Assembly: GCA_025934775.1 (NCBI GenBank)
Contig: JAICWO010000005.1
Span: forward strand, 124,001 to 188,000
Direction: 5' to 3'
DNA length: 64,000 nucleotides
Origin: Gemmatimonadaceae bacterium
Lineage (GTDB): Bacteria > Gemmatimonadota > Gemmatimonadetes > Gemmatimonadales > Gemmatimonadaceae
Part shown: positions 1-64,000 of the stretch, piece after piece
How the letters are laid out: each line of letters begins with the position of its first letter
Numbering within the stretch: the stretch's first letter is position 1
Made by a program: the position numbers and the translations under genes
Notes under the pieces: model-generated
Seen by the model: only the letters and a program-made list of their open reading frames with translations
Database searches by the model: none
What the model was told of the DNA's origin: nothing

Positions 1-1836
1 TGCGCGGACCTCGCCGGCGAGCAGCTTGACCCGCCGCGAATCAGAGGATGACTGCGCGTCGTTGTCGAGCTGCGTGGCGAGCTGCGCGAGCGTGCTCGTG
101 CGATCGGCGCCACTCGCCTTTTCGGCGCGGTTGAGTGCATCCGAGACCGCGGACAAGCGCGCGGACGAGAGGCCGTTGTCGCGCGTGAGCTGGTCGACGT
201 ATGCGCGCGCGACGACGAACGCCGTCGGCCAGACCAGCTTGGGTTGATCCTGCACGTTGAGCTGGTCGAAGTGCACCAGCTTCGCCGCGTCGATCTCGTT
301 CTGCGTGAGGTTCGCGCTCGGCGCGAGATCGAACACGTCGAAACCGCGCGCGATCTCCGAACCATAGATGTGACCGTTGTACCAGTACGCCGACCAGTAG
401 CCGGCGAGATACAGCGTGTCCTTGTTCATCGGGCCGCGGTCGAAGTACGCGATCTCCTTGGGATGCGCGGGATCGGTCCAGTCGAACACCGAGATGCCGC
501 CCTGGTACCACGCCTGTGCCATGATGTCGCGGCCCGGCACCGGGATCAGCGAGCCGTTGTGCGCCACGCAGTTCTCCGTCTGCGTCTGCGGCGCGGGGAG
601 CTTGTAATACCCGTCGAAGTCGAGCGAATCGTGATCGATCGTGAAGATCGCGTCGGCGCCCCAGTGCGGATCGTCCGTCGCGCGGCACCGCGGCTGTGTG
701 CCGCCGCCCCACTCGTCGGAGAAGAGCACCTTGTGTCCGTCGTTGCTGAACGTGGCCGAGTGCCAGAACGAGAAGTTCGTGTCCGATGCGGCGAAGAGAC
801 GCCGCGGGTGCGCCGGATCGCGAATGTCGAGGAGCACGCCGTACCCAGCGCACGCACCGCCGGCGAGACCGATTGCCGGATAGACCGTAATGTCGTGGCA
901 CTGCACCGGACCGGTCGGCGGGCCGGCGGGACGGCGCTGCGGCATCGTACGGCCCGCACGCGCGGCGGCCGCTTCACGCTCGGCGCGAAGCTTCGCGGCG
1001 GCGATGCTGTCCGCGGGCGTCTCACCGTGATGCTCCACGGCGCCGAGGTGCGCCAGAATGTCCGGCTTGCTGATCACGTGCGCCTTCGCCGGATTCGCGA
1101 GCGGCACCTGGATCACCTCGATCCGGAACAACTCGCTGTTGGGATCCTGCTGCGGCGTCGCGCCCGAGCAGCCCGCGAGCTCCGCGGCCGGCCGCACCGG
1201 CGCGGATCCGGACACGTAGATGTAGATGTTGTTCGGATCGTTCGGGTCGGTGACGACCGTGTGCGTGTGCGAGCCGCGGCAGGTCTGCACGTTGGCGATG
1301 TACTTCGGGTGCCTGATGTCGCTGATGTCGAAGATGCGAATGCCGCGGAGCCGCTCCGGGCTCACCGTCGCCGTGTCGCCCTGGATGCCGCAGTCGAGCC
1401 GGCCGCCGAGCTCTTCACCAGATACGAATAACAGATTTTTATATACTGAAACGTCGCTCTGCGAGCCGCGGCAGACATACGCGTCGGCGACCGTGGCATG
1501 CGCCGGATTGGAGATGTCCCAGACGGTGAAGCCGCTGAAGTTGCCCTGAATCGCGTAGTTGCCCGTGAACGTCAGGTCGGAGTTGGCGAGCGAGAGCCCC
1601 GCGGGCGACTTCGGCAGGAACGCCGGCGCCGGTTTGTTCTCCGAGACTTTCTTCAGGTTCCAGATTGCTTCGCCGGCGTTGAACCAGCCGGCGCTCAGCC
1701 CCACGCGCGCATCCGTGCTCGACGACTGCGTGACGGTGGGGGAAGGGGAGGGTGTGGCGGCTGCATGCGATGACGCGCATCCGGCGGCAGACAGCACGCC
1801 CATGGCGATGGCGACGGACGAATAGCCAAGTCTCAT
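1..1836 (-). CDS. LVIVD-repeat secreted lipoprotein (3' end outside window)
   Basis: Reading down from an ATG at 1836 the frame stays open for 612 codons to the window edge, so the C-terminus is missing. The N-terminus (MRLGYSSVAIAMGVLSAAGC) is a lipoprotein signal with Cys20. The body has repeated short units such as GIRIFDISD, GYGVLLDIRD and ISVFDWTDPAHPKEIAYFDR, the signature of LVIVD/choice-of-anchor beta-propeller proteins, and about ten Cys residues, suggesting an exported, disulfide-bonded fold. The start overlaps the stop of the upstream DUF305 gene by four bases (ATGA), so the two are probably translationally coupled. Family assignment is good; no reaction can be assigned. A short A+T-rich stretch with rare codons lies at 1421-1452. 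Confidence 0.8.
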   Translation of the reverse strand, partial: MRLGYSSVAIAMGVLSAAGCASSHAAATPSPSPTVTQSSSTDARVGLSAGWFNAGEAIWNLKKVSENKPAPAFLPKSPAGLSLANSDLTFTGNYAIQGNFSGFTVWDISNPAHATVADAYVCRGSQSDVSVYKNLLFVSGEELGGRLDCGIQGDTATVSPERLRGIRIFDISDIRHPKYIANVQTCRGSHTHTVVTDPNDPNNIYIYVSGSAPVRPAAELAGCSGATPQQDPNSELFRIEVIQVPLANPAKAHVISKPDILAHLGAVEHHGETPADSIAAAKLRAEREAAAARAGRTMPQRRPAGPPTGPVQCHDITVYPAIGLAGGACAGYGVLLDIRDPAHPRRLFAASDTNFSFWHSATFSNDGHKVLFSDEWGGGTQPRCRATDDPHWGADAIFTIDHDSLDFDGYYKLPAPQTQTENCVAHNGSLIPVPGRDIMAQAWYQGGISVFDWTDPAHPKEIAYFDRGPMNKDTLYLAGYWSAYWYNGHIYGSEIARGFDVFDLAPSANLTQNEIDAAKLVHFDQLNVQDQPKLVWPTAFVVARAYVDQLTRDNGLSSARLSAVSDALNRAEKASGADRTSTLAQLATQLDNDAQSSSDSRRVKLLAGEVRA

Positions 1837-2549
1837 GGTCGGGTACCTTGATGTGAGGAAGCATCGTACGCGGCCAGCATCTTCCGCATACGGTCGATCT
1901 CCGTGGTCTGGTCCGTATTCACGTCGGACACGAACCGGAACACGTCTGCATCCTGCGCCGCGCCCGGCACGGCGAGGAGATGTTGAACCATCTCCAACGC
2001 GCCGGTGTGGTGCTGGATCATGAACGTGAGGAACAGACGGTCGAACTCGGCGCCGCGCGCCGCGTCGAGCTGCTTCATCTGCTCCGGGGTCAGCATGCCA
2101 GGCATCAGCGTGTCGCCCGCGCCCATGCCCGACATTCCACTCATGCCGCTCATCCCGGCCATGTCGTGTCCCGACATTTCGTGCGCGAGCGGATCGGGTG
2201 TGGGCTCATGCCGCGCGCGAAGCCACCGCTGCATGAACGCGATCTCGTCGCGCTGGGCGACGTTGATGCGACCCGCCAGCGTCTTCACCGGCGCGCTCGC
2301 GCCGTGCGTCGGCACCCAGCCGGCCATTGTGACCGCCTGGGCGTGGTGGTGAATCATGCCTTGCATGAAGGCGACGTCGGCGCGCGTGTACGGCGTCGCG
2401 TGCGCGTCGGCCATCTGCGCCGGCGTCATTGGCGCGTTGTTGGACGGGACGGGCGCCGTCGCCGCACTCGACGGGCGAGCCGCCGTCGAGCACGCAGCCG
2501 CGACCAGCAGCGCGCCGAGAGCGGCCGCACGCGTCGTCGATTTACTCAT
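1833..2549 (-). CDS. DUF305 lipoprotein with Met/His-rich tract
   Basis: A 238-residue protein. The start MSKSTTRAAALGALLVAAAC is preferred over upstream in-frame codons because it begins a lipoprotein signal (Cys20) and has an AGGAGAG ribosome site just upstream. Two ferritin-like DUF305 halves are visible: FMQGMIHHHAQAVTMA near the N-terminus and FLTFMIQHHTGALEM near the C-terminus, each with the paired His of the family. Between them is a Met/His-rich stretch with repeated MSG units (about 2110-2185), typical of periplasmic Cu(I)-binding sequences. DUF305 proteins are often linked to copper handling; a copper role here is inference. It overlaps the LVIVD gene by four bases and is divergent from the acylase gene. 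Confidence 0.85.
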   Translation of the reverse strand: MSKSTTRAAALGALLVAAACSTAARPSSAATAPVPSNNAPMTPAQMADAHATPYTRADVAFMQGMIHHHAQAVTMAGWVPTHGASAPVKTLAGRINVAQRDEIAFMQRWLRARHEPTPDPLAHEMSGHDMAGMSGMSGMSGMGAGDTLMPGMLTPEQMKQLDAARGAEFDRLFLTFMIQHHTGALEMVQHLLAVPGAAQDADVFRFVSDVNTDQTTEIDRMRKMLAAYDASSHQGTRP

Positions 2550-2691
2550 GGATCTCTCCTGCATCGTACCTAACGCAACGTATTGAATGGTCATCGCCGC
2601 GGAAAGCGGTCCGGCCCGACCGGTCGCACCGTTGAAATGCCGCCGACGGTGGAGCATGATTGCAGCACCTCAATTCCGCCGGCCTTTCGCC

Positions 2692-4929
2692 ATGAAACCA
2701 TACGTCCGTCTTTTCCTCGGCCTCTCCCTCGGCAGCGCGGCTGTTGCGAGCGCCCAATCTCCGTCCAAAGCCGAGCTCGCGCGCTGGCAGCGCGAAGCGA
2801 ACGCGGTGACGATCGTGCGGGACGATTGGGGCATCGCCCACGTCCACGGGCACACCGACGCGGACGCGGTCTTCGGAATGATCTACGCGCAATCCGAAGA
2901 TGATTTCAACCGCGTTGAGAACAATTATCTCCTCTCGCTCGGCCGCCTCGCCGAAGCCGAGGGCGAGAAGGAGATCTGGCGCGACCTGCGGCAGAAGCTG
3001 TTCATCAACCCGGACACGCTGAAGAAGCTCTATGGCGAGAGCCCGTCGTGGCTGAAGGCGCTCATGAACTCGTGGGCAGACGGGCTGAACTACTACATGT
3101 ACACGCATCCGAACGAAAAGCCGCGCGTCATCACACACTATGAGCCGTGGATGGCGCTGTCGTTCACCGAAGGCAGCATCGGCGGCGACATCGAGCGGGT
3201 GAACCTGAATCAGCTCGCCGCGTTCTACGGCGGTGCGGGCTCCGCCAGCGCGACGAGCGGCACGTCGCCGCTGGGCGACGGGCCAACGGGCGACGGCTGG
3301 GACTATCACGAGCCAACCGGATCGAACGGCTTCGCGATCGCGCCGAAGAACACGGCGGATCACCACGCGATCCTCTGGATCAATCCGCACACGTCGTTCT
3401 ACTTCCGCTCCGAGCTCCAGATGTCGAGCGACGAGGGTCTCGACGCCTACGGCGCGGTGACGTGGGGACAAATTTTTATCTACCAGGGCTTCAACCCGAC
3501 CGCGGGGTGGATGCACACGTCGAGCGGCGTCGACAACATCGACGAGTTTCTCGAGACCGTGAACAAGGCGGGCAGCGGCTACACGTACCTGCACGGAGGA
3601 AAGCAGCTCCATTTCCTGTCCAACACGATCACTGTTCCGTACAAGACCGACAACGGCATGGCGAAGCGCACGTTCACGGCCTACTACACGCAGCACGGGC
3701 CGGTCGTGCGCAGTCAGGGCGACAAGTGGGTGACCACGAGCCTGATGAACAGCCCGATCAACGCGCTCATTCAGTCGTATAGCCGCACCAAGGCGAAGGA
3801 TCTCGCCGCGTGGGAGAAGATCATGGAGTTGCACACCAACTCCTCGAACAACACGCTGTTCGCCGACAAGGAAGGCAACATCGCGTACTTCCACTCGAAC
3901 TACATTCCGCGCCGCGACACGAGCTTCGATTGGACGAAGCCAGTCGACGGCAGCGACCCGCGTACCGACTATCGCGGTGTGCTCTCGCTCAACGAGACGC
4001 CGAATTCCATCAACCCGGCGAACGGGTTCGCGTTCAACGTCAACAACTGGCCGTGGTCGTCGTCCGGCCCGGACAGCCCGAAGCAGGCGAACTTCCCGAA
4101 GTACGTCGAGACGGGCCGCGAAGAATCGCCGCGCGGCTACCACGCGCTCCGCGTGCTCGAGAACAAGCACGACTTCACGCGCGCGTCGGTGATCGCGGCG
4201 GCGTTCGACAGCTACCTGCCGTACTTCGCGACGACGATTCCCGCGCTGCTCAAAGCCTACGACGCGCTGCCGTCGGGCGACTCGCTCAAGTCGAATGTCG
4301 CCGACCAGATCGCGATGTTGCGCAATTGGGATTACCGGTGGTCCGCGAGCTCGATCCCAACATCGCTCGCGGTGTTCTGGGGTGAAGAAGCCGAGCGCCG
4401 TGTCGGCGGCCGGGGGCGCGGGCGCGGCGGCGCGCGCGGAAAGTATCTGAGCGCCGAGGACTACATCGCGTCCGGCACCGCACCGGCGCAGGATCTGGTT
4501 GGCGCGCTCGCCACCGCCTCGGCTCGGCTCACGTCGGACTTCGGCACGTGGAAGACGCCGTGGGGCGACATCAATCGCTTCCAGCGCCTCGATGATGATA
4601 TTGAAAATCACTTCGACGACAGCAAGCCGAGCATGCCCGTGCCGTTCACGTCGTCGCGCTGGGGCTCGCTCGCATCGTTCGGCGCGCGCCCGTACTCGAA
4701 TACCAAGAAGTGGTACGGCACGAGCGGCAACAGCTTCCTCGCCGTCGTGGAGTTCGGCGATAGCGTCCATGCGCGCGCGGTGACCGCCGGCGGCGAGAGC
4801 GGCCATCCCGACTCGAGGCACTTCCAGGACGAAGCGTCGCGCTACGCGTCGGGCGATCTGCGGGAGGTGTACTTCTATCCGTCGCAGCTCATGGGGCACA
4901 CGGAGCGGACGTACCACCCCGGGAAGTGA
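2692..4929 (+). CDS. penicillin acylase family N-terminal-nucleophile hydrolase
   Basis: A 745-residue precursor of the penicillin amidase / acyl-homoserine-lactone acylase family. The start (MKPYVRLFLGLSLGSAAVAS) opens a Sec signal peptide ending near AQS. The alpha-subunit-like region carries VTIVRDDWGIAHVHGHTDADAVFG. The autoprocessing site is in EPTGSNGFAIAPKNT; Ser211 (codon 3322-3324) would become the beta-subunit N-terminal nucleophile. The C-terminal half keeps GESGHPDSRHFQDE, a conserved beta-chain segment. The enzymes hydrolyse amide bonds of acylated amines in the periplasm. The real substrate (acyl-HSL, beta-lactam or acyl peptide) cannot be told from sequence. An Arg/Gly-rich insert (about 4396-4440) is not typical of the family. 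Longer upstream starts add no signal-like sequence and were not chosen. Confidence 0.9.
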   Translation: MKPYVRLFLGLSLGSAAVASAQSPSKAELARWQREANAVTIVRDDWGIAHVHGHTDADAVFGMIYAQSEDDFNRVENNYLLSLGRLAEAEGEKEIWRDLRQKLFINPDTLKKLYGESPSWLKALMNSWADGLNYYMYTHPNEKPRVITHYEPWMALSFTEGSIGGDIERVNLNQLAAFYGGAGSASATSGTSPLGDGPTGDGWDYHEPTGSNGFAIAPKNTADHHAILWINPHTSFYFRSELQMSSDEGLDAYGAVTWGQIFIYQGFNPTAGWMHTSSGVDNIDEFLETVNKAGSGYTYLHGGKQLHFLSNTITVPYKTDNGMAKRTFTAYYTQHGPVVRSQGDKWVTTSLMNSPINALIQSYSRTKAKDLAAWEKIMELHTNSSNNTLFADKEGNIAYFHSNYIPRRDTSFDWTKPVDGSDPRTDYRGVLSLNETPNSINPANGFAFNVNNWPWSSSGPDSPKQANFPKYVETGREESPRGYHALRVLENKHDFTRASVIAAAFDSYLPYFATTIPALLKAYDALPSGDSLKSNVADQIAMLRNWDYRWSASSIPTSLAVFWGEEAERRVGGRGRGRGGARGKYLSAEDYIASGTAPAQDLVGALATASARLTSDFGTWKTPWGDINRFQRLDDDIENHFDDSKPSMPVPFTSSRWGSLASFGARPYSNTKKWYGTSGNSFLAVVEFGDSVHARAVTAGGESGHPDSRHFQDEASRYASGDLREVYFYPSQLMGHTERTYHPGK

Positions 4930-4949
4930 CCGGCGCGCCAATGTAGTTC

Positions 4950-5405
4950 ATGCACTCGCTCGCGCGGCTCTACATCAAGACGGCGATCATCTTCCTGATG
5001 CTCGGGTTGGGCATCGGGGGATGGGCGCTCGTCGTGCGCGAGCTCGGCGGCGGCTACCCGAGCGTGTACGTCATCAGCGCGCACACGCACGCGATCCTCG
5101 TCGGCTTCGTGATGCTCATGATCCTGGGCGTCGCGCTGTGGATGTTCCCGCGTCCGGCCGGCGAGGACCAGCGGTACTCGCCGGCGCTCGCCATCGTGGC
5201 GTACTGGCTGATCACGATCGGGACCGCGGCCCGCATGACGGGTGAGCTGGCGCGCACCGCGAGCGGCGCGGCGTGGCTCCGCTGGAGCATCGTCGTATCA
5301 GGGTTGCTCCAGATCGCGGGCCTCGCGGTGTTCTTCTACACGATGTGGTCGCGCATCCGTCCCGCCGGAAGCCGCGCGCGCGAGAAGGCCGGCGAGCGCT
5401 TTTAG
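4950..5405 (+). CDS. small four-helix membrane protein resembling heme-copper oxidase subunit I
   Basis: A 151-residue protein with about four hydrophobic helices (roughly residues 9-30, 43-66, 80-97 and 109-130). The second helix contains SAHTHAILVGFVMLMILGVALW followed by FPRP, the pattern seen in small proteins related to cbb3-type cytochrome oxidase subunit I, with His residues that could bind heme. It is far too short to be an oxidase catalytic subunit, which has about 12 helices, and none of the copper/tyrosine active site is present. It follows the acylase by 20 bases on the same strand; no good ribosome site is visible. Function unknown; a heme-binding or NO/O2-sensing membrane role would be speculative. 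Confidence 0.7.
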   Translation: MHSLARLYIKTAIIFLMLGLGIGGWALVVRELGGGYPSVYVISAHTHAILVGFVMLMILGVALWMFPRPAGEDQRYSPALAIVAYWLITIGTAARMTGELARTASGAAWLRWSIVVSGLLQIAGLAVFFYTMWSRIRPAGSRAREKAGERF

Positions 5406-5411
5406 CGTTCT

Positions 5412-5945
5412 TTAATCGGCGCGCATGCGCGGCGCGTCGCCGCACAGCGCGCGGGTCGCCGCCACGGCCTCGCTCCGCTCGAGCAGCGTCGCCGCGGCCG
5501 CCGGTGCGCGCTCGTGCGCGAGGGCGGTGAGCCGCGCGAGGTACTCCATCATCTCGCGGCTCGAGAGTCCGTGGACGCCGTCGCGCCAGAGCGTGACGGC
5601 CCGCCACGCGCCGCGCCACGTCCGCTGCGACAGGATCTTCACCTGCTCGTGCTCGTCGAGCACGAGCACGCCGTGCAGGCGTTCGATGGCCGGCGTGCGC
5701 GCCGCGGCGAGGTGTGCGTCGACGAGCGACCAATGCTCGATGCGTCCCTGGCGCATCGGCAGGTTCTGCGGCGGAATGGACGCCAGCTCGAGCACGTGAC
5801 GCATCGTCACGATGCCCGACGCGAGCGCGGCGATTCTCGTCTCTTCGACCGCGGTCAACTCGACCGCGTATCGGTTGATTTCCCGACAGCGTTCGACGAG
5901 GTCGGCGAGCGCTTTGGGCGTGGGCACGTAAATGGATTCCTGCAT
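5412..5945 (-). CDS. hypothetical protein
   Basis: A 177-residue soluble protein (MQESIYVPTPKALADLVERC...) with no signal peptide or membrane segment. It is rich in Ala, Arg and Glu and predicted mostly helical. I do not recognise a family. The start at 5945 is chosen because the sequence before it (an in-frame extension to 6065) is low quality and overlaps nothing conserved; no clear ribosome site precedes either start. The gene is convergent with the membrane protein at 4950-5405, with only six bases between the stops. Coding evidence is the long frame with strong GC bias at third positions. Confidence 0.6.
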   Translation of the reverse strand: MQESIYVPTPKALADLVERCREINRYAVELTAVEETRIAALASGIVTMRHVLELASIPPQNLPMRQGRIEHWSLVDAHLAAARTPAIERLHGVLVLDEHEQVKILSQRTWRGAWRAVTLWRDGVHGLSSREMMEYLARLTALAHERAPAAAATLLERSEAVAATRALCGDAPRMRAD

Positions 5946-6112
5946 CAACGGATGGCGGCGGCAGCACTGTCGAAGCGAACACGGCGGACCGCCGCGCTCG
6001 ACCTCCTCATTCTCGATATACACGGAAACGCGCGATCGGTCCCGTGCGCTCGTGAATCCGTGCACAGAAGCGACGCGCCGCGGGTGGTGCAGTGCGGTGG
6101 ATCACGACAGAA

Positions 6113-6190
6113 GAGAGTGGAGAGGGGAGAGTGGAGAGTAGATATCGGTGGTCTCCGCTCTCCGCTCTCCCCTCTCCACGCTCCACTCTC
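6113..6190. repeat. polypurine/polypyrimidine inverted repeat
   Basis: The left arm is built from GTGGAGA and GGGGAGA units (6113-6138) and the right arm (6151-6190) is its imperfect reverse complement, ending CCACTCTC. Folded, it makes a long, strongly biased stem lying just past the stop of the BNR gene (6194) and upstream of the hypothetical gene at 5945. It could end transcription of the BNR gene, but there is no T-run. The unit structure suggests a dispersed intergenic repeat. Confidence 0.7.
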
Positions 6191-6193
6191 GCG

Positions 6194-9094
6194 TTATCCG
6201 TCTATCCGCTCCGCCGGCCTCACGCTGAACGTCTGCGTGTAGCTCTTTCCGTTCGCGGTGAGCTTCGCCGTGAAGGTGCCGCTCAGCATCGTCGTGCCGC
6301 CGCGTCCGCGGCCACGTCCGCCGCCGCCGGCCACCGGCGTCCACACCACGCGGTGCATGCCCGCCGTTGCGGCGAGCGGCTCCGGTGTCGTTTGCCAGAG
6401 TGGCGAGACGTTCGGAATGCCGCCGCCGCGGCCGCCGCGCCCACCGGCGCCGCCTCGTCCCCCGCCGCCGCGGCCGCCGAACCCGGGCTGCTGCTGCGCG
6501 TTGGGATCGCTCGAGAACGTGCGCAGCACCGCGCCGCTCGCGTCGAGAATCTCGACGGTCACCGGCGAGGACGCGTTGTTTCGCAAGTAATAATCGATGT
6601 ACGCGCCGTCCGGCGGATTCGAGGCCTGCGGCTCGTCCTTCTGCAGCGGCGTTCCGTTGTCGCCGCCCTGCACGTAGGTGAGCGTGTCCGCGGGCTTGAA
6701 GAGCACCGCGTCCTCGTTCGCCATCGCCGGCGTGATCTGCCGCAGCGCGCTGATGTCGTCCACCACCCAGAAGCCGCGGCCGTGCGTCGCCACGATGAGA
6801 TCGTTCCCGTAGATCTCGAAGTCGCGCATCGACGTCGTCGGCAGGTTGAGCTGCAGCGGCTCCCAGTGATCGCCGTCATCCAACGACATGAACACGCCGC
6901 GCTCCGTTCCGGCGAAGAGCAGTCCCTGGCGCGCGGGATCCTCGCGGACCACGTGCACGTACACGCCGGCCGGCAGGCCGTTCGTGATCCGCTGCCAGCT
7001 CTTGCCCATGTCGCGCGTGCGATAGATGTACGGATCGAAGTCCTGGAGCTGGTGGCGGTCGACGCTCGCGTACGCGGTGTTGAAGTCGAAGTGCGACGCG
7101 TCGATCGTCGTCACGCGGCTCCACGACGTCACCGCGCTCGGCGTCACGTTCTGCCAGCTCTTGCCGTCGTTCGTCGTGAGTTGAATCAGGCCGTCGTCCG
7201 TCCCGATCCAGATCATCGGCACGAGCAGCGGCGATGGCGCCACGGTGTAGATCACGCCGCGCTTGGCGTTGCGGTCCGTGTCGTCGGCGGCCGCGGCGTC
7301 GAGCGTCGCCGGCACGCCCGGATCCGGCCGCGTGAGATCCGCCGAGATCTTCTTCCACGTGCGCGCGCCGTCGGTGCTCTTATACAAATACTGACTCGCA
7401 TAATATAAAGAGCGCGGATCGGCCTTGGAGAGCACGAGCGGCTGGGTCCAGTCGGCCCGGTCGTCGCCCTGCGTGACGGGACTCGTGGTGCCCGGCATCG
7501 GCGCGTTCGCGCCGAGGTCGAACCGCTGTCCCGTGCCGCCGAAAATGACGCCCGGATGCAGCGGGTCGCCGGCCGTCATGCCGCTCTCGCCGCCGGCCCC
7601 GATCGGCTCCCAGTCGCGCATCGAGATCTCGGCGAACTTCCCGCGCGAGCGCACGGCGACCGCGCCGGAATCCTGCTGCGCCCCCGTCACCCAGTAGGGT
7701 GACCGATAGTCGACCGACACGTGATAGATCTGTGCGGTGGGCTGGTTGAGCCACGAGCTCCACGTGACCTGCCTCGGATCGTCGGCGCGCGCGTTGCGCG
7801 TGATGATCGTTCCCTGATCGCTCGCCACGATCATCGTGTTCGGATCGTCGGCCGAGATCCATGGCTGATGGTAGTCGTCGCCGCCCGGAGAGCCGCGCAG
7901 GGCGACCCACGAATGGCCGCCGTCGCTCGAGCGCGACACCGCGACGTTCGACACGTACACGCGATTCGCGTCGTGCGGATCGACGACGATGTGCTCGAAG
8001 TACCAGCCGCGCCCCCAGAGCGCCTGGTCCGCCGACGTCTTCGTCCACGAGGCACCGCCGTCGTCCGAGCGGAAGAATCCGCCTTGATCGGGCAGCGCAT
8101 CGACGACTGCGTACAGGCGTTTCGGGTCGCTCGCCGCCACCGCGATGCCCGTCTTCCCGATGTCCTTCGCGGGCAGGCCGTTGGTGAGCGGCTTCCAGGT
8201 ATTGCCGCCGTCCGTCGACTTGTAAATGCCCCCGCCCGGTCCGTTGGAGGGGCGGTACGTGTACCAGGGCGGCCGCCGCGTGTTCCACAATCCCGCGTAG
8301 ACCACGTTCGAGTTCGTCGGATCGATCACGACCTCGACGGCGCCGATATTCTCGTCCTTATATAAGACTTTCTGCCACGTCTTGCCGCCGTCGCGCGAGC
8401 GGAACACGCCTCGCTCCGCGTTCGGCGCGTAGAGGTGTCCGATCGCCGCGACGAACACCACGTTCGGGTTGCGTGGATCGACCGCGATCTTGCCGATGTG
8501 CTGCGTCTCGTCGAGGCCGACGTGCGTCCAGCTCTTTCCGCCGTCGGTCGTCTTGTACACGCCGTTGCCGTAGCCCATCGAATCGCGCAGCGTCGACTCG
8601 CCCGTGCCGACGTACACGGTGTCGGGCGCCGACGGCGCGACGCAGAGCGCGCCGATCGACGCGACCGGCTGCGAGTCGAAGACGGGGAACCACACGCGGC
8701 CGCCGTCGATCGTCTTCCAGACCCCGCCGTTCACCGAGCCGAAGTAGAACTCTTCCGGCCGGCCGTGCACGCCGCAGACGGCGTCCGTGCGGCCGCCGCG
8801 GAACGGGCCGAGCATACGCCAGCGGAAGCCGGAGTAGAGATCGGCCATCGCGGCGTGTGCCGGCGGCTGTCCAACGCTCGTGGGCAGGGGAGCGGCGAGC
8901 GCGGCGCCCGGCGTGCTCACCCAGTGGCGGCCGAGCGTGGGACCGAACACGGCCAGTGCGCCGCCGAGCTGTCCAGCGCGAAGGAAGAAGTTGCGTCGCG
9001 AGACGGCCGCCGCATCGGCGGCCGAGTCCGCGGAAGCCGGTGCGGAGTTGGAAGGTTCTGCAGATTCTGCGGGCGGCGGGAGACGATGCGCCAC
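6194..9094 (-). CDS. Tat-exported VPS10/BNR-repeat beta-propeller protein
   Basis: A 966-residue protein starting at GTG 9094, with AGGAG six bases upstream. Residues 32-40 (SRRNFFLRA) form a twin-arginine motif followed by a hydrophobic stretch, so it should leave the cell folded. Many BNR/Asp-box units follow: VYKTTDGGKSWTHVG, VFRSRDGGKTWQKVL, IYKSTDGGNTWKPL, FFRSDDGGASWTKT, LYKSTDGARTWKK. These build the ten-bladed sortilin/VPS10-type or sialidase-like propeller. A Gly/Arg-rich linker (6420-6485) and a second (6300-6330) flank a C-terminal beta domain. No sialidase catalytic Arg triad could be identified, so hydrolase activity is not claimed. It resembles the Sec-exported protein at 59680-62877. 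Low-GC codon runs occur at 7378-7411 and 8356-8371. Confidence 0.9.
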   Translation of the reverse strand: MAHRLPPPAESAEPSNSAPASADSAADAAAVSRRNFFLRAGQLGGALAVFGPTLGRHWVSTPGAALAAPLPTSVGQPPAHAAMADLYSGFRWRMLGPFRGGRTDAVCGVHGRPEEFYFGSVNGGVWKTIDGGRVWFPVFDSQPVASIGALCVAPSAPDTVYVGTGESTLRDSMGYGNGVYKTTDGGKSWTHVGLDETQHIGKIAVDPRNPNVVFVAAIGHLYAPNAERGVFRSRDGGKTWQKVLYKDENIGAVEVVIDPTNSNVVYAGLWNTRRPPWYTYRPSNGPGGGIYKSTDGGNTWKPLTNGLPAKDIGKTGIAVAASDPKRLYAVVDALPDQGGFFRSDDGGASWTKTSADQALWGRGWYFEHIVVDPHDANRVYVSNVAVSRSSDGGHSWVALRGSPGGDDYHQPWISADDPNTMIVASDQGTIITRNARADDPRQVTWSSWLNQPTAQIYHVSVDYRSPYWVTGAQQDSGAVAVRSRGKFAEISMRDWEPIGAGGESGMTAGDPLHPGVIFGGTGQRFDLGANAPMPGTTSPVTQGDDRADWTQPLVLSKADPRSLYYASQYLYKSTDGARTWKKISADLTRPDPGVPATLDAAAADDTDRNAKRGVIYTVAPSPLLVPMIWIGTDDGLIQLTTNDGKSWQNVTPSAVTSWSRVTTIDASHFDFNTAYASVDRHQLQDFDPYIYRTRDMGKSWQRITNGLPAGVYVHVVREDPARQGLLFAGTERGVFMSLDDGDHWEPLQLNLPTTSMRDFEIYGNDLIVATHGRGFWVVDDISALRQITPAMANEDAVLFKPADTLTYVQGGDNGTPLQKDEPQASNPPDGAYIDYYLRNNASSPVTVEILDASGAVLRTFSSDPNAQQQPGFGGRGGGGRGGAGGRGGRGGGIPNVSPLWQTTPEPLAATAGMHRVVWTPVAGGGGRGRGRGGTTMLSGTFTAKLTANGKSYTQTFSVRPAERIDG

Positions 9095-9229
9095 GGGAGC
9101 TCCTGGTGAAGGCGGGGAAGACCTGTCGAACCGTATTCGAATACCAGGAACGGCACGGTCGTGTCAAGCGCGATGACGACCGGTGCAGCTCTTGCCGTTC
9201 TAGGCGGGAGACGCCTTCAGGATGGCTGT

Positions 9230-9907
9230 ATGGGCTCTATTCGCTCTCTCGCCAAGCACCTCGAGCTCGTCACGCTCGGCACGGTCATGGCTCTTCTAGC
9301 GCCGAACGCCATCGCGGCGGCGCAGACGCTCACGCACACCGCCGGCGGTTCGCTCGAGATCGGTCTCTCGGTGCCCGAGCTCACGCCGAGCAACCTGCGA
9401 CTGCTCCGCGGGATGAACGATCGAAGCATCCTCCAGCACATGCGCGTAATCGACTCGCTCGGGTCGGCGATCGCGCAGCTTGCCGAGAGCCGCGCGCAGA
9501 ACGCCGGCGTGCGGCGCTATGCCGGCCAGCTCGTCGCCGATCATCTGCGGAGCTTGATGGTCGGCGATTCCATCGTGAGGACGTCGAATGTCGTGTTCGA
9601 TCAGCCCCGGCGTGACTCGGCCGGCCCGCTCGTGAGGATCGACATCGATCAGGCCACCGGCGACACGATCAGCATGTCGCTGTTTCACACCCTCGACTCG
9701 CTGCGCGCGATTCCCGCCGGCCGGCGATTCGACCGCACGTTCGTGGCGACGGAGATCCAGATGCATCAGCACGCGCTCGCCGAGTTCCGAGAGCTCCAGC
9801 ACGTCGCGCGCAAGGGGCCTGTGCTCGCGCACCTCTCTGCCGAGATACCGGTGATTCAACAGCACCTCATCGCCGCGCAAGAGCTCGCGTCGACGCTCGG
9901 ACCGTAA
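9230..9907 (+). CDS. DUF4142 secreted protein
   Basis: A 225-residue protein with an N-terminal signal sequence (LVTLGTVMALLAPNAIAAAQ). The rest is a DUF4142 helical bundle: MNDRSILQHMRVIDSLGSAI, then QNAGVRRYAGQLVADHLRSL, and a C-terminal half with ATEIQMHQHALAEFRELQ. DUF4142 is a ferritin-like periplasmic family of unknown function. The start at 9230 has AGGA seven bases upstream; longer in-frame starts read into sequence without a signal. It is divergent from the BNR gene and convergent with the MBL-fold gene, six bases apart. Confidence 0.85.
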   Translation: MGSIRSLAKHLELVTLGTVMALLAPNAIAAAQTLTHTAGGSLEIGLSVPELTPSNLRLLRGMNDRSILQHMRVIDSLGSAIAQLAESRAQNAGVRRYAGQLVADHLRSLMVGDSIVRTSNVVFDQPRRDSAGPLVRIDIDQATGDTISMSLFHTLDSLRAIPAGRRFDRTFVATEIQMHQHALAEFRELQHVARKGPVLAHLSAEIPVIQQHLIAAQELASTLGP

Positions 9908-9912
9908 TCGGG

Positions 9913-10875
9913 TCAGCTCGAGAGCTCGCGGTACCAGGCCTCGAACGCGCGCTGATAGAACTGTTTGCTGAACATCGTCCAATCGCCGAGCGACGCGGGC
10001 AGCGTGAACTGCGCGCCAGCGTCTGCGGCGCTCGTCCCGGCGGCGTGGGCACGACGCGCGGCCTGTTCCACGTCATCGAGCATCGCGACATACCGGTCGT
10101 ACTCGGCCGGCGTGCCGATCGCGCCATGGCCGGGGATGTAGATCGTGTCGCGCGTACGGCGCAGCGCGCGCACCGACGTCGCGAGCTTGGTCGGGATCGC
10201 GTCGACGAAATTGGGGAACATCGCGTTCCAGAACAGATCACCGCAAAAGACGATGCTCGGGTCGTCGAGCTCGATCGAGACGTCGCTTTCCGTGTGACCA
10301 ATGCGTGGAATGATCCGCACGCTGCGACCACCGAGATCCATCGTCGTCGGCTCGGTGGGCGAGAGGAGCGTCACACCCGCCATCGCCGAGCTGCGCGCGT
10401 CGTCCGCCGGCTTGTTGCGCTCGACGACGAGATCACGCGTTCGCGCCGTCGAGCGCAGTTCCGGATGCCGTCCGTCGGTGAGATAGCCGGCGATCCCGTT
10501 CGCGTGATCGGAGTGATAGTGCGTCAGCACCACGTGCGTCGGCCAGCGGCCGGTGAGCTCGTGCGCTTTGTTCGCGAGCCACTGCGCGCCTTTGGGATCG
10601 TTGAAGCCTTCGATCGCGAGCACGGCGTCCTTGCCGACGATGATGCCGCCGTTGGAGAGCGTCGTGCGATCGCCCGTGAGTGGAGTCGAGATGAGCGCCC
10701 AGATCCCGTCGGCAACGCGCTCCAGGTTGCCGAACGGCTCCCGTGCGATGACCGCCCCGTACGGTCGCGTTGCCCACGTGGCGCGGAGTACGGCGGGCAT
10801 CGCGGCTGATGCGAGCGCGAGGTGTGCGGCGCACGATCCGGATTGCTGAAGAAATTCGCGGCGGCTGAGAGGCAT
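9913..10875 (-). CDS. Tat-exported metallo-beta-lactamase-fold hydrolase
   Basis: A 320-residue protein. The start at 10875 (MPLSRREFLQQSG) opens a Tat signal (SRREFL) followed by a hydrophobic region; an ATG-like start 24 bases earlier would only add residues before it. The zinc-binding motif THYHSDHANG is present, with later ligands in GHTESDVSIEL, CGDLF and PGHGAIG. This is the SoxH/quinoprotein-relay branch of the MBL fold rather than a proven beta-lactamase. Substrate unknown; thioesters, sulfur compounds and lactones are all used by relatives. It acts in the periplasm. Confidence 0.85.
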   Translation of the reverse strand: MPLSRREFLQQSGSCAAHLALASAAMPAVLRATWATRPYGAVIAREPFGNLERVADGIWALISTPLTGDRTTLSNGGIIVGKDAVLAIEGFNDPKGAQWLANKAHELTGRWPTHVVLTHYHSDHANGIAGYLTDGRHPELRSTARTRDLVVERNKPADDARSSAMAGVTLLSPTEPTTMDLGGRSVRIIPRIGHTESDVSIELDDPSIVFCGDLFWNAMFPNFVDAIPTKLATSVRALRRTRDTIYIPGHGAIGTPAEYDRYVAMLDDVEQAARRAHAAGTSAADAGAQFTLPASLGDWTMFSKQFYQRAFEAWYRELSS

Positions 10876-11003
10876 GACGGTAGGCTCGAGAGTGTGCACG
10901 TGATTCTGGCGCGAAACGGCGGCCCGAGCAACGGCACGCCGTGTTTCCGTGATGAATCGGCGTGAGGCTTGCGGCGTTCGTCGACGTTCACTCCGGAGGC
11001 GAC

Positions 11004-11639
11004 ATGATACGAATGACAGTGCTCGTGTGCGCCGCGGCCGTCGCCGCGGTTGGCTGCTCGCAGACGCCGAGCGTGGAGGCGGGTGGCGCGATCGCGCCCG
11101 CGACGCCCTCGAACGGAACGTACATCCCGGTCGGGACCACGCTCGACGCCCGGCTCAACCAGTCGCTCGCCGCGAACGCGCGCGAAGGCGACCAGTTCAC
11201 GGCCACGCTCGCGAATCCAGTCGTCGCGCAAGATGGTGAGACGGCGATTCCCGCGGGCGCGATCCTCTCTGGCCACGTGACGGGCGCGCACGCGGGATCG
11301 CTTGGCGAGCAATCTGTAATACGACTCGACTTCGACAATCTCGCGTTCAATGGACGCAGCTACCCCTTCGAGGGCTCCGTCGCATCGGTCGACGTCCGCA
11401 ACAAGCCGATGAGCGCGAGCAGCTCGACCGTTCGAGGCGCCGTGACGGGTGCGGCCGCCGGTGCCGTGCTCGGCGCCGTGATCAGCGGCGGCGATCTGAG
11501 CAAGATCATCACCGGCGGCCTGCTCGGCGCGGCGGCCGGCACCGTGATCTCACTCGGCACGAGCGGCGGATCGGATGCGGCGCTCCCGGCCGGCTCGACG
11601 TTGGAGGTGCGCGCATCGCAGCCGGTTCAGCTGCGCTGA
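11004..11639 (+). CDS. lipoprotein with C-terminal glycine zipper
   Basis: A 211-residue protein starting MIRMTVLVCAAAVAAVGC, a lipoprotein signal with Cys at 18, preceded by a strong CCGGAGGC ribosome site (about 10992-11000) that fixes the start over a GTG at 10962. The middle is beta-rich (PVGTTLDARLNQSLAANARE, IPAGAILSGHVTGAHAG), like TrbI/DUF-type pore-lining domains. Residues about 153-190 form a glycine-zipper stretch (GAVTGAAAGAVLGAVISGG). Likely an outer-membrane-anchored structural protein; exact role unknown. A stem-loop terminator follows 24 bases later. Confidence 0.75.
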   Translation: MIRMTVLVCAAAVAAVGCSQTPSVEAGGAIAPATPSNGTYIPVGTTLDARLNQSLAANAREGDQFTATLANPVVAQDGETAIPAGAILSGHVTGAHAGSLGEQSVIRLDFDNLAFNGRSYPFEGSVASVDVRNKPMSASSSTVRGAVTGAAAGAVLGAVISGGDLSKIITGGLLGAAAGTVISLGTSGGSDAALPAGSTLEVRASQPVQLR

Positions 11640-11662
11640 TCGCGTCGTTTGGTTGACGGCGA

Positions 11663-11702
11663 AAAAAAGCGCCCTGAGCCGATTTGGCTCGGGGCGCTTT
11701 TC
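11663..11702. terminator. bidirectional intrinsic terminator
   Basis: AGCGCCcTGAGCC and GGCTCgGGGCGCT pair around a five-base GATTT loop, flanked by an A-run (GAAAAAAA) on the left and TTTTCC on the right. It lies between the convergent glycine-zipper lipoprotein and cupredoxin genes and can serve both strands. Confidence 0.85.
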
Positions 11703-11719
11703 CGTCGCGCGGCGCGGCG

Positions 11720-12625
11720 TTACTTGACTTCGAACTCCTTCACCATGCCGTGGTCCACGTGCGGCTTGCCATCCTTCATGTCCGGGACGAAGCAGAGGAG
11801 CGCGTAGTGGCCCGGTGTGAAATTGATCATCGCGTACGCGGGCGAGACGCCTGGCACGAGCGCGTCGACGCCACCCAGGGCGTCGCCCGGCGGCGGCCCG
11901 TTCGGCGCGTTCATCCATGCCGCGAGATCCTTGAGCGTCTTCCCCGGCGCGAGGCGGACGATCTCCATCTCGTGCGGCTGTGGCCCGGCGTCCTGCACCT
12001 TGATGGTGTGCTTGCCGGCGGTGAGATCGCCCTGCACGTCGAACTTGTAGTCAGAGAGCGTCACCGTGGCATCGGCGGTCGGCTCTTCGGCCGGTGCTGC
12101 CTTCCCGGCGACGACCGTGAGCGGACGGATCATTCCCTTGGCGAAGTGCGGGACGTGGTCCGGAATGTCGACCATGCACATGACCACGTAGTTGCCCGGG
12201 CGGAGATCCACGGTCGCGTCAGACTCCGTGCCCGGACTCGGTGCGTTCGGACCGCCGACGAATACCGCCCAGCGCGGCGGCGGACCGGGATTCTTGAGCG
12301 CAGCGCCGAGGTCCTGCGCCGTCTTGCCGCTGTCGAGGCGGACGAGCTGCACGTGATGCAGGTTCGGTCCGTCATTCACGAGGTGAAACTGCGTCCAGCC
12401 GGCGGTGACGGTGTCGGGCGCGTCGAACGCGAAATCCTTCGCATGCACCACCGCGACGTGCGTGGTCGGATCGAAGCTCGCCGCCGATGCGGCCGATGAG
12501 GCCGATGAGGCCGAGCCGGGCGTGCCGGCCTGCGCCACCTTCGATGAATCAGTTTTCGCCGCTTCCTGTTGGCTGCACGCGCTCAACAGCGCGGCCACCG
12601 CAATGAGAGTGATCGCTCGTTGCAT
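11720..12625 (-). CDS. lipoprotein with two tandem cupredoxin-like domains
   Basis: A 301-residue protein. The start at 12625 (MQRAITLIAVAALLSAC) has GAGGAG just upstream and gives a lipobox Cys17. After a Ser/Ala-rich linker come two similar beta-sandwich domains (roughly residues 55-165 and 180-301). Domain 1 holds LHHVQLVRL and then MCMVDIPDHVPHFAKGM; domain 2 holds PHEMEIVRL and then LLCFVPDMKDGKPHVDHGM. In both, His plus Cys...His...Met are where type-1 copper ligands would lie, so both copies may bind copper. Such lipoproteins act as periplasmic electron carriers or copper chaperones; which of these is not shown by the sequence. Confidence 0.8.
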   Translation of the reverse strand: MQRAITLIAVAALLSACSQQEAAKTDSSKVAQAGTPGSASSASSAASAASFDPTTHVAVVHAKDFAFDAPDTVTAGWTQFHLVNDGPNLHHVQLVRLDSGKTAQDLGAALKNPGPPPRWAVFVGGPNAPSPGTESDATVDLRPGNYVVMCMVDIPDHVPHFAKGMIRPLTVVAGKAAPAEEPTADATVTLSDYKFDVQGDLTAGKHTIKVQDAGPQPHEMEIVRLAPGKTLKDLAAWMNAPNGPPPGDALGGVDALVPGVSPAYAMINFTPGHYALLCFVPDMKDGKPHVDHGMVKEFEVK

Positions 12626-12736
12626 GTCTCCTCGAAATCGATGGGGTACCAGATGGGATCCAGCGCGATCATCCTGCACGCGGGACGCAGCGTTGTCAAT
12701 ATTTACGAATGATGATGGCTGCGCCGGCGGCCGTGC

Positions 12737-14983
12737 TCAGGGTTTCATCGGCGCGCCGGTCCCCTGGCGGCCCGCCCATCGCGAGAGATAATCCCACTCG
12801 ACCTGACTGATGAGTCGGGCACTCTGCGCGTTGTAGGCGGCGCCGTGATGCCCCGGCGGATAGATGCGCTCCTCGATGTCCTTGCCCGCGTTGGTGAACG
12901 CCGTGAAGAGCTGCATCGTGTTCGCCGGATGCACGTTGTCGTCCATCATCGAGTGGATCATGAGCAGCTTGCCGGCGAGCTTGGGCGCGTTCACCACGAC
13001 CGAGCTCGACTCGTATCCCGACTCGTTGTCGCCGAGCGTGGACATGTAGCGTTCGGTGTAGATCGTGTCGTAGAGCCGCCAGTCGGCGACGCCCGAGTTC
13101 GCGATGCCGAGCCCGAAGACGTCGGGATACATCTCCATCGAGTACATCGTGCTGTAGCCGCCGTAGCTGGTCCCCATGATCGCGACGTGCGAGCCGTCCA
13201 CATACGGCAGCGTCTCGAGATACTTCGCCGCCGCGGCGAAGTCCGCCGACTCGTATTTGCCGAGCTGCTTGTATACGACTTTCATGAAGTCGCGGCCGTA
13301 GTTGTTCGTGCCGCGATTGTTCACGTTCACCACGATGTAGCCGTTCTGCGACAGCCACTGGTCCCATCCTGACGCGTCGAACTGATCGTACACGCCCTGC
13401 GATCCGGGGCCGCCGTAGATCGTGAACACGACGGGGTATTTCTTCGCCGGATCGAACGGCGTCGGCTTGACCATCGAGGCGTCGATCTTGACGCCGTCGC
13501 TGGTCGTGAACGTGAACGTCTCGAGCGGCGTGTAGGCGTGGGCCGCGAGATACTGCGTCGTCGCCGCGTTGGACTCGAGCGTCCGCAGCTTTCCGCCCGC
13601 GACCGACCAGAGCTCGACCTGCCGCGGCTGGGTCGTCGACGACCACGAGTCGATGAAGTACTTCGCGTTCGGCGACATGTTGATCGCGTGGCGGCCCGCG
13701 GTGGTCGTGATCCGCTCGAGCCCCGTGCCGTCGAAGTTCACCTGCCAGAGCTGCCGCTGGAGCGGCGACGGATTCGTGCCCGTGAAGTAGATGACGTGCT
13801 TCGCCGCGTCCGTGCCCTCGATCCGCGTCACGCTCCAATGCCCGTGCGTCACCTGCTGAACGAGCTTTCCTGAATAATCAAACCGGTAAATATGCTGGTA
13901 CCCGTCGCGATCCGAGAGCCAGAAGAACTCGCGCGACTTCTGCGGGAACGACATGAGATCCTGCACGCCGGCGTAGAAGTCGTAGACGTCGATCCACGTC
14001 TTGGACGAGTCCTCCATGACCTGCCGCGAGCCGCCGGTGGTGACGTCGAAGAACACGAGCTTGAGGTCGTTCTGCTTGCGGTTGAGAACGAGCATCGCCA
14101 GCGTGTCCGGCTCGGCGGTCCAGTAGATGCGCGGGATGTAGTACTCGCCCGTCACGTGCGGATCGAGCCACACGATCTTGCCGCTCTTCACGTCGGTGAC
14201 GCCGATCTTCGCCGTGGGATTCGTGTCGCCCGGCTGCGGAATGCGAATCTGCTCCCAGTCCGGGTGGCGGCCGCTGAAGTCCGTGAGCTGCACCACCGGC
14301 TCCTTGGACTCGTCGATCTTCCAGAAGGCGATGTGGCGGCTGTCGGGCGACCAGTTCCACGCCTGCGGCAGCCCGAACTCCTCTTCGTACACCCAGTCAA
14401 AGTGGCCGTTGAAGACGTGCTCGGTCGCGTCGTTCGTCAGCCGGCGCTCCTGGTGCGTGCCCAGGTCGACCACGTACATGTCGCCGCCGCGCTCCTCGCC
14501 GAGCATCGATCCGTCGGGCGAGAGCTCCGCCGTCCGCGCGCCCTTGCCGCCGAGCACGAGTTGCCGGTTCGTTAATGAGTAGATGTAGAAGTCCGACGTC
14601 CCGGAGCGCCGGTAGATCGGCTGGAAGTTCGTCTGGAAGATGATGTTCTTGAAATCGCGCGCCCACTGAAAGCCTTCGTACTTGAACGGATTGGTCGTTC
14701 CGGGGAACGTGAGCCCGGTGCCGGAGAAGAGAAGCGTGTCGCGTCCCGTCGCCGGATCGTACGCGCGGATCTCCGAGCCCTGCGCGGTCGTCGTGATGAA
14801 CGAGAAGCGATTGCCACCCTCGATCCATTCCACGTTCTGAGGCCCCGAGCGGCCATTGAGGTTGAAGAGGCTCGATTGCAGCGCTTCGGTGAGGCTCGCG
14901 TAGCGCTGCTTCTGGGCGTTGGCGCGCAGCGGGGCGACGGCGAGCGCGCCAATCGCGGCAAGAAGGACGAATCGTGAGTTCAT
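12737..14983 (-). CDS. dipeptidyl peptidase IV family serine peptidase (S9B)
   Basis: A 748-residue exported enzyme; the signal peptide is MNSRFVLLAAIGALAVAPLR...ANA. The N-terminal eight-bladed propeller carries DWVYEEEFG, the Glu motif that holds the substrate amino terminus in DPP IV. The C-terminal alpha/beta-hydrolase has the nucleophile Ser606 in GTSYGGYS, Asp681/682 in MMDDNVHPAN and His713 in YPPGHHG. It should remove X-Pro or X-Ala dipeptides from peptides in the periplasm. The start overlaps the stop of the small upstream lipoprotein gene by four bases (ATGA). The frame runs further 5', but that extension is antisense to the PD40-amidohydrolase gene and is not real. Confidence 0.93.
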   Translation of the reverse strand: MNSRFVLLAAIGALAVAPLRANAQKQRYASLTEALQSSLFNLNGRSGPQNVEWIEGGNRFSFITTTAQGSEIRAYDPATGRDTLLFSGTGLTFPGTTNPFKYEGFQWARDFKNIIFQTNFQPIYRRSGTSDFYIYSLTNRQLVLGGKGARTAELSPDGSMLGEERGGDMYVVDLGTHQERRLTNDATEHVFNGHFDWVYEEEFGLPQAWNWSPDSRHIAFWKIDESKEPVVQLTDFSGRHPDWEQIRIPQPGDTNPTAKIGVTDVKSGKIVWLDPHVTGEYYIPRIYWTAEPDTLAMLVLNRKQNDLKLVFFDVTTGGSRQVMEDSSKTWIDVYDFYAGVQDLMSFPQKSREFFWLSDRDGYQHIYRFDYSGKLVQQVTHGHWSVTRIEGTDAAKHVIYFTGTNPSPLQRQLWQVNFDGTGLERITTTAGRHAINMSPNAKYFIDSWSSTTQPRQVELWSVAGGKLRTLESNAATTQYLAAHAYTPLETFTFTTSDGVKIDASMVKPTPFDPAKKYPVVFTIYGGPGSQGVYDQFDASGWDQWLSQNGYIVVNVNNRGTNNYGRDFMKVVYKQLGKYESADFAAAAKYLETLPYVDGSHVAIMGTSYGGYSTMYSMEMYPDVFGLGIANSGVADWRLYDTIYTERYMSTLGDNESGYESSSVVVNAPKLAGKLLMIHSMMDDNVHPANTMQLFTAFTNAGKDIEERIYPPGHHGAAYNAQSARLISQVEWDYLSRWAGRQGTGAPMKP

Positions 14984-15399
14984 GGGCGTCGGTCGGCTGG
15001 GACGATGATTCTGGCAATGTCGTTGCTGACGAGAACCGAGGTCACCGCGTGAATATAGGCGAGCGTCACCGGCGCCAGCCTTGGCCGCCCTCTCAGGTGA
15101 TGCGCATGGAGGATCGCACGACCGTCCATGTGCCGCCCACGCGCCGCGTCCCCGGCGACGTTCATCTCGGTGACCGTGATCGCCAATCCATGTGGACCTC
15201 GCGCGGCGGAGTCGACCGGCACTCGAGAACACCATGGAATGGCCGATGTCGAATCGATCGGCAGTCCGAGCATCGCTGCGAGGGCGCGTTGCGCCTCGGC
15301 CGGCGACGGCGATGCGTGCCAACATGCGGCTGCCATTGAGATGGCGACCACGCCCAAGAATCCGCGCAGGTGGCCGCGGCACCGTCGGTTCACCGCCAC
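14980..15399 (-). CDS. small hypothetical lipoprotein coupled to DPP IV
   Basis: A 139-residue protein beginning at GTG 15399, with GGGAGG about eight bases upstream. Residues 10-26 (HLRGFLGVVAISMAAAC) look like a lipoprotein signal. The rest has Cys57 and a beta-like pattern (HGLAITVTEMNVAGDAARGR). No known family was recognised. Its stop overlaps the DPP IV start in an ATGA junction, which argues that it is a real gene translated together with the peptidase. Confidence 0.6.
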   Translation of the reverse strand: MAVNRRCRGHLRGFLGVVAISMAAACWHASPSPAEAQRALAAMLGLPIDSTSAIPWCSRVPVDSAARGPHGLAITVTEMNVAGDAARGRHMDGRAILHAHHLRGRPRLAPVTLAYIHAVTSVLVSNDIARIIVPADRRP

Positions 15400-15515
15400 G
15401 CGAACGCCTCCCCGCGATCGTCCGGTGATCCCTTGCCCGCACCCGCGCCGCGAGCGAAAATCGAGGCGAATATGCGTCAGCGGCTACCCGCCGCCCACAC
15501 ATCCCCCCTCCCGCT

Positions 15516-18500
15516 ATGCGCTCTCTACGACACTTCGCCGCCGCCGCGACTCTCCTCAGCGTGCTCGCGTCGCCCGCACTGCTCGCCGCCCAGCGCGGCG
15601 GCCGCGGAGGCGGTGGTGACTCCACCGCGCGCGGCCTGCCGCTCACACCCTCGCACCCGCTCCGGTTCACCACCGACGAAGGCACCTGGCTCTCGCTCGA
15701 CGTCTCGCCCGACGGCCGGTCGATCGTGTTCGAGCTGCTCGGCGACCTCTACACGCTCCCCATCGAGGGCGGCAAGGCCACGCGCATCACGAGCGGTCAG
15801 GCCTTCGACGCGCAGCCGCACTATTCGCCCGACGGCAATTCGATCACGTTCATCAGCGACCGGTCGGGGTCGAACAACGTGTGGATCGCGAATGCCGACG
15901 GCTCGCATCCGCGCGCGCTGACGCACGACAACAACAACTCGCAGTTCCAGTCGCCGACGTACACGCCCGACGGCAAGTACGTCATCGCGTCGCGCGGCAA
16001 CGACATGTACATGTACTACGCCGACGGCAGCGGCAACGGCATGCGGCTCACGGGCAGCGACTCCACCGCCGGTCGTGGCGCCGCGGCGGGCGGCGGCCGC
16101 GGCGGCGCGGCGCCGAACGTCTTCCTCGGCGCGGCCGTGAGCAAGGATGGCCGTTACATCTACATGGCCATGCGCAACAGCCAGGGCGGGGGATACAACC
16201 AGACCGCGCTCGGCTGGCAGATCGGCGTTCTCGATCGCGAGACGGGGCACGTCTTCACGAAGACGAACGCCGTTGGCAGCGGCATGCGGCCAGAGCTGAG
16301 CCCGGACGGCAAGTGGCTCGCCTTCGCGACGCGCAACAACGCCGACGAATCGCTGATGCTCGAGGACCTCGCCACCGGCGATGAGCGTTTGCTCTTGCCA
16401 AAAGTGCAACGGGACGATCAGGAGTCGCGCCCCAACCGGGACGTCTTCCCGACCTACGCCTTCACGCCGGACAGCAAGTCGATCATCATCGGGCACCACG
16501 GCCACTTCTGGCGCGCCGACGTGGCCACGGGCCACGAGACGATGATCCCGTTCACCGCCGACGTCGATCTGATGATCGCCGGTCCGGCGCACGTCGAGTA
16601 TCCGTACAGCGACAGCACGCTCACGGTGCGCCAGATCCGCGACCTCGCGCCGTCGCCCGACAACAAGCGCCTCGCGTTCGTGGCGCTCGATCGGCTCTGG
16701 GTGATGGATCTGCCGGGCGGCGCGCCGCACCGACTCGTCCCCTCGGAGAAGGTCGGCGAGTTCCAGCCGGCTTGGTCGCCCGACGGGCAGTACATCGCGT
16801 ACGTCACCTGGAACGACATCGACGGGGGAACCGTTTCGCGTGTTCGGAGCGACGGCTCCGGAACCGCGCAGCGTCTGAGCAGCGCGCCGGCGTTCTACGG
16901 GAAGCCCGCGTTTTCGCTCGACGGACGCCGCATCGTCGTCGGCCGCGGTCCGCGCAACATGCGCACCGACCTCGACGAGTTGGAGCGTCCGCCGCAGCAG
17001 GCCGTCGGCGTCGAGCTCGTGTGGCTGCCGAGCAGCGGCGGCGCCGAGACGGTGATCTCGCCGATCGCCAACTTCGGCCGCCCGCACTTTGTCGCATCGG
17101 ACACGAGCCACATCTATTTCTCGGAAGGTTCGTCGCTGGTCTCCATGCGTTGGGACGGCACCGATCAGAAGACGCTGCTTCGCACGGCAGGCGCCGGCAG
17201 CCGCGGCGGCGGTGGCGGTGGCGGCGAGATGACGTTGTCTCCCGACGGCCAGAAAGTGCTCGTGCAGGCCGGCGTGAAGCCGTACGTCATCGAGTCCGTG
17301 CCCGTCACCGGCAACGTGCCGACGATCAACACGGCGAACCCCGCGCAGTCTGAAGTCCCGGTTCGCCAGCTCACGCGCATCGGCGGCGAGTTCGCGACCT
17401 GGTCGCGCGACTCCAAGACCATCTACTACGCCCTCGGCCATTCACTCTTCACGTACGACATGGCGGCTGCGAGCACGGCGGTCCGCGATTCGATCGCTCG
17501 GGTCGAGGCGCGTGCCGACTCCGCCGGCGCGGGCGGCGGGGCAGCGGGCGGGCGTGGCGGCCGTGGTGGCGCCGCGGCGCCGCCGATCTACGAGGCGGCC
17601 CGCCACGACGTCGTCATCACCGTCGCGAAAGACCGGCCCCACGGGGTCGTCGCGCTGCGCGGCGCGCGGATCCTCACCATGAAAGACCACGAGATCATTC
17701 CCAAGGGCGACATCGTGATCCGCGACAACCGCATCGTCGCCGTCGGGCCGCAGGGGAAGGTGAGCATCCCGTCGGGCGCCAAGGTGATCGACGTCTCCGG
17801 CAAGACGATCATGCCCGGCTACGTCGACATTCACGCGCACATCTGGCCGGCGTTCGAGATCCATCGCTCGCAGCCGTTCGAGTACCTCGTCAATCTGGCG
17901 TACGGGGTGACGACGACGCGCGACCCGCAGACGTCGACCACGGACGTGCTCTCGTACTCGGACATGGTCGAGACGGGCGGCTTCATTGGACCGCGCATCT
18001 ACGCGACCGGCCCCGGCGTCTTCTCCGCCGAGAACATTCGCACGCTCGACGACGCGCGAAACGTGCTGAAACGCTACTCTGAGTTCTATAATACCGAAAC
18101 GATCAAGCAGTATATGACCGGCGACCGACGCGTGCGCCAGCTCCTGGTCGAGGCCGCGCGCGAGCAGCACCTCATGCCGACGCTCGAGGGCGGCCTCGAC
18201 TTCAAGAAGAACCTCACCGAAGCCATGGACGGCTACGCCGGGAGCGAGCACACGCTGCCGATCGCGCCGCTCTACAAGGACGTCGTCCAGCTCTACGCCA
18301 ACTCCGGCACCACGTGGACGCCCACGCTCATCGTGCAGTACGGCGGCCCATGGGGCGAGAATTACTGGTACGAGCACTCGGACGTGATCGACGATCCCAA
18401 GCTCAACCGCTTCACGCCGCGCGACGTCGTCGAGCGCAAGGCGCTCCGGCGGCCGGGCTGGTGGGCGCCGTCGCAGTGGTCGACCGCGCTGTTCGCCGAG

Positions 18501-18893
18501 CAGGCCGCCAAGGTCGAAGCCGCGGGCGGCCACGTTGGCTTCGGCAGCCACGGCCAGCTGCAGGGGTTGGGCGCGCAGTGGGAGATCTGGAACATCGCCA
18601 TGGGCGGCATGCCGCGGTACGACGTGCTCCGCGTCGCGACCATCAACGGCGCCTACGCGATCGGCCACGAGAAGGACCTCGGCTCGCTCGAGGCGGGCAA
18701 GCTCGCCGACCTCCAGGTGCTCGACAAGAATCCCCTCGACGACATCAAGAACACGAACACGATCAAGTACGTGATGAAGAACGGCCGCCTGTACGACGCC
18801 AACACCATGGACGAAGTCTGGCCGCGGCAGCAGCAGGTCGCGCGCTTGTGGTGGTGGCCCGAGACCAATCGGGCGGGCGGTCAGGACAAGTAA
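15516..18893 (+). CDS. secreted PD40/TolB-propeller - amidohydrolase fusion
   Basis: A 1125-residue protein with a Sec signal (MRSLRHFAAAATLLSVLASP). The first 620 or so residues are PD40/WD40-like repeats with typical SPDG phrases (DVSPDGRSIVFELLG, YSPDGNSITFISDRSG, WSPDGQYIAYVTW). From about residue 700 it is an amidohydrolase: LRGARILTMKDHEII, the metal motif VDIHAHIW, ATGPGVFSAENIR, and the C-terminal LGSLEAGKLADLQVLD. This layout is common in soil bacteria and is usually annotated as a Tricorn-like amidohydrolase; the substrate is unknown. Four Gly/Arg-rich tracts interrupt it (15594-15618, 16075-16115, 17195-17230, 17530-17582). A low-GC codon run lies at 18078-18118. crcB starts eight bases after its stop. 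Confidence 0.88.
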   Translation: MRSLRHFAAAATLLSVLASPALLAAQRGGRGGGGDSTARGLPLTPSHPLRFTTDEGTWLSLDVSPDGRSIVFELLGDLYTLPIEGGKATRITSGQAFDAQPHYSPDGNSITFISDRSGSNNVWIANADGSHPRALTHDNNNSQFQSPTYTPDGKYVIASRGNDMYMYYADGSGNGMRLTGSDSTAGRGAAAGGGRGGAAPNVFLGAAVSKDGRYIYMAMRNSQGGGYNQTALGWQIGVLDRETGHVFTKTNAVGSGMRPELSPDGKWLAFATRNNADESLMLEDLATGDERLLLPKVQRDDQESRPNRDVFPTYAFTPDSKSIIIGHHGHFWRADVATGHETMIPFTADVDLMIAGPAHVEYPYSDSTLTVRQIRDLAPSPDNKRLAFVALDRLWVMDLPGGAPHRLVPSEKVGEFQPAWSPDGQYIAYVTWNDIDGGTVSRVRSDGSGTAQRLSSAPAFYGKPAFSLDGRRIVVGRGPRNMRTDLDELERPPQQAVGVELVWLPSSGGAETVISPIANFGRPHFVASDTSHIYFSEGSSLVSMRWDGTDQKTLLRTAGAGSRGGGGGGGEMTLSPDGQKVLVQAGVKPYVIESVPVTGNVPTINTANPAQSEVPVRQLTRIGGEFATWSRDSKTIYYALGHSLFTYDMAAASTAVRDSIARVEARADSAGAGGGAAGGRGGRGGAAAPPIYEAARHDVVITVAKDRPHGVVALRGARILTMKDHEIIPKGDIVIRDNRIVAVGPQGKVSIPSGAKVIDVSGKTIMPGYVDIHAHIWPAFEIHRSQPFEYLVNLAYGVTTTRDPQTSTTDVLSYSDMVETGGFIGPRIYATGPGVFSAENIRTLDDARNVLKRYSEFYNTETIKQYMTGDRRVRQLLVEAAREQHLMPTLEGGLDFKKNLTEAMDGYAGSEHTLPIAPLYKDVVQLYANSGTTWTPTLIVQYGGPWGENYWYEHSDVIDDPKLNRFTPRDVVERKALRRPGWWAPSQWSTALFAEQAAKVEAAGGHVGFGSHGQLQGLGAQWEIWNIAMGGMPRYDVLRVATINGAYAIGHEKDLGSLEAGKLADLQVLDKNPLDDIKNTNTIKYVMKNGRLYDANTMDEVWPRQQQVARLWWWPETNRAGGQDK

Positions 18894-18901
18894 ATTCCAC
18901 G

Positions 18902-19297
18902 ATGCGCACTGCTCTCTACGTAGCGCTCGGCGCGGCCATCGGCGGCGTCGGGCGCTACTTCTTGACGATCTTCATCCAGGCGCGCGCCGGGCTGGAATTC
19001 CCGCTCGGCACGCTCCTGATCAACATCACCGGCAGCTTCCTGCTCGGCTTCATCGCGCGGCTTGCCGTCGACTCGGCGGCGGTGACACCGGAGCTCCGTG
19101 GATTTCTCACGACCGGACTCTGCGGCGGCTACACCACGTTCTCGACGTTCAGCTACGACACCGCGACCGAGATTCAACGCGCCGAGTACGGCCGTGCGGC
19201 GCTGAACGTCACCGGCAACGTCGGACTGTCGCTGATCGGCACGTTCCTCGGCTTCGCGGCCGCGAACGCCATTCTCGCCGCGCGCGCCGGCGTCTAG
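18902..19297 (+). CDS. crcB: fluoride channel CrcB/FluC
   Basis: A 131-residue four-helix membrane protein that exports fluoride as an antiparallel dimer. The pore Asn motif GTLLINITGSFLLGF and the Phe-box segment GGYTTFSTFSYD, including the Thr/Ser filter residues, are both intact. It follows the amidohydrolase closely and is followed by the DUF190 gene 14 bases later, an arrangement often seen for fluoride resistance. No fluoride riboswitch is visible in the short gap upstream. Confidence 0.95.
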   Translation: MRTALYVALGAAIGGVGRYFLTIFIQARAGLEFPLGTLLINITGSFLLGFIARLAVDSAAVTPELRGFLTTGLCGGYTTFSTFSYDTATEIQRAEYGRAALNVTGNVGLSLIGTFLGFAAANAILAARAGV

Positions 19298-19310
19298 CGC
19301 AGGAGACCAC

Positions 19311-19697
19311 ATGCACGGGTTCAAGGGCGAGCGGGTGCTCATGCGCATCCATATCGGCGAGGCCGACAAGCACAACGGCAATCCGCTCTATCAGGAAATT
19401 GTGAAGCTCCTCCGCGAGCGGCACTTCGCCGGGGCGACCGTGTTTCGCGGCATCATGGGCTTCGGCGCCAGCTCGCGCATCCACACCGACCGGTTTCTCG
19501 AGCTCTCGACCGACTTGCCGATCGTCGTCGAGTGCATCGACACCGAAGAGAAGATCGAGACGATCCTTCCGGCGCTCGAGGAGATGATCGGCGGCGGCCT
19601 GATCACGCTCGAGCGCGCGCGAGTGATCATGTATCGCGCCGATCTGCCGCCGGAGCAGCGCACGGATAGTTGGCCGATCGACCGCGGCGCGACGTAA
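19311..19697 (+). CDS. DUF190 family protein
   Basis: A 128-residue soluble protein of the DUF190 family (PII-like ferredoxin-like fold): GERVLMRIHIGEADKHNG, then LYQEIVKLLRERHFAGATVFRGIMGFG, and a C-terminal VECIDTEEKIETILPALEEM. A clear AGGAGA site precedes the start. DUF190 genes repeatedly neighbour crcB; the protein may bind an adenine nucleotide and sense fluoride or ion status, but this is inference from related PII-like proteins. Confidence 0.9.
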   Translation: MHGFKGERVLMRIHIGEADKHNGNPLYQEIVKLLRERHFAGATVFRGIMGFGASSRIHTDRFLELSTDLPIVVECIDTEEKIETILPALEEMIGGGLITLERARVIMYRADLPPEQRTDSWPIDRGAT

Positions 19698-19708
19698 CGA
19701 GCCGCCGA

Positions 19709-20389
19709 CTATCCCTTCGGAACCAGATCGCAGTACATGAACCGCTCGTCGCGAAGGACTTTCTCGCCGACGTCGTACGCGATGCGCTGCGACCATCCAG
19801 GGCCGTAGGACACGAACGTGTGAAACTCGCCGCGTTCGCCGCACGGATCCGCGCTCGTCGGCAGGGCGTCGAGGAAATCGTGATCGAACGTCGCGCCGGC
19901 GAATCCGCCGTCGATCTGCGTCGTGTCGACGCAGACGAGCCGGGCCTCGAATCCGCGGCCCACGAAATCGCGCGCCAAGCGTTCCGTCGGCTCACCCCAG
20001 AGTGGAAAGAGTCCCTCGAATCCGAGCGGCGTGATCCGTTCCTCGCGGTAGCGCCGGACGTCCTCGAGGAAGAGATCTCCGTACGCGACGCGCCGCACGC
20101 CGGGGTATCGCGCGCGAAGGTCGGCGAGCGCGCCGGCGACCGCGGCGTCGTACGCCTCGTTCGAGCACTGCGGCTGCAGCACGATCTCGTGCAGCGGAAG
20201 ACGGAGCGACTCCGCCTGCGCGCGCAGCAGCGCGCGGCGCACGCCGTGGATGCTGACGCGATCGTACGCATGGGTGACCGACGTGAGCAGCGCGACGACG
20301 TCGATCGCCGGATCGGCGCGCAGGGCGGCGAGCGCGAGGGCGCTGTCCTTGCCGCCGCTCCAACTGAGAACGATGGGTTCGCGAGACAT
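19709..20389 (-). CDS. Dph6-type ATP pyrophosphatase (diphthine-ammonia ligase family)
   Basis: A 226-residue protein. The start MSREPIVLSWSGGKDSALAL puts the PP-loop SGGKDS at residues 11-16. GDLFLEDVRRYREE and ARLVCVDT further on are typical of the Dph6/MJ0570 family. Bacteria lack diphthamide, so the substrate is something other than EF-2; members are thought to amidate small molecules. The frame extends upstream to 20731 but that part is antisense to the regulator gene. It is convergent with DUF190. Confidence 0.88.
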   Translation of the reverse strand: MSREPIVLSWSGGKDSALALAALRADPAIDVVALLTSVTHAYDRVSIHGVRRALLRAQAESLRLPLHEIVLQPQCSNEAYDAAVAGALADLRARYPGVRRVAYGDLFLEDVRRYREERITPLGFEGLFPLWGEPTERLARDFVGRGFEARLVCVDTTQIDGGFAGATFDHDFLDALPTSADPCGERGEFHTFVSYGPGWSQRIAYDVGEKVLRDERFMYCDLVPKG

Positions 20390-20473
20390 GTGACGGTGAA
20401 CATAGCCGCCGGCCGAGGCCGCCGTCGAGCTAATAATTCTCGCGCCCTCGGCCGCTGACGCGCGCCGCGATTC

Positions 20474-20527
20474 TTGCCCGCGAATCCCGGTGCGATTAAG
20501 ATTCAGTCTGTACTGAACGATCTGAAT
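20474..20527 (+). promoter_or_regulatory. promoter and palindromic operator of the GbsR/MarR gene
   Basis: TTGCCC (20474-20479), a 17-base spacer and TAAGAT (20497-20502) fit a sigma-70-type promoter. Over the expected transcription start is a perfect inverted repeat TTCAGT-CTGT-ACTGAA (20502-20517), and CTGAAT (20522-20527) repeats one half-site again. Position and symmetry suggest autoregulation by the adjacent winged-helix regulator; this is inference. Confidence 0.5.
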
Positions 20528-20537
20528 GGAGTAGCGG

Positions 20538-21026
20538 ATGGACCGCGCGCACCGCGCTTTTCTCGACAAGATGGGACACGCCGCCGAAGCCGACGGCATG
20601 TCGCCGATCGCCTCACGGCTGTTCGCACTGCTCCTCTTGACCGAGGAGCCCCGCTCGCTCGACGACCTCGCCCAGGAGCTCGGCGTGAGCAAGGCGAGCG
20701 TCAGCACCGACGCGCGGCGTCTCCTCGACAAAGGCGTCGTCGAGCGCGTCAGCCGCGCCCACGACCGCCATGATTACTACGAGCTCGCGCCGGACTTCTA
20801 CGCGCAGCTCGTCCGCTCGCGCCTCGCGCGCTGGCGCAAGCTCCAGTCGCTCCTCCACGACGTGCACGCCGCATCCGGGCGCCTGTCGCCCACCGTGCGC
20901 GCCCGCATGGATGCGATCGACGAAATTCACGATTCCGTGATCGACGACATCGACGCCGCGCTCACCGCGTGGGAGCGGAAGGCACGCGCCCGCGCGCTGA
21001 AGAGCGGCGGCCGCCGGTCCGCATAG
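20538..21026 (+). CDS. GbsR/MarR-family winged-helix regulator
   Basis: A 162-residue transcription factor. Residues 22-80 form the winged helix (SPIASRLFALLLLTEEPRSL, LAQELGVSKASVSTDARRLL, the basic wing RAHDRHDYYEL), followed by a helical dimerisation tail. GbsR-type MarR proteins generally repress adjacent transporter genes. Here the DHA2 exporter starts 11 bases after the stop, and a palindrome overlaps the promoter, so it likely represses its own operon until a ligand binds. GGAG precedes the ATG. Confidence 0.88.
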   Translation: MDRAHRAFLDKMGHAAEADGMSPIASRLFALLLLTEEPRSLDDLAQELGVSKASVSTDARRLLDKGVVERVSRAHDRHDYYELAPDFYAQLVRSRLARWRKLQSLLHDVHAASGRLSPTVRARMDAIDEIHDSVIDDIDAALTAWERKARARALKSGGRRSA

Positions 21027-21037
21027 AGGCAGTAGAA

Positions 21038-22654
21038 GTGGCACAGCCTCTTCGTATCGAGCCGGCGCTCGACTCGAGCTCCGGGCCGCGCCTCGCGGCC
21101 GCCGAGTCGGATCGCGGCGATCCGCACAAGTACGTCATCGCGTTCGCGGTCGTGCTCGCGGCGCTCATGCAGGTCATCGACAGCTCGATCGTCAACGTCG
21201 CGCTGCCGGACATGATGGGCAACCTCGGCGCGAGCCTCGACGAGGTCGCGTGGGTCTCGACGGGGTACATCCTCGCGAGCGTGATCATCATCCCCCTCAC
21301 GGGCTGGCTCGGCTCTTTCTTCGGGCGCAAGCGGTACTTCGTCGGCTCGATCATCATCTTCACGGCCTCGAGCTTCATGTGCGGTGCATCGCACTCGCTC
21401 GGCATGCTCGTGTTCTGGCGGATCGTGCAGGGCTTGGGTGGCGGCGCACTGATGACCGTATCGCAAGCGGTGCTGTTCGAGGCCTTCCCGCGCGAGGAAG
21501 CGGGGATGGCGATGGCGCTGTTCGGTCTCGGCGTCATGGTCGGTCCGACCATCGGACCCACGCTCGGCGGCTGGCTCACGGATAACTATGGCTGGCCGTG
21601 GATCTTCTACATCAACCTGCCGGTCGGCATTCTCGCGGCGGTCATGATCGCGAGCTATGTGCACGATCCGGATTATCAGAAGAAGCCGCCGTCGATCGAC
21701 TATCAGGGCATCGCGCTGCTCGCGGTGAGCGTGGGCGCGATCCAGTACGTGCTCGAGCACGGCCAGCGTGAGGACTGGTTCGATTCGCGGTTGATCACGT
21801 GGCTCGCGGTGATCGGCGTCGCGGGCGGCATCGCGCTGCTCTGGCGCGAGCTCGAGGCGCGGCATCCGGTCATCGATTTCCGTGTCATGCGGCATCGGCA
21901 GATGTGGGTCGGCACGGTGCTCGGTGTGGTGATGGGCGTCGGGCTCTACGCCATGTCGTTCACGCTGCCGGTCTTCCTGCAGAACAACCTGCACATGACC
22001 GCCGAGCAGACTGGAATCACGATGCTGCCCGGCGCGATCGTCACGGCGATCTCGATGGCGGTGGTCGGGCGCCTCACCAACAAGATCGATCCGAGAATTC
22101 TCATCATGGCCGGCGCGTTGGTCTTCGCGTACGCGGCGTGGGAGCTCTCGCGGATCACGGGGCTGAGCGGCGCGAGCGATTTCTTCTGGCCGTTGATCTG
22201 GCGGGGCGCGGGACTCGGATTGATGTTCGTGCCGCTCACCACCGTGACGCTCGCCGAGCTTGCGCCGGTCGAGCTGCCGCAGGGGACCGGCTTGTACAAC
22301 TTCTTCCGCCAGCTCGGCGGATCGTTCGGCATTGCCGGCATCGCGACGCTGATCGCGCGCTACACGACGCAGCTCCGCGGGCAACTTGGTGATCACCTTA
22401 CCGCAGGCGACCCGACGACGATCGCGCGGGTGAACATGCTCACGAACGGAATGATGGCGCGCGGGGCCGACGCGTACACCGCGCACCAGCGCGCACTCGC
22501 GCTGCTCGACGCGCAGCTCTATGGACAGGCGAGCGTGTTGTCGTACAGCCGGATCTACGTCCTGAGCGCGTTGTTGATTCTGTGCCTGATCCCGCTGCTG
22601 CTGCTCGTCCGCGAGACCAAGGGCGCCGGCGGCGGCCACGCGATCATGGAGTAG
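21038..22654 (+). CDS. DHA2 (EmrB/QacA) family drug:H+ antiporter
   Basis: A 538-residue membrane protein with about 14 hydrophobic helices. Start GTG 21038 is chosen over an ATG at 20969 because the latter overlaps the regulator by 58 bases and lacks a ribosome site. Motif D1 LMQVIDSSIVNVALP at the first helix, motif A GWLGSFFGRKRYF and motif C GLGVMVGPTIGPTLGG confirm the DHA2 subfamily. It exports lipophilic toxic compounds across the inner membrane. An emrA-type adaptor and an outer-membrane channel gene, usual partners in diderms, are not adjacent. It is in an operon with the GbsR/MarR regulator. Confidence 0.93.
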   Translation: MAQPLRIEPALDSSSGPRLAAAESDRGDPHKYVIAFAVVLAALMQVIDSSIVNVALPDMMGNLGASLDEVAWVSTGYILASVIIIPLTGWLGSFFGRKRYFVGSIIIFTASSFMCGASHSLGMLVFWRIVQGLGGGALMTVSQAVLFEAFPREEAGMAMALFGLGVMVGPTIGPTLGGWLTDNYGWPWIFYINLPVGILAAVMIASYVHDPDYQKKPPSIDYQGIALLAVSVGAIQYVLEHGQREDWFDSRLITWLAVIGVAGGIALLWRELEARHPVIDFRVMRHRQMWVGTVLGVVMGVGLYAMSFTLPVFLQNNLHMTAEQTGITMLPGAIVTAISMAVVGRLTNKIDPRILIMAGALVFAYAAWELSRITGLSGASDFFWPLIWRGAGLGLMFVPLTTVTLAELAPVELPQGTGLYNFFRQLGGSFGIAGIATLIARYTTQLRGQLGDHLTAGDPTTIARVNMLTNGMMARGADAYTAHQRALALLDAQLYGQASVLSYSRIYVLSALLILCLIPLLLLVRETKGAGGGHAIME

Positions 22655-22680
22655 GCGCCTCCGTCTCGGCGGACCGAATG

Positions 22681-22813
22681 CTACCGCGGAGGACGCGGGG
22701 AGCGCGGGGTGAACGGCGGGGTGAAGCCCGGGGCGGCGCAGCGAGGCTCGGTTCGACGCCAGAGCCAAACCAAAGATTGTTTTCCTCCGCGCCCCCCGCG
22801 CCCCCCACGGTAG
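22681..22813. repeat. GC-rich imperfect inverted repeat
   Basis: The left arm starts CTACCGCGGAGGACGCGGGG and the right arm, read on the opposite strand, starts CTACCGTGGGGGGCGCGGGG, about 30 bases each with a few mismatches, separated by about 70 bases. It fills the gap between the exporter and the TonB receptor genes. It could form a stem that ends exporter transcription or be a dispersed intergenic repeat; no T-run follows. Confidence 0.7.
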
Positions 22814-22901
22814 AACAACGCGATAGAATGCCGAAGCAGAGTGATCGCGAGCGACGACCGATTCGCTAGATTGCGCGCAACGCTTCCGAGGCCGTCTCGT
22901 C

Positions 22902-24992
22902 GTGCGAATGTCGATCGCGTCTCTCGTGCCGCTCGTCTTCATCGCCGCGCAAGTGCGCGCGCAGGATTCCATCCCGCGCAAGCTGCCGCCGGTCGTCACC
23001 GTCACGCGCGACGTCGAGCGCTCGCCGCTCGATCTGCCATATGCGATCACGACGCTGCGACCGGACAGCGTGGCGCCGGGACAGACGCATACGAACGTGG
23101 ACGAGACGCTCGCGCTGCTGCCGGGCGTCACCGTGGCCAATCGCACGAATCCATCGCAGGACACGCGCATCTCGATCCGGGGATTTGGCGCGCGATCGCA
23201 GTTTGGCGCGCGCAGCATCAAGATTCTCCGCGACGGCATGCCGCTCACGCTGCCCGATGGGCAGACGCCGGTCGACTACCTCGATCTCGAATCGGTCGGC
23301 AGCGTCGAGGTGATTCGCGGCGCGGCGTCGTCACTCTATGGCAACGCGTCAGGCGGAGTGATCGATCTTCGCTCCGCGCCGCCGCCCGAGGCGCCCTTTG
23401 CGGTGCAGGCGCGCTCCTGGGCCGGCAGCGGCGACATGCGCCGGTTCGTCGGCCTCTTTGGCGGCGCGAGCGGCTCGACCTCCTACGAGGGGAACATCGG
23501 ACGCACGCAGAGCAGCGGCTACCGAGCGTTCTCCGAGCAGCGACTCACCAACGCATTCACGCGCGTCGCGACAACGTACGCCGGCACACACTTCGCGCTC
23601 CTCGGCATGGGACTCGACATGCCCGTCGCTGACAATCCTGGTGCGCTCACGCTCGCGCAGGTGGACAGTGCGCCGGAGCAGGCGGATCGCGCCTCGGTGC
23701 TCAAGCGTGCGCGCAAGGCGGTGCATCAGGTGCAAGTCGGCCTCGCGGCCGATCGGGCGATCGCCGACAACGGCGAGCTCGAGGCGCAGGTGTACGAGGG
23801 AACGCGTTCCCTCTACAACCCGCTCACGTTCGCCGTCGTCGGCGTGGGCCGGCATCAGGGCGGCGCGGGCGCACGCATCACGCTGCCGTTCGACCTCGGC
23901 ACGATCGAGAACCGCGCGAGCCTCGGCGCCGACGCGCAGTGGGTGAACGACGCGCGGCGGAACTGGGCGAACTGCAACAACGTGGCGACCGCCAACGCGA
24001 GCTGCCCGAGCGTGGCGAACGAGGAAGGCGTGCTGCAGCTCGATCAGAACGAGCTCGTGTCGAGCCTCGGGCCGTATCTGCGCGACGAAGTCCGGCTTGG
24101 CCGAGCGCGCGCAACCGTCGGTGTGCGATCGGACGAGGTGCGCTTCCAGGTGAAGGATCATTTTCTGAGCGACGGGCGCGACGACTCGGGCTCGCGCACG
24201 CTCCGCGCCGTGAGTCCGATGATCGGTCTGTCGTACCGGCCGACGGCGCTGCACTCGTTCTACGCCAATGTCGGGTCGGCGTTCGAGACGCCGACCACCG
24301 TGGAGCTCGGAAATCAGGCCGACGGAAGCGCCGGACTCAATCGCGACCTCAAGCCACAGTATTCCACCTCGTACGAGACGGGCGCGAAGGGGCTCGTCCT
24401 GGATCGCGTGCAGTACGACGCGGCGATCTTCGACATCGAAGTGCGCGACGAGCTCATTCCATTCGAGATTCCGAATGGCAACGGCCGCACCTTTTATCGG
24501 AACGCGGGGCGCACGCGGCGCGCGGGCGCGGAGCTCGAGCTCGGGACGAGCGTGGGGCCGGTGTCGCTCGTCGGCTCATATGCATACTCGCATTTTCGTT
24601 TCCGCGATTTCGTGAACGACAACGTGCAGTACGCGGGCAATGCGATCCCCGGCATTCCCGAGCAGCAATTCCAGGGCGCGGCGACGTGGCATCTCGCGCG
24701 CGGCTTCGTCGTGGGCGAGCTGGCGGCGAAGAGCAAGGTGTGGGTGAACGACGCCAACCAGGCGGCCGCGCCGGGATACGCGATCGTGAACCTTCGCGCC
24801 GGTGCGACCGCGGCATTCGGCCGGCCGTGGCTCTCGCCGGTGCTGGGCGTTCAGAATCTCTTCGATCGCGCGTACGTCGGATCGGTCGCGATCAACGCGT
24901 CCGGCGCGACGCTCGCGGCAACGAAGTTCTACGAGCCGGCGCCGCGTCGCACGTGGTTCATCGGCCTGAGCGCGGCGACGAATCCCTGGTAG
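22902..24992 (+). CDS. TonB-dependent outer-membrane receptor
   Basis: A 696-residue protein with signal peptide (MRMSIASLVPLVFIAAQVRAQ), a plug domain with DETLALLPGVTVANRTNPSQ, RISIRGFGARSQFGARSIKI and VEVIRGAASSLYGNASGGVI, then a beta-barrel ending in the aromatic NPW. Motifs such as FYANVGSAFETPTTVELGN and the C-terminal GVQNLFDRAYV are typical of siderophore/cobalamin-type receptors (FecA branch). Substrate cannot be named; no siderophore genes are nearby. Start is GTG 22902 or ATG 22908. The 3' end overlaps the convergent glycosyltransferase gene by 35 bases. Confidence 0.92.
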   Translation: MRMSIASLVPLVFIAAQVRAQDSIPRKLPPVVTVTRDVERSPLDLPYAITTLRPDSVAPGQTHTNVDETLALLPGVTVANRTNPSQDTRISIRGFGARSQFGARSIKILRDGMPLTLPDGQTPVDYLDLESVGSVEVIRGAASSLYGNASGGVIDLRSAPPPEAPFAVQARSWAGSGDMRRFVGLFGGASGSTSYEGNIGRTQSSGYRAFSEQRLTNAFTRVATTYAGTHFALLGMGLDMPVADNPGALTLAQVDSAPEQADRASVLKRARKAVHQVQVGLAADRAIADNGELEAQVYEGTRSLYNPLTFAVVGVGRHQGGAGARITLPFDLGTIENRASLGADAQWVNDARRNWANCNNVATANASCPSVANEEGVLQLDQNELVSSLGPYLRDEVRLGRARATVGVRSDEVRFQVKDHFLSDGRDDSGSRTLRAVSPMIGLSYRPTALHSFYANVGSAFETPTTVELGNQADGSAGLNRDLKPQYSTSYETGAKGLVLDRVQYDAAIFDIEVRDELIPFEIPNGNGRTFYRNAGRTRRAGAELELGTSVGPVSLVGSYAYSHFRFRDFVNDNVQYAGNAIPGIPEQQFQGAATWHLARGFVVGELAAKSKVWVNDANQAAAPGYAIVNLRAGATAAFGRPWLSPVLGVQNLFDRAYVGSVAINASGATLAATKFYEPAPRRTWFIGLSAATNPW

Positions 24993-26589
24993 GCGGCGGC
25001 TCGGCGGTGATGTGCCACAGGCGCATCGACGGATCGATGCGCGTGACCTCGGGGTACGCGAGCAGCCACTCGTAGGCGTGGCCCACCCATTCGCCGGCAA
25101 GGTACGTCTCGCTCGCCGCGATCCATCCGGTGCGATGTTCGTGCAGCCCCAGCACCCGCGCGTTGGGTACGCCGGCCGCTGAAAGGTCAGCCGTGCCGAA
25201 GTACGCGACGAATACGCTGTCGTGTATGCCCCGCGCGACGAGCGTGTCGCGCAGGCGATAGAGACCCTGTCCCCAATCGAGATTGCTGTCGACCAGAACG
25301 TGCTCGGGATGATCGCCCGCGAGCAGGTTGAAGTACGGAAGGTAGTCCGGATACGCTCGGAGCGGAATCAGCACCGCCCACGCCGCGATCGCGACGACGA
25401 CGGCGCGCTCCACGGCGCGATCGCGATGCCGCCACAGCTCCGCGGCCGCCTGCGCTCCGGTAATCGCGAGGAGCGGGTAGATCGGCAGGATCAAGCGAAC
25501 GCCGAGATCGACGCGGACCGCCATGCTGACGGCGAGGATCGACGCCGCCGCGGCGATCGGCGCGGCCTGCTGCCAGCCATCGCCGCGCACGCGCCGCACC
25601 GCGACCGCGATTCCAAGAACCGTAATGAGCAAAAGAGGAAGTGGCGTCTTCACGAGCAGCGCGACGGGGAAGTAGTACCACCAGCCGCGGTTGCGCGGGA
25701 CGCCGAGGAGGAACGACGGATGACCGGAGCTGCCGTGAAGCAGGAAGGTGCGGACGCCGTTCACGAATGCGGGCGCCGGCACGATCAGCCCGCCGGCGCT
25801 CAGCGGTCCGACGTCGAAGCGGTACGCGGCCCAGACGACGAGGCACGCGATGAACAGCGCGGCGAGCACGCGACAGAGCTGGTCGCCCCCCTCGACATCA
25901 TCCGCGAGCGTCCACCGCCGGCCGACGATGCCACGCAGCACGTACCAGACGGCGAACGCCGCGCCGAGAAATCCGATGGCTGACAACCGGCTGCCGACGG
26001 CGAGTCCCACGGCCGCCCCAAAAACTATGGTGCGTCGCCAGCTCGGGCGATCGATCCACCATGCGGCGGCGAGCAGCGCGATCGTCGTCATCGCCGCGCA
26101 GGCAATGTCGGTGGTCGCGAGCCCGGCGTGCGCGAGGATAGTTGGATTAGCGATCGTGAATAACGTGGCGCCGAGGCCGCCGATCTCGCCCGCGAGCCGC
26201 ACGCCCCAGGCCCACACGCCAGCAGCGAGCAGGATGAGGAAGATCAGCTCACCATGTCGCGCACTCGCGAGCGTGCTGACGTAATGCTGGCCCCCGCCCA
26301 GAATCGCCGCACCCTCGTCGTAGATCGCTGCAGCCTGCACGCCGCGAACGCCGTGGAGATACGGCCCAAGCGCCGCCGCCACGCGTCCGATCGGAGGGTG
26401 CTGAAGATCATAGTCGTAGCGGTCGGTCGTGAGCCACTGCATGCCCGCGGCGATGTGCGCCGGCTCGTCGACCGTGCCACTGAAGACGCGCGCCGTGGAC
26501 CAGACGGCGATCGCCGCGGCGATCGTCATGCACGCCGCGAGCGTGCGGCACCAGCGAGTGCTCGTCACGCGGCTGGTCGATGTGGTCAT
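24958..26589 (-). CDS. GT39/ArnT-like polytopic glycosyltransferase
   Basis: A 543-residue membrane protein with about ten or more hydrophobic helices. The first periplasmic loop has acidic residues in SGTVDEPAHIAAGMQWL, where GT-C transferases keep their catalytic Asp/Glu. LQHPPIGRVAAALGPYL, a long helical region and a periplasmic C-terminal domain (VLVDSNLDWGQGLYRLRDTL, a motif common in PMT-like proteins) follow. It probably moves a sugar from a polyprenyl-phosphate donor to a lipid or protein at the outer face of the inner membrane; donor and acceptor unknown. The start at 26589 is preferred since the upstream extension is not conserved-looking. Confidence 0.82.
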   Translation of the reverse strand: MTTSTSRVTSTRWCRTLAACMTIAAAIAVWSTARVFSGTVDEPAHIAAGMQWLTTDRYDYDLQHPPIGRVAAALGPYLHGVRGVQAAAIYDEGAAILGGGQHYVSTLASARHGELIFLILLAAGVWAWGVRLAGEIGGLGATLFTIANPTILAHAGLATTDIACAAMTTIALLAAAWWIDRPSWRRTIVFGAAVGLAVGSRLSAIGFLGAAFAVWYVLRGIVGRRWTLADDVEGGDQLCRVLAALFIACLVVWAAYRFDVGPLSAGGLIVPAPAFVNGVRTFLLHGSSGHPSFLLGVPRNRGWWYYFPVALLVKTPLPLLLITVLGIAVAVRRVRGDGWQQAAPIAAAASILAVSMAVRVDLGVRLILPIYPLLAITGAQAAAELWRHRDRAVERAVVVAIAAWAVLIPLRAYPDYLPYFNLLAGDHPEHVLVDSNLDWGQGLYRLRDTLVARGIHDSVFVAYFGTADLSAAGVPNARVLGLHEHRTGWIAASETYLAGEWVGHAYEWLLAYPEVTRIDPSMRLWHITAEPPPTRDSSPRSGR

Positions 26590-26666
26590 GTGGTGAGTGT
26601 GGAGCGCGGACCGGCGACGCCGAATGCTATTGACGCGGGCGCGGCATTGGAACACTCTCCCGCGCG

Positions 26667-27515
26667 ATGAATCCTCCGTCGATCGAAATTCGACCGCTCG
26701 CTACGCCGCTCGAGCTGCAAGAGTGCGTTCGACTCCAGCGCGAGACGTGGGGCGACGGATTCAGCGACGTCGTACCGGCGAGCATTCTGAACGTCGCCCA
26801 GCGTGTCGGTGGTGTGTCGGTCGGAGCATTCGATGAGCATGGAGCGCTGCTCGGGTTCGTGTTCGGCATCACGGGCATCGAGCGTGGGCGGATCGTGCAC
26901 TGGTCGGACATGCTCGCGGTGCGTCCGTCGGCGCGCAACCTGGGTCTCGGTCGACGGCTCAAAGAGCATCAACGTCACGTCGTCCGCGAGCTCGGGGCGT
27001 CCATCATTTACTGGACGTTCGATCCGCTCGTCGCCCGCAACGCGCATCTCAACTTCAACCGCCTCGGCGTACGGCTCGCCGATTATGTCGAGGACATGTA
27101 CGGCATCACCGACAGCGCGTTGCACGGCGGGATCGCGACCGATCGGCTGGTCGTCGCGTGGCCGACCGACGATCGCGACATCGAGGATCGGTTGCTCGAG
27201 TCGGAGCGCGCGCTCGCGTCGATCGACTGCCGGCAAGGGCTCGTCGTGACGCGCGACTGGATCGAGAGTGTGGAGGGCGCATCGATCCTGCCGCACTGCA
27301 TTCGTATCGAGATCCCCGCTGACGGCGAGCGGATCCTCATCGAGGAGCCCGAGCAGGCGATGACCATGCGCGCGGACGTGCGCGCGGCCTTTCGCTGGGC
27401 ACGTGCCGGCAGCTACGCGGTGAGCGCGTTCATGCTCGAGCCGAACGCCGATCGCGGCTACTATCTGCTGATGAAGACTCAACGCCCGACGCTCGTCGTG
27501 AGCGGCCGCGGCTGA
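26667..27515 (+). CDS. GNAT acetyltransferase-superfamily protein (COG3375-type), likely amino acid N-succinyltransferase
   Basis: A 282-residue protein. The N-terminal two-thirds are a GNAT fold: LQECVRLQRETWGDGFSDVV, GFVFGITG, then the acyl-CoA pyrophosphate loop region VRPSARNLGLGRRLKEHQR and WTFDPLVARNAHLNFNRLGV, which is diagnostic for the COG3375 group. It stands 13 bases before an OSBS/NSAR-type racemase gene and is followed by an M20 hydrolase. In Geobacillus a GNAT of this kind succinylates D-amino acids for the racemase. Assigning the same role here is inference from that gene order. Confidence 0.82.
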   Translation: MNPPSIEIRPLATPLELQECVRLQRETWGDGFSDVVPASILNVAQRVGGVSVGAFDEHGALLGFVFGITGIERGRIVHWSDMLAVRPSARNLGLGRRLKEHQRHVVRELGASIIYWTFDPLVARNAHLNFNRLGVRLADYVEDMYGITDSALHGGIATDRLVVAWPTDDRDIEDRLLESERALASIDCRQGLVVTRDWIESVEGASILPHCIRIEIPADGERILIEEPEQAMTMRADVRAAFRWARAGSYAVSAFMLEPNADRGYYLLMKTQRPTLVVSGRG

Positions 27516-27528
27516 CCATACGGAGCAC

Positions 27529-28671
27529 ATGCTGCGCATCGAACAGATCGTACTGCGCGAGATCCGGCTTCCATTGAAGGAGCCATTTCGCATTTCGTCG
27601 GGCGTGGTGAGCGAGCGCCGCATCGGCCTGCTCGAGCTCACCGACGGCGACGGCGTCACCGGCTGGTCGGAGTGCGTCGCCGGCGAGCAGCCCAACTACA
27701 GCCCGGAGACGATCGACACCGCGTGGCACGCGATTCGGGAGTGGCTCGCCCCGCGCGTCGTGAGCCAGTCGATCGAGCATGCGGATCGCGTGTTCGCCAC
27801 GCTCGACGCGAACGTGCGCGGTCACAACATGGCGAAAGCGGCGGTCGAGATGGGGTGCTGGGACGTGGCGGCGCGGCAGCGCAGCGTTTCGCTCTCTCGC
27901 ATGCTCGGCGGCACGCGCGATCGCGTGGCGACCGGAATCTCGATCGGAATTCAATCCAGTCCGGCGGCGCTCGTGCAGCGAGCGAAGTCGGCGTTCGACC
28001 AGGGCTATCGCAAGATCAAAATGAAGATTCAGCCCGGCGCGGACGTCGAGTACGTGCGTGCCGTCCGCGACGCGCTCGGTCCTGCGGTGCATCTGATGGT
28101 CGACGCGAACTCCGCGTACACGATTGCCGATGCCGATGACCTGGCGCGGCTCGACGCCTTCGATCTGATCATGCTCGAGCAGCCGCTCGGCCGAGACGAT
28201 CTCGTGCGCCACGCCGAGCTGCAGCGACGGCTCGCCACCCCCATCTGCCTCGACGAGTCCATCACCGACGTCGATCGCGCCGAGGACATGATCGCGCTGA
28301 AATCCGGGCGCATCATCAACATCAAGCCCGGGCGCGTCGGTGGATTCACGCCGTCGCGCGCGATTCATGACGTCTGTCAGCGCAACGCCGTTCCGGTCTG
28401 GTGCGGCGGAATGCTGGAGAGCGGGATCGGACGCGGTCACAACGTGGCGCTCGCGTCGCTTCCGAATTTCAGCCTCCCTGGCGACCTCTCGCCCAGCTCG
28501 CGCTACTGGGCGCGCGACATCGTCACGCCCGAGTGGACGATGGACGACGACGGTATGGTGCACGTTCCCCTCGACAGACCAGGGATCGGCGTCAGCGTCA
28601 ACATGGATCGTGTCGACGATCTCACGGTTCGGAGCGAGCGATTGGGTCGCGTCAGCGCGGTCGCGGTCTGA
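27529..28671 (+). CDS. N-succinylamino acid racemase / o-succinylbenzoate synthase family
   Basis: A 380-residue enolase-superfamily enzyme. The N-terminal cap has LPLKEPFRISSGVVSERRIG. In the barrel, RKIKMKIQPG supplies the KxK base pair, metal ligands lie in MVDANSAY (Asp), LEQPLGRDD (Glu) and CLDESI (Asp), and the second Lys is in NIKPGRVGG; WCGGMLESGIGRGHN is the OSBS/NSAR signature. No men genes are nearby, while a GNAT and an M20 hydrolase flank it, so N-succinylamino acid racemization is more likely than menaquinone synthesis. OSBS side activity is possible. Confidence 0.87.
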   Translation: MLRIEQIVLREIRLPLKEPFRISSGVVSERRIGLLELTDGDGVTGWSECVAGEQPNYSPETIDTAWHAIREWLAPRVVSQSIEHADRVFATLDANVRGHNMAKAAVEMGCWDVAARQRSVSLSRMLGGTRDRVATGISIGIQSSPAALVQRAKSAFDQGYRKIKMKIQPGADVEYVRAVRDALGPAVHLMVDANSAYTIADADDLARLDAFDLIMLEQPLGRDDLVRHAELQRRLATPICLDESITDVDRAEDMIALKSGRIINIKPGRVGGFTPSRAIHDVCQRNAVPVWCGGMLESGIGRGHNVALASLPNFSLPGDLSPSSRYWARDIVTPEWTMDDDGMVHVPLDRPGIGVSVNMDRVDDLTVRSERLGRVSAVAV

Positions 28672-28672
28672 C

Positions 28673-29854
28673 GTGTCGCTGCCCGAGGCGGTCGAGCGGC
28701 AGTTCTCTTCGGAGCTGCGCGAGCATCTGATCGCCCTCCGCCGCGAGCTGCATCGGCATCCGGAGCTCGCCTTTCAAGAGCACGCGACCGCCGAGCGATT
28801 GCTCGCCGGGCTTGCGAGTATCGGTGTGACGGATGTGCGTCGCGTGCGAGAGACGGGCATCATTGCGCGAGTGCCTGGCCGCGTGCGCGGTGAGCCGTCG
28901 ATCGCGATTCGCGGCGACATCGACGCGCTTCCCATTCAGGAGGCCACCGGGCTGCCGTACGCGTCGAGCATTCCGGGCGTCATGCACGCCTGCGGACACG
29001 ACGTGCATGCGACGTGGGCCGTCGCGGCCGCCGCGCTGCTCGTCGCCGACCCCGCTGAGCGTGACGTGCTGGTCGTGCTGCAACCCGCGGAGGAGATCGG
29101 GCGCGGAGCACTCGCGATCCTCGAGAGCGGCGCGTTGGACGGCGTGCGCGCGATCTTCGGCGGCCACGTCGATCGACGGTTCGAGGTGGGGCAGGTGGTC
29201 GCCGACGATGGACCGCTGGCCGCATCGGGCGACGTCTTTCAGATCGAGCTCGTGGGGCAAGGCGCGCACGCCGCGCGCCCGCACGAAGCGCGCGACCCGA
29301 TCGTCGCCGCGGCGGCGGTGGTCATGGCGCTGCAGACCGTCGTCGCACGCCGGCTCAATCCCGCGACACCAGGCGTGGTGACGATCGCCGCCATGCACGG
29401 CGGCTCGGCGCCCAACATCATTCCGGATCGGGCGACGCTCACGGGAACTGTTCGAGCGATCGAACCCGATTCGCGCGAGATCATGCTGCGCGCCGTCGAT
29501 GAGCTCGCACGCGCAACGGCCGCGGCGTATGGCGTCGAGGCGCATGTCAGCATCGATCGCGGCACGCCTCCGATCGTGAATCCCGCCGAGACCACGGCAT
29601 GGGCGAGGCAAGCCGCCGTTTCCGTGCTCGGCGCGGCCAACGTGGTGCCGCTCGGATTCCTGAACATGGCCGCCGAGGATTTCGCGCATTACGTGGAGCG
29701 CATACCCGGGTGCTTCCTGCGCATCGGGGCTCGCGAGCCCGGCGGTGTCATGATTCCAGCACACGCGTCGACATTCTACCCGAGCGAGGACGCCATCTTC
29801 GTTGGCGCGGCTGTGCTCGCCGAAGCGGCGCGGACCGCCGCTCGCGCGCTCTAA
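28673..29854 (+). CDS. M20 family amidohydrolase, likely N-succinyl-L-amino acid desuccinylase
   Basis: A 393-residue zinc hydrolase starting at GTG 28673, one base after the racemase stop; longer frames run inside the racemase gene. M20D-type motifs are complete: RRELHRHPELAFQEHATAE, AIRGDIDALPI, MHACGHDVHAT (metal Cys/His), LQPAEEIGRGA (Glu pair), GGHVD, the dimerisation domain with GQGAHAARPHEARDP and the C-terminal NMAAEDFAHY. M20D enzymes remove acyl groups from amino acids. With the GNAT and racemase genes this would finish conversion of D-amino acids to L-amino acids. Confidence 0.87.
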   Translation: MSLPEAVERQFSSELREHLIALRRELHRHPELAFQEHATAERLLAGLASIGVTDVRRVRETGIIARVPGRVRGEPSIAIRGDIDALPIQEATGLPYASSIPGVMHACGHDVHATWAVAAAALLVADPAERDVLVVLQPAEEIGRGALAILESGALDGVRAIFGGHVDRRFEVGQVVADDGPLAASGDVFQIELVGQGAHAARPHEARDPIVAAAAVVMALQTVVARRLNPATPGVVTIAAMHGGSAPNIIPDRATLTGTVRAIEPDSREIMLRAVDELARATAAAYGVEAHVSIDRGTPPIVNPAETTAWARQAAVSVLGAANVVPLGFLNMAAEDFAHYVERIPGCFLRIGAREPGGVMIPAHASTFYPSEDAIFVGAAVLAEAARTAARAL

Positions 29855-29998
29855 ATTCATACTTCGCTCCTCGTTCGTTCATCCGGTTGCCCAGCCATTC
29901 CGGGGAACGTCCTTACTGTGCCCGGATTGGTGAGTGGAACCTGCTCGGCCGCCGGGGTATCGAATCGGTTCTCCGTCCCGGTCCCTCCTCCCGTTGTG

Positions 29999-32290
29999 AT
30001 GCACTCTCGCCCTGCCGCACGCTGGCCGCTGCTCGTTGGTGCCGTCGTGCTCGCCGCCTGCGGCGGCTCCGAAATCGTCGGTCCGTCGCACGAACCTCCC
30101 GCCCAGATCGCGGCGATCAGTGATCTGAGCCGATCGGCGACGGTCGCGTCGGTGGTGCCCGGCGGGGTGACGGTCAAAGTCACCGACGCCAAGGGTCGCG
30201 CCGTCCAGGGCGCGACCGTCGCGTTCGCGGTCACGATGGGTAGCGGCTTCACCACTCCCAGGCTCGCCACGTCCGACAGCAGCGGTCTCGCGACGACCAC
30301 GTGGACGCTCGGCACGATCGCGGGCGTGAACGAGGTCACCGCGAGCGTGTCCGGCGTTACCAGTTCTGTAAAGTTCGAGGCGAGCGGATTACCGGGCGAC
30401 GCCGTGTCGCTGTCGGTATCGCCCGTGAGCGCGCGACTGCTCGCCGCCGTCGATACGATCCGCCTCAGCGCCCGAGCGCTCGACATGTTCGGCAACACCA
30501 CCGCGCCGCCCCCGGGCTTCGTCTCGCGCGATCCGACGCTGCTCAGCGTCGACTCCACGGGGCTCGTACGCGCGCTTCGGCGCGGTTCGGCAACGTACGT
30601 CGTCGCGACCGCGGGGCCGCAGACGGACAGCGTGTTGATCACCGTGCTCGCGCCCGGCCAGTCCATCTGCACCGCCGCCGCGACGCCGGTCGATCTCGCC
30701 GTCGGGCAGGTGGTGACCAACGTCTCGGGCGACGGCTTCTGCGTGCACGCATCGTCCGCGAACGCCGAGTACGCGTACATCCCGTATTACAATTCCATCA
30801 TTGGCAGCTCGACGGCGCGTGTCGACGTGCTCGGCTTCGGGGTCACGGGCCCGCCCGTAGCATCCGCGCTGCGTCGGCCCAGCCCGATCCTCACCGGCAC
30901 CGTGCCGACGATCGTGCCGGATCAGGACTTCGAGCAGCGGCTCCGCGACCGCGAGCGTGTCGAAGGCGCGGCGCGGCTCTCCGCGGCGCGGTCGTGGATG
31001 AGCGCGCAGCGCGACGTCATTGGCAGTCGCTCCAGCACCGCCGCCGCTGCGGTCCCCGCGGTGGGCGATCTCGTGAAGTACAATGTGAATGCCGCCGATT
31101 TCTGCTCGAACCCCGACGTGCGCACGGGCCGCGTCGTCGCCGTCACCAACGCCGCGATCGTCGTGGCGGACACCACGAATCCGCCGGGCGGCTTCACGAG
31201 CGACGAGTACAAATCGATCGGCGTGACATTCGACACGCTGATCACGCCAGTCGACACGACCGCCTTCGGTGCGCCGACGGACATCGACAAGAATGGCCAC
31301 GTGATCCTGTTCTTCACGCGCGCCGTGAACGAGCTGACGACGCAAGGTGCCTTGAGTGTGGTGCTCGGCTTCTTCTACGCGCGCGATCTGTATCCCGTCG
31401 GCAACACGTCGCCGGGACCGTGCGTCGGGAGCAATTTCGCCGAGATGTTTTATCTCATGGTGCCGGACACCGGCGGTGTGGTGAACGGCAACCGCCGCTC
31501 CAAGGCGCAGGTGGTGTCGTTCACCAACGGCACCGTGGCGCACGAATTTCAGCATCTCATCAACGCCTCGCGCCGCCTCTATGTGAACAACGTCGGGACG
31601 CAGTTCGAGGAGTCCTGGCTCGACGAAGGGCTCGCGCACACCGCGGAGGAGCTGAACTTCTTCCGGGCGTCCGGCCGTTCGCCGCGCACGAACATCGACG
31701 GCTCCAACTACGGCGATCCGATCTTCGCGCAGGCGTACTCCACCTTCGAGCAGAACAATTTTCTTCGCTACAAGACCTACCTCCAGAGCACCGAGACGCA
31801 GGCGCCGATTGGATTCGACCTCACCGACGCGGACCTCCAGACGCGCGGCGCGATCTGGAACTTCCTCCGCTACGCGGCCGATCATCTGCCCGCCGGCACC
31901 GAGACGGCGTTCTGGCGCCGGCTGGTCAACACCAACCTGACCGGGATCGCGAACCTCACGAACGCGCTCGGCGCGCCACCCAACGAGTATTTCCGCGATT
32001 GGGCGATCTCCGTCTTCGCCGACGACTACGCGTCGAATCTGGACCCGCTCTACCAGCAGCCGAGCTGGAATCTGCGGAGCGCGCTGACGGGGAGCGGGAC
32101 GTCCGTGGCGTTCCCCCTCGTCACGCGCACGCTGACCGACGGCGGCATTACCAGCGTTACATTAGCGGCGGGCGGCGTGTCGTTCATGCGGTTCTCGGTG
32201 CCCGCGGGACAGGACGCGCTGCTCACGGCCGCCGCGGCTGGCCAGAAGCTGCCGTCGACCGTTCAGCTCGCGATCATTCGTGTTCGGTAA
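29999..32290 (+). CDS. zinc metallopeptidase lipoprotein with Ig-like N-terminus (M30/hyicolysin-like)
   Basis: A 763-residue protein. The start at 29999 (MHSRPAARWPLLVGAVVLAAC) gives a lipobox; the earlier in-frame ATG adds residues before it. Residues about 45-125 look like a Big-1 Ig-like domain (VKVTDAKGRAVQGATVAFAV), followed by a Big-2-like unit (RDPTLLSVDSTGLVRALRRG). The catalytic domain has HEFQH at residue 515 and the third-ligand segment FEESWLDEGLAHTAEE, as in hyicolysin-type peptidases. A beta domain ends the protein. It should be an extracellular or surface-tethered peptidase; specificity unknown. Confidence 0.8.
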   Translation: MHSRPAARWPLLVGAVVLAACGGSEIVGPSHEPPAQIAAISDLSRSATVASVVPGGVTVKVTDAKGRAVQGATVAFAVTMGSGFTTPRLATSDSSGLATTTWTLGTIAGVNEVTASVSGVTSSVKFEASGLPGDAVSLSVSPVSARLLAAVDTIRLSARALDMFGNTTAPPPGFVSRDPTLLSVDSTGLVRALRRGSATYVVATAGPQTDSVLITVLAPGQSICTAAATPVDLAVGQVVTNVSGDGFCVHASSANAEYAYIPYYNSIIGSSTARVDVLGFGVTGPPVASALRRPSPILTGTVPTIVPDQDFEQRLRDRERVEGAARLSAARSWMSAQRDVIGSRSSTAAAAVPAVGDLVKYNVNAADFCSNPDVRTGRVVAVTNAAIVVADTTNPPGGFTSDEYKSIGVTFDTLITPVDTTAFGAPTDIDKNGHVILFFTRAVNELTTQGALSVVLGFFYARDLYPVGNTSPGPCVGSNFAEMFYLMVPDTGGVVNGNRRSKAQVVSFTNGTVAHEFQHLINASRRLYVNNVGTQFEESWLDEGLAHTAEELNFFRASGRSPRTNIDGSNYGDPIFAQAYSTFEQNNFLRYKTYLQSTETQAPIGFDLTDADLQTRGAIWNFLRYAADHLPAGTETAFWRRLVNTNLTGIANLTNALGAPPNEYFRDWAISVFADDYASNLDPLYQQPSWNLRSALTGSGTSVAFPLVTRTLTDGGITSVTLAAGGVSFMRFSVPAGQDALLTAAAAGQKLPSTVQLAIIRVR

Positions 32291-32378
32291 TTATAAATTC
32301 TGGAATCACGTACGTCTCGGCGGGCGCGTCGGCGCTCCGCATCGCATCACTTCAAACTCACGACGCCGGTCCCTCTCC

Positions 32379-32834
32379 ATGCGACTCACACATCTTCTGC
32401 TCGTCGTCGGCGCGCTCGGTCTGAGCGCCTGCCTCAACGTCGACCAGCCCTCCGGCAGTCCGAGCGATCCCGCGACCGAAACGTTCGCGTCGAGCCTGCA
32501 AATCGACATCGGGTCGATGCAGAAGACCGCGCTCGGCGTCTACTACCGGGACATCACCGTCGGCACCGGCGACGTGTTGACCAAGTCTGGCCCGGTCGAC
32601 ATAACCTACGCCGGCTTTCTCAAGACCGGCTTTCTCTTCGACTCAGGCCAGCTCACGGGTTTCGATATCACGCAGTCCGTGGTCGGGCTTCAAGATGGCA
32701 TGATGGGCATGCGTGTCGGCGGTGAGCGCGTCATAGTGATTCCGTCGGCCTACGGCTACGGCGACGGCCCGGTCGGCCCCATCCCGGCCAACTCGACGCT
32801 CGTGTTCGACGTGAAGCTGACGCAGATCTACTGA
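32379..32834 (+). CDS. FKBP-type peptidyl-prolyl isomerase lipoprotein
   Basis: A 151-residue protein with a lipoprotein signal (MRLTHLLLVVGALGLSAC). The FKBP fold is clear: VYYRDITVGTGDVLTKSGPV, VDITYAGFLKTGFLFDSG, VVGLQDGMMGMRVGGERVIV, then PSAYGYGDGPVGPIPANSTL and VFDVKL at the end. It helps fold exported proteins in the periplasm. It lies 88 bases after the peptidase gene in the same direction and is followed by a strong stem-loop. Confidence 0.92.
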   Translation: MRLTHLLLVVGALGLSACLNVDQPSGSPSDPATETFASSLQIDIGSMQKTALGVYYRDITVGTGDVLTKSGPVDITYAGFLKTGFLFDSGQLTGFDITQSVVGLQDGMMGMRVGGERVIVIPSAYGYGDGPVGPIPANSTLVFDVKLTQIY

Positions 32835-32875
32835 TCCGCCCGGGCGCCGGGCAGCGGGGCAGAGGCAGCCATACA

Positions 32876-32907
32876 GACGGGGAGAATCCAGCGGGATTCT
32901 CCCCGTC
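32876..32907 (+). terminator. strong stem-loop after FKBP gene
   Basis: GACGGGGAGAATCC (32876-32889) and its perfect complement (32894-32907) form a 14-base stem with a four-base loop. A T-run is lacking, so termination may be inefficient or depend on other factors. Confidence 0.65.
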
Positions 32908-32963
32908 GTCGTAGGTTAGGGAAGTGGTGCCGCATTCACGCGTACACTTTCCCTCACCTTCCG

Positions 32964-34721
32964 ATGCGTCGACTTCTCGCTCTTCCCGGAATTCTCATCG
33001 CGCTCGCCGCGGCTCCGAGACTGGCTGCCGCGCAGACCTTCCCGACCGACGACCCCGTGATCAAGCGCATCTGGGCGCTTGGCATGGACAGCTCGCATAC
33101 CGAGCAGCTCTCGCACACGCTCTTTGATTCGCTCGGCCCCCGGCTCATGGGCTCGCCGAATCTCGAGGCCGCGCAGCATTGGCTCGTGAAGATGTACACG
33201 TCGTGGGGCATCAGCGCCAAAAACGAGCAGTACGGCACGTGGCGCGGCTGGCGGCGCGGCTACTCGCACATCGATCTCGTCGCGCCTCGGGTGCGCTCGC
33301 TCGAGGGAACGATGGTCGGGTACAGTCCGGGCACCGGCGGGAAGGACGTCGTCGCCACGCCGATCGTGCTTCCGCGATTCAAGGACAGCACGGAGTTCGT
33401 GCGTTGGCTGCCGAACGTAAAGGGGAAGCTCGTCATGATCTCGGCGGCGTATCCAAGCTGCCGCCCGCCTGAAGATTGGGCGCAGAACGCGACGCCGGCT
33501 TCGCAGGCGCGAATGGATTCCATCATGCTCGACATCCAGCGCGACTGGGCCGTGGTGCGTCCGGGGCCGAACGTGCCGAAAGGTGCGGAAGGACTTCGCG
33601 GCACGGGGTACTTTCCCGCGCTCGGCGGCGGCACGCTCGGCGTGCGTCTCGAGCGGGCGGGCGCCGCCGGCGTGATCACGTCGCGGCCCAAGCTGCAGTG
33701 GCGCAACATGAATGCGGCGCAGGGCGGTGGCCGCGGCGGCTTCGGCGGCGGCGGCAGCCCGCTCGGCACCGGCGGCTGGGGCACGATGGAGGTCTTCGAG
33801 ACGTACGACACCAAAGCGCCCACGATCGCGCTGAGCTGTGAAGATTACGGGCTCGTGTATCGCCTCACCGAGAATCGCGAACATCCGAGGCTGCGCCTCA
33901 ACCTCGACGCGCAGCTCCTCGGCGAGCGGCCCGTGTTCAATACGATCGCCCGCATTCCAGGGACCGAGAAGCCGAATGAGTACGTGATGCTCTCCGCGCA
34001 CTTCGATTCGTGGGACGGCTCGTCGGGCGCGACCGATAACGGGACCGGCACGATCACCATGATGGAGGCCATGCGGATTCTCAAACAAGTCTATCCGCAT
34101 CCCAAGCGCACGATTCTCGTCGGCCACTGGAGCGGTGAGGAAGAAGGCGAGGTTGGCTCCGCCGCGTTCCGCGAGGACCACCCCGACGTGCTCAAGGGTC
34201 TCGAGGCGCTCTTCAATCAGGACAACGGTACGGGGCGCATCGTCCGAATGAGCGCCGGCGGATTGCCGGACGCGGATCCACACGTGCGCGCCTGGCTCGA
34301 CAAAGTGCCGACCGAGTTCAAGACGCAGATCCAGTACGGCGGCGTCGGCGGACCGGCGGGCGGTGGCAGCGACGACTTCAACTTCTCTTGCGCCGGACTC
34401 CCCGCGTTTGGCTTGGGCGCGCTGAGCTGGGACTACAACAACTACACGTGGCACACGGACCGCGACACGTACGACAAGATCGTGTTCGACGATCTCGAGT
34501 CGAACGCGACGCTCACCGCGATGCTGGCGTACCTCGCGTCGGAGGATCCGACGCTGATTCAGCGCGTCAATCCGGATTCGGCACGCGCCGCGGTGCGGGC
34601 GCAGCTCGCGGCAAGCGGCGAGCAGCCGACGACCGGCCGCGGCCGCGGCGGGTTCGGCGGCCCGCGCCTCTGGCCGGAGTGCGAGAACGCGCCGCGCTCC
34701 ACGAACCCGCGGTTGCGGTAA
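32964..34721 (+). CDS. secreted M28 family zinc aminopeptidase (copy 1)
   Basis: A 585-residue protein with signal peptide MRRLLALPGILIALAAAPRL. A PA-type insert (VKGKLVMISAAYPSCRPP, LERAGAAGVITS) precedes the M28 catalytic core: SAHFDSWDGSSGATDNGTGT (His, bridging Asp), GHWSGEEEGEVGS (catalytic Glu and metal Glu), NQDNGTGRI, then GGGSDDFNF and YTWHTDRDTYDKI with the last His. It should release N-terminal amino acids or dipeptides outside the cytoplasm. It has Gly-rich tracts at about 33725-33770 and 34637-34666. It is a close paralogue of the next gene. Confidence 0.9.
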   Translation: MRRLLALPGILIALAAAPRLAAAQTFPTDDPVIKRIWALGMDSSHTEQLSHTLFDSLGPRLMGSPNLEAAQHWLVKMYTSWGISAKNEQYGTWRGWRRGYSHIDLVAPRVRSLEGTMVGYSPGTGGKDVVATPIVLPRFKDSTEFVRWLPNVKGKLVMISAAYPSCRPPEDWAQNATPASQARMDSIMLDIQRDWAVVRPGPNVPKGAEGLRGTGYFPALGGGTLGVRLERAGAAGVITSRPKLQWRNMNAAQGGGRGGFGGGGSPLGTGGWGTMEVFETYDTKAPTIALSCEDYGLVYRLTENREHPRLRLNLDAQLLGERPVFNTIARIPGTEKPNEYVMLSAHFDSWDGSSGATDNGTGTITMMEAMRILKQVYPHPKRTILVGHWSGEEEGEVGSAAFREDHPDVLKGLEALFNQDNGTGRIVRMSAGGLPDADPHVRAWLDKVPTEFKTQIQYGGVGGPAGGGSDDFNFSCAGLPAFGLGALSWDYNNYTWHTDRDTYDKIVFDDLESNATLTAMLAYLASEDPTLIQRVNPDSARAAVRAQLAASGEQPTTGRGRGGFGGPRLWPECENAPRSTNPRLR

Positions 34722-34773
34722 TGGCATCGCGGCGGACATTCGAATCCGCGTCTCCGCATCAACTCCGGAGCTC

Positions 34774-36504
34774 ATGATGATCCGTAGACTCGGCGCGGCG
34801 CTCTGCGTCGCGCTCACCTTGGCCGCCGCGGCACCGGTCGCCGCGCAGACCGGCGTCACCGATCCTGTCCTCCAGCGCATGTGGCGCATCGGCATGGACA
34901 GCTCGCAGACGTGGAATCTCGCGCAGACGCTCTTCGACTCGATCGGGCCGCGCCTGACGGGAACACCCGCCGGCAATTCGGCGAGTGATTGGGTGATCAA
35001 AACGTACAAGTCGTGGGGCATCGACGCCAAGCGTGAGCAGTACGGCACCTGGCGCGGGTGGATCCGCGGATACTCGCACGTCGACTTGATCAAGCCGCGC
35101 GTGCGTTCGCTCGAGGCCACGATGCTCGGCTACAGCCCGTCGACCGGCGGCGAGAATCTCCTCGCCTCGACGATCATTCTGCCGAACGTGCCGGACAGCA
35201 ACACGTTCGTCCGCTGGCTGCCAATGGTGAAGGGGAAGTTCGTCCTCATCTCGCCGGCGTATCCGACCTGCCGGCCGGAGGACGAGTTCGACCAGTTCGC
35301 GCTGCCGGAATCCAAGGCGCGCATGGACACCGCCGTCGTGCGGCTCGTGCACGACTGGAACGAGCGCATTCGGCACACCGGCTACCCGGTCACGGCCGGC
35401 AACCCGACGGGCAACCTGGGCGTTCGCCTCGAGAAGGCCGGCGCGGCCGGCGTGATCATCTCCAACTTCGCGAATCCGCTGAGCGAAGCCTGGGGGACGT
35501 TTACAGTTTACGATACTAAGAACACTCACTCCGTCGCGCTCGCGATGAGCTGCGAGGACTACGGCTTGCTGTATCGCCTCACCGAACGCAATCAGGGCCC
35601 GGAGCTTCGCGTCAACACGGCCTCGCGCGCGCTCGGCGAGGTGCCGGTGTACAACACCATCGGCACGATCCGCGGCAGCGAGAAGCCGAACGAGTACGTC
35701 GTGCTCTCCGCGCACTTCGATTCGTGGGATGGCTCGCAAGGCGCCACGGACAACGGGACAGGTACGATCACGATGATGGAGGCGATGCGGATTCTCAAAC
35801 AGGCCTACCCGCACCCCAAGCGGACCATCATCGCGGGACACTGGCCCGGGGAGGAGCAGGGGCTCAACGGCTCGCGCGCCTACGCCTACGACCACCCCGA
35901 GATCGTGCGGCAGATGCAGGCGCTGTTCAATCAGGACAATGGCACGGGCCGAATCCAGAGCACGTCCGGTGTCGGTCTGCCCAATGCGGGTGAGCACATG
36001 GAGCAGTGGCTTTCCAAGCTGCCAAGGGAATTTCAGGATCAGGTCCACTACACCGGTGTGGGTGGGCCGGCCACCGGCGGCACCGACAACGCGTCCTTCG
36101 ATTGCTACGGTGCGCCGGCGTTCGGTTTGAGCTCGCTCAACTGGGACTACGGCACCTACACGCATCACACCAATCGCGACAGCTTCGACAAGATCTCGTT
36201 CGACGACCTCGAGCGGAACGCGACGCTCGTCGCGATGCTCGCCTACCTCGCGTCCGAAGATCCCACCTTCATCACGCGCGAGCGAGCCGATCTCACGGCC
36301 AACGGTGGTCGCGGCGGTCGGGGCGGCGGACGCGGCGCCCCGAGCGCCCGCGCCGCATTGAACGCGGCGCTGTACGGCGGCCGCGGCGCCGCCGGGCGCG
36401 GCGGGAACAACGTCGATGCCAAGGGTTGGGCGCTCACCTGTCCCAAGACGCCGCGCTTCACGAACGATACCTCCCGCGTCACGGCGCCGTCGAATCGGCC
36501 GTAA
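34774..36504 (+). CDS. secreted M28 family zinc aminopeptidase (copy 2)
   Basis: A 576-residue paralogue of the preceding protein, sharing stretches such as EQYGTWRGW, LSAHFDSWDG, ATDNGTGTITMMEAMRILKQ and NQDNGTGRI throughout. Signal peptide: MMIRRLGAALCVALTLAAAA. All M28 metal and catalytic residues are kept (AHFDSWDG, GHWPGEEQG, YTHHTNRDSFDKI). The C-terminal tail is Gly/Arg-rich (36304-36345 and 36376-36411). Tandem placement points to local duplication and divergence. Its stop overlaps the start of the acetoacetyl-CoA synthetase gene (TAATG). Confidence 0.9.
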   Translation: MMIRRLGAALCVALTLAAAAPVAAQTGVTDPVLQRMWRIGMDSSQTWNLAQTLFDSIGPRLTGTPAGNSASDWVIKTYKSWGIDAKREQYGTWRGWIRGYSHVDLIKPRVRSLEATMLGYSPSTGGENLLASTIILPNVPDSNTFVRWLPMVKGKFVLISPAYPTCRPEDEFDQFALPESKARMDTAVVRLVHDWNERIRHTGYPVTAGNPTGNLGVRLEKAGAAGVIISNFANPLSEAWGTFTVYDTKNTHSVALAMSCEDYGLLYRLTERNQGPELRVNTASRALGEVPVYNTIGTIRGSEKPNEYVVLSAHFDSWDGSQGATDNGTGTITMMEAMRILKQAYPHPKRTIIAGHWPGEEQGLNGSRAYAYDHPEIVRQMQALFNQDNGTGRIQSTSGVGLPNAGEHMEQWLSKLPREFQDQVHYTGVGGPATGGTDNASFDCYGAPAFGLSSLNWDYGTYTHHTNRDSFDKISFDDLERNATLVAMLAYLASEDPTFITRERADLTANGGRGGRGGGRGAPSARAALNAALYGGRGAAGRGGNNVDAKGWALTCPKTPRFTNDTSRVTAPSNRP

Positions 36505-38513
36505 TGGAGCCTGCCGTACTCTGGACGCCAACGGCTGACCAGGTCGCCCGCGCGAACCTGACGCGATTCATCGCGCAGGTTCGCGCGATCGGCGAGCGGA
36601 CCGCGGCCGTCACGGATTTCGAATCTCTGTACCAGTGGTCGATTAAAGATCTCGAATTGTTCTGGACCGAGGTGTGGCGCTTCTGCGGCGTCGTCGCCGG
36701 GGCGCGCGACTCGGCGGTCGCGTGCGAGCGAGTCCTGATCGGGCGCGATCGCGTCGCGCCGCCGGATCCGGAGCTCGGGCCGCGCTGGTTCGTCGGCGCG
36801 CGCCTCAACTTCGCCGAAAACCTCCTGCGCTACCGAGATGATCGTGAGGCGATCGTCTTCTGGAACGAGCTCGGCCCGCGGCGGCGCCTCACGTTTCGCG
36901 AGTTGCACGCCGAGGTTGCGCGCGTCGCGCACGCGCTTCGCGCGATGGGCATCGTCGCTGGTGACCGCGTCGCCGGCTTCATGCCGAACATGCCGGAGAC
37001 GATCATCGCCATGCTCGCCGCGGCGAGCATCGGCGCGATCTGGTCGTCATGCTCGCCGGATTTCGGCGCCAACGGCGTGTTCGATCGCTTCGGCCAGATC
37101 CAACCGCGCGTGCTGTTCTGCGCGGACGCGTACCTCTACAACGGCCGCGAGATCGACTGCCTCGATCGCGTCCGCGAGATCGCGGCGCGCATCCCCGAGA
37201 TCGAACGCGTCGTCGTCGTGCCGTACATCCACGAGAATCCTGACATTTCGGGAGTTCGCTCCGCCGCGACCTGGACGGATTTTACCAGCCTCGAACCTCC
37301 AACCTCCAACCTCCAATTCGTCCACCTCCCGTTCGATCACCCTCTCTACATCATGTACTCCTCGGGCACGACCGGCTTGCCCAAGTGCATGGTGCACGGC
37401 GCGGGCGGAACGCTGCTGCAGCACCTCAAGGAGCACGTCCTCCACGGTGATCTCACCCGCGGCGACCGGATCTTCTACTTCACCACCTGCGGATGGATGA
37501 TGTGGAACTGGCTCGTCTCTGCGCTCGCCGTCGGCGCCACGCTCGTGCTGTACGACGGGGCCGCCCTCCTCCGCTCACGCCCCATTCTGTGGGACATGGC
37601 GCAGGACGAGCGCGTCACCGTCTTTGGGACGAGTGCCAAATGGCTGGCGCTCTCGGAGAAGGAAGACATGCGTCCGCGCGAAAGCCACGATCTCTCCGCG
37701 CTGCAAGCCATTCTCTCCACGGGCAGTCCGCTTGCGTCGCACAGCTTCGACTACGTGTACGAGCACGTAAAGCCGAATGTGCGGTTGAGCAGCATCAGCG
37801 GCGGCACCGACATCATCTCCTGCTTCGCGCTCGGCAATCCGATCGGTCCGGTCTATCGCGGCGAGCTGCAGACGCGCGGCTTGGGCATGAAGGCGGAGAT
37901 CTTCGACGACGCCGGCCGGTCCGTCGTCGGGCAACCCGGTGAGCTCGTGTGCACCGCGCCGTTCCCGAGCATGCCCGTCAAGTTCTGGAACGACCCCGAC
38001 GGCTCGAAGTACCGCGCCGCGTACTTCGACGCGTACCCGAACGCCTGGCGACACGGTGATTGGGCGGAGCTCACGCCGCACGGCGGCATGATCATCTACG
38101 GCCGAAGCGATGCGACGCTCAACCCGGGTGGGGTGCGGATCGGCACGGCGGAGATCTACCGGCAAGTCGAACAGCTCCCGGAGGTCGTCGAGAGCATCGT
38201 CATCGGCCAGAACGTCGGCGGCGAGGCGACGGAAGACGTTCGCATCGTGCTGTTCGTCCGGCTCGCGGACGGCGTCGTGCTCACGGACGAGCTGCGAGCT
38301 CGAATTCGCGATCGCATCCGCGCGAACACGAGCCCGCACCACGTGCCGAAGAAAATCATTCAGGTCGCCGACATTCCGCGCACGGTCAGCGGCAAGATCA
38401 CCGAGATCGCGGTGCGCGACGTGGTGCATGGACGCCCGGTCAAGAACATCGACGCGCTCGCGAACCCCGAGGCGCTCGAGCTCTTTCGCGATCTCCCGGA
38501 GCTCGAGAGCTGA
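36504..38513 (+). CDS. acetoacetyl-CoA synthetase (acetoacetate-CoA ligase)
   Basis: A 669-residue ANL-superfamily enzyme. The ATG overlaps the preceding stop by one base (TAATG). Motifs: RWFVGARLNFAENLLRY near the N-terminus, P-loop YIMYSSGTTGLPKCMVHGAG, SGGTDIISCFALGNP, WRHGDWAELTPHGG, and the AACS signature LNPGGVRIGTAEIYRQVE, ending with the catalytic Lys in SGKITEIAV. It activates acetoacetate with ATP and CoA. Next to HPPD and homogentisate dioxygenase it would recover the acetoacetate released in tyrosine breakdown. Confidence 0.92.
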   Translation: MEPAVLWTPTADQVARANLTRFIAQVRAIGERTAAVTDFESLYQWSIKDLELFWTEVWRFCGVVAGARDSAVACERVLIGRDRVAPPDPELGPRWFVGARLNFAENLLRYRDDREAIVFWNELGPRRRLTFRELHAEVARVAHALRAMGIVAGDRVAGFMPNMPETIIAMLAAASIGAIWSSCSPDFGANGVFDRFGQIQPRVLFCADAYLYNGREIDCLDRVREIAARIPEIERVVVVPYIHENPDISGVRSAATWTDFTSLEPPTSNLQFVHLPFDHPLYIMYSSGTTGLPKCMVHGAGGTLLQHLKEHVLHGDLTRGDRIFYFTTCGWMMWNWLVSALAVGATLVLYDGAALLRSRPILWDMAQDERVTVFGTSAKWLALSEKEDMRPRESHDLSALQAILSTGSPLASHSFDYVYEHVKPNVRLSSISGGTDIISCFALGNPIGPVYRGELQTRGLGMKAEIFDDAGRSVVGQPGELVCTAPFPSMPVKFWNDPDGSKYRAAYFDAYPNAWRHGDWAELTPHGGMIIYGRSDATLNPGGVRIGTAEIYRQVEQLPEVVESIVIGQNVGGEATEDVRIVLFVRLADGVVLTDELRARIRDRIRANTSPHHVPKKIIQVADIPRTVSGKITEIAVRDVVHGRPVKNIDALANPEALELFRDLPELES

Positions 38514-38593
38514 GCTCCCGCCGAGCCGGCTTCAGGCGAGTTGGTTGACGCGCGGAGTATACAGTATCCCCGTCGCCGAGAGCCGGTGGCCCT

Positions 38594-38622
38594 TTGACGC
38601 GCTCGTGGAACGCGCCTAGCAT
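38594..38622 (+). promoter_or_regulatory. promoter of the hppD-hmgA operon
   Basis: TTGACG (38594-38599), a 17-base spacer and TAGCAT (38617-38622) make a good sigma-70-type promoter about 70 bases before the HPPD start codon. No operator repeat is obvious. Confidence 0.5.
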
Positions 38623-38692
38623 TTCGAAAGGACCCGCGCGTGACACGATTCAGGATTCCCGATCGCGCCGGCGCACTCAACCTGGAGCACAC

Positions 38693-39817
38693 ATGGCGAC
38701 GCAGACCATGCCCGTCGACGCGGAGACGCACGATGTCTTCCCGATCAACGGCACCGACTACGTGGAGTTCTACGTCGGGAACGCCAAACAGGCCGCGCAC
38801 TTCTATCAGAGTGCCTTCGGCTTTCAGTTCGTCGCGTACCGCGGCCCCGAAACCGGAGTGCGCGACCGCGTCAGCTATTTGCTCGTGCAGAACAAGATTC
38901 GCCTCGTGCTCACCTCGCCACTCGGGCCCGACGGCGACGTCGCCGAGCACGTGCGCGCGCACGGCGACGGCGTCCGCGATCTCGCCCTCTGGGTGGACGA
39001 TGCGCGCGACGCGTACGAGAAAGCGGTCGAGCGCGGCGCCGAATCCGCATACGCGCCGCGCGTCCTCCGCGACGACGACGGCGAAATGGTCGTCGCCGGC
39101 ATCAAGATCTACGGCGACACCATCCACTCGCTCGTCGAGCGCAAGAATTACCAGGGCACGTTCTTCCCCGGGTTCCAGAAGCGCGAGCCGCGCTACCAAG
39201 CCGAGCCCACGGGCCTGCTGTACGTCGATCACTGCGTGGCGAACGTGGAGCTCGGGAAGATGAACTACTGGGTCGAGTTCTACGAACGCGTGATGGGCTT
39301 CAAGAATCTCATCTCGTTCGACGACGAGGACATCTCGACCGAGTACTCGTCGCTCATGTCCAAGGTGATGTCGAACGGAAACGAGCGGATCAAGTTCCCG
39401 ATCAACGAGCCCGCCGCAGGGAAGAAGAAGTCGCAGATCGACGAGTATCTCGAGTTCTACCACGGCCCCGGCGTCCAGCATCTCGCGCTCGCGACGGACG
39501 ACATCATCGCCACCGTGGGCGCGCTGCGCGATCGCGGCGTCGAGTTCCTCAAGGCGCCGACGACGTATTACCAGGAATTGCAGGGCCGCGTCGGCAAGAT
39601 CGACGAGCCAATCGATCAGTTGGAGGCGCTCGGCATTCTCGTGGATCGCGACCCCGACGGCTACCTGCTCCAGATCTTCTCGAAGCCGGCGCAGGATCGC
39701 CCGACGCTCTTCTATGAAATCATAGAACGCAAAGGCGCGCGCAGCTTCGGCAAGGGCAACTTCAAGGCCCTGTTCGAAGCCATCGAGCACGAGCAAGCGC
39801 TCCGCGGCAATCTCTGA
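38693..39817 (+). CDS. hppD: 4-hydroxyphenylpyruvate dioxygenase
   Basis: A 374-residue Fe(II) enzyme converting 4-hydroxyphenylpyruvate to homogentisate. The two VOC-type domains are clear: YVEFYVGNAKQAAHFYQSAF at the start, and in the second domain the iron ligands His in YVDHCVANVELGKM, His in GPGVQHLALATDD and Glu in LFYEIIERKGARSFGKGNFK, the conserved C-terminal segment. GGAG precedes the ATG. The stop overlaps the start of the homogentisate dioxygenase gene (TGATG), so both enzymes are made from one message. Confidence 0.95.
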   Translation: MATQTMPVDAETHDVFPINGTDYVEFYVGNAKQAAHFYQSAFGFQFVAYRGPETGVRDRVSYLLVQNKIRLVLTSPLGPDGDVAEHVRAHGDGVRDLALWVDDARDAYEKAVERGAESAYAPRVLRDDDGEMVVAGIKIYGDTIHSLVERKNYQGTFFPGFQKREPRYQAEPTGLLYVDHCVANVELGKMNYWVEFYERVMGFKNLISFDDEDISTEYSSLMSKVMSNGNERIKFPINEPAAGKKKSQIDEYLEFYHGPGVQHLALATDDIIATVGALRDRGVEFLKAPTTYYQELQGRVGKIDEPIDQLEALGILVDRDPDGYLLQIFSKPAQDRPTLFYEIIERKGARSFGKGNFKALFEAIEHEQALRGNL

Positions 39818-41010
39818 TGCCCATCTACCACACGCTCGGCAAAATCCCCAGGAAGCGGCACACCGCGTTCCGGAAACCCAACGGCGGCATCTACGCCGAG
39901 GAGCTGATGGGGCACGAGGGCTTCACGGGCACGTCGTCGTTGCTCTACCATGTGCACCCCCCGACCACGGTGAAGTCGGTGCGCCGCGTGCGCGAGCTGG
40001 CGTTCGAAGCCGACCCGGATCAGACGCTGCGCCATCGCCACTTTCTCACCGCGCGCGCGAAGCGCGGCGGCAGTCCGACGCTGGACCGCATCCCGCTGAT
40101 GTTCAATCAGGCCGTGGCGATGCTGTACGTCGAGCCAACCGGGCAGGACGCGCACTTCTACCGCAATGCGCAGGCGGACGAGCTGGTGTACGTGGCGAAA
40201 GGGAAGGGCGTCCTCGAATCCGTGTACGGCGACCTGCCGTTCGGTGAAGGCGACTACGTCGTCATTCACCGCGGCATCCTGCATCGTTATCGCTTCGATG
40301 CGTCGGCCGAGCAGCCCAAGCTGTTGATCATCGAGAGCCGCGGGCACGTTCGGTGGCCCAAGCGCTATCGCAACGAGTTCGGCCAGCTCAAGGAAGGCGC
40401 GCCGTACTCGGAGCGTGATATTCGTCTCCCTCTGATACTAAATACCCACGACGAGATGGGCGATTTCACGCTCCTCGTCAAACAGTACGACGGAATCAAC
40501 GAGCTGGTGCTCGATCACCATCCGTTCGACGTCGTCGGCTGGGACGGATACTTCTATCCGTGGGCGTTCAACATCCGCGATTTTGAGCCGATCGTCGGAC
40601 GCGTGCACCAGCCGCCGCCCGTCCACCAAACGTTCGAGTGCGACGGCTTCGTGGTCTGCTCGTTCTGCCCCCGGCCGTACGACTTCGATCCGAACGCCGT
40701 TCCCGCGCCGTACAATCACAGCAACGTCGACTCCGACGAGGTACTGTACTACGCGTCGAGTGAGTTCATGAGCCGCAAAGGCATCGAGTTCGGGAGCATC
40801 ACGCTGCATCCGGACGGCATCCCGCATGGTCCGCATCCCGGACGCGCCGAAGCGTCGATCGGCGCGAAAGAGACGAACGAGCTCGCGGTGATGATGGACA
40901 GCTTTCGTCCGCTCAGGGTCGCGAAGCAGGCGCTCGCCATCGAGGATCCCAACTACCATAAAAGTTGGATCGACTCGCAGCACGACGCGTTCAATCCGCC
41001 GACCACCTGA
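39817..41010 (+). CDS. hmgA: homogentisate 1,2-dioxygenase
   Basis: A 397-residue cupin-type ring-cleaving dioxygenase making maleylacetoacetate. MLYVEPTGQDAHFYRNAQAD, GEGDYVVIHRGILHRY and the C-terminal SITLHPDGIPHGPHPG, with VDSDEVLYYASSEF, carry the His/Glu iron ligands of the family. At 397 residues it belongs to the shorter bacterial form rather than the 430-450-residue proteobacterial type. Translationally coupled to hppD. Maleylacetoacetate isomerase and fumarylacetoacetase genes are not in the window. A low-GC codon run is at 40429-40450. Confidence 0.93.
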   Translation: MPIYHTLGKIPRKRHTAFRKPNGGIYAEELMGHEGFTGTSSLLYHVHPPTTVKSVRRVRELAFEADPDQTLRHRHFLTARAKRGGSPTLDRIPLMFNQAVAMLYVEPTGQDAHFYRNAQADELVYVAKGKGVLESVYGDLPFGEGDYVVIHRGILHRYRFDASAEQPKLLIIESRGHVRWPKRYRNEFGQLKEGAPYSERDIRLPLILNTHDEMGDFTLLVKQYDGINELVLDHHPFDVVGWDGYFYPWAFNIRDFEPIVGRVHQPPPVHQTFECDGFVVCSFCPRPYDFDPNAVPAPYNHSNVDSDEVLYYASSEFMSRKGIEFGSITLHPDGIPHGPHPGRAEASIGAKETNELAVMMDSFRPLRVAKQALAIEDPNYHKSWIDSQHDAFNPPTT

Positions 41011-41103
41011 CGCGGCGACCGCGCCGATCCGACTCCCGACAACGCTCCTCGCTTGGTTGACGTATGAATCCGGCGGGGGGCGTTTTCCGTTAGCTTTGAG
41101 GCC

Positions 41104-42282
41104 ATGCAGCAGCCGACCATTCTCTCTCCCGATGATGCGCGTGCGCTGGTACCCGAGCTGGGACGCACGCTCACTCCGAACGTGTGGGTCTACCGATTTC
41201 GGCATCCCAAGCAACGGTGGACCCTCAGCATCGCCACGCACGCCGAGCCGGGCTCAGATAAGCTCTCGCTCGGCGGGTTTCGTATTGCGCCCAAGGAGCG
41301 CACCGAATCACAGGGGTTCAATCCGGATCGCGAGGCGATCGGCCTCGCGATGGGCATGGAGGAGAAGGTCTACTGGTCGCGCCTGATCGGCGTCGGCGGT
41401 CCGCTCGCGCGGCGGGACATGAATCGCATTGTCGGCGGCAAGTGCGTCCTCGAGCCGACGGACGAAGCGCGCGTCGGGCATCCCAAGGATTTCGCGCTGC
41501 TCGACTGGGCGATCGACTGCTTTCGCAGTTTCGAACGAGTCGCCGGCGTTCGCATCACGACCGGTCAGGATCTCGGCCACGGCCTCATGTCGGACGGTGT
41601 CACCCAATCGCTCGACTACTTGAGCGAGCGCTTTCCAGGGAGCGTCGATGCCGACACGTCGAAGCCAACGGCCGAAGGAAATTTCTACGTGCTCGAGGGC
41701 ATGCTCCGGGCGTTCGGTGTTCCGCTCGCCGAAGCGAGTGTTGGTCTCATTGGGCTGGGGAACATCGGGATGCACGTGTTCGAGCGCGTGACCGCGGCCG
41801 GCGCAAAGGTGTTCGCCGTCGAGTCGCGGGAGGAGCGTCGCGCTGTGGTCGAGGGCGCCGGCTATCGCGTGTGGGATGCGTCAGGCAAAGAGGAGCTGCT
41901 GCGCCAGCCGATCGACGCGCTCGTCGTGAATGCCGCGGGCGGCTCGCTCGACACGGCGACGGTGGACCGGTGCATCGCCAACGAACGGCTTCGCGTGATC
42001 TGCGGTTCCGAGAATCTCGTCATGCCGCACGCTGCCGACGCCGATCGCCTTCGCGCGGCGCGCAAGTCGTACTGCCCGACGGAGCTCGGCGGGATCATGG
42101 GTTATCTCACCGCCGTCGAGGAGTATCTCGCGCACCTCGAAGGTGAGCCGTTCGACGTCCACACGCTGTTCGCGGCCGCCAAACGTCTCGAGCCGGCGGC
42201 GTACGAAGCGGCCGCGCGGCAGATCGCCGAGGAGTACGCCGTGAGCTTCGAGGAGGCCGTGCGCCTCGCCGCGCGCGTTTAG
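41104..42282 (+). CDS. ELFV-type amino acid dehydrogenase (Phe/Leu dehydrogenase-like)
   Basis: A 392-residue NAD-dependent dehydrogenase. The Rossmann motif is GLIGLGNIGMHVFERV. The two catalytic-site lysines appear to be kept, in GMEEKV and in GGKCVL, but are separated by about 30 residues rather than 12, and the catalytic Asp is in TGQDLGHG. It lacks the exact sequence of characterised Glu or Leu dehydrogenases. Its place beside tyrosine catabolism and upstream of the phenylacetate genes suggests phenylalanine as a substrate, but that is inference. It converges with the enoyl-CoA hydratase gene, with a four-base overlap. Confidence 0.8.
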   Translation: MQQPTILSPDDARALVPELGRTLTPNVWVYRFRHPKQRWTLSIATHAEPGSDKLSLGGFRIAPKERTESQGFNPDREAIGLAMGMEEKVYWSRLIGVGGPLARRDMNRIVGGKCVLEPTDEARVGHPKDFALLDWAIDCFRSFERVAGVRITTGQDLGHGLMSDGVTQSLDYLSERFPGSVDADTSKPTAEGNFYVLEGMLRAFGVPLAEASVGLIGLGNIGMHVFERVTAAGAKVFAVESREERRAVVEGAGYRVWDASGKEELLRQPIDALVVNAAGGSLDTATVDRCIANERLRVICGSENLVMPHAADADRLRAARKSYCPTELGGIMGYLTAVEEYLAHLEGEPFDVHTLFAAAKRLEPAAYEAAARQIAEEYAVSFEEAVRLAARV

Positions 42283-43046
42283 AATTTCTCTATTGCAGAT
42301 CTGGTATAATCGGAGAGTACCAGGCTGCCGCTCATCGCCGCGCGCTCCTCGAGGAGCCGCGGCCACGCGTCGGTGCCCGCCCACGTGATGCGCTTGATGC
42401 GGCCCACCGCGTCCGGGTTCGAGCGCCTGAGCTTCGCCGCGAGATCGCCCACGGCGGCGTCGAGCGCAGCCACGTCGCTCACCAATCGCGCATAGAGGCC
42501 GTGGCGTTCGCCCCACACGGCGTCGCGCCAGTCGGCATCCACCGCCATCGCGCCGAACGCCGCGGGGCCGATTCTGTACTCGATCACGGGCCCCACGACG
42601 AAGGGACCGATGCCCACCGCGAGCTCGCTCAATCGCAGCGACGCCGACTCCACACCGATCGCGTAGTCTGACGCCGCGACGACGCCGACGCCGCCTCCGA
42701 CGACCTTCCCGTGCACGCGCGCGACGATCGGCTTGGCGCACGTCGTCATGGCGATGATCACGCGCGCGAAGCCCATGAAAAATTCCTTGCCGGCTTCGGG
42801 ATTCCTGATCGCGCGCAGCTCGTCGAACGACGCGCCCGCGCAGAACGCACCGCTCCCATAGCTCCGCAGCACGATCACGTGCACGTCGTCGCGGCCGCCG
42901 AGCGTCGTGATCTCGCGCGCGAGCGCGGCGAGCACCGTGGCGGGAAGGGAATTGCTCTTGGGGTGGCCGAAGCACACGTCGGCGATGCCGTCCTCGACGA
43001 ACGACGACACCGTTCCCTGCGCGGCGAGCGGCAGATGTTCGGGCAT
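42279..43046 (-). CDS. enoyl-CoA hydratase/isomerase family protein
   Basis: A 255-residue crotonase-fold protein. The oxyanion-hole segments are FCAGASFDELRA and VHGKVVGGGVGVVAASDYAI. SELAVGIGPFVVGPVIEYRIG keeps the first catalytic Glu position; the residue that would match the second catalytic Glu appears to be Ala, as in some isomerases and methylglutaconyl-CoA hydratase-like proteins. Reaction therefore uncertain. It is transcribed against the aromatic genes and may share a unit with the barrel protein gene 17 bases upstream. Confidence 0.85.
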   Translation of the reverse strand: MPEHLPLAAQGTVSSFVEDGIADVCFGHPKSNSLPATVLAALAREITTLGGRDDVHVIVLRSYGSGAFCAGASFDELRAIRNPEAGKEFFMGFARVIIAMTTCAKPIVARVHGKVVGGGVGVVAASDYAIGVESASLRLSELAVGIGPFVVGPVIEYRIGPAAFGAMAVDADWRDAVWGERHGLYARLVSDVAALDAAVGDLAAKLRRSNPDAVGRIKRITWAGTDAWPRLLEERAAMSGSLVLSDYTRSAIEKF

Positions 43047-43062
43047 TGTGCTCGGCGCGCGG

Positions 43063-43773
43063 CTAACGATCGACGCGAACGCGCAGTCCGCCGCGGATCA
43101 GACCGAATGACGTGTTCCTGAGCGCATCACAACCGCCGGCTTGGAGGCATGCCGAGCCGGGCGCCGCAATTCCCTCACCAACGCTCGTGAAACCGTACCG
43201 GTACAGCGCTTCGACGTACGCGGCGACTGGCCCCGCGATCTGTCGGTCGATGCCGGCGCCGATCGACAGCTCGGCGCCGGTGCGCCCCTTCTGCGCCGCA
43301 GTGCCCGACGTCCCGTCGGTCGCCACGTAATGCACCGAGCTGGGATGAAAATCGATGATGCCAAATCCGAAATTCACCGTAGGCATGATGACCGGCATTG
43401 GAATGCGCAGCCGGAGGTCCGTCGCGATCGTCCACACCTTGGTGCTGGTCGCCGTCGCACTGGATGCGCGCGCGCCCTGACCGGTCTGGAACGTGGAGAT
43501 GAATTGCCGCTCATCCAGCGGTAGTTGCGCGTAATCGGCCGCGATTCCGAATCCGGCGCGCGGCGACCCACCGCCCACCGATTCCCAGTTCTCCCACGAG
43601 AGCGCGAATCCGGTTCCGTGATCCCAATCGCGCAGTGTGCCCGACGGGTTCACGGGCGCCGTGCTCCCCGCGGATAGTCGGACGTAGTTGCCCTCGGAGA
43701 TTTCCTGCGCGCGCAGCGTCCATGGAAGAGCTGCGAGAGCGAGCACGAGACTGGCACACGAGCGCAAGCGCAT
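43063..43773 (-). CDS. outer-membrane beta-barrel protein
   Basis: A 236-residue protein with a signal peptide (MRLRSCASLVLALAALPWTLRAQ). The rest alternates polar and hydrophobic residues in strand-like blocks (FGIAADYAQLPLDERQFIST, VWTIATDLRLRIPMP, AYVEALYRYGFTSVG, FGLIRGGLRVRVDR), consistent with an eight-to-ten-stranded barrel ending in a strand. There are two Cys near the C-terminus. No specific family recognised. The start at 43773 is chosen because it begins the signal peptide. Confidence 0.7.
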   Translation of the reverse strand: MRLRSCASLVLALAALPWTLRAQEISEGNYVRLSAGSTAPVNPSGTLRDWDHGTGFALSWENWESVGGGSPRAGFGIAADYAQLPLDERQFISTFQTGQGARASSATATSTKVWTIATDLRLRIPMPVIMPTVNFGFGIIDFHPSSVHYVATDGTSGTAAQKGRTGAELSIGAGIDRQIAGPVAAYVEALYRYGFTSVGEGIAAPGSACLQAGGCDALRNTSFGLIRGGLRVRVDR

Positions 43774-43980
43774 CGATCCCCGCGGGATGAAGGTTGTCAC
43801 TGCCGAGCGTCTTTCCGCCGCGACGGCACGCGGAATGACGCCGTGGTGTAATACGCGTCGAGGCCATGGGCGGACGCAAGGCGCTCTCCGGCGCGCCGGC
43901 TATCCGCCGCGGTCCGTGGAACGCTAAATTCCGTTTGCACGAGCTCGACCGGTTCAGATCGCACACTGGAGTCGACACCC

Positions 43981-44967
43981 ATGTCCGACCAAGCCCCTCA
44001 TGCTGGCGCAGGCACCGCGAGCACCGACGAGCAGGCGCGAGTCGCCGAGTTCGAGGCACGCATCGCGCGCGGCGAAAGCATCGAGCCCAAGGACTGGATG
44101 CCCGAACGCTATCGCCGCCAGCTCACCCGGATGATGTCGCAGCACGCGCACTCCGAGATCGTCGGCATGCTGCCGGAGGGGAACTGGATTACCCGGGCCC
44201 CGAGTCTGCGGCGCAAGCTCGCGCTCCTCGCCAAGGTCCAGGACGAAGCCGGCCACGGCCTCTACATCTACTGCGGCACCGAGACCCTCGGCACCGACCG
44301 GCAAGAGCTCGTTCAGCAACTGCTCGACGGCACGGCGAAGTACTCGAGCATCTTCAACTATCCAACGCTCACCTGGGCCGATATTGGCTGTATCGGCTGG
44401 TTCGTGGACGGCGCGGCGATCGTGAATCAGACCATGCTCGCGCACGCCAGCTACGGCCCGTACGCCAGGGCCATGGTTCGCATCTGCAAGGAAGAGAACT
44501 TTCATAAGCGTCAGGGCTACGAGATCATGGCAACCCTCGCCGGCGGCACGCCCGCGCAGCGCGCCATGGCGCAGGACGCCGTGAACCGCTGGTGGTGGCC
44601 GTCGCTCATGATGTTCGGCCCGCATGACAAGGACTCGTCCAACTCCGACGAGCTGATGCGCTGGGGCGTGAAGCGGAAGAGCAATGACGAGCTGCGGCAG
44701 CGGTTCGTGAATCTCACCGTCGCGCAGGCGAAAGCGGTCGATCTCACGCTCCCCGATCCCGACCTCCGATATAATGAGGAAACTGAGAACTGGGAGTTCG
44801 GCGCGATCGATTGGGACGAGTTCTGGCGCGTCGTGAAGGGCGACGGACCGTGCAACCGCGAGCGGCTCGCCGCGCGCCGCACGGCGCACGAGGATGGCGC
44901 GTGGGTGCGCCGTGCCGCCGCCGCGTACGCCGCCAAGCGCGCTCCGATGTCCGAAGCGGCGGACTGA
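43981..44967 (+). CDS. paaA: phenylacetyl-CoA epoxidase subunit PaaA
   Basis: A 328-residue catalytic di-iron subunit of the ring-1,2-epoxidase. Iron ligands lie in [19 protein letters not shown] and [14 protein letters not shown], and the conserved [20 protein letters not shown] and [20 protein letters not shown] are present. A GGAG site precedes the ATG. It opens the paaABCD group. No clear promoter or PaaR/PaaX site was found in the 200-base gap upstream, although a TAAATT element is at 43925-43930. Confidence 0.97.
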
Positions 44968-44977
44968 GCCAACGACC

Positions 44978-45304
44978 ATGGCAAATCAGCACGACACCAC
45001 GACCACCGGCGACGCGGCCGCGGATTCGCAGTGGCCGCTCTGGGAGGTCTTTCTCCAGCCGCCCAAGGGCGAGCCGCACCAGCATGCGGGCAGCGTCCAC
45101 GCGACGACCGCCGAGCAGGCGCTCCAGAACGCGCGCGACGTCTACTCGCGCCGGGGCGAAGCGGTGAGTATTTGGGTCGTCCCGTCGGTCGCGATCACCG
45201 CGTCGACGCCGGAAGACATGGGGCCGTTCTTCGATCCCGGCAACGACAAGCCGTACCGGCACCCGCAGTTCTACAAAGTGCCGCGTGGCGTGAGGGTTTT
45301 CTGA
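44978..45304 (+). CDS. paaB: phenylacetyl-CoA epoxidase subunit PaaB
   Basis: A 108-residue structural subunit: WPLWEVFLQPPKGEPHQHAG, VHATTAEQALQNARDVYSRR, GEAVSIWVVPSVAITASTPE and the C-terminal HPQFYKVPRGV. It bridges the epoxidase heterodimers. It starts 10 bases after paaA. A palindromic repeat separates it from paaC. Confidence 0.95.
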   Translation: MANQHDTTTTGDAAADSQWPLWEVFLQPPKGEPHQHAGSVHATTAEQALQNARDVYSRRGEAVSIWVVPSVAITASTPEDMGPFFDPGNDKPYRHPQFYKVPRGVRVF

Positions 45305-45334
45305 TGCGGTGTCACGCCGGGCGCGCGACTCGTT

Positions 45335-45446
45335 GTCATCCCGAGCGAGCGAAGCGAGTCGAGGGATCTGGGCTCGTTGCGAGCTGGATCGCGCAACGAG
45401 CCCGGATCCCTCGACTTCCGCGCTTCGCGCCTGCGCTCGGGATGAC
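45335..45446. repeat. solo palindromic repeat, family 1
   Basis: The outer arm GTCATCCCGAGCGAGCGAAG runs inward through TCGAGGGATCTGGGCTCGTTGCG; the opposite arm (CGCAACGAGCCCGGATCCCTCGA to GCTCGGGATGAC) is its complement, with a nine-base loop AGCTGGATC. It lies inside the paa operon, between paaB and paaC, so it does not act as a complete terminator. The element is a near-copy of 56185-56296 and has the same arms as the GIY-YIG element at 52993-53405. Confidence 0.9.
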
Positions 45447-45461
45447 CGTGGGTCGCCCCCA

Positions 45462-46214
45462 ATGACCGCTCCTCTGTTCGTCCACCTCCTCCGCCTGGCG
45501 GACGATCGCCTCGTCCTCGGCCACCGCACGTCGGAGTGGTGCGGCCACGGTCCGATTCTCGAGGAAGACATCGCGCTCGCCAACATCGCGCTCGATCAGA
45601 TTGGCGAAGCATCGCTGTTCCTCAAGCTCGCCGGAGCGCTCGAGGGCCAGGAGCGCGACGAGGACGCCCTCGCCTATTTCCGCGAGGCGATCGATTACCG
45701 GAACGCGCTCCTCGTCGAGCTGCCGAACGGCGACTTCGGCTTCACGATCGTTCGGCAATTCTTTTTCAGCGTATTCTCATTGCTCCAGATGCGGGCGCTG
45801 AAATCCAGCACGAATCAGGATCTCGCGGGGATCGCCGCCAAGGCGGAGAAGGAAGCCACGTACCACGTGCGTCACTGCGCGCAGTGGGTCGTCACGCTCG
45901 GCGACGGCACGGCCGAGAGCCACGCGCGGGCGCAGGCGGCCGTCGACGAGCTCTGGCGCTACACTGGCGAGCTCTTTCTCGCCGACGACATCGATCGCGA
46001 GGTTGCCGCCGCGGGGGTTGGCGTGGATCCGAGCACGTTGCAATCGGAGTGGAGCGCGCAGGTCGGTCGCGTGCTTCGCGAAGCGACGCTCACCACGCCA
46101 GACGTAAAGTTCATGCAGCGCGGCGGCCGCGCGGGCAAGCACACCGAGCACCTCGGCCACATGCTCTCCGAGATGCAGATTCTCGCGCGCTCGCATCCGG
46201 GGGCGACGTGGTAA
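45462..46214 (+). CDS. paaC: phenylacetyl-CoA epoxidase subunit PaaC
   Basis: A 250-residue ferritin-like partner of PaaA: LADDRLVLGHRTSEWCGHGP, ILEEDIALANIALDQIGEAS, AYFREAIDYRNALLVELPNG and EKEATYHVRHCAQWVVTLGDG are conserved. The ATG at 45462 is the family start; frames running further upstream translate the palindromic repeat. Its stop is overlapped by paaD. Confidence 0.96.
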   Translation: MTAPLFVHLLRLADDRLVLGHRTSEWCGHGPILEEDIALANIALDQIGEASLFLKLAGALEGQERDEDALAYFREAIDYRNALLVELPNGDFGFTIVRQFFFSVFSLLQMRALKSSTNQDLAGIAAKAEKEATYHVRHCAQWVVTLGDGTAESHARAQAAVDELWRYTGELFLADDIDREVAAAGVGVDPSTLQSEWSAQVGRVLREATLTTPDVKFMQRGGRAGKHTEHLGHMLSEMQILARSHPGATW

Positions 46215-46711
46215 TCCGCGCCGTGCCAACGCGCGACGAGTTATACGCGATCCTCGACACGGTGAAGGATCCCGAGGTGCCGGTATTGAGCGTCGTCGAG
46301 CTCGGGATCGTGCGCGACGCCGTGGCCGATGCGTCTGGCGTCACGGTGACGGTCACGCCGACGTACTCCGGCTGTCCCGCGATGCGCGAGATTGAAGCGG
46401 CCATTCGCGCTGCCTTGGAAGAGCATGCGCTCGGGCCGGTGACGGTTCGGACGACGTACACGCCAGCCTGGACGACGGATTGGATTGGGGCGGACGCGCG
46501 CGCAAAACTCGAAGCGTACGGGATCGCGCCACCGGGCCGCGCCGACGCCGACGTGCTCGTGCCGCTCGGCCGGCGAGTCGCGTCGATTCAGTGTCCGTAC
46601 TGCAAGTCGACGCACACCGAACGGAAGAGCGAGTTCGGCTCGACCGCGTGCAAGTCGATCTGGTTTTGCCGCGATTGCCGCCAGCCGTTCGAGGAGTTCA
46701 AGGCGATCTGA
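46208..46711 (+). CDS. paaD: phenylacetyl-CoA epoxidase maturation factor PaaD
   Basis: A 167-residue MIP18/DUF59 protein with a zinc ribbon. DTVKDPEVPVLSVVELGIVR and VTPTYSGCPAMREIEAAI are the DUF59 part; CPYCKSTHTERKSEFGSTAC and WFCRDCRQPFEEFKAI are the C-terminal Cys-rich part. It is needed for cofactor assembly of the epoxidase. Start is GTG 46208, overlapping the paaC stop by seven bases, or possibly GTG 46223. No paaE reductase gene follows, which is unusual. Confidence 0.93.
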   Translation: MVIRAVPTRDELYAILDTVKDPEVPVLSVVELGIVRDAVADASGVTVTVTPTYSGCPAMREIEAAIRAALEEHALGPVTVRTTYTPAWTTDWIGADARAKLEAYGIAPPGRADADVLVPLGRRVASIQCPYCKSTHTERKSEFGSTACKSIWFCRDCRQPFEEFKAI

Positions 46712-47103
46712 TCACGAATGTTGTTCTCGCGCGCGCATCGGGTCGGTTACTCCCTTCGGGAAAACTTCTCGATTGCGCGCTGTTGCGGCCGATGACACTA
46801 TGATTGCGCGTTCGCGGAACACGGTCTGACCCGCAAACGACAGAGCTTCGGCGGGACGCTGCTGAGGCAATGTGAGTCGGTGGTTCGACGCCGCGCTCAC
46901 CGGTCACGAGGTCGCTGGACGTGACTGTCGCTTTGAAGAATTCCAGAGCACCGATCGGGACCGATACTGATCGGAAAAGGGAAGTCGATCGGGTTGGGCA
47001 CGCCCCAACGTCGAACCGATTGATCGAATCCCGCCAGCGAGGATGAGCCCCTCAGGCAGCGGCGTGCTGCTCCTGAGGGGTTTGTCATTTCCGCGATCCT
47101 CGC
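46712..47103 (+). other. non-coding interval of about 390 bases, possible sRNA or long 3' UTR
   Basis: No credible reading frame occurs on either strand. The segment ends in a strong terminator (47048-47086) about 336 bases after the paaD stop, far for a normal 3' UTR. Short complementary segments (for example GGGTTGGGCACGCCCCAAC near 47000) suggest structured RNA. I could not match it to 6S, SRP, RNase P, tmRNA or a riboswitch. The gap could hold an unrecognised sRNA. Confidence 0.35.
47048..47086 (+). terminator. intrinsic terminator downstream of paaABCD region
   Basis: CCCCTCAGG-CAGC pairs with GCTG-CCTGAGGGG (two-base bulge, five-base loop), followed by TTTGTCATTT on the plus strand. 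It also stands just beyond the stop of the convergent Lrp gene (47104). Confidence 0.85.
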
Positions 47104-47565
47104 TCAGCGCTCCGCCGGTTTCGCCGGAACCGAGGTCGTCTCCTTCACCGTCGTCAGCGCGATCGTCGTCCGCGCGCGGCTCACGCCGATCCGGTCCTTG
47201 AGCGTGACGGACAGGAACTGATCCAGGTCGCCGGTCCCGCGGCAGCGTACCTTGAGCAAATACTCATCGTCGCCGGCGATGTGGTGACACTCGACCACCT
47301 GCTCGTTGCGGGCCACCGCCTTGAGAAACGTCGTGCGCTGCGCCGTGCTGCCGACGGTGACGTGCACGAACGCGATCAATGGGTAGCCCAGCGCGTCCGC
47401 GTTCGGAATCGCGCGATAGCCCAGGATCACGCCCTGCTCCTCGAGCTTCCGCACCCGCTCGGCGGCAGCCGGCGGGGAGAGCTCGAGGTGTTCGCCGAGC
47501 TCGGTCCATGCCGTGCGACCGCGTTCCATGAGAAGGCTCAGGGCCTTGTAATCCAAATCATCCAC
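47104..47565 (-). CDS. Lrp/AsnC family transcriptional regulator
   Basis: A 153-residue protein. An N-terminal helix-turn-helix (LDYKALSLLMERGRTAWTEL, LELSPPAAAERVRKLEEQG) is followed by the RAM/AsnC domain (GYPLIAFVHVTVGSTAQRTT, HIAGDDEYLLKVRCRGTGDL). Start is GTG 47565, which gives the usual family N-terminus. Lrp-type proteins sense amino acids; located inside the phenylacetate region, this one may respond to phenylalanine or branched-chain amino acids. The regulated genes are inferred only from proximity. An inverted repeat lies 36 bases upstream. Confidence 0.88.
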   Translation of the reverse strand: MDDLDYKALSLLMERGRTAWTELGEHLELSPPAAAERVRKLEEQGVILGYRAIPNADALGYPLIAFVHVTVGSTAQRTTFLKAVARNEQVVECHHIAGDDEYLLKVRCRGTGDLDQFLSVTLKDRIGVSRARTTIALTTVKETTSVPAKPAER

Positions 47566-47600
47566 GGCGAATCGCTTAATAAAGCAAGGTTATTGACGAG

Positions 47601-47615
47601 ATTGCCTTTTGCAAT
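47601..47615. promoter_or_regulatory. inverted repeat in the Lrp upstream region
   Basis: ATTGC-CTTTT-GCAAT is a perfect five-base inverted repeat in a locally A+T-rich stretch, between the divergent Lrp gene (start 47565) and the small gene at 47718. Length and symmetry fit an Lrp/AsnC-type site, so it may be an autoregulatory operator. Confidence 0.4.
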
Positions 47616-47717
47616 TAAGATGACGAGCATAGTTCACAATCGTTTCAAGCGCGATTCGCCGATGTGACCTTCGAAAGCAAGGTGATCGGCGCCACCCACT
47701 CCACAGAGAGGAGCGAG

Positions 47718-47978
47718 ATGGTCGATTCGCTGCGCGATTTCTTCAATGCGTGGACGCGCCGCATCCTGCGGCGCCCGGACAGCTCGCCGCGGGAGCTGTA
47801 TCTCGATGCGCTGGACCGATGCATTCGGGTCCCGAATCCGCATCCGGTGCATCCGGCGGACTCGGGGCGCGGCCTATGGGCCGACGTCGCCCCTGAAATC
47901 GTCGTGATGCACGATCACGCGGTCGGTCGCTCGATCAACCGACCGCGCGATGCCTCGACGGTCGCGTGGCCTGACTGA
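47718..47978 (+). CDS. small hypothetical protein
   Basis: An 86-residue protein (MVDSLRDFFNAWTRRILRRP...). The ATG at 47718 is fixed by a strong AGAGAGGAG ribosome site immediately upstream. It has a basic N-terminal helix, no signal peptide and no recognised domain. It is divergent from the Lrp gene and convergent with the secreted protein gene at 48005. The ribosome site is the best evidence that it is real. Confidence 0.5.
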   Translation: MVDSLRDFFNAWTRRILRRPDSSPRELYLDALDRCIRVPNPHPVHPADSGRGLWADVAPEIVVMHDHAVGRSINRPRDASTVAWPD

Positions 47979-48004
47979 TTGCGGTCGCGCGCGACCGTCT
48001 GCCG

Positions 48005-48907
48005 TTATTGCGGCTTCGGCACCCGGCGAACGTTCATCGTCACGTCCTGACAGCCGGTGCCGGCAATCGGAATTGCCGTCAGCGTGAGCTCGCGAACTCC
48101 GATGCTGTCGGGACGGGTCCACATGCGGCGGGCGCCGTTCGCCGCCGCGCCCTGGCGCCAGCCGGAGTCGCCGAGCTCCTTGGCGAATTGTTCGAGCAAT
48201 TGGCCCGGCGAGAGCGTGGTCTCGAGGCGTTCGCTCGTTCCGGTCATGCCGGTCGAGATCGTGCTCGCGCCGAAGCACGCGCGCCCGTTCATGGTCGAGC
48301 CGAGCGGATTCTCGAGGGCGGGGAGCAGCGTCGTCGTCGACGTTGGCAGGCGGACGAAGGCCGACCGCGTGGTGCAACGTCCGCCGAAGTTCGTGACGGT
48401 GGCGAGGATCTGCATGCCACCCGGCGTCGGCATGGGCGTGATCTGCAGCGACTGACCGACGTGACAGTACTCCAGGCCCGACGCGCCGCCGTAGGCGCCC
48501 CCTGACGGCATGAAGCCCCACCCTCGCATGTCTTCGATGGTCGGCGGCGGGGTCCAGCCGAGCTTTGGCTGCTCGCGCGTGTAGGTCGCGCGCACCTCCT
48601 CGATCGACATACCGGGTACGACGAACGCGACGGTCGTTCCGCTGCTCGCGCTCACACCGCCGAGCACCCGCGCGTTGCTCGGGACGTAGAGGAATGGAGC
48701 GAGCGATGCCGGAATGCGTCCGATCGTGAACTCGGGCCTCAGCCCGCCGAATTGCGATTGACGGAGCAGCGCTTCGACCAGCTCACGAGGAATCGAATCC
48801 GGCGACCCCGAGCTCCGCGATGACGGCTGGGCGGCGAGGACCGAGGCGGCGAGAGCGAGCATCGAGCATGCTCCAGCCCACGACAATGTGCTGATGCGCA
48901 TGCTCAC
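48005..48907 (-). CDS. secreted hypothetical protein (paralogue A)
   Basis: A 300-residue protein with a signal peptide (ISTLSWAGACSMLALAASVLA). Start is GTG 48907 in a GTGA overlap with the preceding gene, or ATG 48901. It begins PRELVEALLRQSQFGG and ends with SGWRQGAAANGARRMWTRPD, then LTLTAIPIAGTGCQDVTMNV. The same layout (N-terminal helix, single Cys pairs, GW...R...TR.DS near the end) occurs in the neighbour, so they are paralogues. No known family recognised; probably periplasmic or surface. Confidence 0.75.
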   Translation of the reverse strand: MSMRISTLSWAGACSMLALAASVLAAQPSSRSSGSPDSIPRELVEALLRQSQFGGLRPEFTIGRIPASLAPFLYVPSNARVLGGVSASSGTTVAFVVPGMSIEEVRATYTREQPKLGWTPPPTIEDMRGWGFMPSGGAYGGASGLEYCHVGQSLQITPMPTPGGMQILATVTNFGGRCTTRSAFVRLPTSTTTLLPALENPLGSTMNGRACFGASTISTGMTGTSERLETTLSPGQLLEQFAKELGDSGWRQGAAANGARRMWTRPDSIGVRELTLTAIPIAGTGCQDVTMNVRRVPKPQ

Positions 48908-49815
48908 CGGCTCCTGATCGTGTAGACGTCGAGCGTGCCTTCGCGGCAGCCAGGCGCGGCTGGACTGACGCCGATCGTCAGGGCCGCGATCTGCTTCGCG
49001 CCGCTGGAGTCCGTGCGCGTGTACAGCCGTCGCGCGAGCGGTCCGTCGGGCATCGGCGACCAGCCCTGCGTCTCGAGCTGCTTGCCATAGTGATTGGCGA
49101 GCGCACTGGCGTCCATCGCCGTGGAGAGGCGCGTCTGAGAATGCTCTGATGAGAAGCTATTGATGCATTCGACGCCCGACGACGTGTTGGGCGGATCGTA
49201 GATCCGGGGGAGCGGCGAGGTTGGCACCGGCGGACGGAGACCTCGCGGCGGGAGCGACGCCTCGAAGGCGCAGCCTGCCGCGGCGGGAACGATCTCGATG
49301 CGCAGCAGGGTCATCGCGTCCGGACTCCGGTGGGCGGAGATGAGCGCTTCGATCGACTGATGACAGAACGTCGTTGGCGGCCCGGCGGGCGGCGCAGGCC
49401 GAAACCCGCCGGACTGCAGCGGGCCAAGCGACGCGGTCAGTCGCATCAGCGACACACCCGGCCATTTCTGGCGCGTGTACTCCAGCGCGACGAGCCGAAG
49501 CACCGAGTCGGCGGGCAGCGGTGACGTCGCGAACGCATAGGCGCGCGAGCCGGCGACGACGGAGCCGATGACGTGCATCGACGGCGGCATGAAGATGCGA
49601 TCGTCGAGTCCCGGCGCGACCTGGTCCGGCATGAAGCTCACGAGCGCGGCGCTGTCAGCCGGGACGGTCGTGCGAACGAACGCCGCGGCGAGCTCGGTCG
49701 GAATCGCCGCGGCAGCGGCGGACTGCTGGGCGACGGCGGCTAGACGGGCCAGGCACAACGCGACGAGCGCGATGACCGCGGTTCGCCGCAGGAACACGAA
49801 TCGTTCGGATGCCAC
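48904..49815 (-). CDS. secreted hypothetical protein (paralogue B)
   Basis: A 303-residue protein starting at GTG 49815 with GGAG seven bases upstream; the signal peptide is TAVIALVALCLARLAAVAQ. It opens PTELAAAFVRTTVPADSAAL and ends with QGWSPMPDGPLARRLYTRTD, IGVSPAAPGCREGTLDVYTI, matching paralogue A in position and pattern. The two genes overlap by four bases and form an operon. Function unknown. Confidence 0.75.
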   Translation of the reverse strand: MASERFVFLRRTAVIALVALCLARLAAVAQQSAAAAAIPTELAAAFVRTTVPADSAALVSFMPDQVAPGLDDRIFMPPSMHVIGSVVAGSRAYAFATSPLPADSVLRLVALEYTRQKWPGVSLMRLTASLGPLQSGGFRPAPPAGPPTTFCHQSIEALISAHRSPDAMTLLRIEIVPAAAGCAFEASLPPRGLRPPVPTSPLPRIYDPPNTSSGVECINSFSSEHSQTRLSTAMDASALANHYGKQLETQGWSPMPDGPLARRLYTRTDSSGAKQIAALTIGVSPAAPGCREGTLDVYTIRSR

Positions 49816-49906
49816 GTACGTCTCCGGGCAAGGGCGGAAGGGCCGCGCGTGTCGGCGGCCGACAACCTTACCCGGAGATTAGATTTTTAGCAAGACTGTT
49901 CTTCGA

Positions 49907-52054
49907 TCAACTCCGTAGCAGCTCCTCGATGCGGTCGGCGATCCGATCCACGCTCGGAAGCACGACGTCGAGGAGCACCGGGTGATACGGCATCGGAACG
50001 TCCGCCACGGCGATCCGGTCGACCGGCGCATCCAGAAACCAGAAAGCGTCCTTCGCGAGCGTCGCCGCGATCTCCGCGCCGAAACCGGCCGTGAGATTAT
50101 CTTCATGCACGATCGCGCAACGTCCCGTCTTGCGCACGGAGGCGAGCACGCGGTCGCGGTCCCACGGCGCGATCGTGCGGAGGTCGAGCAGCTCCACGCG
50201 ATCGCCGAATCGCGCGGCCGCCTCGAGGCACCGATGCACGAACGCGCCCCACGTGACCAGCGTGACATCGGTGCCCTCACGAAGCACGCGCGCGCGACCG
50301 AATGGGATGACGTAGTCGTCGCCCGGATAGTGCGCGCTGCCGTCGCTCGTCATGAGCAGCGATCGGTGCTCGAAGAAGATCGTGGGGTTCGGGCTGCGCA
50401 TCGCGGTGCGCAGCAGTCCGACCGCGTCGGCGGCGTTCGACGGAATCGCGACCTGCCAGCCGTATGCGTGCGCGAAGCGGACCTCGTCGCTCAGACTGTG
50501 CCAGGGATCGCCGACGTCTTTGCCGAAGCCGCCGGGCATGCGCACGACGATCGGCGCGGCGAACCGATTGGCGGTTCGCCAGCGGAGCGTGCCGCAGTTG
50601 TTGAGCTGCTCCGTCGCGGGATCCGCATATTTGCGAAATTGAATCTCCGCCACCGGCATGAGTCCCGCGATCGCCATGCCGACCGAGCGGCCGATGATCC
50701 CTTCCTCGGAGAGGCTCGTGTCGAAGACGCGCTTTTCACCGAACTGCTTCTGCAGTCCTTCCGTCACGAGGTGCACGCCGCCCTTGCGACCGACGTCTTC
50801 GCCGAAGACCAACGCCTTGGGATTCACCTCGAGCTCGCGTCGCAGCGTGCGGCGCACGGCCTCGGCGAACCGCACGACCTCGCCCGATTCGTCCGCGTGC
50901 TGGCGACCGTTGAGCGACGCGCGTTCGTCGCGCGACAAGCCGCCCATCGCTTCCGGCGAGCCTGGCGTGTCGTCGGCGTAGACCCAACGCGAGACCGTCG
51001 ACGGATCTGGATTCGGCCGCGCGCGCGCGGCGTCGAGCGCCTGCTGCACGTCACCGGCGACCTTCGCTTCGAGCTCGCTCCATTCGGAGTCCGAGATGAG
51101 CGCCGGAACGAGGTGCGCGCGAAGCCGCGGCAGCGGATCGCGCTCGAGGTCCGCCGCGATCTCCTCGTCGGTTCGATATCCGCGTTGGTTGTCGGGGCCC
51201 GAGTGGCTCGAGAGGCGCGGCACAGTGAGGCGAACGAGCGCCGGCCCGCGGCCGCTTCGCACATGTTCCATGCACTCCGCGAGCAGTGCGGCGGCCTGCG
51301 CGGGATCGCAGCCGTCGCCCTCGCGAACGAACAGGTTGGAGAATGACGCGAGATTTCGCGCGATGTCGCCGCCGGGCGTTTGCATGTCGCCGCGCACCGA
51401 GATGCCGAGGCCGTTGTCCTCGACGTAGAAGAGCATCGGGAGCGAGAGCGTGGTCGCCATGGTGAGCGCGGACCAGAAGCCGTTCGTCGCGACCGAGGCT
51501 TCGCCGCCGAGCACCACGCCGATCGACTGATCCCATTCCGTCTCGCCGAGCACGTCGACGTGGTATCGAATCGCCTGGGCCCAGCCGGCGCACGGGGTGT
51601 ACTGCGAGCCGACGTCGCCCGACATCGGCAGCACGATGGGGCCGTTCGCGTTGGGCAGATTGCAGACGACGCCAATGTCGCGGCCATCACTGAATCCGCC
51701 GCTGCGGCCGAGCGGGCTCGCGAGTGCGTCTTCGATGCTCAAGCCGAGCGCGAGCAGCAGCGGACGCGACCGGTAGTACGCGCTCGCCGCGTCGTGGCGG
51801 TGATCGATCATCGATCCGAGGATCACCTGCGCGACGTCGTGTCCTCGCGCCGAGAACTGATACAGCACCTGGTGCTCGCGCGGCACGCTCGCCTTGTTCC
51901 GGTTGGTCGCTTCCTCGACTTCGTCGAGGGCGCGCGAGACGAGCGCGTCGTACGCGATACGTCGCCAGTCGAAGCGCGGATCCGGCGCCCTTGGCGTGCG
52001 AGACTTGCCGGCGGCACGTTGTTGCGAGCCGCGAGAGACGGGAAGGGTAGTCAC
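49907..52054 (-). CDS. fused alpha-beta E1 component of a 2-oxoacid dehydrogenase
   Basis: A 715-residue thiamine diphosphate enzyme with both E1 subunits in one chain. Residues about 30-370 are the alpha part (YQFSARGHDVAQVILGSMID, AYYRSRPLLLALGL, LGGEASVATNGFWSALTMAT, YVEDNGLGISVRGDMQTPGG); from about 390 it is the transketolase-like beta part (VFGEDVGRKGGVHLVTEGLQ, FDTSLSEEGIIGRSVGMAIA, PIVVRMPGGFGKDVGDPWHS, VHEDNLTAGFGAEIAATL). It is nearest to branched-chain E1. Start is GTG 52054; no other in-frame start is plausible. No E2 or E3 gene is adjacent. In this setting it might oxidise phenylpyruvate to phenylacetyl-CoA, which is inference. Confidence 0.88.
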   Translation of the reverse strand: MTTLPVSRGSQQRAAGKSRTPRAPDPRFDWRRIAYDALVSRALDEVEEATNRNKASVPREHQVLYQFSARGHDVAQVILGSMIDHRHDAASAYYRSRPLLLALGLSIEDALASPLGRSGGFSDGRDIGVVCNLPNANGPIVLPMSGDVGSQYTPCAGWAQAIRYHVDVLGETEWDQSIGVVLGGEASVATNGFWSALTMATTLSLPMLFYVEDNGLGISVRGDMQTPGGDIARNLASFSNLFVREGDGCDPAQAAALLAECMEHVRSGRGPALVRLTVPRLSSHSGPDNQRGYRTDEEIAADLERDPLPRLRAHLVPALISDSEWSELEAKVAGDVQQALDAARARPNPDPSTVSRWVYADDTPGSPEAMGGLSRDERASLNGRQHADESGEVVRFAEAVRRTLRRELEVNPKALVFGEDVGRKGGVHLVTEGLQKQFGEKRVFDTSLSEEGIIGRSVGMAIAGLMPVAEIQFRKYADPATEQLNNCGTLRWRTANRFAAPIVVRMPGGFGKDVGDPWHSLSDEVRFAHAYGWQVAIPSNAADAVGLLRTAMRSPNPTIFFEHRSLLMTSDGSAHYPGDDYVIPFGRARVLREGTDVTLVTWGAFVHRCLEAAARFGDRVELLDLRTIAPWDRDRVLASVRKTGRCAIVHEDNLTAGFGAEIAATLAKDAFWFLDAPVDRIAVADVPMPYHPVLLDVVLPSVDRIADRIEELLRS

Positions 52055-52165
52055 GCCATGTAATCTGTTCGCCGGCCGCGTTGCGGGCCAGCGCACGGCC
52101 CTGCCAATGGAGGCCCGGACGGGACTATTTTCCGCGAGCGAGACAATCACCCGGTCGAGGAGTGC

Positions 52166-52948
52166 ATGAGCGACGTCTTGAGCGATGCCGCGGACGGCGT
52201 GGTCACGATCACGCTGAACCGGCCCGAGGTGCTGAACAGCTTCACGCGTCCCATGGCGCGCGCGCTGTGCGAGGCGTTCGCCGCGGCCGCGGCGGACGAG
52301 GCGGTTCGCGCCGTGGTACTCACCGGCGCGGGGCGCGGCTTCTGCGCGGGTCAGGACCTGGCCGAGGCGGCGCCGAAGCACGGACCGCGTCCGGACCTGG
52401 GAGATATCGTCCGCGACAGCTACAACCCGGTGATCCGCGCCATTAGAAAACTGGAAAAGCCCGTCGTTGCCGCCGTCAACGGCGTTGCCGCCGGTGCGGG
52501 CGCGAATCTGGCCTTCGCGTGCGACATCGTGTTCGCGTCGTCGGCCGCGGTGTTCGTGCAATCCTTCGCGAAGATCGGCGTCATCCCGGACAGCGGCGGC
52601 ACGTTCATCCTGCCGCGCATCGTTGGCCTTCACCGCGCGACGGTCATGACGATGCTCGCCGAGAAGATGAGCGCCGAGCAGGCGCGGGATTGGGGGCTGG
52701 TGTACATGGTGACCGAGCCCGAGGCGCTGCTCGAGACCGCCGTTGGCACGGCCCGCCAGCTCGCGACGCAGCCGACCCGCGCCCTCGGGCTCATCAAGCG
52801 CGCCTTCAACCGGTCGCTCGGCGTGGATCTCGACGAGCAGCTCGACGTCGAGGAATCGCTGCAGCGCGAGGCAGGGCGCACGGCCGACTACGCGGAGGGA
52901 GTGACGGCGTTTCTCGAGAAGCGAAAGCCCGTGTTTCGGGGGCGGTGA
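52166..52948 (+). CDS. paaG: 2-(1,2-epoxyphenyl)acetyl-CoA isomerase / enoyl-CoA hydratase PaaG
   Basis: A 260-residue crotonase-fold protein with GAGGAG before the ATG. LNRPEVLNSFTRPMARALCE, GAGRGFCAGQDLAEAAPKHG, VNGVAAGAGANLAFACDIVF, FAKIGVIPDSGGTFILPRIV and the C-terminal YAEGVTAFLEKRKPVFRGR match PaaG/PaaB-type isomerases, which turn the epoxide into oxepin-CoA. It sits in the paa cluster, before paaHIJYZ, and is divergent from the fused E1 gene. Confidence 0.9.
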   Translation: MSDVLSDAADGVVTITLNRPEVLNSFTRPMARALCEAFAAAAADEAVRAVVLTGAGRGFCAGQDLAEAAPKHGPRPDLGDIVRDSYNPVIRAIRKLEKPVVAAVNGVAAGAGANLAFACDIVFASSAAVFVQSFAKIGVIPDSGGTFILPRIVGLHRATVMTMLAEKMSAEQARDWGLVYMVTEPEALLETAVGTARQLATQPTRALGLIKRAFNRSLGVDLDEQLDVEESLQREAGRTADYAEGVTAFLEKRKPVFRGR

Positions 52949-52954
52949 AGGCCA

Positions 52955-52978
52955 GTCATCCCGAGCGGAGCCGCGTAA
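52955..52978. repeat. partial arm of palindromic repeat, family 1
   Basis: GTCATCCCGAGCGGAGCCGC begins a second, truncated copy of the outer arm found 38 bases later at 52993. It diverges after about 24 bases. It may be a remnant of a nested or earlier insertion of the same element just after paaG. Confidence 0.75.
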
Positions 52979-52992
52979 CGGCTGGACCCCGT

Positions 52993-53052
52993 GTCATCCC
53001 GAGCGGAGCCGCGCAGCGGCGGAGTCGAGGGATCTGGGCTCGTTGCGCAACG
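52993..53052. repeat. left arm of the palindromic element carrying GIY-YIG
   Basis: This 60-base arm starts GTCATCCCGAGCGGAGCCGC and ends GGGCTCGTTGCGCAACG. Its partner is at 53352-53405 in inverted orientation. The GIY-YIG stop codon begins two bases after the arm. In solo copies (45335-45446 and 56185-56296) the same arm end is followed directly by a nine-base loop. Confidence 0.9.
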
Positions 53053-53054
53053 AA

Positions 53055-53342
53055 TCACCATTTGGCGGATAAATCCTCCCATGCGGGGTTTTGCGATTGG
53101 ATCAGTCGTATCTTTTTCTCGCGCGTCCAGTTCTTGATCTGCTTCTCACGAGCGATGGCGGCGCGGACATCATTCGTGGGTTCCAGGTGCACGAGCGAGA
53201 GGGCGTTGTATCTCGATGTGAATCCGGATCGGCTTCGTGAGCGATGCTCGGCCAAGCGCCGCGACATGTCATTCGTCACGCCGACGTAGAGCACGCGTCG
53301 GTGACTGGATAGGATGTACACGAAATAGGTCTTGCCAGGCAT
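53055..53342 (-). CDS. GIY-YIG endonuclease inside a palindromic repeat
   Basis: A 95-residue single-domain nuclease of the UPF0213/YhbQ-like group. YFVYILSSHRRVLYVGVTND holds the YVYIL and YVGVT (GIY-YIG) elements; the following MSRRLAEH has the catalytic Arg/His region, FTSRYNALSLVHLEPTND comes next and REKQIKNWTREKKIRLIQ carries the metal-binding Glu. The gene fills the space between the inverted arms at 52993-53052 and 53352-53405: stop codon two bases from one arm, start codon nine bases from the other. It is opposite in direction to the flanking paa genes. It is a candidate for the enzyme that moves or maintains the repeat family. Confidence 0.9.
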   Translation of the reverse strand: MPGKTYFVYILSSHRRVLYVGVTNDMSRRLAEHRSRSRSGFTSRYNALSLVHLEPTNDVRAAIAREKQIKNWTREKKIRLIQSQNPAWEDLSAKW

Positions 53343-53351
53343 ACGGTGTCT

Positions 53352-53405
53352 CGCAACGAGCCCAGATCCCTCGACTCCGCCGCTGCGCGGCTCCGCTCGG
53401 ATGAC
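53352..53405. repeat. right arm of the palindromic element carrying GIY-YIG
   Basis: CGCAACGAGCCCAGATCCCT through CCGCTCGGATGAC is the reverse complement of the left arm at 52993-53052, including the GGAGCCGC/GCGGCTCC variant shared only by these two arms; one G of the terminal CTCGGGATGAC is missing. Identity in the variable inner part shows both arms belong to one element. Confidence 0.9.
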
Positions 53406-53461
53406 GATAACCGTCCTTGTCGAAATGACATTACCACGTGGTTGCACACAGGCGCCGATCC

Positions 53462-54652
53462 ATGCCCCTCGATAACGAAACTCTCATTGGCGTCATTGGC
53501 GCCGGAGCCATGGGGAGCGGGATCGCGCAGGTCGCCGCCGCGGCGGGGCATCGCGTCGTGCTCGGTGACGCCGCGCAGGGCGCTACGCAGCGCGCGCAGG
53601 CGAAGATCGGCAAAGCGATGGATCGCGAGGTGGCCAAGGCGCGGATGAGTCGCAATGCCGCGGATGAGGTGCTCTCGCGAGTGGAATATCAGTGGGAGCC
53701 GCTCGGCGATGACCTCTCGGCGTTCCGTCATTGCGGACTCGTGATCGAAGCCGTCGTCGAGGATATCGAGATCAAGCGATCGATCTTCCGCCGGCTCGAA
53801 GGCGCGGTGAGCGGGGATGCGGTGCTGGCGACGAATACGTCGTCGCTCTCGATCACCTCCCTCGCCGCCGCATGCCAGCGCTCGGATCGCGTGATTGGAT
53901 TGCACTTCTTCAATCCTGCGCCGGTCATGCCGCTCGTCGAAGTGGTGCCGTGGGTTGGCAGCGATCCGCTCGTTGCGAGCAGTGCGTATGCGCTCATGCA
54001 ACGCTGGCGCAAGACGCCGGTGCTCGCGAGCGACACGCCAGGGTTCATCGTCAATCGGATCGCGAGGCCGTACTACGGCGAGGCGATTCGCATGCTGGAA
54101 GAACGTGTCGCCGACGTCGCCACGATCGATTGGGCGATGACGGAGCTTGGCGGCTTCCGCATGGGGCCGTTCGAGCTCATGGACTTCATCGGCAACGACG
54201 TGAACTTCGCCGTCACGCGATCGGTGTTCGAAGCGTTCTTCTACGAGCCCCGCTATCGGCCGTCGCTCACGCAGCAGCGGCTCGTCGAAGCGGGGTTCCT
54301 CGGCAAGAAGAGCGGCCGCGGCTACTACGACTATCGCGAAGGCGTCGCGCGCCCCGAGCCAAATCGCGAGCGCAATCTCGGCTCGCTCATCGTCGAGCGG
54401 ATTCTCGCGATGCTGATCAATGAGGCGGTCGATGCGGTCTTCATCAACGTGGCATCGCCAGCGGATATCGATCTCGCGATGACGAGCGGGGTAAACTATC
54501 CGAAGGGTTTGCTCGCTTGGGCGAACGAGATTGGACTGGAGCGGGTGCTCGGCTGGCTCGACCGGCTCCACGGTGAGTACGGCGAGGATCGTTACCGCCC
54601 GAGCCCGCTGCTCCGGCGCATGGTTCGCGACGGTCGGCGGTTCTTCGAATGA
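53462..54652 (+). CDS. paaH: 3-hydroxyacyl-CoA dehydrogenase PaaH
   Basis: A 396-residue NAD-dependent enzyme. The start MPLDNETLIGVIGAGAMGSG opens the Rossmann fold; TNTSSLSITSLAAACQRSDR, GLHFFNPAPVMPLVEVV (catalytic His), DTPGFIVNRIARPYYGEAIR and the C-terminal TSGVNYPKGLLAWANEIGLE are conserved PaaH segments. It oxidises 3-hydroxyadipyl-CoA. At 396 residues it has the C-terminal part but not the full-length second dehydrogenase half of the roughly 480-500-residue E. coli form. The stop overlaps paaI by four bases (ATGA). Confidence 0.92.
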   Translation: MPLDNETLIGVIGAGAMGSGIAQVAAAAGHRVVLGDAAQGATQRAQAKIGKAMDREVAKARMSRNAADEVLSRVEYQWEPLGDDLSAFRHCGLVIEAVVEDIEIKRSIFRRLEGAVSGDAVLATNTSSLSITSLAAACQRSDRVIGLHFFNPAPVMPLVEVVPWVGSDPLVASSAYALMQRWRKTPVLASDTPGFIVNRIARPYYGEAIRMLEERVADVATIDWAMTELGGFRMGPFELMDFIGNDVNFAVTRSVFEAFFYEPRYRPSLTQQRLVEAGFLGKKSGRGYYDYREGVARPEPNRERNLGSLIVERILAMLINEAVDAVFINVASPADIDLAMTSGVNYPKGLLAWANEIGLERVLGWLDRLHGEYGEDRYRPSPLLRRMVRDGRRFFE

Positions 54653-54957
54653 ACGACTCGAACGAGCAGGCGCTGGCCGAACGTGTCGTGCACGCGATGA
54701 TGGCCAAGGATGCCTTCAGCCGCTGGCTCGGCATCGAGATTCTGGAGGTGCGGCCGACTGCGTCTCGAGTGCGTCTCGTGGTGCGCGAGGAGATGGTGAA
54801 CGGATTCGGCGTCTGTCATGGCGCCGTTCCGTTCGCGCTGGCGGACAGCGCGCTCGCGTTCTTTCGTGTGGCGGTGACGCGCGCGGACGAAACCGTGGCG
54901 CTCTTTCGCGGAACGGTGTACAAGACCAGACAGCCATTCTTCACAGAATTGGAATGA
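54649..54957 (+). CDS. paaI: PaaI hotdog thioesterase with apparent internal deletion
   Basis: A 102-residue protein; PaaI is normally about 130-150. The N-terminal part is standard: FSRWLGIEILEVRPTASRVR, REEMVNGFGVCHGAVPFALA, DSALAF. It then jumps directly to TRADETVALFRGTVYKT, the normal C-terminal strand. About 40 residues holding the central hotdog strands are missing without a frameshift. The HGG turn is also HGA. The enzyme hydrolyses stalled CoA thioesters of the pathway; here it is probably inactive or altered. ATGA overlaps on both sides (paaH and paaJ) keep it in the operon. Confidence 0.75.
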   Translation: MNDSNEQALAERVVHAMMAKDAFSRWLGIEILEVRPTASRVRLVVREEMVNGFGVCHGAVPFALADSALAFFRVAVTRADETVALFRGTVYKTRQPFFTELE

Positions 54958-56162
54958 CGAACGCATATATCGTAGATGGCATTCGGACGGCGGTCGGGAG
55001 CCTCGGCGGCGGATTGAGCGAGGTGCGCGCCGATGATCTGGCGGCACACGTAATCGCGGAGCTGCTGCGGCGGAATCCAAGCCTCGACCCGGCGCGCGTC
55101 ACCGACGTGATCCTTGGCTGCGCGAATCAGGCGGGCGACGACAACCGCAACGTGGCGCGGATGTCGCTCCTGCTCGCCGGGCTGCCGTCCACGGTCCCGG
55201 GCGAGACGGTGAATCGGCTCTGCGCGTCGGGAATGAGCGCCGTCGCGAACGCCGCGCGTGCGGTGAAGCTCGGCGAAGGGGATTTCTACATCGCGGGCGG
55301 CGTCGAGAACATGACGCGCGCGCCGTTCGTGATGTCGAAAGGCAGCAAGCCGTTCGCGCGCGACATCGAGCTGTTCGACACGAGCCTCGGCTGGCGCTTC
55401 GTGAATCCGAAAATGAAAGCGAAGTTCGGCACCGATTCCATGGGTGAGACCGCGGAGAACGTCGCCGCGCAGTACCACGTCAATCGCGCCGACCAGGATG
55501 CGTTCGCGGTTCGTTCGCAGGAGAAAGCGGCCAACGCGCGCGCGAGCGGGCGTCTCGCGCGCGAGATCATTCCGGTCGACATCCCGCAACGGAAGGGTGA
55601 TCCGAAACGCGTCGAACACGATGAGTTCCTCCGTCCCGACACATCGGTCGAGGTGCTCGGAAAGCTGAGGGCCGCGTTTCGCGAGGGCGGCTCCGTCACG
55701 GCGGGGAATTCGTCCGGTCTCAACGATGGAGCGGCCGCGCTGCTCGTCGCGTCTGATGCAGGCGTCGCGGAGCTGAGTGCCACGCCGCTCGCGCGCATCG
55801 TGTCCACCGCGGTCGCCGGCGTCGAGCCGCGCATCATGGGCATGGGACCCGTGCCCTCGTCGCGCAAGGCGCTCGCGGCTGCCGGGCTCACGCTCGGTCA
55901 GATGGACGTGATCGAGTTGAACGAGGCGTTCGCCGCGCAATCACTCGCGTGCCTGCGAGAGCTCGGCATCCCCGACGACGATCCGCGCGTCAATCCGAAC
56001 GGCGGCGCGATCGCGATCGGCCACCCGCTGGGCATGTCCGGCGCGCGGCTCCTGCTCACCGCGGCGCGCGAGCTCGAAGCGACGGGCGGTCGCTACGCAC
56101 TGTGCACGATGTGCATCGGCGTGGGGCAGGGGATGGCGACGGTGCTCGAGAGGGTGGGGTGA
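54954..56162 (+). CDS. paaJ: 3-oxoadipyl-CoA thiolase PaaJ
   Basis: A 402-residue thiolase. [20 protein letters not shown], the nucleophile Cys in [68 protein letters not shown] (His) and [16 protein letters not shown] (second Cys) are all intact, and the length is right for PaaJ/PcaF. It gives succinyl-CoA or acetyl-CoA in the last steps. It starts four bases before the end of paaI. Confidence 0.94.
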
Positions 56163-56184
56163 TGGAGCCGATGCACAGGCGCGC

Positions 56185-56296
56185 GTCATCCCGAGCGGAG
56201 GCGCGGAGCGCCGAAGTCGAGGGATCTGGGCTCGTTGCGAGCTGGATCGCGCAACGAGCCCAGATCCCTCGACTCGCTTCGCTCGCTCGGGATGAC
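56185..56296. repeat. solo palindromic repeat, family 1
   Basis: GTCATCCCGAGCGGAGGCGC starts the arm, which runs through GGGATCTGGGCTCGTTGCG; after the nine-base loop AGCTGGATC the complement returns and ends GCTCGGGATGAC. Loop and inner arms are identical to the copy at 45335-45446; outer arm bases differ by compensating changes. It lies between paaJ and paaY. A partial outer end (CGGATGAC) recurs at about 56328-56335. Confidence 0.9.
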
Positions 56297-56355
56297 ACGT
56301 GGAGCACGTCGCTTCGCGCCTTGACTCCGGATGACATCTGTCGGGCCGCGATGCC

Positions 56356-56952
56356 ATGATCTACCAATTCAACGGCGTCCGACCCGTCATTCACGAATCC
56401 TCATTCGTCCATCCGCTCGCCGCGGTTACGGGAAACGTGATCATCGGCCGCGATGTATACGTCGGACCCGGCGCGGCGATCCGCGGCGACTGGGGTGCGA
56501 TCGAGATCGCGGACGGGTGCAACGTGCAAGAGAACTGCGTCATCCACATGTTCCCGGGCGAGACCGTCGTGCTCGAGGAGAGCGCGCATATCGGTCACGG
56601 CGCCATCGTGCACGGCGCGCGGATCGGCCGGAACGCGTTGATCGGGATGAATGCGACGATCATGGACAACGCCGTCGTCGGCGCGGAGTGCGTCGTCGGC
56701 GCGCTCACATTCGTGCCGGCCGAGATGCACATTCCGGAGCGCAAGGTCGTCGTCGGGAACCCGGCGAAGATCGTGAAGGACGTGAGCGACGAGATGCTCG
56801 CGTGGAAGACGGAGGGCACGCGGTTGTATCAGAGCCTCCCCGCGCAACTGTCCGCGAGCCTCAGGGAATGCGAGCCGCTGCGCGAGGTGCCGCCAGACCG
56901 TCCGCGGGAGCGCGCGGCGTATCGCACATGGCACGAGACGAGACAATCATGA
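56356..56952 (+). CDS. paaY: PaaY, gamma-carbonic-anhydrase-like hexapeptide thioesterase
   Basis: A 198-residue left-handed beta-helix protein: PVIHESSFVHPLAAVTGNVI, GPGAAIRGDWGAIEIADGCN, QENCVIHMFPGETVVLEESA, HIGHGAIVHGARIGRNALIG and NPAKIVKDVSDEMLAWKTEG. The three His metal ligands (IHMFPG, AHIGHG) are present. PaaY hydrolyses the dead-end ring-1,2-epoxide-derived 2-hydroxycyclohepta-dienyl CoA ester. It overlaps paaZ in an ATGA junction. Confidence 0.94.
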   Translation: MIYQFNGVRPVIHESSFVHPLAAVTGNVIIGRDVYVGPGAAIRGDWGAIEIADGCNVQENCVIHMFPGETVVLEESAHIGHGAIVHGARIGRNALIGMNATIMDNAVVGAECVVGALTFVPAEMHIPERKVVVGNPAKIVKDVSDEMLAWKTEGTRLYQSLPAQLSASLRECEPLREVPPDRPRERAAYRTWHETRQS

Positions 56953-59051
56953 CGAGTGCATCAGCGACAGATCGGGTGTTCGGCATTTCCAGCGCTGCGC
57001 CGCGCCGGCTCGAGAACTATGTGTGCGGCGAATGGGTCGTGGGCGCCGGAAAGGCGACCGACCTGTTCCACGCCGTTTCCGGCGAGAAGATCGCCGAGGC
57101 GACCACGGGTGGACTCGACTTCGCGCGCGTGGTGGACTACGCAAAGCGAGTCGGCGGTCCGGCGCTGCGGCGGCTCACGTTCCACGAGCGGGCGCGGATG
57201 CTCAAGGCCGTGGCCCAGCAGGTCATGGCGCGCAAGGACGAGTTTTACGCGATCTCCGCCGCGACCGGCGCCACGAAGAATGACTCGTGGGTGGACATCG
57301 AGGGCGGGATCGGGACGTTCTTCGCGTACGCCTCGCGCGGCCGCCGCGAGATGCCTGATGAGCGTTTTTATATCGACGGCCCGACGGAGATGCTGTCCAA
57401 GGGCGGCTCGTTCGTCGGCCGGCACATCTGCGTGCCGCTCGAGGGCGTCGCGGTCCACATCAACGCGTTCAATTTCCCCGTGTGGGGGATGCTCGAGAAG
57501 CTGGCGCCGACGCTGCTCGCCGGCGTCCCGGCCATCGTCAAACCGGCCACGGTGACGTCGTATCTCACGGAAGCCGTGTTCCGTGCGATGATCGAGGCGA
57601 GGATCTTCCCCGACGGCGCGATCCAACTGCTCTGCGGGAGCACGGGCGATCTCCTCGAGCATCTCGACGCCCAGAGTGCGGTCGCGTTCACCGGCTCCGC
57701 CGAGACGGGCAGGATGCTCAAGACGTCTCCCGCGATCGTCGAGCACAACGTCCGCTTCAACATGGAAGCGGACTCGCTCAATTACTCGATGCTCGGCCCG
57801 GACGCCACGCCGGACGCGCCCGAGTTCGAGCTGTTCATCAAGGAAGTCGCGCGCGAGATGACGACGAAGGCGGGGCAGAAGTGCACCGCGATCCGCCGGA
57901 CGTTCGTTCCCGAACCGCTCCTCCAGGACGTGATGCGCGCGCTCGCCAAGCGGCTCGACACGATCACGCTGGGCGATCCCTCGGTCGACGGCGTGCGCAT
58001 GGGCCCCCTCGCCGGCCGCGGCCAGCTGGGCGAGGTCCGCCGCAGCGTCGACCGGCTCGCCGGTGTGTCAGAACTGGTATACGGAAACTTGAATGAGTTT
58101 TCCGTCGTCGGCGCGGATCGGGAGCGGGGCGCGTTCTTCCCGACGCTGCTCTTCTACGCGAAGGATCCGTTCGCCGTGAGCGAGCCGCACGACGTGGAGG
58201 TGTTCGGCCCCGTGAATACCGTCATGCCGTATCGCACGGTCGAGGACGCGATCGAGCTGGCGAAGAAGGGGAAGGGCAGCCTCGTCGGATCGCTGTTCAC
58301 GGCCGACGACCGCGTCGCGCGCGAGGTCGTGCTGGGTACGGCGGCGTATCACGGCCGCCTGATGCTGATCAACCGGCATAGCGCGAAGGAGTCGACGGGG
58401 CACGGCTCTCCGCTCCCGAATCTCGTCCACGGCGGACCGGGGCGCGCTGGCGGTGGCGAGGAGATGGGCGGCGTTCGCGGCGTGCTGCACTACATGCAGC
58501 GCACCGCCCTGCAAGGGTCGCCAACGACGCTCATGCACGTCACCAACGAGTACACGCCGGGCGCCGCCCGCGCGTTCGACCGCGTGCATCCCTTCCGGAA
58601 ATACTTCGAGGAGCTCACGGTGGGCGACGCGCTGCTCACGGCGCGCCGCACGGTGACGGAAGCGGACATCGTGAACTTCGCCGGCGTGAGCGGCGACTTC
58701 TTCTACGCCCACATGGACGACATCGCCGCGCGCGACTCGCTGTTCGAGAAGCGCGTCGCGCACGGGTACTTCGTGCTCTCCGCGGCGGCCGGTTTGTTCG
58801 TCGATCCGGCGCCGGGCCCGGTGCTCGCGAACTACGGGCTCGAGAGCCTCCGGTTCGTGAAGCCGGTGTACCCGGGCGATACGATCCAGGCGACGCTGAC
58901 CGTGAAACAGAAAACGGCCAAGGAGAAGAAGGACGATCAGCCGCCGCAGGGCGTGGTCGCGTGGGATGTGGAAGTGAAGAATCAGCATGACGAGCCGGTG
59001 GCCGTGTACACGATCCTGACGCTCGTGCGCCGCCGGGACGAGCCGGTGTAA
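56949..59051 (+). CDS. paaZ: PaaZ, bifunctional oxepin-CoA hydrolase / semialdehyde dehydrogenase
   Basis: A 700-residue fusion. The first 530 residues are an aldehyde dehydrogenase: [49 protein letters not shown], the nucleophile Cys in [13 protein letters not shown]. The C-terminal MaoC-like hydratase has [33 protein letters not shown] and [16 protein letters not shown] with its Asp/His pair. It opens the oxepin ring and oxidises the resulting aldehyde. ATG 56949 is chosen for its overlap with paaY; ATG 56928 is an alternative. Low-GC codon runs are at 57361-57376 and 58066-58100. Confidence 0.95.
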
Positions 59052-59137
59052 CCGCGTCGACGCAACCGCAACCACCAGAGCGGTGTACGAGTGCTACATT
59101 CTTGCGCCCTCTTTCATCTCCCGCACCGGAGCAGACC

Positions 59138-59590
59138 ATGACCGATCATCGCATCCGTCACGCCGCCCTGTTGCTCGCGCTGTCCGCCGCGATCGTGCTG
59201 CCCAGCGCTGCGGCGCTCGCAAGCAACGTCCCGGGCGTCCCGCCCGTGCCGTCGCGCCGCGCCGCCGTGGATCCGGTAGGCCAGTACCAGTGGTCGCTCA
59301 CCATGGCGGCGATGCAGAACACGCAGGTGACGGGCACCGTCACGATCACGCGCAAGGACTCGACGCTCTCCGGCACGCTGACCAGCGATCACACGAACGG
59401 CGACATGCCCGCCAAGTCCGTCACGCAGGACGGGAACAAGGTGACGGTGGTGACGGAAGGTGACTTCGGCCAATTCACGCTCGTGATCGACTTCAGCGAG
59501 GCGGAGCCCACCGGCACGTTCAAGTTCGTCGGCCAGGACGGCACCGCCGATCAGGGGCCGGCGTCGATCAAGCGGCTCGACAAGAAGTAG
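59138..59590 (+). CDS. small secreted hypothetical protein
   Basis: A 150-residue protein with a signal peptide (HAALLLALSAAIVLPSAAALAS). The mature part is beta-rich: VGQYQWSLTMAAMQNTQVTG, TVTITRKDSTLSGTLTSDHT, LVIDFSEAEPTGTFKFVGQD, like small lipocalin/DUF-type barrels found in secreted proteins of this group. The start at 59138 follows CCGGAG; an in-frame start at 59102 would put residues before the signal. No assigned function. The BNR gene follows 89 bases later. Confidence 0.72.
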   Translation: MTDHRIRHAALLLALSAAIVLPSAAALASNVPGVPPVPSRRAAVDPVGQYQWSLTMAAMQNTQVTGTVTITRKDSTLSGTLTSDHTNGDMPAKSVTQDGNKVTVVTEGDFGQFTLVIDFSEAEPTGTFKFVGQDGTADQGPASIKRLDKK

Positions 59591-59679
59591 CTCAACGACG
59601 CGTTGGGTGATACCGTATCGGTGATGGGTGCCCACTCGACCGCACCCCCTCACCGCTTCTCCACCAGAGAGACTCATAC

Positions 59680-62600
59680 GTGTCATCGTCACGCATCGCG
59701 CGCGGGCTGATCGCCGCGCTCATGGTACCCGCCGTGGTGGCCGCGCAGGGGCGCGGTCGCGGCGGCCGCGGCGGATCCGCCGCCCCACCGCAGGACGACG
59801 TCTCGTGGCGCAACGTCGGTCCCGATGCGGCGGGCCGCATGGTCGCCGTGTCCGGATCGTCCGCGCGGCCGAACGAGTACTACTTCGGCACCACCGGCGG
59901 CGGCGTCTGGAAGACGACCGACGGCGGCAAGACCGCGGAGCCGGTCACCGACAAGTATTTCGGCGGAACGATCGGCGCGATCGCCGTGGACCAGAAGAGT
60001 CCGGACGTCGTTTGGGTCGGCGGCGGCGAGTATCCCATCCGCGGCAACGTGTCGTACGGCGATGGCATGTGGAAGACCACCGACGGCGGGAAGACCTGGA
60101 GCTCGCTCGGCCTGAAGGAGACGCAGCAGATCGCGCGCGTCGTCCTCGATCCTCGCAACGCCAACGTTGCCTACGTCGCGGCGCTCGGGCACGTCTGGGC
60201 GCCGAATCCGGAGCGCGGCGTCTTCAAGACGACCGATGGCGGCAAGACGTGGAAGAAGATTCTCTTCCGCAACGACTCCACGGGCGCGATCGAGCTCGTG
60301 ATGGATCCGAGCAATCCCGACGTCCTGTACGCCGCGCTCTGGCAGGCTGGCCGCAAACCGTGGCTGCTCGTGAGCGGCGGCGCGGGCGGCGGCATCTTCA
60401 AGACGACGGATGGCGGCGATCACTGGACCGAGATCACGCACAACCCGGGGCTGCCGGTGGGAATCATCGGCAACATCGGCATGGCGGTTTCGCCGGCGAA
60501 GCCGAATCGGATCTGGGCGCTGATCGAGAACGAGCCGAACGGCGGCGTCTATCGTTCCGACGACGCGGGCGCGACGTGGACGCTGCTCAATCAGGATCGC
60601 GATCTTCGGCAGCGCGCGTGGTACTTCTCGCGGCTCACGGCGGATCCCAAGGACTCGAACATCGTCTGGGCGCCGAACGTGACGCCGATGTGGTCCAAGG
60701 ACGGCGGCAAGACGTTCACGCGCTCGTTCGGCGGCGGCGACAACCACGAGGTGTGGATCGCGCCCGATGATCCCAAGCGCGTGGTGGTGGTGCACGACAA
60801 TGGCGCCGTGATCACGACGGACGGCGGCGAGACCTCGGTCCGCCTCGCCGTGCCGACGGGCCAGTTCTATCACGTGCATCTCACGAACAAGGTGCCGTTC
60901 GACATCTGCGGCGCGAAGCAGGACGCGGGCTCCGTGTGCGGCCCGGTGCGCCAGGCGGCGGGCTTCGGAGGCCGCGGCGGCGGCGGTGGTCGCGGCGGCG
61001 CGCCGGCGGCACGCTCTCCGTACTCGGAGTTCTACGGCGCGGCGGGCGGCGAATCGGGCTACATGGCGTCCGACCCGAACGATCCGAACGTGACGTACGG
61101 CGGCAACTACAGCGGCGTGATCGACATGGCGGACCGTGCGACGGGGCTCCGCGCGCGGCTCGATCCGTGGCCGCTCAACCCGATGGGGCACGACGCCAAG
61201 GACTCGAAGTACCGGTTCCAGTGGACGTTCCCGATCATGAACTCGCCGCACGATCCGAACACGCTCTACGTCGGATCGAACGTCGTGTTCGAGTCGACCG
61301 ACAGGGGGCAGAGCTGGCACGTCATCTCGCCCGACCTCACGCGGCACGATCCCCGCACCCTCGGCGCGTCGGGCGGCCCGATCACGAAAGACCAAACGTC
61401 GATCGAGTATTACGGAACTGTATTTGCACTTCAGGAAAGTCCGATCGTTCCCGGGCTCATCTGGGCCGGTTCGGACGACGGCCTGATTCACGTGACGCGC
61501 GACGGCGGCAAGACGTGGACGAACGTCACGCCCAAGGGACTGCCCGATTGGACGCGCATCTCGATCATCGATCCATCCCCGCACAACCCGGGAACGGCGT
61601 GGGTGGCCGCCAACCGCTACCAGATGGACGACTACGCGCCGTATCTCTACAAGACGACGGATTACGGCAAGACGTGGACGCGCATCAACGACGGGATTCC
61701 CAACGGCGAGTACACCCGTTCGATCCGTGAGGATCTCGTGAAGCCCGGCCTCCTCTACGCCGCCACCGAACGCAGTATGTGGATGTCGCGCGACGCCGGC
61801 GCACACTGGGAGAGCCTGAAGAAGAACCTGCCGCCCGTCCCGGTGCACGACATCGCGCTCCGCGACGACGACATCGTCATCGCGACCCACGGCCGCGCAT
61901 TCTGGGTGATGGAGAACGTCGCGCTCCTGCGCGAGCAGCCCGACGCCGAGGCCGCGGAGAAAGCGGCGAAGCCGTACGTCTACACGCCCGCGCCGGCCTA
62001 CCGCTCGACCGGCGTGACCGTGCAGTACCGCCTGCCGCGCGCCGACGAGCCGGTGACGATGGAGTTCCTCGATCCTGCCGGAAAGCTCATTCAGAAGTTC
62101 TCATCGACCGACACCGTCGCGGCGAGCGGCGGGCGGGGCGGCGGCGGTGGACGCGGCGGCTTTGGAGCGCCGCAGCGCGTCGGCACGCGCGACGGCCTCA
62201 ATCGGTACACGTGGAATCTCCAGTATCCCAACGCGGCCACGTTCCAGGGGATGATTCTCTGGCAGGGTTCGACGTCGGGTCCGTTCGCCGCGCCGGGCAC
62301 GTACACGGTGCGCGTTACCGCCGGCGGCGACGCGCCAATCGCGAAGAAGTTCGTGGTGCGCAAGGATCCGCAGACGCGCGCCACGGTCGCCGACCTCGCC
62401 GAGCAGCAGCGCTTCGCGCTCCAGATTCGCGATCGAGTGACCGCGGCCAACGACGCGGTGAAGACGATTCGCAACGTCCGCGGCCAGCTCGAGGACCGCG
62501 CCGCGAAGATGAGCGGCAACGCGAGCTTCGGCTCGCTCGCCAAGACGTTCGAGGACCAACTCGCGGTGGCGGAAGACTCGCTCTACCAGACGCGGAATCG

Positions 62601-62877
62601 GAGCGGCGAGGATCCGCTCAATTTCCCAATCCGCATCAACAACCAGATGGCCGCGCTGCTCGGCTTCGTCGAGAATGGCGAGCGCCGACCGCCCAAGCAG
62701 TCGTACGACGTGTACGGGGTGCTGGAGCCGCAGCTCGAGACGCACCTGGCGCGCTACAAGCGCGTGCTCGACACCAATCTGCCGAAGGTGAACGCCGCGC
62801 TCAAGGCGGCGGGGCAGCCAGTGATCGTACCGAGCACGAACGAGCCGCCGGCGAAGAATCCGGGGCCGATCAGTTGA
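59680..62877 (+). CDS. Sec-exported VPS10/BNR-repeat beta-propeller protein
   Basis: A 1065-residue protein with a Sec signal (RIARGLIAALMVPAVVAAQ), start GTG 59680. BNR/Asp-box units recur: GGVWKTTDGGKTAEPVTD, MWKTTDGGKTWSSLGLKE, VFKTTDGGKTWKKILF, IFKTTDGGDHWTEI, LYKTTDYGKTWTRI. After about residue 790 come a beta-sandwich domain (VTMEFLDPAGKLIQKFSSTD), a Gly/Arg tract, and a helical C-terminus. It is related to the Tat-exported protein at 6194-9094 but lacks the twin-arginine motif. A glycosidase role is not supported because no catalytic residues can be recognised. Gly/Arg tracts: 59742-59790, 60965-61010, 62128-62165. Confidence 0.9.
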   Translation: MSSSRIARGLIAALMVPAVVAAQGRGRGGRGGSAAPPQDDVSWRNVGPDAAGRMVAVSGSSARPNEYYFGTTGGGVWKTTDGGKTAEPVTDKYFGGTIGAIAVDQKSPDVVWVGGGEYPIRGNVSYGDGMWKTTDGGKTWSSLGLKETQQIARVVLDPRNANVAYVAALGHVWAPNPERGVFKTTDGGKTWKKILFRNDSTGAIELVMDPSNPDVLYAALWQAGRKPWLLVSGGAGGGIFKTTDGGDHWTEITHNPGLPVGIIGNIGMAVSPAKPNRIWALIENEPNGGVYRSDDAGATWTLLNQDRDLRQRAWYFSRLTADPKDSNIVWAPNVTPMWSKDGGKTFTRSFGGGDNHEVWIAPDDPKRVVVVHDNGAVITTDGGETSVRLAVPTGQFYHVHLTNKVPFDICGAKQDAGSVCGPVRQAAGFGGRGGGGGRGGAPAARSPYSEFYGAAGGESGYMASDPNDPNVTYGGNYSGVIDMADRATGLRARLDPWPLNPMGHDAKDSKYRFQWTFPIMNSPHDPNTLYVGSNVVFESTDRGQSWHVISPDLTRHDPRTLGASGGPITKDQTSIEYYGTVFALQESPIVPGLIWAGSDDGLIHVTRDGGKTWTNVTPKGLPDWTRISIIDPSPHNPGTAWVAANRYQMDDYAPYLYKTTDYGKTWTRINDGIPNGEYTRSIREDLVKPGLLYAATERSMWMSRDAGAHWESLKKNLPPVPVHDIALRDDDIVIATHGRAFWVMENVALLREQPDAEAAEKAAKPYVYTPAPAYRSTGVTVQYRLPRADEPVTMEFLDPAGKLIQKFSSTDTVAASGGRGGGGGRGGFGAPQRVGTRDGLNRYTWNLQYPNAATFQGMILWQGSTSGPFAAPGTYTVRVTAGGDAPIAKKFVVRKDPQTRATVADLAEQQRFALQIRDRVTAANDAVKTIRNVRGQLEDRAAKMSGNASFGSLAKTFEDQLAVAEDSLYQTRNRSGEDPLNFPIRINNQMAALLGFVENGERRPPKQSYDVYGVLEPQLETHLARYKRVLDTNLPKVNAALKAAGQPVIVPSTNEPPAKNPGPIS

Positions 62878-62888
62878 TGCGCCGCTAA

Positions 62889-62986
62889 GTCATTCCGAGC
62901 GAGCGAAGCGAGTCGAGGAATCTTCTGTCCGGGTCGTGTGGTCGGATCACCACAGGGTCGGAAGATTCCTCGCACCGCTCGGAATG
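62889..62986. repeat. palindromic repeat, variant of family 1
   Basis: The arm GTCATTCCGAGCGAGCGAAG to GAGGAATCTTC pairs with GAAGATTCCTCG to CGGAATG across a loop of about 36 bases. It differs from the other copies in carrying CATTCCGAG and GAATCTTC in place of CATCCCGAG and GGATCTGGG. It lies between two convergent genes, where it may also act as a two-way terminator. Confidence 0.85.
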
Positions 62987-62994
62987 CCCGCGCG

Positions 62995-64000
62995 CTACGG
63001 CCGCCCCGGCGTGGTGTGCGAGTACCAACCGAGTCCGATCCCCAGCCGCGACACGATCCCGAACCGCACGCCGCCGTCGCGGTTCTTCTGCACCCACAGC
63101 CCCGGGCTGAACGGACCGTGGCCGAGCACGCCGGGATAGAGATTCACCATCGTGCCGTTGTCTCCGCCGCCTTTCGAGATCACGGAAAGGAGCAGCGACC
63201 CGTCGCGGTCGATGAACACGCCGGCGTTGGGCAGGAGCGTCGCGGTCTTGGCGCCCGAGTGCGGATCGACGACGGGATTCTCCGCCGGGTCCCATCCGCC
63301 GGACGCCGAGAGCCACAGCTTCGGCGTGAGCTGGCGCGAGATGCCGACGAGGAAGGCGTCGCCCATCGTCGTCATCACTTTCCAATTCTCGGAATGCGGG
63401 ATCGGCGCGCGGAACATCGCCATCATGTACGCGTTCTCCAGCCGCTTGGACGGCAGCGAGATGCTCGGCTGGCCGGGCCAATCAGTGAACTCTAATCGGC
63501 CGCTGTCGAACAAGTGCTTCATCCAGTGCTGGTTCCAGAGCACGATCGAGCCGGAATCGAACAGCAGCAGATCCGTCAGGCCGTCCTCGTCCTCGCAGCA
63601 CGTCCCGGACGTCTCCACCACCTCGGTGAGCAGGTACCACGCGTACACCGTCGCGCCGCCGAGGAGCTCCGGGTGCGACGTGAATCCGTGCTGCTCGTAC
63701 CACTCGACCGTCCGCGCGTACGTCATGCCGCCGGCGATGAGGTGCAGGTGGTAGTTCGGGTACCACTGGCCGCCGCCCGAGCCCTTGCCCGACAGCGGGA
63801 AGACTTCGTGCACGATCCAGTTGTGCCATCCGTAGTGGCGGAGCACCGGCTCGGGATCCGTGACCGAATGCCAGACCGAATGCCACCCGCTCCGATACCA
63901 GAGCGAGAAGACCTCGCGGTGCGGCCCGGTGCGCAGTTGGTCGTACCCGCCGTTGACGACGAGCGAGAACGGATTGAACTCCGCTTCCGCGCCGTAGTCC
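62995..64000 (-). CDS. hypothetical protein (5' end outside window)
   Basis: The frame is open from the right edge to a stop at 62995, at least 335 codons; the N-terminus lies outside. The visible part has many aromatic residues and Trp/His (FSLWYRSGWHSVWHSV, LRHYGWHNWIVHEVFPLSG), a Gly-rich block and strand-like segments near the end (KLWLSASGGWDPAE, VRFGIVSRLGIGLGW). There are two adjacent Cys in TSGTCCEDEDG. The pattern fits an outer-membrane or exported beta protein. I do not recognise the family. Confidence 0.75.
   Translation of the reverse strand, partial: DYGAEAEFNPFSLVVNGGYDQLRTGPHREVFSLWYRSGWHSVWHSVTDPEPVLRHYGWHNWIVHEVFPLSGKGSGGGQWYPNYHLHLIAGGMTYARTVEWYEQHGFTSHPELLGGATVYAWYLLTEVVETSGTCCEDEDGLTDLLLFDSGSIVLWNQHWMKHLFDSGRLEFTDWPGQPSISLPSKRLENAYMMAMFRAPIPHSENWKVMTTMGDAFLVGISRQLTPKLWLSASGGWDPAENPVVDPHSGAKTATLLPNAGVFIDRDGSLLLSVISKGGGDNGTMVNLYPGVLGHGPFSPGLWVQKNRDGGVRFGIVSRLGIGLGWYSHTTPGRP

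Follow-up and report, generated by a model that had tools for sequence, protein, structure and literature searches.

A GIY-YIG gene between the arms of a dispersed palindrome

The window, a stretch of 64,000 nucleotides from a Gemmatimonadaceae bacterium (contig JAICWO010000005.1), contains on its reverse strand a small stand-alone gene (53055–53342) encoding a GIY-YIG nuclease of 95 amino acid residues. GIY-YIG (PF01541; 53.3 bits against a cut-off of 22.6 bits) is the only Pfam match of the protein, and no HUH tyrosine transposase domain was detected. A second small GIY-YIG gene was not detected anywhere in the 4.88-Mb genome. The putative catalytic residues, as judged from sequence comparison, are invariant among relatives (Y9, Y19, R29, H33, E66 and K70 in the 30 compared). 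The predicted model of the protein (pLDDT 87.8) has as its nearest solved folds UPF0213 protein BH0048, followed by Slx1, a nuclease that processes branched DNA. The gene is under purifying selection, with dN/dS values of 0.01–0.11 in most usable gene pairs and of 0.26–0.55 in two very close pairs that hold few changes (dS 0.03–0.05).

The gene is bracketed by two complementary arms, as the first-pass annotation had noted. The left arm (52993–53052, forward strand) and the right arm (53352–53405, reverse strand) include a perfect inverted repeat (52999–53047 and 53352–53400) of 49 nt that is 100% complementary (49/49), with the two halves 304 nt apart. The start codon lies nine bases from the right arm, in agreement with the earlier reading, while the stop codon, placed two bases from the left arm by that reading, is two bases from the looser boundary at 53052 but seven from the end of the perfect arm. 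A further partial copy of the repeat (52955–52982, forward strand), 93% identical to 52993–53020, is found just upstream of the left arm.

Two palindromes without a gene, one between paaB-like and paaC-like genes (45335–45446) and the other between the thiolase and paaY-like genes (56185–56296), share the arms of the gene-bearing element. Both are real, near-perfect hairpins (single-strand folding z = −12.0 and −10.3, respectively); their central loop measures 10 nt, not the nine first reported, and is no remnant of the gene ends. The arm core is present in 60 copies in the genome (up to 3 mismatches), with none for the reversed-pattern control. Most are gene-less palindromes, many of them head-to-head pairs with a short loop. 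One copy holds the nuclease gene, and six on other contigs (L039:864-1220, L040:508-865, L041:365-750, L041:5172-5540, L042:325-730 and L043:581-920) hold non-coding loops of about 220–300 nt. The long loops are themselves imperfect palindromes; in these six copies the arms of the element are conserved and the interiors have diverged, and one copy folds at z = −13.4. Searches of the six copies revealed no GIY-YIG match, no conserved open reading frame and no Rfam family.

Read from its outer end, each arm opens with GTC-AT and has the sequence GTCATCCC...GGGATCT, the copies facing each other in pairs. CGTC-tagged REPs have a CGTC or TGTC tag, a stem beginning with AT and a mostly head-to-head dimeric arrangement, and in the published families the stem measures 8–9 bp, the loop 4–5 nt and a CCA tail is present in most cases (Di Nocera et al. 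2013, PMC3733652). The window REP shares the tag, the AT-starting stem and the head-to-head pairing with these families but differs in its longer, interrupted stem, which is followed by CT(GGG) with no CCA tail, and is therefore CGTC-like and outside the four published families. The GTAG tag of the REPIN-RAYT system is not found, the window tag being GTC-AT. The element is a dispersed palindrome, as first described, though not a private one: its arms represent one form of a (C/T)GTC-tagged REP superfamily that is widespread and has two classes. In a related genome, eight tandem REP tags with a 20-bp period were observed (G003:C9:147907-148062), and therefore the repeats also amplify in tandem.

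The very stable folds of the repeats would also suit a system acting at the RNA level, in which the transcript hairpin is the target and the protein is a ribonuclease or an RNA binder, and a 2006 survey noted the fusion of GIY-YIG to an RNA methylase domain (PMC1564403). We consider this explanation highly improbable, as the repeats turn over at the DNA level (see below), among the closest relatives of solved structure, those whose substrate is known are active on branched DNA, and no Rfam family matches the loop-bearing copies.

Association of the gene subgroup with REPs

Relatives of the gene were sought by protein alignment in a scan of species genomes, which yielded 80 from about 19 phyla, chosen with flanks disregarded. 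Those from the family of the window and from named records of a plasmid collection brought the total to 108, all found by protein sequence alone. A recognisable REP lies within 300 bp of 99 of the 108 relatives and of 34 of the 206 neighbouring genes; none was recognised near the other 9 relatives. Related genes without flanking arms, which the first-pass annotation had named as the finding that would speak against a link, are therefore the minority. A flanking inverted repeat with a score of at least 16 was found for 18 of the 80 GIY-YIG genes versus 1 of 1176 same-size control windows of related loci. Outward-facing tags in head-to-head arrangement flank 18/80 of the genes at no more than 100 bp on either side, but 0/215 control genes of the same loci. 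The distance between arm and gene is often a matter of a few bases at both ends, as in L088 with 2 bp on either side. Given the 60 arm-core copies against none in the control and the 18/80 against 1/1176 flanking repeats, a chance origin of the arms is excluded.

REPs are present on both sides of the gene in Neisseria gonorrhoeae, Sinorhizobium meliloti, Azospirillum lipoferum 4B and Novosphingobium aromaticivorans, where the flanking repeats are CGTC REPs of the published type and all of which belong to taxa listed with such REPs (PMC3733652), and also in Shinella, Sphingobium, Rhizobium sp. CIAT894 and Aeromonas caviae. A weak or negative result was obtained for Rhizobium tumorigenes and Photobacterium sp. 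GJ3. The REP-flanked GIY-YIG gene of A. lipoferum 4B (L173:2489-2782) separates sufB from sufC within the suf operon, and that of Planktothrix agardhii (L179:2498-2782) has an MmeI-type restriction gene on one side and drmA, a DISARM gene, on the other. The N. gonorrhoeae, S. meliloti and A. caviae records (NZ_CP119142.1, CP090106.1 and NZ_AP026896.1) are multi-megabase sequences filed as plasmids that, judged by size, look like chromosomes or fusions. One in-frame stop codon was observed in each of four REP-flanked GIY-YIG genes (L144 in G010, L146 in G032, L065 and L108), and these sequences suggest recent inactivation there.

By contrast, sister UPF0213-like small GIY-YIG genes of the same phylum, many of them from the same genomes as the REP-associated genes, have neither a REP (0/20) nor an inverted repeat with a score of at least 14 (0/20). 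Neither being a small GIY-YIG gene nor residing in a REP-rich genome therefore accounts in itself for the link. Among 12 second copies of the REP-associated subgroup, class-B motifs (see below) were found in 3 and inverted repeats with a score of at least 14 in 7, so that second copies are either less tightly associated or have diverged repeats.

The REPs fall into two classes, whose definitions have the weakness of having been written after the arms had been viewed: class A comprises short-hairpin REPs with a CCA-like tail, and class B those of the form GTCAT(T/C)N(T/C)GA...GAATCT. The class-A repeats of the relatives have the stem, loop and CCA-tail plan of the published CGTC families. In a quick tree of the 108 proteins, a 17-member clade (SH-aLRT 97) has 13 members with class A as the main class, none with class B and 4 with neither; the remaining 91 proteins include 86 with class B, none with class A and 5 with neither. 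The split between the clade and the other proteins is complete (13 vs 0; 86 vs 0). Both classes occur within the family of the window, where the proteins of G030–G032 are in clade A and their genomes contain 66–162 class-A and no class-B pattern matches, and where G000, G003, G004, G013, G070 and G082 carry class-B repeats; REP class is therefore not simply a property of the host. For 18 later loci from other families, all of them predicted as class B from protein similarity, 14 were class B, none had a majority of class A and those not in agreement had no detectable class, a test that covers class-B predictions only. The REP classes follow the protein phylogeny.

The gene and the repeat families also occur together. 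Within the genus, repeat counts are 29, 40, 169 and 195 in the four gene-bearing genomes and zero in the two that lack the gene. At least four repeats of either class are present in 12 of 14 gene-bearing versus 4 of 112 gene-less genomes of the family, and in the rest of the phylum, where gene-bearing means a protein match with E ≤ 1e-20, REP families are found in 15/21 and 13/168, respectively. The p values for co-occurrence (8e-12 and 2e-10) are too small, as they ignore relatedness; the within-genus contrast (4/4 vs 0/2) has the same direction as the family and phylum counts. The first-pass annotation had also counted against itself any finding of solo repeats in gene-less genomes at positions that never vary; such genomes are few (the 4/112 and 13/168 above), and repeat positions do vary between congeners. 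The exceptions to co-occurrence are G158, G012, G033, G007 and G312. In G158 there are 177 class-A pattern matches and no nuclease relative was found; its repeats may have outlived the gene or never needed it. The many REPs without the gene in G158, G012 and G033 indicate that the repeats can persist in its absence. The gene-less family genomes with repeats (G007, G012, G033 and G072) each have only two long-frame GIY-YIG matches, and possibly the gene was lost there while the repeats survived.

The occurrence of REPs in some gene-less genomes, and near 12–17% of the neighbouring genes in the same loci, would be expected if the association were passive, that is, if intergenic space is densely occupied by REPs and is also the only place where small accessory genes such as those for GIY-YIG proteins survive, with no functional link. 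Such an explanation is very unlikely in view of the absence of REPs in the sister subfamily of the same phylum (0/20), the prediction of REP class by protein clade, the co-occurrence of gene and REP family, and arms that often lie a few bases from both ends of the gene.

Filled and empty sites and the proposed role of the nuclease

The insertion site is marked by two genes outside the element, a crotonase gene on the left (52166–52948, forward strand) and a 3-hydroxyacyl-CoA dehydrogenase-like gene on the right (53464–54652, forward strand). The second directly follows the first in G001, G002, G003 and G005, where the junction is empty. The junction is occupied by a GIY-YIG gene in G004 of the genus and in G013 and G112, which belong to other genera; in G111 a GIY-YIG gene adjoins the same crotonase gene, which precedes it in all four genomes. 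The orientation of the GIY-YIG gene at this site is constant and the arm sequences vary between genomes, a pattern that suits a gene long kept in place with repeats turning over around it. A single origin of the five crotonase-site genes is neither proved nor rejected by the AU test (p 0.27).

Gene-less pairs vary in the same way. At the site of the 45335–45446 pair, the junction is 8–24 nt in G001, G002 and G005 and a different REP pair is present in G004; at that of 56185–56296, the genes abut in G003, no REP is found in G004 and a different REP pair is present in G002. Gene-bearing and gene-less pairs are thus present or absent at the same sites among congeners. Close genome pairs differ mostly inside REP clusters, and neither a target-site duplication nor an exact insertion boundary was found between them.

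A gene between perfect inverted arms, together with numerous copies that share the arm ends but lack the gene, is also what an ordinary transposon with MITEs would leave, the gene and its inverted repeats moving as a unit and the solo palindromes being internally deleted derivatives. Pairs from the Rhizobiaceae and from Nitrospina, in which related genes are at different places and only the gene and arms are alike, point the same way. This is nonetheless an improbable account: in the family the gene is as a rule present in one copy per genome, its site in the genome is shared by three genera whose arms differ, the loop of the solo copies does not derive from the gene ends, and no target duplication was seen between close genome pairs. 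No sign of classical transposition was found.

We consider it likely that the protein is a nuclease with a cognate population of (C/T)GTC-tagged REPs, its gene being in the spacer of a head-to-head pair. Based on the association across about 19 phyla, the repeats are very probably the target sites of the enzyme itself, and we infer that the nuclease may cleave and mobilise them. Recognition by the enzyme would be of the tag and the base of the hairpin where the DNA is single-stranded or extruded, a state that could arise at the replication fork, during recombination or on DNA uptake, and the cut would be made there; repair or recombination after the cut would then copy or homogenise the repeats. 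One long-kept nuclease gene could in this way sustain a REP population, as RAYT transposases do for GTAG REPs.

Within this reading, the main alternative, a close and non-exclusive one, is that the enzyme tunes DNA uptake and recombination rather than spreading repeats. In its strict form, this would be maintenance or control of recombination without spread, where cutting of single-stranded or extruded REPs limits or steers recombination, DNA uptake or hairpin damage and the repeats are kept as useful sites. The likeness of the predicted fold to Slx1 is consistent with such a role, and a Neisseria member reportedly modulates transformation. We regard the strict form as possible but rather unlikely, as the positions of the repeats change from one congener to another, and among genomes in which the gene occupies a shared site the repeats vary in sequence. 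These two observations require some copying process, though not necessarily one carried out by this enzyme.

More tentatively, and with somewhat less than even confidence, we suggest that nucleases of this GIY-YIG subgroup supply, across the Bacteria, the dedicated enzymes that CGTC-type REPs have so far lacked. They would form a second REPIN-like replicator system parallel to the RAYTs, where copying and homogenisation of a palindromic repeat population fall to a hydrolytic nuclease rather than to a transposase and the nuclease clade sets the repeat class. The 2013 survey of CGTC REPs, which occur in many bacterial genomes, found no dedicated enzyme and left the question open (PMC3733652); the clade-to-class rule, the co-occurrence and the empty and filled sites make it accessible to laboratory tests. 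If the nuclease does drive repeat turnover, this would be a transposase-free route for seeding genomes with hairpins, and the likely targets of many small nucleases could be read from the repeats that flank their genes.

Comparison with known systems

No paper in the literature searched links GIY-YIG nucleases with REPs; a 2025 survey of REPs does not mention the nucleases and the 2006 survey of GIY-YIG proteins does not mention palindromes (PMC1564403). The first-pass annotation knew of no report naming such a system, a claim of novelty that probably fails. Outside that literature, a 2025 paper, probably from the group of F. Veyrier in Nature Communications, reportedly describes under the name Ssn a GIY-YIG family, widespread and made up of site-specific single-strand nucleases; its Neisseria member is reported to target the NTS, a sequence of which there are hundreds of copies, and to modulate transformation. 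The N. gonorrhoeae relative, which may be the Neisseria member of Ssn, has NTS/dRS3-like repeats around it, 12 in 50 kb against 0 in the control. Like Ssn, the window protein is a small stand-alone GIY-YIG protein, 48% identical to the N. gonorrhoeae relative (alignment A2), and repeats of the matching type are present in many copies in its genome and beside its gene. It differs in its class-B repeat, with a longer interrupted stem and no CCA tail, and in its position outside the Neisseria clade, in a host of a Gemmatimonadaceae-like family. If Ssn is as reported, the window gene is a new member of this kind, and what may be new is the link to the orphan CGTC REPs, the co-variation of two classes, the sister-controlled co-occurrence and the filled and empty sites.

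The predicted fold of the protein is that of the UPF0213 or prokaryotic Slx1-like GIY-YIG proteins (1zg2, 1ywl), and the profile match is significant, but the UPF0213-like genes of the phylum form a separate, weakly matching group that is never REP-flanked (0/20). With the GIY-YIG homing endonucleases it shares the catalytic domain and possibly a cut-and-copy logic; unlike them, it has 95 residues with neither an intron nor an extra DNA-binding domain, and it would face many repeat sites and not one uninterrupted target. The parallel drawn by the first-pass annotation, to REP/RAYT systems with a different nuclease family, holds. As in REPIN-RAYT systems, a usually single-copy gene is flanked by head-to-head REPs, gene-less pairs are dispersed in the genome, and the gene stays in place while the repeats turn over. 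The difference is in the enzyme and its repeats: RAYTs are HUH tyrosine transposases that recognise GTAG REPs, and here a GIY-YIG nuclease is associated with CGTC-like REPs.
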